Virus record (IMG/VR): IMGVR_UViG_3300034198_011113
Coordinates: 1-21,900 of that record
Reading direction: 5' to 3' (one strand)
Length of the DNA stretch: 21,900 nucleotides
DNA from: a virus
Shown: piece by piece, positions 1 through 21,900 of the stretch
Numbering within the stretch: position 1 is the stretch's first letter
Layout: the number at the start of each line of letters is the position of its first letter
Made by a program: the position numbers and the translations under genes
Notes under the pieces: generated by a model
The model's database searches: none
Seen by the model: only the letters and a program-made list of their open reading frames with translations
Told to the model about the DNA's origin: nothing

Positions 1-854
1 ATGAAACGGTTATTGTTATTTTGATTTACATTTCTTGTGTTCGATTCGTTAACGACATTTTGATTTACATTTCTTGTGTTCGATTCGCTAAAACCATTAT
101 AGTTTGAGGTATTAGAAACGAAACGGTTATTGTTATTTTCATTTATATTTGTAGTTGTCGAATCACTTGATATATTTTGATTTACATCTCCATCACTAAT
201 TATTTTTTCATTATTAATATTTTGTAAAATGGTAGATTCATTTTTATTTGTATTAATTGTAGTTGGGTTTGAATTAAGTGTTGAAATATTATTCTTATGT
301 ACTTCTGATGTTTTCGGATAAAAATTTGAAACATGATATGTTGAAGTATTTGTAAAAAAGTTATAGGGTTCCTGATTTATAAAAGACATAGAACCAATAC
401 GCTCTTCTTTTGTTTTAGTTTTAGTTTTATTTTTTAGTGATTTTTTAGTTATCGCTTGTGGGGAGTAAAATCTTTTTTCTACAGTATTTACCGTAGGACT
501 AAAAAACAATGGTGTTACTGAAGTAATACTATTAGTTGTATTTAATATAGTATTTAATGGTCTAACGCTTTCATTTTTTTTTAAATTTATACTATAGAGA
601 TTGGTTTTTGAATTATAGGTAACATCTTTTTTATATTCTTCCTTACTATTAGATCCATCGATTGTTACGTTTATGTTTATATCTTTTGATTGAGATTTTA
701 TATTAGAGGGTTCATTCGGATACGGAAGAGGATTTTGCAAATCTTTTTCTAGAGTTTTTGTATTTAAAGTATTTTCATTGGATAATTGAACCGTGCTGGA
801 AAATGCCTTAAGTAATTCTTCTCTTAATCTCTCTATGTTTTTTTTATTTTTCAT
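1..854 (-). CDS. Asn-rich structural protein, 5' part only (possible tape-measure or tail protein)
   Basis: This frame is open from an ATG at 854 to the window edge, giving 284 codons with no stop, so the 3' end lies outside. The start is well supported: a GAGG ribosome site at 861-864 lies 6 bases upstream, and the ATG overlaps the stop of the gp51 frame (ATGA), which implies translational coupling. The first 20 or so residues look helical and charged (KNIERLREELLKAFSS). The rest is low in complexity and very rich in Asn, Ser and Thr, and it ends in a 13-residue tandem repeat near the window edge. I do not recognise the family. Position is the only clue: in many tailed phages the gene after a frameshifted tail chaperone is the tape measure. 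The disordered composition is not typical of a helical tape measure, so an unnamed virion protein is equally possible. Confidence 0.6.
   Translation of the reverse strand, partial: MKNKKNIERLREELLKAFSSTVQLSNENTLNTKTLEKDLQNPLPYPNEPSNIKSQSKDININVTIDGSNSKEEYKKDVTYNSKTNLYSINLKKNESVRPLNTILNTTNSITSVTPLFFSPTVNTVEKRFYSPQAITKKSLKNKTKTKTKEERIGSMSFINQEPYNFFTNTSTYHVSNFYPKTSEVHKNNISTLNSNPTTINTNKNESTILQNINNEKIISDGDVNQNISSDSTTTNINENNNNRFVSNTSNYNGFSESNTRNVNQNVVNESNTRNVNQNNNNRF
3..139 (-). repeat. Tandem 39-bp (13-residue) repeats in the Asn-rich gene
   Basis: A 31-bp stretch at 18-48 is repeated exactly at 57-87, an offset of 39 bp or 13 codons. A second 20-bp block at 3-22 recurs exactly at 120-139, an offset of 117 bp, which is three times 39. 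In protein the unit reads about ESNTRNVNQN plus three variable residues, alternating with NNNNRF blocks. The repeats keep frame, and more copies may lie beyond the window edge. Confidence 0.85.
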
Positions 855-1069
855 AGTCTTCCTCTTGAATTGAATGCCCGTTGCATATTTTGATGATTTG
901 CTATTCTATTGTTTTCATTTTCTATATGCTGCCTCAGTAATTCAAGATAGATTTCTCTTTCCCACGGTATCATAGATTCTAATTCAGTTAAACTATAATT
1001 ATAATGATGTAATAGTTTAAAGTTTATATCGAATATTGATCCTAGGCTTGTATGACTGAGGCCAACCCG
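851..1069 (-). CDS. 51: gp51-like baseplate hub assembly segment, -1 frame of gp26
   Basis: The -1 frame relative to gp26 is open from 1111 down to a TGA at 853-851. After the slippery site it adds 72 residues, including HHYNYSLTELESMIPWEREI, which resembles the short gp51 hub-assembly proteins of marine T4-like phages as I recall them. Between the preceding in-frame stop (1114-1112) and the ATG at 973 there is no ATG, GTG or TTG, and that ATG has no ribosome site and would delete the most characteristic part. The segment is therefore best read as the C-terminal extension of gp26, giving a fusion of about 307 residues by -1 frameshift. Its stop overlaps the start of the next gene. The gp51 identity rests on motif memory and on position. 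Confidence 0.65.
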   Translation of the reverse strand, partial: RVGLSHTSLGSIFDINFKLLHHYNYSLTELESMIPWEREIYLELLRQHIENENNRIANHQNMQRAFNSRGRL

Positions 1070-1773
1070 AAAAAATCCTTTATCCCCCTTAATACTATTG
1101 ATCTTTTTTCTTTATCGGATGTTGTATAATTTATGGTTTTTTCTATTCTCGGCATTGTTGCAAAAAAATCAATAATTTTATCGAATTGTTTTTTTGTCAT
1201 ATTGTCGATAAAATCTTTCATTTGTTCATTATCCATGTTCTTTGAATCTATTCTTTCGTCATTTGTTTCTATATAATCTATGCATTTCAATGCAAGTTCA
1301 TATACATCGGATAATTCCATAGTTTCAAGATCATTGGTAATGAAAAGTGATAAAGAAGGATATTTCATTTGCACTAAGACATTATCTGATAATTTAATTT
1401 TGGTGGTGTGATTTTTACCTTTGATTACTTCGATATTATCCAAATCAACTTTAAGTGTTACCCTTTCCTCTGTTACGGGGCAAATTAATACTGGAGTTGC
1501 AATTTCATCAACCGATTTGCCTCTTAACTTTATAAACAGATATTCTAAATCAAATAATGGTATCTTTGTTGCATCGTGAATATCTTCATAGCAAGATTCG
1601 ATTACATTTGCTATTGCTCTTAACATTTCTTTTTCTTGGCCGGTTTCTTGAGCAATTAAAAGTACCTTTTCCTCTTTTACATAAAACGGTCTAAACCAAA
1701 CCTGTTTACCTGACGATGGCATAATTTCTTGATATTTTGGTGTATTTGATTTCAATAAGTCAACTGGGTTCAT
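1042..1773 (-). CDS. 26: gp26-like baseplate hub assembly protein / tail chaperone
   Basis: This 243-residue protein belongs to the T4 gp26 baseplate family (PF12322 type) by sequence feel: an N-terminal EIMPSSGKQVWFRPFYVKEE, then a helical region, then a short ICPVTEERV segment. In T4, gp26 is needed for assembly of the central hub. The ATG at 1773 is preceded by AGGAG about 7 bases upstream, one of the clearest ribosome sites in the window. The last residues before the TAG contain GAT TTT TTC GGG, a slippery heptamer from which ribosomes could enter the gp51 frame. The gene lies 16 bases after the tube-fold gene in the leftward operon. I am sure of a gp26-like assignment; the exact molecular role (catalyst or chaperone) is inferred. 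Confidence 0.8.
   Translation of the reverse strand: MNPVDLLKSNTPKYQEIMPSSGKQVWFRPFYVKEEKVLLIAQETGQEKEMLRAIANVIESCYEDIHDATKIPLFDLEYLFIKLRGKSVDEIATPVLICPVTEERVTLKVDLDNIEVIKGKNHTTKIKLSDNVLVQMKYPSLSLFITNDLETMELSDVYELALKCIDYIETNDERIDSKNMDNEQMKDFIDNMTKKQFDKIIDFFATMPRIEKTINYTTSDKEKRSIVLRGIKDFFGLASVIQA
1069..1075 (-). promoter_or_regulatory. Programmed -1 frameshift slippery heptamer (T TTT TTC)
   Basis: Reading leftward, the gp26 codons here are GAT TTT TTC GGG, so the heptamer T TTT TTC is in the correct phase (X XXY YYZ) for a simultaneous -1 slip. Eight sense codons and the gp26 stop follow. A slip joins 235 residues of gp26 to 72 residues of the gp51 frame. I could not see a strong stem-loop downstream by eye, only short GGC/GCC complementarity. 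Confidence 0.65.
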
Positions 1774-1789
1774 TTCATCTCCTAAAGTA

Positions 1790-2455
1790 TTAATTTAATG
1801 TAGATTGGGTCGATGTGGTAGAATTTATGGAATTTGGATCTTGTACCACTTGATCGAAATAGTAATCTCTATATGTAAATATAGTAACAAAAGTTCCATA
1901 TCCGGTAACATTTGAATCCAAGGTAGTTGGCGTTATGGATAGCGGATATGCATTTCTCATTATTATATTTGATGTTGGTTGTTTACTGTCGCTTTTTAGG
2001 CATTGTATTTGTATTGTTCCGATATAATTACTAATATCATATGTGTAGTCTGTATATAAATCTGCTCCCACCTCTCCGGCACCCTCTGCGGCGGCAGAGG
2101 CTGCATCGCCGATTGTACCAACTCGGCCGCCCCCATATGTTGCAACTACTCTATCCATCCACATTTCCATAAAGGTTCTTTCTGCCCAATCTTGCATTAT
2201 AATGAAAGACATTGCACATTCTCCATATTCTCGTTTTACGGGAATATTAAAATCTGGGCCCCAAGGTGCATATTGAACTGTCTGGAACGATCTAGCAGGT
2301 AACGCAACATTTTCGGGATAACAATTCATTATCCCAACTGGACATATAAAGGAAACCTTATAGCGACTAATTTGTTGTAAGCCACCATTGAAAGATAGAA
2401 TTTTTTTCTTAAATTCTGGTTTAGTATCTGCTGTTCTGTTTAAATTGAAACTCAA
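1790..2455 (-). CDS. Tail-tube-fold protein, probably gp54-like tube initiator
   Basis: The product has 221 residues. Its arrangement matches tail-tube-fold proteins: a basic N-terminus, GGLQQISRYKVSFICP, a loop with LPARSFQTVQYAPWGP, a strand SFIIMQDWAERTFMEMWMD, and a C-terminal beta block (IGTIQIQCLKS, then YPLSITPTTLDSN and FVTIFTYRDYYFD). In T4 both the tube protein gp19 and the initiator gp54 have related folds. Being next to gp26/gp51 rather than next to a sheath gene favours the gp54-like role, but gp19 cannot be excluded. A low-complexity Ala/Gly loop (GDAASAAAEGAGEVGAD) interrupts the fold at about residues 117-133. The start is a TTG at 2455 that overlaps the gp4 stop (TTGA), with a good GAGGAGG site about 7 bases upstream; no ATG lies in a comparable position. 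Confidence 0.7.
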   Translation of the reverse strand: MSFNLNRTADTKPEFKKKILSFNGGLQQISRYKVSFICPVGIMNCYPENVALPARSFQTVQYAPWGPDFNIPVKREYGECAMSFIIMQDWAERTFMEMWMDRVVATYGGGRVGTIGDAASAAAEGAGEVGADLYTDYTYDISNYIGTIQIQCLKSDSKQPTSNIIMRNAYPLSITPTTLDSNVTGYGTFVTIFTYRDYYFDQVVQDPNSINSTTSTQSTLN

Positions 2456-2883
2456 AATAAATCCTCCTCTGTTAGCAACTTAAACGATATATTGTTTTTT
2501 TGACAAAATTTCTTTGCAGATTCCCACTTTGCCATATTTACAGCATATGTTATGCTTTCGGTTATTAATGTTTTTTTCTTTTTCTTTCCCTTTTCTGGCT
2601 CTAATGTTTGTTTTTTGGGTTTTATTTCCACGATTGATGTGCTTATTGAACCGTCTTTGTTCTTAGTTTCCACTATAAAATCTGGTATATAATTGTGAAT
2701 CTGCTTATCTATAGGTGACATGTATGGGATTTTTATAGATTCAAACGCCCATCGTATTACATTTTTGTTGTTATCCAAATATTTACAAAATTTCCTTTCC
2801 CATAGAGATCTGCAAATTATAGCTTTGCAGTCACCTATATATTTTGTGGGATTCTCTGGAATGAATTTTGTTTTATACGGCAT
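2452..2883 (-). CDS. 4: gp4-like head completion protein, PD-(D/E)xK nuclease fold
   Basis: From the ATG at 2883 this is a 143-residue protein starting MPYKTKFIPENPTKYIGD. It matches the gp4 (gp50) head-completion family of T4-like phages, which acts on packaged heads before tail joining. The TnsA-like nuclease signature is intact: E29 in SLWERKF, P67-D68 in NYIPDFIVE, and E86-x-K88 in VEIKPKK, followed by a Lys-rich stretch and a C-terminal helical part. An ATG further out at 2961 is in frame but would add 26 hydrophobic residues unlike the family and would overlap the divergent gp48 gene, so the inner start is preferred. It is the first gene of the leftward operon, and its stop overlaps the TTG start of the next gene. 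No clear Shine-Dalgarno is seen; a TATAAATA motif lies 5 bases before the ATG. Confidence 0.85.
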   Translation of the reverse strand: MPYKTKFIPENPTKYIGDCKAIICRSLWERKFCKYLDNNKNVIRWAFESIKIPYMSPIDKQIHNYIPDFIVETKNKDGSISTSIVEIKPKKQTLEPEKGKKKKKTLITESITYAVNMAKWESAKKFCQKNNISFKLLTEEDLF

Positions 2884-2888
2884 AGAAT

Positions 2889-2896
2889 TATTTATA
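2889..2896 (-). promoter_or_regulatory. T4-type late promoter motif (TATAAATA) for the leftward operon
   Basis: On the minus strand TATAAATA, identical to the T4 late promoter -10 element, ends 5 bases before the gp4 ATG. With the usual late-promoter geometry the transcript would begin at or within a few bases of the start codon, giving a very short or absent leader. The motif sits in the 29-base divergent gap, where a promoter is needed. Confidence 0.55.
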
Positions 2897-2898
2897 AG

Positions 2899-2906
2899 GA
2901 TAAAAA
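2899..2906 (+). promoter_or_regulatory. Possible late-promoter-like motif (GATAAAAA) before the gp48-like gene
   Basis: GATAAAAA differs by one base from NATAAATA and ends 6 bases before the ATG of the first rightward gene, the same spacing as the exact GATAAATA before gp25. A rightward promoter is expected in this divergent gap, but the match is imperfect in AT-rich DNA. The AAGGA at 2896-2900 could instead act as a distant ribosome site. Confidence 0.35.
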
Positions 2907-2912
2907 ACAAAA

Positions 2913-3785
2913 ATGGCAATACATCTGGTATATCCACATAGCCCGGACATACAAAGAACAATTCCTCTTTGGATGAAATTTTATTGCTATGAATATTCTG
3001 GAAATTATTCTGCTAGATCCAGAAATGTAATGGGAAATGCAAGTACTAGCTCAGCGACACAAGCAAATCAGGAAACCACTGCATCGACTATTATGGGTGG
3101 AACATTATTGGGTAGCGTGTATGTTCCAGCTCCCCCAGAATTAAGTATCTATACTGACGCAGCATATAACACAAGAGTAAACGATCCGAGTACCCTAACT
3201 CAAGCAAATCCGGGGGGCGGATTTAATCCTCTTGCACCACTCGAAGAGGGAGTTTTGAAAGCAATCAATTTAATGGCTGGTGGTGTCATAGATTTGGACT
3301 TATCCGATGCAACATTTCAAGGTGTCAACAAACGAGTATATACTTTCAAATTAATGATGCCGGCTTGGACTTCTAAAGACGCAGAAGCCGCTTCGGACAT
3401 ATGTAATTTTTTTCAAGCATACCAATTACCGACAGTAGGAACACCAATAGCAGAATCGCTTGGTTATGCCACTAAGGCATATCATCCTGCTATGTGGATT
3501 TTTGGAATAGGTAAGGGAGATAATCAGGGAATAGACAGTGATTGGTTGGGGGATCCTCAACTTTGTGTAATGGACGGATTGAATGTAAACAAAACAGCAT
3601 TCAAGAATAACTATGGAATTTCAATCCCCGGAGGTAGTATCAAACCACTATCGCAATCGGCTACTATATCCTTCGTGGAAATAGAACCAGCGTTTAGAGC
3701 ATCAAGTAGAAGCGTCGGCAGAAATGATATACCAAGAATTATATCTAGATCTACTGCTTGGGCGGGAGAGGATTCAGGTATTTAA
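2913..3785 (+). CDS. 48: gp48-like baseplate tail-tube cap
   Basis: The product has 290 residues. It begins with a strand-rich segment (TIPLWMKFYCYEYS), followed by a Ser/Thr/Gly/Pro-rich middle (residues about 40-110) and a conserved-looking block (AGGVIDLDLSDATFQGVNKR, then YTFKLMMPAWTSKDAEA and ICNFFQAYQLPT). This is the plan of gp48 tube-cap proteins in marine T4-like phages. In T4, gp48 and gp54 sit on the hub and start tube polymerisation. The ATG at 2913 has no close Shine-Dalgarno, only AAGGA 12 bases away. Its stop TAA overlaps the gp53 ATG (TAATG), so the two are probably coupled. The assignment relies on domain layout and on being next to gp53. Confidence 0.7.
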   Translation: MAIHLVYPHSPDIQRTIPLWMKFYCYEYSGNYSARSRNVMGNASTSSATQANQETTASTIMGGTLLGSVYVPAPPELSIYTDAAYNTRVNDPSTLTQANPGGGFNPLAPLEEGVLKAINLMAGGVIDLDLSDATFQGVNKRVYTFKLMMPAWTSKDAEAASDICNFFQAYQLPTVGTPIAESLGYATKAYHPAMWIFGIGKGDNQGIDSDWLGDPQLCVMDGLNVNKTAFKNNYGISIPGGSIKPLSQSATISFVEIEPAFRASSRSVGRNDIPRIISRSTAWAGEDSGI

Positions 3786-4705
3786 TGTTATTTTTTCAAA
3801 CCAATATAGATTACACTTTTCAAAACGGAAAAACAGTAAATGTTGTTGACATTTTTAAAAAGGTATCATTTTCTCAAAATACTTTACAAGATAATAGACT
3901 ATTTGATACTGTTTTGCTTTCAGAAGGAACAACACCTGAAACCCTATCCATGCAATACTATAATAATCCAAATTCTTCTTGGGTTATTTTGCTTGCAAAC
4001 CAAATAGTTAATCCAAATCTAGATTGGCCTGTGGAATATTCATATTTTTTAAATTATATGGATGAATATTATAAAGGTTCTAGGTATTATACCTATAGTT
4101 TACCTGAAATGCAACCAAACGATGTGGTTGCTGTAGTCACTTCGTCTGGAACTGTTTTAGATTCTGATAACTATTCATTCGTGGGGGACTGGGATCCTGT
4201 TAGCAGGAGTTTTAGTTTATATGGAGGAGCCGGATCAATTAATGCTGGTAATTCTGTAATAATTTTAAGAAAAGGACCTGCGGGCTTTATAACAATCCAA
4301 AATAATGTGCAAATTATTAAAAAAGTTCAAAAAAATTATAATGGATTGAGTTACTTTTATACTTCTGGAACTAATTCACAAATAATAAGTCCATATAGAG
4401 TAGTAAATCCTAGTAATAACACATTAACAAATATATCAGTAAATCCATTCGCCACAAGGTTCGATGTAGGTACTGGTTATACTGATGTTAGAACTATTAG
4501 ATATACATTATTATATAAGTACATGAATAATGAATCGATTCCCGTAAATGTTAAAACTATACTGGAAAAAGAAACAGATTTGGAATACAAGAAGTATAAA
4601 ATTAGAATTCCAAAAAATAAAGTATTAAGAGCAACATTGGATGCATATATTAAAGCGTCAAAAGAAAAACAATTAGGAAGAACTGTAGAGGTTGAAATAC
4701 CGTAA
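3785..4705 (+). CDS. 53: gp53 baseplate wedge protein
   Basis: The chosen start is the ATG at 3785, which overlaps the gp48 stop as TAATG and gives 306 residues beginning MLFFQTNIDY; an in-frame ATG at 3758 would run back inside gp48. Residues about 49-82 hold the gp53 hallmark (PETLSMQYYNNPNSSWVILL, then AN and NPNLDWP). In T4 this part of gp53 forms a LysM-like domain that helps join neighbouring wedges around the hub. The middle is beta-rich and the C-terminus is basic and helical (KYKIRIPKNKVLRATLDAYI). An AGGT about 9 bases upstream may serve as a weak ribosome site. Family membership is well supported. Confidence 0.88.
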   Translation: MLFFQTNIDYTFQNGKTVNVVDIFKKVSFSQNTLQDNRLFDTVLLSEGTTPETLSMQYYNNPNSSWVILLANQIVNPNLDWPVEYSYFLNYMDEYYKGSRYYTYSLPEMQPNDVVAVVTSSGTVLDSDNYSFVGDWDPVSRSFSLYGGAGSINAGNSVIILRKGPAGFITIQNNVQIIKKVQKNYNGLSYFYTSGTNSQIISPYRVVNPSNNTLTNISVNPFATRFDVGTGYTDVRTIRYTLLYKYMNNESIPVNVKTILEKETDLEYKKYKIRIPKNKVLRATLDAYIKASKEKQLGRTVEVEIP

Positions 4706-4713
4706 GGTAAATA
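4706..4713 (+). promoter_or_regulatory. Possible degenerate late-promoter-like motif (GGTAAATA)
   Basis: GGTAAATA lies exactly 6 bases before the ATG at 4720, matching the spacing seen before gp25. It departs from NATAAATA at one position. The gap is only 14 bases and has no good ribosome site. Chance is possible in AT-rich sequence. Confidence 0.3.
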
Positions 4714-4719
4714 TAAAAT

Positions 4720-7700
4720 ATGTCAGAAACTAAAATATCAGAACTTTTCGGAACACCATTTGTATCTTTTCTACATAGAGTAAAAATAGAAAAGATTGAA
4801 AACTTTTTAAAACCAAAATCCGAGTGGAAAGTTTTAAATACATTTGAAATAGTATCACCAGAAAAAGTCGGAACTGGTGAAAGTAGATTATTTAATATTA
4901 AAATAATTGAAAAAATAGACACCCCATTTATACGAGGTTCTATAGAAGTTCTAGATAAAAATGACTGGATAGGTCAAATGAATTTGAATGGTAGCGAAAG
5001 ACTAACCATTGAATTTGCATATATCGATGATTTGAATATAGTGAAACTTGAATTTTTTGTTTATGGTGCAAAGATCATTAATAATTTCAGCAATGAAAAC
5101 TCTGTCAGAATTGGTTCTAGTGAGAATGTAATAGTATATGAATTGGAGTTTATGTCTGATGAAATATTTAATAATACATTTAATAAATCAATTCTAGAAT
5201 TTGATAAAGATTTTGTTGGATTAATTGCAAAAAATCCTTCATCAGAAGGTGACATTGTGGTTGGTGGTAGATCCTTTGGAAGAGCTAGAAATATCAATGA
5301 AAATCAAAATGAAGATTCCGAAGAAATACCAGGTCTTGTAAACGAACTAGCAAGAAAATTAAATCTAACACCAATAGAAATAGAAGAAACTAAAAATGGT
5401 ATCTGGTTGAAGAGTGGGGAAATTAGTTTTCCTACTTCTCTCCCACAAGGTCAAATAAACACCGCGGCATTAATGAATTATCTTACGGAATATGCAGTTC
5501 CAAAAAATAATACAAATGCAGCAAACTATTTCTTCTGGAAAGATAGAGATGGATGGCACTTCAAGAGCATTGAGTCCATTTTAAAGAAAAATAAAGGTGA
5601 ACCGGTTGTAGAATTTGATCTCAATACCGATGATCTCTTAAACAAATATAGAGTTTTAAACATAAGTGTCTTGTCTCAGCATAATAATTTGCAATTGTTT
5701 CAAAATAATGCGTTTATGTCGCATTATGTGAGAATAGATCCAGATTATAAGAATGTTTATTTTGATTTTTTGAGCAGCAATAAAGGGTTTACATATTCAT
5801 TAGTCGATTACGATTATCATAGAGATTTTTCCAAAGTAAGTCATATAGAAAGTAATAAACTTCTATCGGATTCAGTAGAAACTAGTTCAGTAAAATCCAT
5901 TAAAGTTGGTAAAAATAATACTCTAAAAGAAGTACCAATCCCAGCAACATTAAGCAGAGATAATGTTTTTAGTCATTATAATACTAATACCTTTAACACT
6001 CCATTTCAATACAATATACACCATTCTGCAGACTTTGGATTTGGTAAAAGACCAGAAGAACCAGCCTATGTTTGGTGGGATTATTTAGATCGTGAAAATG
6101 ATTCTAGATGGTCAAATGTTGCATGGCAACCTCAATTTGATATAACCGAATTAGAAATATCAAAATTACATAAAATTTACAAGTACATTAGACAACCACT
6201 TGAAGAAAAGAGAAAAGAATTTGTAAGACTTAAAAATTTAAAACGAAAGTGGGAAGTTTATAGATGTGTTGTTTGTTGTTCTAATAGTATACCCGGAAGC
6301 CCCGAAGATGTTGAAATAATAAACAATCCAGAAATTATTAATGATCCAGAAGAATATAATTTCCTCTTCGGTGAAGATGGTATTTTTTCAGAAGCCGGTC
6401 AAGAATATAAAATTGTAGCAGCCGGATCTTTTACTGACACTATTGATTATGATTCCCAAAATGAAAAAATACAACACGGGCTAACTTTATCGATAAATTT
6501 AGAAAACATAAACATCAACAATCCAAGTATTGTTCCTCCGGGGGTGGCCGCCGACGATTATAAGCCAAATGAATGGTACAAATCTAGTATAGGTAAATTT
6601 TACAATATGAAGAGTCCAAGCAATATTTCTTCATATGTAAATACTGTTCTACAGAGAGGAATAAATCAATATAATTCTGAAATTGGTATAATTGATTCTA
6701 AATTATTAGATATCAATACCTTTCTATCGGCTGTCGATTCTTATATATCAGAAGCAGATAACTGGATCACTAGTAGAATTTTACCCTGCTGCGAACCACC
6801 AGAAAATACAACAACACCAATTAGTGGATCCTCCACTTCTTCTTTACTTGAATTTAGATCTGCTTTATTAGGAAACTCTGGTGACGATGGCGGCGGTTGT
6901 AGTGCTCCCGAACCCTGTTGTTCGTGTCCAGATACTTGTTTCTTTTGTGGGACTGATAACTTATGGAAATGTGGAGGAGATTTTTGTGAACCAGATGGAG
7001 GTGGTGGTGGCGGTGGTGGTGGAGGTGGGGGGTGCGATGAGACATTAGGTAGAAGTTGTAGTCTCTACTGTAATGGTCAATTAATAGAATGTCGGACAAC
7101 TACTTGTAATTATTCTGGAGCAGATTCATGTGATTCATTATTTCAATCTGCTGGGCAATCAGCATGTCCCGGAAGAATCATTGTTGATAAACTGGTTTTA
7201 CCAGGAGAAGTTGGATGCTCAGAGCCGGGTGATGAGTGGGGTTCGTGTTGTGTGAACTGTGGAGATAATCAGGTTGATGATGATATACCATGTAACTGTT
7301 TGGAATATGTTCCATATGGTATATGCGAACAACGAGGAGTGCAATTAGGCGATCCAAATAGAGCAACATGGTTTAAAGAAAGAACTTGTGATCAGATTAA
7401 TAATTGTGGAATTACATTTAATAATTATAATCTATGCGAAGAGGGAGCAACTGCATGTTTACGACAGGGATGTACCGATCCATTAACTGGAAGTGTATTT
7501 AGTAAAGAACCAGCAGCTTGTGTTGGTTATAATTATGTTGATGGATTAGGAAATGTACCTCTAATAACACTGCCATATGGTATGTGTACGAAATGTAATA
7601 ACTTTTCCACTAGTGCTTTAGATGTGGAATATGATGATTCAAACTGCTGCAATTGTACATTAGAACAAGCAACCACATATTCTCCACTTCCACAATGGGC

Positions 7701-10380
7701 AGGACAATGCTCTAGAGAAAAGTTTATGAAGACTTTGATTCAGTACATAGGAACTGAAGCCAAATGGTATAATGATTATAGATTTATGCCAGGTGGGGGA
7801 TCTGCATTTGAGGATGTGGATTTTTATATTGGCCCGAATGGTGATCCGGCAACCGCCAGAAGATGTGTAGAGGAAGGCGATTGCTATAATGCATTATGTT
7901 TCAATCCACTATATCTTGAAGTAGAAAAGAGAAGAGCAGAACAAGAAATAAACATATTAAACGCAGAGCGCGCCTTACTAGTTTATGCTAGAGACATATT
8001 TGCACAAAACTTCATACAAAAATTTGAAGATAATTATGAAACATGGTGGAATAGAAGAGCATTCTTCTACTCTGTAATTCCCGGGAAAAATGTATTTACT
8101 GATGTATCTACTGGAATAACTGGTAGCATAGTTGGTGGTAGAACAGGACCAATACAATTCTCAGAAAAATCTCTGATGAATGTAAAGTCAATTAAAAAGA
8201 AACCAATACGCGGTAGTAGATATGAATTGTTAGCTAAAAATAAAGGTATAACTGGAGCCGTAGTTGGTGAATGGTTGTATAATTTCTTCTGGGGAGATGT
8301 GAGTGCTGCTGCACAGGGAAACAAACACCCATATTATTCACAAAAATATCAAAGTCCATTTGTTTCGCAGAGACAATTGTTTAGCAATTATCTATACAAC
8401 GAAGACGCAAACAAATTGAACAATTTTCCGTTTGCATCTTTATATGCTCCTACTGGTTGCGGAAATCCATCTTCTTTAGCAGAAAGGGCATATATTAGCG
8501 TACCAGAGCAGCAAATGATTGAAAGTGGTTATTCTTCTCAGTTTACTAAACTATTTAAAACACAAATAGATTTAAACGGATCACAAATAACACCACTACA
8601 ATTCCAACGATCATTTGATTTATTTCAGATTGAAAATCAGACAATACCTGCAAATCTTAAAAAAGAACAATTAAGTTCTTATGTTAGAATAGAATTTAAA
8701 ACACCAATTGGTCTAGATAGAATTGTAGATTTTCCAAATGGATTTATTAGAGATGCAGGAACTGAATATTTCCTACCTTACTTGGTTTCTCTGACTGCAG
8801 GACCAACAGGAAGACAAACTATAAGAAATAATGTAGTAGTTATTGGAATGGATCCTTATGGGTTTGATGTTGCCGTAAAGAAATCAAAGGTCGAAGATGA
8901 AGAAACCGAAAAACAATATACTTGGTGGAGTGAATATAGAAATCTAAACGACACTACACTTTCTAGTAACGGGATGGATCTTTGGCCAGAAGTTGGGTTT
9001 GAAACTTTATATCCGTATTATGCAACAGATCCAAAGGGTTGGTGGTGGGACTCTGAATGGTATCATGGTCAATCGGATATAAATCTTCTTTTAGATAGAA
9101 CCAATAATTATGATTGGTATACAAGATCTGCTGATGTAGATCCTGAATATAAAGAAAGCGCACATGCTAGTGGATATCTGCAGCATTCATATAGAAAAAT
9201 TAAACCACATAGATCATGGTGGTCTTTCCACATACCCAAGAATATATTCATTCCGCAAAAACTATTTAACGTACTTTCTACAAAATTTGGAAAGATAAGT
9301 GGTGATAGTAGTGGTATATTGGGTGATATATTTGCATACAAGTATAAGGATTATTATTGGTGGTATGGTGATGAAGTAGATAGATGGTTAAGACTTACAC
9401 CAGAAGGCAAAACATTCGTAGAATCATTTGGATTGAAATTGTTAAGTGTTCTTTCGACCGATTTAAATTTTGAAAATCCATTGGCAAATCATGCCTTTGT
9501 ACATTCACAAGATTCGGTAAATGAATTACATCCTGGATTGCAAAAGTATTTCTATGAAACCACAATGCACTGGATGTTTGGTGATTTCATGCTTTATAGA
9601 CCAAATTTGATAGAACAAAATGTTTGGAAATATGATTTAACTGGAGAAACCGATTATGGTATGGTGTCACCCAAAACAATGGCACCAAATTATGATGTAT
9701 TTGATGATAATTTTTCTGCACAATTTATAGTTTTCTCAAGACAAACTGATCTCTGTAAGCAGTTTACCTGCGCTAATCCAGAAGGAGAATCTGATAATAG
9801 CAATTGTCCAGCGGATCAACCCCTCTGCAATTGTCCGGCTCAAGAGCATATTCCAGATGAACCGGAACCAACTTATCTAGAACTATTCAAAGCATATAAA
9901 GAATTAAAAGAATGCGAATTAATAGAAGAACATCTCGGGGAGGAATACCTTGGTTGTGTATGGAGCGATCCGGCTAATCCATGTAGTTGTAACTGCCCAG
10001 AAATTGGAGAAAAGTTTCAAGAGTATCTAGAATATTCCAGAACCTATGCAACTTTCTGGGATACACCAAAACAAACACCTTTAGTTAGAAAAGCACTAAT
10101 AGCACAACTATTCTCACAAACAATAGTTATTCATGTCACAGGTACCAGTAAAGTTAAAATTGGAGATATAGTAAGAATAAAACAACTAAATTCATCTAAT
10201 GCTCCCGTAGAAACTTTAGAGAAAAATTTAAGTGGCAATTGGATGGTTGCAAGTGTAGTTATTAATTTCAAGAAAGATTCGGCACAATCGTTATTTTTAA
10301 CTCTAGTCAGAGATACGCTTCCGAGAAGCACCAATTTCACTATTCAAAATTTGAATAGTATATTAGATCAATATGTTTAA
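4720..10380 (+). CDS. Giant hub-position structural protein (1886 aa), gp27-like ends with Cys-rich centre
   Basis: It lies between gp53 and gp25, where T4-like marine phages place a hub gene. The N-terminus (residues about 60-170) contains RGSIEVLDKNDWIGQMNLNG and TIEFAYID, like the first domain of hub proteins. The C-terminus (about 1800-1880) has VKIGDIVRIKQ, GNWMVASVVINF and LFLTLVRDTLP, like the hub domain that closes such proteins. Between them is a very long insertion. Residues 690-1060 hold about 39 cysteines by my count, many as CC or CxC pairs, plus 12 consecutive glycines (760-771). A second Cys cluster lies near the C-terminus (CNCP, PCSCNCP). The 1090-1550 stretch carries six Trp-Trp sites or is flanked by them. 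T4 gp27 is only 391 residues. I see no lysozyme motif. The hub role is inferred; the start ATG has only a distant AAGG. Confidence 0.6.
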   Translation: MSETKISELFGTPFVSFLHRVKIEKIENFLKPKSEWKVLNTFEIVSPEKVGTGESRLFNIKIIEKIDTPFIRGSIEVLDKNDWIGQMNLNGSERLTIEFAYIDDLNIVKLEFFVYGAKIINNFSNENSVRIGSSENVIVYELEFMSDEIFNNTFNKSILEFDKDFVGLIAKNPSSEGDIVVGGRSFGRARNINENQNEDSEEIPGLVNELARKLNLTPIEIEETKNGIWLKSGEISFPTSLPQGQINTAALMNYLTEYAVPKNNTNAANYFFWKDRDGWHFKSIESILKKNKGEPVVEFDLNTDDLLNKYRVLNISVLSQHNNLQLFQNNAFMSHYVRIDPDYKNVYFDFLSSNKGFTYSLVDYDYHRDFSKVSHIESNKLLSDSVETSSVKSIKVGKNNTLKEVPIPATLSRDNVFSHYNTNTFNTPFQYNIHHSADFGFGKRPEEPAYVWWDYLDRENDSRWSNVAWQPQFDITELEISKLHKIYKYIRQPLEEKRKEFVRLKNLKRKWEVYRCVVCCSNSIPGSPEDVEIINNPEIINDPEEYNFLFGEDGIFSEAGQEYKIVAAGSFTDTIDYDSQNEKIQHGLTLSINLENININNPSIVPPGVAADDYKPNEWYKSSIGKFYNMKSPSNISSYVNTVLQRGINQYNSEIGIIDSKLLDINTFLSAVDSYISEADNWITSRILPCCEPPENTTTPISGSSTSSLLEFRSALLGNSGDDGGGCSAPEPCCSCPDTCFFCGTDNLWKCGGDFCEPDGGGGGGGGGGGGCDETLGRSCSLYCNGQLIECRTTTCNYSGADSCDSLFQSAGQSACPGRIIVDKLVLPGEVGCSEPGDEWGSCCVNCGDNQVDDDIPCNCLEYVPYGICEQRGVQLGDPNRATWFKERTCDQINNCGITFNNYNLCEEGATACLRQGCTDPLTGSVFSKEPAACVGYNYVDGLGNVPLITLPYGMCTKCNNFSTSALDVEYDDSNCCNCTLEQATTYSPLPQWAGQCSREKFMKTLIQYIGTEAKWYNDYRFMPGGGSAFEDVDFYIGPNGDPATARRCVEEGDCYNALCFNPLYLEVEKRRAEQEINILNAERALLVYARDIFAQNFIQKFEDNYETWWNRRAFFYSVIPGKNVFTDVSTGITGSIVGGRTGPIQFSEKSLMNVKSIKKKPIRGSRYELLAKNKGITGAVVGEWLYNFFWGDVSAAAQGNKHPYYSQKYQSPFVSQRQLFSNYLYNEDANKLNNFPFASLYAPTGCGNPSSLAERAYISVPEQQMIESGYSSQFTKLFKTQIDLNGSQITPLQFQRSFDLFQIENQTIPANLKKEQLSSYVRIEFKTPIGLDRIVDFPNGFIRDAGTEYFLPYLVSLTAGPTGRQTIRNNVVVIGMDPYGFDVAVKKSKVEDEETEKQYTWWSEYRNLNDTTLSSNGMDLWPEVGFETLYPYYATDPKGWWWDSEWYHGQSDINLLLDRTNNYDWYTRSADVDPEYKESAHASGYLQHSYRKIKPHRSWWSFHIPKNIFIPQKLFNVLSTKFGKISGDSSGILGDIFAYKYKDYYWWYGDEVDRWLRLTPEGKTFVESFGLKLLSVLSTDLNFENPLANHAFVHSQDSVNELHPGLQKYFYETTMHWMFGDFMLYRPNLIEQNVWKYDLTGETDYGMVSPKTMAPNYDVFDDNFSAQFIVFSRQTDLCKQFTCANPEGESDNSNCPADQPLCNCPAQEHIPDEPEPTYLELFKAYKELKECELIEEHLGEEYLGCVWSDPANPCSCNCPEIGEKFQEYLEYSRTYATFWDTPKQTPLVRKALIAQLFSQTIVIHVTGTSKVKIGDIVRIKQLNSSNAPVETLEKNLSGNWMVASVVINFKKDSAQSLFLTLVRDTLPRSTNFTIQNLNSILDQYV
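6997..7032 (+). repeat. GGN trinucleotide run coding 12 glycines
   Basis: Twelve consecutive glycine codons (GGA, GGT, GGC and GGG mixed) encode Gly760-Gly771 of the giant protein. The run lies inside its Cys-rich region, between CEPDG and CDET. It is GC-rich within AT-rich DNA and is probably a flexible linker, and it may vary in length between relatives. Confidence 0.9.
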
Positions 10381-10384
10381 TTTT

Positions 10385-10392
10385 GATAAATA
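10385..10392 (+). promoter_or_regulatory. T4-type late promoter motif (GATAAATA) before gp25
   Basis: GATAAATA matches the NATAAATA late-promoter motif described for marine T4-like phages and ends 6 bases before the gp25 ATG. It occupies most of the 18-base gap after the giant gene. There is no Shine-Dalgarno between it and the ATG, so a transcript starting here would be leaderless or nearly so. Confidence 0.5.
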
Positions 10393-10398
10393 ATATTA

Positions 10399-10806
10399 AT
10401 GGCACAATATCTAAATAAAAACTTATTCTCAGACTTACCGTTCTTTTTTACTAAAAATAGCTTTACGGATGATATAAATTTAAAAAAAGATGGTAATGCA
10501 ATAGCATCATCCCTACAGAATATAGTTCTAACAAGAATAGGCGAGCGTCCATTTGATTTTAAATTTGGTACTAGTATTAATGATCTATTGTTCGAAAATA
10601 TTGATAATTCTAGTGTAGCATTAACTAAATATAAAATTGAGATTGCCAATGTAATAACACTATATGAACCTAGGGTTATGGTTGGTTCAATTAACCTAAT
10701 TCAAGATCCAAATAACTTCTATTTAATTTCAATTGCAATAGAATACACAGTGCTACATACAAATAGTAGAAATACATTAGTAGTAGGAATGGAAAGGACT
10801 AGGTAA
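10399..10806 (+). CDS. 25: gp25 baseplate wedge protein
   Basis: At 135 residues the protein has the usual size of the GPW/gp25 family (PF04965). It shows the family core: INLKKDGNAIASSLQNIVLT, then GERPFDFKFGTSINDLLFEN, and the EPR motif at residues 90-92 (YEPRVMVGSI). In T4, gp25 sits in the inner wedge core with gp53 and gp6 and contacts the sheath, helping to trigger contraction. Its fold is related to T6SS TssE. The stop TAA overlaps the gp6 ATG (TAATG), so gp25 and gp6 are probably coupled and made together. No ribosome site precedes the ATG. Confidence 0.93.
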   Translation: MAQYLNKNLFSDLPFFFTKNSFTDDINLKKDGNAIASSLQNIVLTRIGERPFDFKFGTSINDLLFENIDNSSVALTKYKIEIANVITLYEPRVMVGSINLIQDPNNFYLISIAIEYTVLHTNSRNTLVVGMERTR

Positions 10807-12566
10807 TGTCAACAACACCAACAAATATTCTTGGTAAACTAGACTTTGAAGATATCAAGGAAAGTCTAATAAATTATCTAAAAAGTCAATCCATAATTAA
10901 AGATTATAATTTTGAAGGATCTGCTATTAGAACTTTAATAGATTTAATGGCATATAATACTTTTTATTATGCATATTATATGAATATGGTTTCTAGTGAG
11001 ATGTTTTTAGATTCTGCACAAAGAATAGATTCAATCATTTCACTTACAAAACCTTTAGGATATACCGTTTCTGGTAGAAGATCCTCCAGAGCGAGAATTT
11101 TAATAACTGGAATAAACAGAGCAGATTTAACAGAAATACCAGAATATCAAACCTTTTACGGAATAGACTCAGATGGTATTCAGTATACTTTTGTTAATCT
11201 CGATCCATTCATAGTACAAGACAGTGATTCTGAAGTTGAAATAACAGAAGGTCAGTTGGTTGTGGATAGTTCTGCAGTTACTTCAATTGATTTAAGAAAT
11301 CAAAAATATTTTATTTTAAATGAAAATGTAGATTTATCCACCATACAGGTAAAAGTAAATAATGAGATATGGAAACTAGTGGGAAACATAGGATCTAATT
11401 TCGAAGTAAATGATAATATTTACTTTATAGAAAGATTGAGCACTGGTGGATATGTTGTTCAGTTTGGTATAGGAAATAGTCTAGGAACTGAAATATCGCA
11501 GGATGATGATGTTGTTATACGATACATGGTTTCAAGTGGTAGTGTTGCAAATAATATATTTCAATTCACAGATTCTGCTTCTAATACTTATAGAGAAGCA
11601 CCAGAAGGAAACATAGACATTGGAGTATCGTGTGAAAATTGCAATGAGTCCAGTGGTGGTCTAGATGAACCAAATATAAATCTTATTAAATTTTTAGCAC
11701 CAAAGTGGTTTGCTTCCCAAGGAAGAGCAGTAACCAAAGGTGACTATTTGGGTTTATTATTAGAATCAAATTATATAAATGATCAAAATGATGTTGCCAT
11801 ATTTGGCGGAGACGAGGTATTCCCACCAAAATATGGTAGACTTTTTGTTTCTGTTGTTAATAATAATGTAGATGCAATATCCATTATAAATTACTTACGA
11901 GAAAATTCAGTTGTTACAGTTTTACCCGAATATGTAACTCCCAAATATGTAAATTTTGTTGTTGACTTTAGTTTTATATACACAAAACAGGCACCATCTG
12001 AATTAGATAAACGAATTGCCACTAGGAATGTTAAAACTGCAATTCAAAACAAACTAGTTTTAAATAAATTTAATAGTACATTTGATCCATACACAATATC
12101 ACAAGATTTAAACGAATCTCTGACAAATGTAGTATTGAATGGAAATACATTTAAAATTTCATTAAGACAAGATGTTTTACCTGATTTTACTGGTGGTGGG
12201 GAAATTTCTTTAAATATAGGTAATCCTTTTTCTTTCCCCAGTCTAGGACAGACATCGATAACTACACCATTTCAGTTTAAGAGCGATGATGGAACTACAC
12301 GAAATATAGTTTTAAAGGTAATAACAACCCCAACTACAAGTTTTAATAAACCAATAAAATTAAGAGCATTTGATGCAAATACAAATAGAGAAATACAAAA
12401 TATAGATTTTGGTAGTATTCAAATAAACACTGGAACTGTCTATATTCCAGACATTGCATTGAATCCATACACTATAACGATACCCCTTAAGAATAATATT
12501 CTAGAATCACGCACCAATAATATTAGTAATATTTTATTAAGAGAACCAGATATAATTCTACAATGA
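10806..12566 (+). CDS. 6: gp6 baseplate wedge protein
   Basis: This 586-residue protein has the gp6 / Baseplate-J-like plan. Near the N-terminus is the helical block DFEDIKESLINYLKSQ, then DYNFEGSAIRTLIDLMAYNT and RIDSIISLTKPLGYTVSGRR. Near residue 300 is FLAPKWFASQGRAVTKGDYL, and then EVFPPKYGRLFVSVV. In T4, gp6 dimers form the inner ring of the baseplate and bind gp25, gp53 and gp7. A CENC motif (C276, C279) interrupts the sequence just before the QGRAVT block. The start overlaps the gp25 stop, and its own stop overlaps the next ATG (ATGA at 12563-12566). Family assignment is strong. Confidence 0.92.
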   Translation: MSTTPTNILGKLDFEDIKESLINYLKSQSIIKDYNFEGSAIRTLIDLMAYNTFYYAYYMNMVSSEMFLDSAQRIDSIISLTKPLGYTVSGRRSSRARILITGINRADLTEIPEYQTFYGIDSDGIQYTFVNLDPFIVQDSDSEVEITEGQLVVDSSAVTSIDLRNQKYFILNENVDLSTIQVKVNNEIWKLVGNIGSNFEVNDNIYFIERLSTGGYVVQFGIGNSLGTEISQDDDVVIRYMVSSGSVANNIFQFTDSASNTYREAPEGNIDIGVSCENCNESSGGLDEPNINLIKFLAPKWFASQGRAVTKGDYLGLLLESNYINDQNDVAIFGGDEVFPPKYGRLFVSVVNNNVDAISIINYLRENSVVTVLPEYVTPKYVNFVVDFSFIYTKQAPSELDKRIATRNVKTAIQNKLVLNKFNSTFDPYTISQDLNESLTNVVLNGNTFKISLRQDVLPDFTGGGEISLNIGNPFSFPSLGQTSITTPFQFKSDDGTTRNIVLKVITTPTTSFNKPIKLRAFDANTNREIQNIDFGSIQINTGTVYIPDIALNPYTITIPLKNNILESRTNNISNILLREPDIILQ

Positions 12567-13705
12567 ACTATTCTTACCTGGCAAGTAAATCACTAAGTCT
12601 TGCATCCCAATTGGGTGCTTTTTTTGATCAACTTAGTAATAATAATGGGTTTGATGTTTCATGTCCTAGTTTGTTTAGTATAGCAAAAAATACACCACTT
12701 TGGATTGTTCACGAAAAACACAATAAACAAGGAGAGGGTGAAGTTGTTCTTACAATATTTGACTTCTTGCAAAAATATTATGATTGGTTATATTGCGATG
12801 AATCAGAGGGTGCTCAATATTTTTTATCCCAAAAACTATTGGATCTAATTGACATTGAAACTACCAGAAAAGAATATTATAAGAGATTTGTTACTACTTA
12901 TGCTAATGGCGTAGAGGATAAAGTATTATATCTTCCCGGAAGTAGTCAAACATATGATTCAGAAAAACTTATAAAGTTTATTAAAAATATATCAAAAAAT
13001 TTATATCACAAAAAAACAACAATAGAAGGTATAAAACATTTTCTAAGAACACTATTTCCTCTTTTTAGTGAAAGTGATTTTTATATCTACTATCCAAAAC
13101 AAAATCTATTAAGATTGAATGGTGGTAAATTTAATACTGATAAATTTAAATTTAGAGATGCTACAGGAACATACGACGAAACCAATCATTTAGGTGGGGG
13201 TTACCTAAATGGATCCGTGATGCAAGATTCAGATTGGTTTCAGGACTATTCCTATTTGCTTAAAACCGGAATACCATTAAATGAGTATGAAGTTTCGTAT
13301 AAAAATATGATGCATCCTGCTGGTCTTAAAGTTATTTTTGAAAAGACCATAGAGGATTATCCGGGAGTCGGAGAAACAGAAATAGAAACACTTGTTTGTG
13401 AACGCCCAATACTAGGAAATTATTCAATGTATCAGTTGGGAACGACATATAATGTTAAAATCGGAATTGGTAATTATGCTGGATCTACTTATTCTTTATA
13501 TGGATTAACATTTTGTGAAAATTGTGATCTTGCGGCTCCTTGGGGTATAACGTACCCTTCTCATGTATTTCCAAATTGGTCTGGTTCTATAACCGGATAT
13601 AGGTTTGATGATATAAATATTTCAGATTTCTTTAACATGTGTTTCGTTCAGGGATTCACTAGTCCAAATGCAGGATTAACATGCAGCGAAGGCTGCATAT
13701 CTTAA
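12563..13705 (+). CDS. gp7-position baseplate wedge protein
   Basis: The product has 380 residues. The N-terminal half is helical (FDFLQKYYDWLYCDESEGAQ, then NISKNLYHKKTTIEGIKHFL and RTLFPLFSES). It is followed by a beta part with DFYIYYPKQNLLRLNGGKF, then the block VMQDSDWFQDYSYLLKTGIP and MMHPAGLKVIFEK. This plan is found in virion structural proteins of marine T4-like phages that connect wedge and fibre, in the place where gp7 sits. It is much shorter than T4 gp7 (1032 residues), so equivalence is by position only. Near the C-terminus it carries CENC (C318, C321) and ends in CSEGCIS. Its ATG overlaps the gp6 stop, and the next gene begins 8 bases after its end. Confidence 0.6.
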   Translation: MNYSYLASKSLSLASQLGAFFDQLSNNNGFDVSCPSLFSIAKNTPLWIVHEKHNKQGEGEVVLTIFDFLQKYYDWLYCDESEGAQYFLSQKLLDLIDIETTRKEYYKRFVTTYANGVEDKVLYLPGSSQTYDSEKLIKFIKNISKNLYHKKTTIEGIKHFLRTLFPLFSESDFYIYYPKQNLLRLNGGKFNTDKFKFRDATGTYDETNHLGGGYLNGSVMQDSDWFQDYSYLLKTGIPLNEYEVSYKNMMHPAGLKVIFEKTIEDYPGVGETEIETLVCERPILGNYSMYQLGTTYNVKIGIGNYAGSTYSLYGLTFCENCDLAAPWGITYPSHVFPNWSGSITGYRFDDINISDFFNMCFVQGFTSPNAGLTCSEGCIS

Positions 13706-13713
13706 GGAAAAAG

Positions 13714-15471
13714 ATGAATAAAGTAACAGATTATATCAATAAAATAGGAAGAGAAAAATACCCATATTTATTGGTAGGGAAAACACAAAGCACAGAAATC
13801 AATACAAATAGCACTAGGTTATTCATTGATGGTTGGAGAGATGCGGATCTCACATATAAAGTTACAAGGAATGATGTTTCTGGTGTCATTGAAAACATAC
13901 AGTGGGCCAGATCAAAGATGTTTATTCCTTGGGATGCAAATCTAGCACAGACACAAACGAATTATTATGTGTATAATTCGCAAAATCAATATGTTTATCT
14001 CTGTATTTCGAATAATGATTATAATAGATCAGATTTAGTTGGTCAAGTTAGCACAGTAAGACCAACACATACTACAGGAATTCAAAAATATTCTGATGGA
14101 TTTTCTTGGTTGCCTGTTTATAAAGTAACCAGTAGTATGCAAAAATTTGTCTCTTCTAATTGGATACCAATAATTAGTCTTGATAATTTTGAAGAGCCAG
14201 TACAAGGAAATACCCCTTGGGAAAAGGTAAATTATTTTTGTAATTCTTCACCGACAACCGAAGGGTTCTGTGCTGTGTATTTAAATAAGACTAAATCTAT
14301 ACCAACATCTAGTTCTACTTACGATTATTATTCAGCTGGTGATTTATATGCAACATTTGAATCAACGTGCAGTGAATGTTATTTTTCATTTAATGATAAT
14401 TTAGACGATGATTATACTTCTTTATTTTACGAAGACAGTTCAGATATACCATCTTCAATTAGTGTTGCTGGAAAACTTGATTTAGTCGGAGATCTAATAA
14501 GTGAAGGAAAAATTTCAACCAATTCACCATACTATAGTTTGTATCAAACTTGGTTACAAAATGGTATAGAAGATGGGGGTGTTGTTTCTGTTTTCATAGA
14601 TTTATCAGACATGCAACCATCTGAACTAATCACGAATTCCGAGTCCCCCACAATAAGTGTCATAAGTTCTACTGGTTCTGGTGCCAGAATAAGAATAAGT
14701 ACATTTATAAATGAAAGTGGAAATTATCAAATGAGAGGAATTGAATTACTTTCTCATGGACAAGATTATAAAGATATTGTTTTAAAGATGCAAAATTCTT
14801 CAAATTTTAATATTTCAGAAGCAGATCTCATATCAAGAATAAAAATCAATTTAGATAGAGCAGATTTATTAGGGTTAGATCCTTCACAACTATTTAATTG
14901 CAAAAATTTAATGACACATGTTACCTTTGGAAATCAAGAACTAAATTCAGATAGTATAGATTTTCCCTCTTTAATAAATTTTTATAGTTTGGTTGAAAAT
15001 CCATCATTCATAGATGAAAACCAAAATGAAGTAATTGCAGGAACACAGAATACTACAAAATATACAAAAGAAATTAAATCTTATAGAACTTTATTTAAAA
15101 TTTTAAAAACTGGTTTAGGGTTTGGTGAAGAAGCAGCACTCGAATCTCAAGACCAAGCACTACCAGTTATAATGGAAAGACCAAACGAAACCCAGCTTAC
15201 ATCTGCGTACATAAAGGACATCGATTCCACTAGCGATCCAACATATACAATAATAAAAATAACAGGAGATGTTAAAACATCTATAGAATCTGCGACAAAA
15301 ATAGAACTAGAAGATGGTACTATTTTAGTTGCAGATGAAGTAATAGTACCAGATCATGTTAGACAATTTACTGGAACTTTACTTAATGGAAAAATATTTG
15401 ATACACGAACAACCAGAGATGTATCTGGAAATGCAGCAATCACATTTAGTATAACAACCCCAATGAGTTAA
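13714..15471 (+). CDS. gp8-like baseplate wedge protein
   Basis: The ATG at 13714 is preceded by AAGGA (13704-13708) and gives 585 residues starting MNKVTDYINKIGREKYPYLL; an in-frame ATG at 13681 would overlap the previous gene. Features resembling gp8 are FIDGWRDADLTYKVTRND, QYVYLCISNNDYNRSD, TGIQKYSDGFSWLPVYKV and, near the C-terminus, LPVIMERPNETQL, which compares with the closing MENRPPI segment of T4 gp8. T4 gp8 (334 residues) dimerises in the wedge. This protein is longer because of an inserted middle and a C-terminal extension. A CSEC pair (C219, C222) lies in the middle. The next gene follows after 2 bases. The assignment is moderate: order and motifs agree, but similarity by eye is partial. 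Confidence 0.6.
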   Translation: MNKVTDYINKIGREKYPYLLVGKTQSTEINTNSTRLFIDGWRDADLTYKVTRNDVSGVIENIQWARSKMFIPWDANLAQTQTNYYVYNSQNQYVYLCISNNDYNRSDLVGQVSTVRPTHTTGIQKYSDGFSWLPVYKVTSSMQKFVSSNWIPIISLDNFEEPVQGNTPWEKVNYFCNSSPTTEGFCAVYLNKTKSIPTSSSTYDYYSAGDLYATFESTCSECYFSFNDNLDDDYTSLFYEDSSDIPSSISVAGKLDLVGDLISEGKISTNSPYYSLYQTWLQNGIEDGGVVSVFIDLSDMQPSELITNSESPTISVISSTGSGARIRISTFINESGNYQMRGIELLSHGQDYKDIVLKMQNSSNFNISEADLISRIKINLDRADLLGLDPSQLFNCKNLMTHVTFGNQELNSDSIDFPSLINFYSLVENPSFIDENQNEVIAGTQNTTKYTKEIKSYRTLFKILKTGLGFGEEAALESQDQALPVIMERPNETQLTSAYIKDIDSTSDPTYTIIKITGDVKTSIESATKIELEDGTILVADEVIVPDHVRQFTGTLLNGKIFDTRTTRDVSGNAAITFSITTPMS

Positions 15472-15473
15472 TT

Positions 15474-16103
15474 ATGTCATCACCATTATCATCATCTCCC
15501 TATAATAGTAGAAATATAGAATATCCAAAATATGCATTAGTTGCATTTAAGCCAGGAACCAGCCTACAGGCATCTGAGTTGAATGAAATTCAAGAAAATA
15601 TGCTAATGCAACTAACTCAAACAAATAGATTTTTATATGATATTTCATCTGGTGATTCATATTTTTCTGGTACTTTTCTGTCTTCGTTTAATTATCCATT
15701 AATAACTACCTTAAATGAAATAACATTATCAAGTAGTGGTTCATCTCTTTCATTAAATATAGGAAATTCATCTTGGATTAATATTCCGATTAACGATCAA
15801 TATAGAGTTTGGTGTAAACCAGAAAGTACTTCTCTTACCATACCAACAACTGGTGGGACTGTATATGTTTCTTACGAATCTTCATTTGTTCCTTGTTCTT
15901 CAAATAGTCAAGATGAGGGTTATATTTTTAATGATAATTCTGGTGGAGTAGATAGCGGTTGTGGTGCAGATAGAGTTAAAGTTTCTGCTACATTGACTGC
16001 ATCGGCATCGTCTTCTGTTGAATTATTTACAGTCGTACCAGCACAAGATCAACAATACACAATAAAGGATAAGTTGAATAGAGAAATAACTATTTCAATT
16101 TAA
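15474..16103 (+). CDS. Small baseplate/fibre-base structural protein (FKPG-LQASELNE module)
   Basis: This 209-residue protein has a conserved N-terminal block (YALVAFKPGTSLQASELNEI, residues about 21-40, then QENMLMQ). Such blocks appear near the N-termini of phage structural proteins that attach fibres to the baseplate. The rest is Ser-rich and beta-like. It is a clear paralogue of the last 220 residues of the next gene: both contain AFKPG..LQ..ELNE.QE, a W.N.P..D...VWC block, NSQDEGY.F.D and GADRVKV. It begins 2 bases after the gp8-like stop, with only a weak site upstream, which suggests coupling. Its precise role is unknown; a rim or fibre-adaptor role is inferred. Confidence 0.6.
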   Translation: MSSPLSSSPYNSRNIEYPKYALVAFKPGTSLQASELNEIQENMLMQLTQTNRFLYDISSGDSYFSGTFLSSFNYPLITTLNEITLSSSGSSLSLNIGNSSWINIPINDQYRVWCKPESTSLTIPTTGGTVYVSYESSFVPCSSNSQDEGYIFNDNSGGVDSGCGADRVKVSATLTASASSSVELFTVVPAQDQQYTIKDKLNREITISI

Positions 16104-16110
16104 TTGATAT

Positions 16111-18246
16111 ATGCCTATATTTAATAAGAAAGCAAAAAATTTAATATACGTCGAAATAGAAGAAATTGATCCCCAAACTGGTCAAAACACTTTATATCCG
16201 TTGTTTGGTGATGTTATATGTGATTGTATAAATGCAAATGATGCAGATTCATATCAAGATCATGTTGATAATAAATGGGACTATTATACTTATAGAACAG
16301 ATCAGGTAACGGATGGTATACAACATCCTTCGGTTGCACCGCGGTCGAACCCATATAATCAAGTATATGCAGTATCCGCAAATGGCATTAACCAAAACTG
16401 CTGGATCAATGATTTAGTCGATAATCCTCCTCTTTCTATTCCCATTTCAGTAGGAACTAGAGGGTTCAATGCTAGTTATTTTTTTCCATCTTTCACTATT
16501 TTGAGTATCGAATGTGATAATGATTACAACGAACCATGTTGGAATGCTTTCACCCCATCTCTCAATCCCAAATCACCTTTTTTTTATAGAAGTTTAATTT
16601 TGGAAAGTTTTAAAACTTGTGGACCAGATCCATTTGCAGAAATAGATAAAGCAAGAAGAAAAATAAATAATTGGGCACCAACGACTTCTGCAGTCATTCC
16701 AATATCACCAAGACATGTTCTTTTGTGTGGACATTGTGTTGGCCGACTGGGTGGCCCGACCGGCACGGGCATAGAAACCTATGTGGTTTTATACGATCCA
16801 GTAGCCCAAACTTTTGTTGGAAGATTAGTTAGAACTGTTACTCCGACGATTCCAGAAGGCCCCTGTGGTGGTCTTAGTGAGTTTCATTACAGTCTAGCCG
16901 CTTGTCGAGATGTTCGGATAGCAGAAATTGTAAATCCCGATGAGACTTTTCCAATTTATTTTACTGAATATTTAAACCCTTATTCATACAAAGATTGGAT
17001 TAGAACTACTAATCAAAATTTAAATAATGGACTCGTTGCTTTTTTTCTAGATCAGCATGGTGTTTTTTCTTTGGGAGAGTTACAATTTTCAAAATTATCA
17101 TTAATTCAAGATAATGGTACTGACCAGACTGGAGTGCAGCCAGATCTACAGATTGGATTAAGATATGAAAAAATAAAAGATATAGATCAACCCAAATTTG
17201 TAAACCTTAAACCGGGAGATAGTGGTACTAGTTATTTTCATTATACTAAAAATGGAAATATTTTATGGCCCGGGGGTTCATATTTTGGCCAGTATATCAC
17301 TAAGGCTTGGACAAAAATTGATGGAAAGTTTTTAGTTGATGAAGTAAATCAATATCTTAGAAGTGTTGGTGAGAGAGAATTAGAAGAGTATACCGATTTT
17401 GATAATATATACAAATTTTCTGATTTTGTCAGTATTCCGGGTGGATCCGATCCATCTTCTGATCCCGAATCTCCCGCACAATATACAATTTCGTCAGATG
17501 ACAATCGTAGTCAATTTAAACACATATTAAATATATTTCCATATTTAAGTAGAAAACTAGAAATACAAAATAAAAACTACAACTATCTTGCGTTTAAACC
17601 TGGAATCCTATTACAGTCTGCAGAATTAAATGAGTTCCAAGAACATATTTTATTACAACAGTCTTTAACTTTATCTTTAGCAAATAATTGGCCACTATTT
17701 GGTAAAAAATATCAAAAAGAAAATAACTTAGATTTTAGTGTTTACGAAGAATTCAGTGGTAAATTCGATGAAATATACGAATTCCCTATTCCAAATGAAA
17801 ACTATTGTATTTCGCAAAAACCATCACAAATACAAATATTAAGTGTAGGGAATGGTCTATACATTACAATATCAGAAGGTTGGTACAATGTTCCCGTAAG
17901 AGACGAAACTGTTTGGTGTTATTTGGATCAGCCCCAAACTATTCTATTGAATATAGGTTCCAGTATAGATACCCAAATTTATATCATTGTAAATGAAGAA
18001 ATTGTACAATCCTCATTTAATTCACAGGACGAGGGTTATGAGTTCCATGATAAATCAAATAGATTTTTAAATCCAATAACAGATGGCGCAGATAGAGTTA
18101 AAGTCACTTTACAACTCACCGAATTTCCAGAAAATGGAGCAGTTCCCATACTTAGAGTAAGAAAAAATACAGATACTTTCATATCATCAAATAGAATTTT
18201 GGTTCAAAGCATGAATAAGTACAAAATATTTGATATAAATAACTAA
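16111..18246 (+). CDS. Chymotrypsin-like serine protease fused to a baseplate/fibre-base module
   Basis: The product has 711 residues in two parts. The first part (about 1-440) carries a convincing chymotrypsin-fold triad in order: H208 in HVLLCGHCVG (compare the TAAHC box), D267 in CRDVRIAEIV, and S371 in LKPGDSGTSYF (the GDSG box). The spacings of 59 and 104 residues suit this fold (45 and 93 in chymotrypsin). Several cysteines are spread through it, one next to the His as in trypsin. A Ser/Pro/Asp linker (about 444-470) leads to the second part (about 490-711), a paralogue of the preceding 209-residue protein. There is no signal peptide. A virion-borne protease acting on host surface or tail proteins is inferred; only the triad is seen. 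No ribosome site precedes the ATG. GC is locally high just after the His box. Confidence 0.65.
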   Translation: MPIFNKKAKNLIYVEIEEIDPQTGQNTLYPLFGDVICDCINANDADSYQDHVDNKWDYYTYRTDQVTDGIQHPSVAPRSNPYNQVYAVSANGINQNCWINDLVDNPPLSIPISVGTRGFNASYFFPSFTILSIECDNDYNEPCWNAFTPSLNPKSPFFYRSLILESFKTCGPDPFAEIDKARRKINNWAPTTSAVIPISPRHVLLCGHCVGRLGGPTGTGIETYVVLYDPVAQTFVGRLVRTVTPTIPEGPCGGLSEFHYSLAACRDVRIAEIVNPDETFPIYFTEYLNPYSYKDWIRTTNQNLNNGLVAFFLDQHGVFSLGELQFSKLSLIQDNGTDQTGVQPDLQIGLRYEKIKDIDQPKFVNLKPGDSGTSYFHYTKNGNILWPGGSYFGQYITKAWTKIDGKFLVDEVNQYLRSVGERELEEYTDFDNIYKFSDFVSIPGGSDPSSDPESPAQYTISSDDNRSQFKHILNIFPYLSRKLEIQNKNYNYLAFKPGILLQSAELNEFQEHILLQQSLTLSLANNWPLFGKKYQKENNLDFSVYEEFSGKFDEIYEFPIPNENYCISQKPSQIQILSVGNGLYITISEGWYNVPVRDETVWCYLDQPQTILLNIGSSIDTQIYIIVNEEIVQSSFNSQDEGYEFHDKSNRFLNPITDGADRVKVTLQLTEFPENGAVPILRVRKNTDTFISSNRILVQSMNKYKIFDINN
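18234..18241 (+). promoter_or_regulatory. T4-type late promoter motif (TATAAATA) before the first fibre gene
   Basis: TATAAATA overlaps the last codons of the protease-fusion gene and lies 19 bases before the fibre ATG at 18261. A late transcript from here would have a leader of about 12 bases, purine-rich but with no Shine-Dalgarno. This would let fibre genes be expressed separately from the baseplate genes. Confidence 0.45.
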
Positions 18247-18260
18247 AAGAATAAAAAACT

Positions 18261-20558
18261 ATGCCACTTACACGAGATCAACAAATTTCAGACCTTTCAC
18301 CAACAACCACATTTTATGATTGGTGGCAAAAGGAAAACGATGAAATTATAGAAAAATTAAACCAATTACGAGTATTCAGTGCAACTGGTGGAGCAGGTAT
18401 TTTTGCTTCAACCGATAATAATGGTTTACTTACTATTAGTCTGGGTGGCACTGGAGGGATTACGCAGGGATTAACATTTTCTGGAGATGTTCAATTTAAT
18501 GGTAATACTATATTACCAAATATATCATATAAAATAACAGGGATTACAACTGGTACATCTGGATTTACTTTTGGCACTCCTGTCTGGAGAGATACTACAA
18601 CTGCATCTGGATATAGTGCGGGAAATTGTACAACTGCTAATAGTTCTGAAATTATAGGACTAATTACACAAAGAACTACTTCATATTCGACCATCACCGT
18701 TTGTGGTAAAATTGATGGTGATTTCAGAAACACAGAAAGTGGAGGAAACACTCTATCTGCTGGTTGTATTTACTTTTTGAGTGACACGACAGGTAAAATT
18801 ACAACTACAGAACCTACAACTAATGGTTATGTATCTAAACCTCTATTAATGGGAATAGGTGCAACTTCCGGTATCGTTATGACGCTAAGAGGTCAGTTAT
18901 TAGATTCTTCTGGAGGTTCAGGTGGTGGTAATACCGGAGCCAATGATATTTTTATTGTGCTGGGCTCTGCTAGTTCAGCCGATTTTGTAGAAGGAAGCGT
19001 AGTATCATATTTTCCAAACGAAAGTGTTTTAGATAATTATCTTTTAACTGATCCAGCAAATAGAAATCAATACAGTGGTTGGTTTTTAAGTAGATCTGGG
19101 TCTGTTAAAGATGGTTCAACTCCAATTTCACCATTTACAAATAACAACGAAGAAGATGCAGTTATTGGAACAATTACTGGTGTTACCTCTGTTGGTGGTG
19201 GAAACACATTATATAGAATTACTACATTCGGTGCAGTTTCAAGAGATTTAGGCGAACCGGGTTACTATTATCTTAGTAACAATTGGACATCTGTTGCTAA
19301 TCAATTAACATATAACTCTTCCGCAAGTTATGACGGAAAGTTATATGCGATACAGTATGATGCTGGTAATCATACTATAGTTAATAGAAATCTGAAAGGT
19401 GGCGGCAGTCAGTTTGCTAGTTTTGCATTATCGACCTCACTTGAAGGTTCTACTGCTGGAAGTTTAACTAAGAATCAATTACTAAATGGTGATTTCTCAA
19501 TTTGGCAAAGAGAAGAAGGAAAGGCATCAGGTTATACAGGTCAGGAAAATTTAATTTTTGCTGACATGTGGAGAAGAGTGGATGGTATAACAGGTGCAAC
19601 GGCCGGAACTAAAAATTTTAGAATTGAAAGAAAAACATTTAGTGATTATCAAGCAGACATAGAAGGAAATCCAGAATATTACCTACAGGTAAAGACACTT
19701 GCTGCAACTTGTGGTGTGACTAATGATTATATAACAATTGGACATGTCATTCCAAGTGCAAAAGCATTCAACGATCAAGATGTAGTTTTAAGTTTCTACA
19801 TTAGATGTTCGCACAATAATTATTCAGTAGATCTCTATTATGCAAGATACAATAATGGTGTTCTTGCAGATAAAACACTAATTGATTCAATCACTCCTTC
19901 TACTAGTTGGCAGAGATTTGATATGACATTTGCGATTACAGATCTAGCCGATCTATTAACACCAAGAGTCGATGATTATACTGAAATAGGATTTGATTTA
20001 ATTCCACTAGTGAGAACTGCAATACAAAATTCAGTTTCAATATCAACAAATGTGTATATAGACATTGCTTCTGTGTGTTTATTTCCGGGCGATAAACTTT
20101 TTGCACCACATACACATGAAGAGTTTTCTAATAGACTAAATGAATGTCGAAGATATTATTACTCATCATACGATGCTGATTACTATGCAGGAAAGGCAGT
20201 TCTTTTTGATGGTGGTTCAATTTTAGGAACACCAAATCATACATATCTTCCGCTTAATGATTGTAGTTTCACTAAGTGGTCAAATCCAATGAGAACTAAC
20301 CCATCAGTAACAATATATTCTCCATATTCTGGACAAGAGAATGATGCTTACAATTATGATGCCGGAGTGGATTGTAGACTTACTAGTGGAACCTTTGGTT
20401 ATAATGGCGCAAACAGAGTTGCTATTAAAAATACATCAACGATAACAACAGAATCAGATAAAAACGGAGTTAAAGTTTGTATTGTACAGGGTAGAGTTAC
20501 CTATGATAAATTATTTTACCATATAATTGCAGACGCAGATTATCCATTGCCTTCATAA
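18261..20558 (+). CDS. Tail fibre / adhesin with jelly-roll-like receptor domain
   Basis: This 765-residue protein starts with an attachment segment typical of phage fibres (TTTFYDWWQKENDEIIEKLN), followed by Gly-rich beta repeats. Two beta modules resemble each other (about residues 120-215 and 290-380), each with a G.I.....YYLS/YFLSD pattern. From residue 404 a different domain begins with NQLLNGDFSIWQREEG and FADMWRRVDG; this opening is common to carbohydrate-binding-like jelly rolls in fibres. It ends near FAPHTHEEFSNRLNECRRYY. A final domain of about 120 residues follows. It probably trimerises and binds the host surface. No enzymatic motif is seen. The ATG is preceded by an A-rich stretch without a ribosome site. 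Confidence 0.75.
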   Translation: MPLTRDQQISDLSPTTTFYDWWQKENDEIIEKLNQLRVFSATGGAGIFASTDNNGLLTISLGGTGGITQGLTFSGDVQFNGNTILPNISYKITGITTGTSGFTFGTPVWRDTTTASGYSAGNCTTANSSEIIGLITQRTTSYSTITVCGKIDGDFRNTESGGNTLSAGCIYFLSDTTGKITTTEPTTNGYVSKPLLMGIGATSGIVMTLRGQLLDSSGGSGGGNTGANDIFIVLGSASSADFVEGSVVSYFPNESVLDNYLLTDPANRNQYSGWFLSRSGSVKDGSTPISPFTNNNEEDAVIGTITGVTSVGGGNTLYRITTFGAVSRDLGEPGYYYLSNNWTSVANQLTYNSSASYDGKLYAIQYDAGNHTIVNRNLKGGGSQFASFALSTSLEGSTAGSLTKNQLLNGDFSIWQREEGKASGYTGQENLIFADMWRRVDGITGATAGTKNFRIERKTFSDYQADIEGNPEYYLQVKTLAATCGVTNDYITIGHVIPSAKAFNDQDVVLSFYIRCSHNNYSVDLYYARYNNGVLADKTLIDSITPSTSWQRFDMTFAITDLADLLTPRVDDYTEIGFDLIPLVRTAIQNSVSISTNVYIDIASVCLFPGDKLFAPHTHEEFSNRLNECRRYYYSSYDADYYAGKAVLFDGGSILGTPNHTYLPLNDCSFTKWSNPMRTNPSVTIYSPYSGQENDAYNYDAGVDCRLTSGTFGYNGANRVAIKNTSTITTESDKNGVKVCIVQGRVTYDKLFYHIIADADYPLPS

Positions 20559-20570
20559 TAGGAGAACACA

Positions 20571-21900
20571 ATGCCTTGTGGAAATAGTTCAAACATCAAT
20601 GTTTCTAAAACTTTCGTAGAGGTAAATCCTGCTGCATATTCTAGTAGTAGATTTGTCGTTACAATTCCAAGTAGTAGTTATACCGCAGGTATCACCGGAG
20701 GGGATGTAATTTATTACGATGTTGCAACCGCAAGATATAAAAAAGCAAAAGCGGACGATCCCATTACTTCTGAAGTATTTGGTATAGTTGAAGCTAGAAA
20801 TAGCATAAGTGGTAGCATAGATGTCGTCACTCAGGGTTCAATTAATTTCCCATCTACTGGATTTACTGCAACTTCGGGTGGAGGCGGGGCGGGTGGATTG
20901 GATGTATATTTTTTGAGTGACACAGATGCAGGAAAAATACAACCACTTTCACCGACAGAAGTTGGTCATATAGTTAAACCGGTATATCAAGTAGGAACTC
21001 ACGGTGGTTCTTATACTGGTTTAGTTACAAATTATATTGGATATAATATAGGAACTGAAGTTGAAACTACAGTTGGTGGATTTTCTAGTGGTTTAGGTAG
21101 TTTAGTTTTTACATTTGGTGTCATTGATGATCCTTCGTATGTTGATCTTTCGTTTAGTAGTTTACCGTCAAGATTTTTACCAATTAGTGGTAATGAAGAT
21201 TTATTTAATATAATCAGAGGTAGATATGGGTTCGTTTATTCCATAAAACTTAAAAAAAGCACCGATAGTTCTCCAATAACTTTACAAACAAGTGCTCAGC
21301 TCGGAAATGCACCTGGTGGGAAACAGGGTGCTTCTTGGTTGGCGTACTATGAGTCAGGAAAACAACTAGCACCTAGAGCGGAATCGGATGTTACATCGGG
21401 GCCTGTTACTGTATTTCCGTATTATAGAATAAGTATTTTTGGAGCATATGGTGGTGATCCTATTGTAACGGGCGATCCGGAAGATGAAAGAGTATTTAAT
21501 AATTCTTGGGGTTCTTTTTATAATAATTCGGCAATACGGGACTCTACCTATATCGGATTGATTGATAGTGATGATGGTTCGTATGGGAGTTCTGGAGTAA
21601 TTCAAAAATTAAAAGATGAAAATTTATATGATGAATCTGTTTGGTATTTTTCTACTTCAGCCGGAGGTAGAGAACAGGCTATCTCTAATCCTTCCGATCC
21701 AGCTAGTCAACTTGTTGGAGCACCTACTTTGCCAACTAAAAATGGTTTAAGCACAACCACTGCAAATAATTACAAGTTCATCATTGATACCTGGGGAAGT
21801 TCTATAGGTTATTCAAATGGAGGTTATGATATAGTTCTTGCAGAGCCAGCAACAATAGTTGGGTTTTATTTACCAGAAATGAAATTTATTGGGCCGATTG
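20571..21900 (+). CDS. Beta-rich fibre or virion surface protein, 3' end outside the window
   Basis: The frame is open from the ATG at 20571 to the window edge, 443 codons with no stop. AGGAG ending at 20564 lies 6 bases before the ATG, one of the best ribosome sites on the plus strand. The protein begins MPCGNSSNINVSKTFVEVNP. Residues about 35-165 form a beta module with VFGIVEARN, then DVYFLSDTDAGKIQPLS and VGHIVKPVYQVG, related to the YFLSD module of the preceding fibre. After that are an aromatic and Gly-rich stretch and YYRISIFGAYGG, which I do not recognise. The two genes are 12 bases apart and probably co-transcribed. It is likely a second fibre or a fibre-associated decoration; the function is inferred from position and from the shared module. 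Confidence 0.65.
   Translation, partial: MPCGNSSNINVSKTFVEVNPAAYSSSRFVVTIPSSSYTAGITGGDVIYYDVATARYKKAKADDPITSEVFGIVEARNSISGSIDVVTQGSINFPSTGFTATSGGGGAGGLDVYFLSDTDAGKIQPLSPTEVGHIVKPVYQVGTHGGSYTGLVTNYIGYNIGTEVETTVGGFSSGLGSLVFTFGVIDDPSYVDLSFSSLPSRFLPISGNEDLFNIIRGRYGFVYSIKLKKSTDSSPITLQTSAQLGNAPGGKQGASWLAYYESGKQLAPRAESDVTSGPVTVFPYYRISIFGAYGGDPIVTGDPEDERVFNNSWGSFYNNSAIRDSTYIGLIDSDDGSYGSSGVIQKLKDENLYDESVWYFSTSAGGREQAISNPSDPASQLVGAPTLPTKNGLSTTTANNYKFIIDTWGSSIGYSNGGYDIVLAEPATIVGFYLPEMKFIGPI

Follow-up and report, generated by a model that had tools for sequence, protein, structure and literature searches.

A putative trypsin-fold protease joined to a duplicated adaptor domain in the baseplate and tail-fibre gene cluster of a T4-like virus

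In an uncultivated T4-like virus, an open reading frame (ORF) of the baseplate and tail-fibre gene cluster joins a domain with an invariant His-Asp-Ser triad and a predicted chymotrypsin-like fold to the second of two related adaptor domains. The window is the whole 21,900-nucleotide stretch of DNA that was analysed (IMG/VR record IMGVR_UViG_3300034198_011113, positions 1 to 21,900). With moderate confidence, we read the product of this ORF as a protease carried by the virion at its baseplate rim, an accessory component that would cut host-surface proteins at adsorption; its catalytic activity, its incorporation into the virion and its host-surface target are what we infer. The C-terminal domain would be copy 2 of an adaptor present in duplicate between the wedge and tail-fibre genes, with the N-terminal part displayed at the rim as an active clan-PA serine protease (H208-D267-S371). 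At adsorption the protease would cut a protein of the host envelope (a receptor, surface layer or sheath), and this cleavage would clear the path or commit the virion, so that the enzyme would do with protein what the depolymerases of other tails do with polysaccharide. An earlier note, made from the sequence alone, had proposed a protease domain joined to a T4-type baseplate/fibre protein, and the triad, profile matches to S1 structures, the fold search and the gene order all support this.

The surroundings of the ORF are a T4-type baseplate/fibre cluster (Table 1), whose gp6 has best annotated matches below 30% identity, mostly in cyanophages. The gp5-like ORF of the window (1886 aa, 4720-10380, plus strand) has a long Cys/Gly-rich centre with many CC and CxC motifs and a poly-Gly run, which is unusual in a baseplate protein. 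A minus-strand ORF at 3-854, rich in Asn and with repeats of the type NESNTRNVNQN, runs off the window start.

Table 1. Features of the protease-adaptor ORF and its neighbours, in window coordinates.
Feature	Position	Strand	Basis or remark
gp25-like baseplate protein	10399..10806	+	position, conserved neighbourhood, tblastn to corresponding genes
Baseplate wedge gp6	10806..12566	+	phrog_219, E 4e-90
Baseplate wedge protein	12563..13705	+	phrog_17744, E 4e-11; tblastn to L025, 7e-9
Baseplate wedge subunit, T4 gp8-like by position	13681..15471	+	phrog_438, E 2.9e-15
Adaptor copy 1, stand-alone, 209 aa	15474..16103	+	ORF list, alignment to copy 2
Whole ORF, 711 aa	16111..18246	+	N-terminal region, protease domain, adaptor copy 2; ORF list
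Protease domain, residues about 86-445	16366..17445	+	alignments A5 (family) and A9 (orthologues); fold model and search; profile-profile match
Codon of H208, predicted catalytic His	16732..16734	+	invariant, 45/45 family + 6/6 orthologues
Codon of D267, predicted catalytic Asp	16909..16911	+	invariant, 45/45 family + 6/6 orthologues
Codon of S371, predicted catalytic Ser in GDSG	17221..17223	+	invariant, 45/45 family + 6/6 orthologues
C-terminal adaptor domain, copy 2	17527..18243	+	35% identity to copy 1; weak PF16075 match
Tail fibre, 765 aa	18261..20558	+	phrog_4492, E 7.6e-25; conserved downstream neighbour
Fibre-like ORF, runs past window end	20571..21899	+	conserved order

That the C-terminal part duplicates the adjacent small protein, as had been suggested, is confirmed by alignment: residues 473-670 match copy 1 over 201 columns (E 6e-21). 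Copy 2 carries a DUF4815-like N-terminal motif, FKPGxxLQxxELNExQE, and both copies resemble DUF4815 (PF16075) over a short N-terminal stretch, with scores (21.7 bits for copy 1, 12 bits for copy 2) below its gathering cut-off of 30 bits. We found 224 relatives of the copy 2 domain in IMG/VR, and most of those examined are stand-alone proteins of 210-350 aa. In T4, the genes that follow gp8 specify rim components of the baseplate, namely its pins and the parts to which fibres attach, and for this reason the adaptor pair is probably located at the rim as well.

The putative catalytic residues lie in the motifs LLCGHCV (from residue 204), RDVRIAE (from 266) and GDSGTSYF (from 369), in the chymotrypsin order that the earlier note had read from the letters. 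A whole-protein scan of IMG/VR found one relative, L003, with 63% identity, the same gene order and the triad kept. The N-terminal parts of the two proteins are about 50% identical, and within the first 450 residues the only runs of identity of at least 9 residues are ISPRHVLLCGHCVG (His motif) and GDSGTSYFHYTK (Ser motif), which argues that the triad is more than chance. Conservation around the triad, when tested, gave a weak result, as 18 of 349 circular shifts reached its value and the true triad ranked 116th among 288 triples, and we rely on the identity runs instead. Four more orthologues (L096-L099) were picked through the C-terminal adaptor domain only, without a protease motif; two are 54-55% identical to the window protein over its whole length (L096, L097) and two 32-33% (L098, L099). 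All five relatives share the full-length architecture, and H208, D267 and S371 are invariant in the six sequences, even where HVLLCGHCV has become VAIATFHTL or a close variant (L098/L099). We regard this as the strongest evidence for the triad, since the sequences were not chosen on a protease motif and loss of these residues from otherwise intact homologues had been named beforehand as the outcome that would count against a protease. On these sequence comparisons, the predicted catalytic triad H208-D267-S371 is real.

The nucleophile motif is GxSG in all six, being GDSG in the window and L003, GSSG in L096/L097 and GQSG in L098/L099, so that position 194 holds Asp, Ser or Gln across the orthologues and varies within L096-L099. 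Trypsin-style zymogen activation is therefore unlikely: in S1A peptidases a free N-terminus pairs with Asp194 after zymogen cleavage, an arrangement that the window domain probably lacks, and the domain starts some 85 residues into its chain.

A wider family was collected with the pattern ISPRHVLxxxH, followed by profile-guided scans, and comprises 57 viral and 10 bacterial-genome loci. GDSG lies 117-176 residues after the His motif in nearly all of them (169 in the window). Across 45 aligned sequences (the window, L003 and 43 further phage or bacterial-bin relatives), the invariant columns are the P, R, H and L of the search motif together with H208, D267 and S371; neither the Asp nor the Ser was part of the search pattern. 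The family profile matches chymotrypsinogen C in the PDB (4.3e-6), as well as factor IX and trypsin, all 60 matches listed being S1 peptidases, and a profile built without the window and L003 still matches S1 structures (4.2e-5). After its His motif, the window sequence itself has a weak similarity to the family, with an HMM score no better than that of shuffles. That score gives way to a comparison of profiles, in which the profile of the six orthologues aligns with the family profile over 185 columns (E 2.3e-8) with His, Asp and Ser in register, and the proteases of L109/L112 match both of these profiles (9.8e-20 and 2.2e-10).

The assignment to the S1-type peptidases thus stands in part. 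The chymotrypsin-like fold and the matches to S1 structures agree with it; the curated models PF00089 (Trypsin) and PF13365 (Trypsin_2) find no match in the window at E 10 or better, and because these models miss the domain we place it in a divergent clan-PA family and not in curated S1. Searches of Pfam, NCBIfam and PHROGs, phmmer against the PDB, and tblastn of annotated phages returned nothing specific for the protease part, a scan of genome contigs with the full window protein gave no match, and neither the orthologue profile alone nor the narrower family profile A3 found a relative in the PDB. The only PDB match of a window plus L003 profile was the complex I subunit NDUFA12 (about 58 residues), which we took as chance. 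The L109 protease has a sub-threshold Pfam match to Peptidase_S6 (3.3e-4). With the clan PA families S1 (chymotrypsin/trypsin) and S6 (IgA1 protease) the window domain shares the His-Asp-Ser order, GxSG and a predicted double barrel, and it differs from them in lying inside a longer chain, in being fused to a phage adaptor and in its unconserved Asp194.

A family-guided AlphaFold2 model of residues 82-442 (pLDDT 57.7, pTM 0.63) has core blocks with pLDDT 70-88; residues 82-171 are unreliable and an insertion at about residues 120-175 is poorly modelled. Its best Foldseek matches in the PDB are chymotrypsin-fold proteases (best E 1.4e-4), and VIA-align superposes it on haptoglobin, thrombin, chymotrypsin and trypsin folds (Z 10.8-12.0, rmsd 3.5-4.8 over 176-207 residues), with haptoglobin at the top, tied with active enzymes. 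A fold other than the double beta-barrel had been set down in advance as evidence against a protease, and the fold predicted is chymotrypsin-like. A control given the window and L003 only yielded no fold; because family sequences fed the model, it supports the predicted double beta-barrel chymotrypsin fold without being independent proof of it.

Comparison of gene order suggests how the domain came to its place. The window, L003 and L096-L099 share the order gp5-like, gp25, gp6, wedge, wedge subunit, copy 1, protease plus copy 2, and fibre. Seven relatives with this order (L100-L106) have both adaptor copies and four (L107, L108, L110, L111) have one; no protease was found in these contigs, which are partly truncated. 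Since relatives of the same gene order keep both adaptors without it, the protease is accessory. In L109/L112 the two copies flank a separate protease ORF of 395 aa, which shares four bases with copy 2 (the two ORFs lie in 6808-8657) and closes with YPYSSR, the beginning of the adaptor motif. This looks like either the splitting of a once fused gene or a stage of coupled genes from which a fusion later arose. In a gp6 tree (FastTree, with long branches unsure), the fused forms group in a single supported clade, in which L134 is a truncated contig; L109/L112 stand apart, and L024/L025, L014 and L070 are far off. The likely starting point was two DUF4815-like adaptors in tandem, placed between the wedge and fibre genes, and the protease was gained or lost more than once.

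Several other T4-like lineages also carry such a protease among their wedge and fibre genes, so that the arrangement is not unique. In L024/L025/L026 and L005, the protein directly after gp6 joins a baseplate-wedge N-terminus (PF23786, 9.9e-8) to a family protease, with 1454-1583 aa where complete, and the N-terminus of the L024/L025 fusions corresponds in kind to the wedge protein encoded after gp6 in the window. The protease directly follows gp6 in L074, is the third gene after gp6 in L070, and comes after gp25, gp6 and two large ORFs in L014, while in L142 it is fused to the same adaptor domain as in the window ORF. Other members adjoin tail-fibre or hyaluronidase-type (depolymerase-type) genes; one lies downstream of a collagen-like ORF (L027), and in podovirus ct3Et533 the family gene, annotated as hypothetical, follows a rhamnogalacturonan lyase. 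Uncultured phages have attached this so far unlabelled family to their tails several times, probably for cutting host-surface proteins.

The window and L003 differ mainly in one block, which runs from the start of the small adaptor ORF to roughly residue 500-540 of the 711-aa ORF and has about 50% amino acid identity and a dN of 0.4-0.6. Outside it, identity is 88-94% and dN 0.03-0.07, both in the flanking genes and in the last 150 residues. By analogy, a block that diverges between sister phages while its flanks do not would fit a pattern frequent in host-contact genes. However, dS is raised within the block too, so that rapid evolution and the recombinational gain of a divergent allele are equally likely, and we count it against our preferred reading that the block may be a recombined allele. 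The block is sharply bounded at window positions 15474-17730, covering copy 1 and the protease and not the end of copy 2, and looks like an exchanged cassette.

Among the other explanations, we consider it unlikely that the enzyme acts in maturation, cutting itself or the neighbouring fibre or adaptor during assembly and not the host. The presence of protease and adaptor in one chain would suit this role, for which the S74 tail-spike peptidase, a C-terminal auto-protease and intramolecular chaperone with another fold and other catalytic residues, is a precedent. Like the window ORF, S74 proteins have a protease built into a tail protein, but their S74 domain sits where the window ORF has its adaptor domain, and the Pfam scan of the ORF gave no S74 match at E 1 or better. 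The peptidases of jumbo phages are also mostly read as virion maturation enzymes (PMC7824862). Self-processing is made less likely by the sister phages, which keep both adaptors and the fibre without any protease; moreover, protease and adaptor are separate genes in L109/L112, and family proteases adjoin unrelated tail genes in other phages.

It is improbable, in our judgement, that the chymotrypsin fold serves solely as a receptor-binding head that cuts nothing, in the manner of haptoglobin. That non-enzymatic protein was the top structural match, if tied with active enzymes, and the variation of Asp194 in L096-L099 points the same way, but a pure binder would not need the His, Asp and Ser that never vary in the aligned sequences, which makes a role in binding only less likely. 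Still less probable is a late role, such as defence against host proteins, of a protease injected or released at infection to act in the cell or periplasm: a tail position permits delivery, and clan-PA proteases are able to work in the periplasm, but the gene lies at the wedge-fibre junction and not with the hub or tape measure, and no signal or injection feature was identified in the window protein. We give very little credence to a mere coincidence of motifs in a domain of some other fold. The missing Pfam S1 and NCBIfam matches, the failed two-sequence fold prediction and the noise-level similarity after the His motif would be expected in that case; against them stand the triad in orthologues picked without protease motifs, the orthologue-family profile comparison and the uniform S1 identity of the PDB matches listed. 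A host-envelope target is the most likely one, given a protease that is accessory and diverging, keeps its triad intact and would sit at the baseplate rim.

Enzymes that phage tails use for entry have mostly been described as acting on polysaccharide or peptidoglycan, and the words 'protease' and 'proteolytic' are absent from a review of tail enzymes (PMC6116005). The window protease fits a tail-borne enzyme in that its gene lies in, and is fused to, tail/fibre structural genes; it resembles the tail-associated polysaccharide depolymerases as an accessory enzyme domain among, or fused to, tail and fibre proteins, and differs in that it is predicted to cut protein. Another functional likeness, compared by description, is PA-PP (PP141_gp30), a phage structural protein reported to digest a porin and assigned to the serine proteases by peptide matching (PMC6748951); what it would have in common with the window ORF is proteolysis by a virion protein, in its case of an outer-membrane protein. 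A trypsin-like protease gene has been listed for the T4-superfamily Rhizobiaceae phages phiM9 and P10VF (PMC10783043), likewise T4-like myoviruses, but P10VF_080 is a stand-alone 229-aa Trypsin_2 protein encoded outside the baseplate genes. It was rejected as a family relative for its noise-level scores against the family profiles. Literature searches, with most subscription journals outside their coverage, found no report of the protease-adaptor architecture.

More broadly, and with some doubt, we suggest that uncultivated tailed phages carry trypsin-fold proteases on their tails, that these form a family not recognised until now and joined to T4-type baseplate parts on several occasions, and that host-surface proteolysis is a general entry strategy. 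If true, this strategy would run parallel to that of the polysaccharide depolymerases. The baseplate-fibre protease and its protease-free relatives of the same gene order offer a direct test of whether host-surface protein is cut in infection, and dozens of environmental phage genes that lack annotation, with a few from bacterial bins, now have a predicted activity. Most of the ten bacterial-genome loci are in Verrucomicrobia, Pirellulaceae or Kiritimatiellae bins, and those of L082-L090, which may be prophages or misbinned phages, hint at PVC hosts. L016 has two family ORFs close together on its minus strand (reverse-complement positions 2063 and 4585; 5.9e-103 and 3.7e-79), and a single metagenome sample, 3300042691, yields several different family members (L003, L011/L032, L033 and L042).
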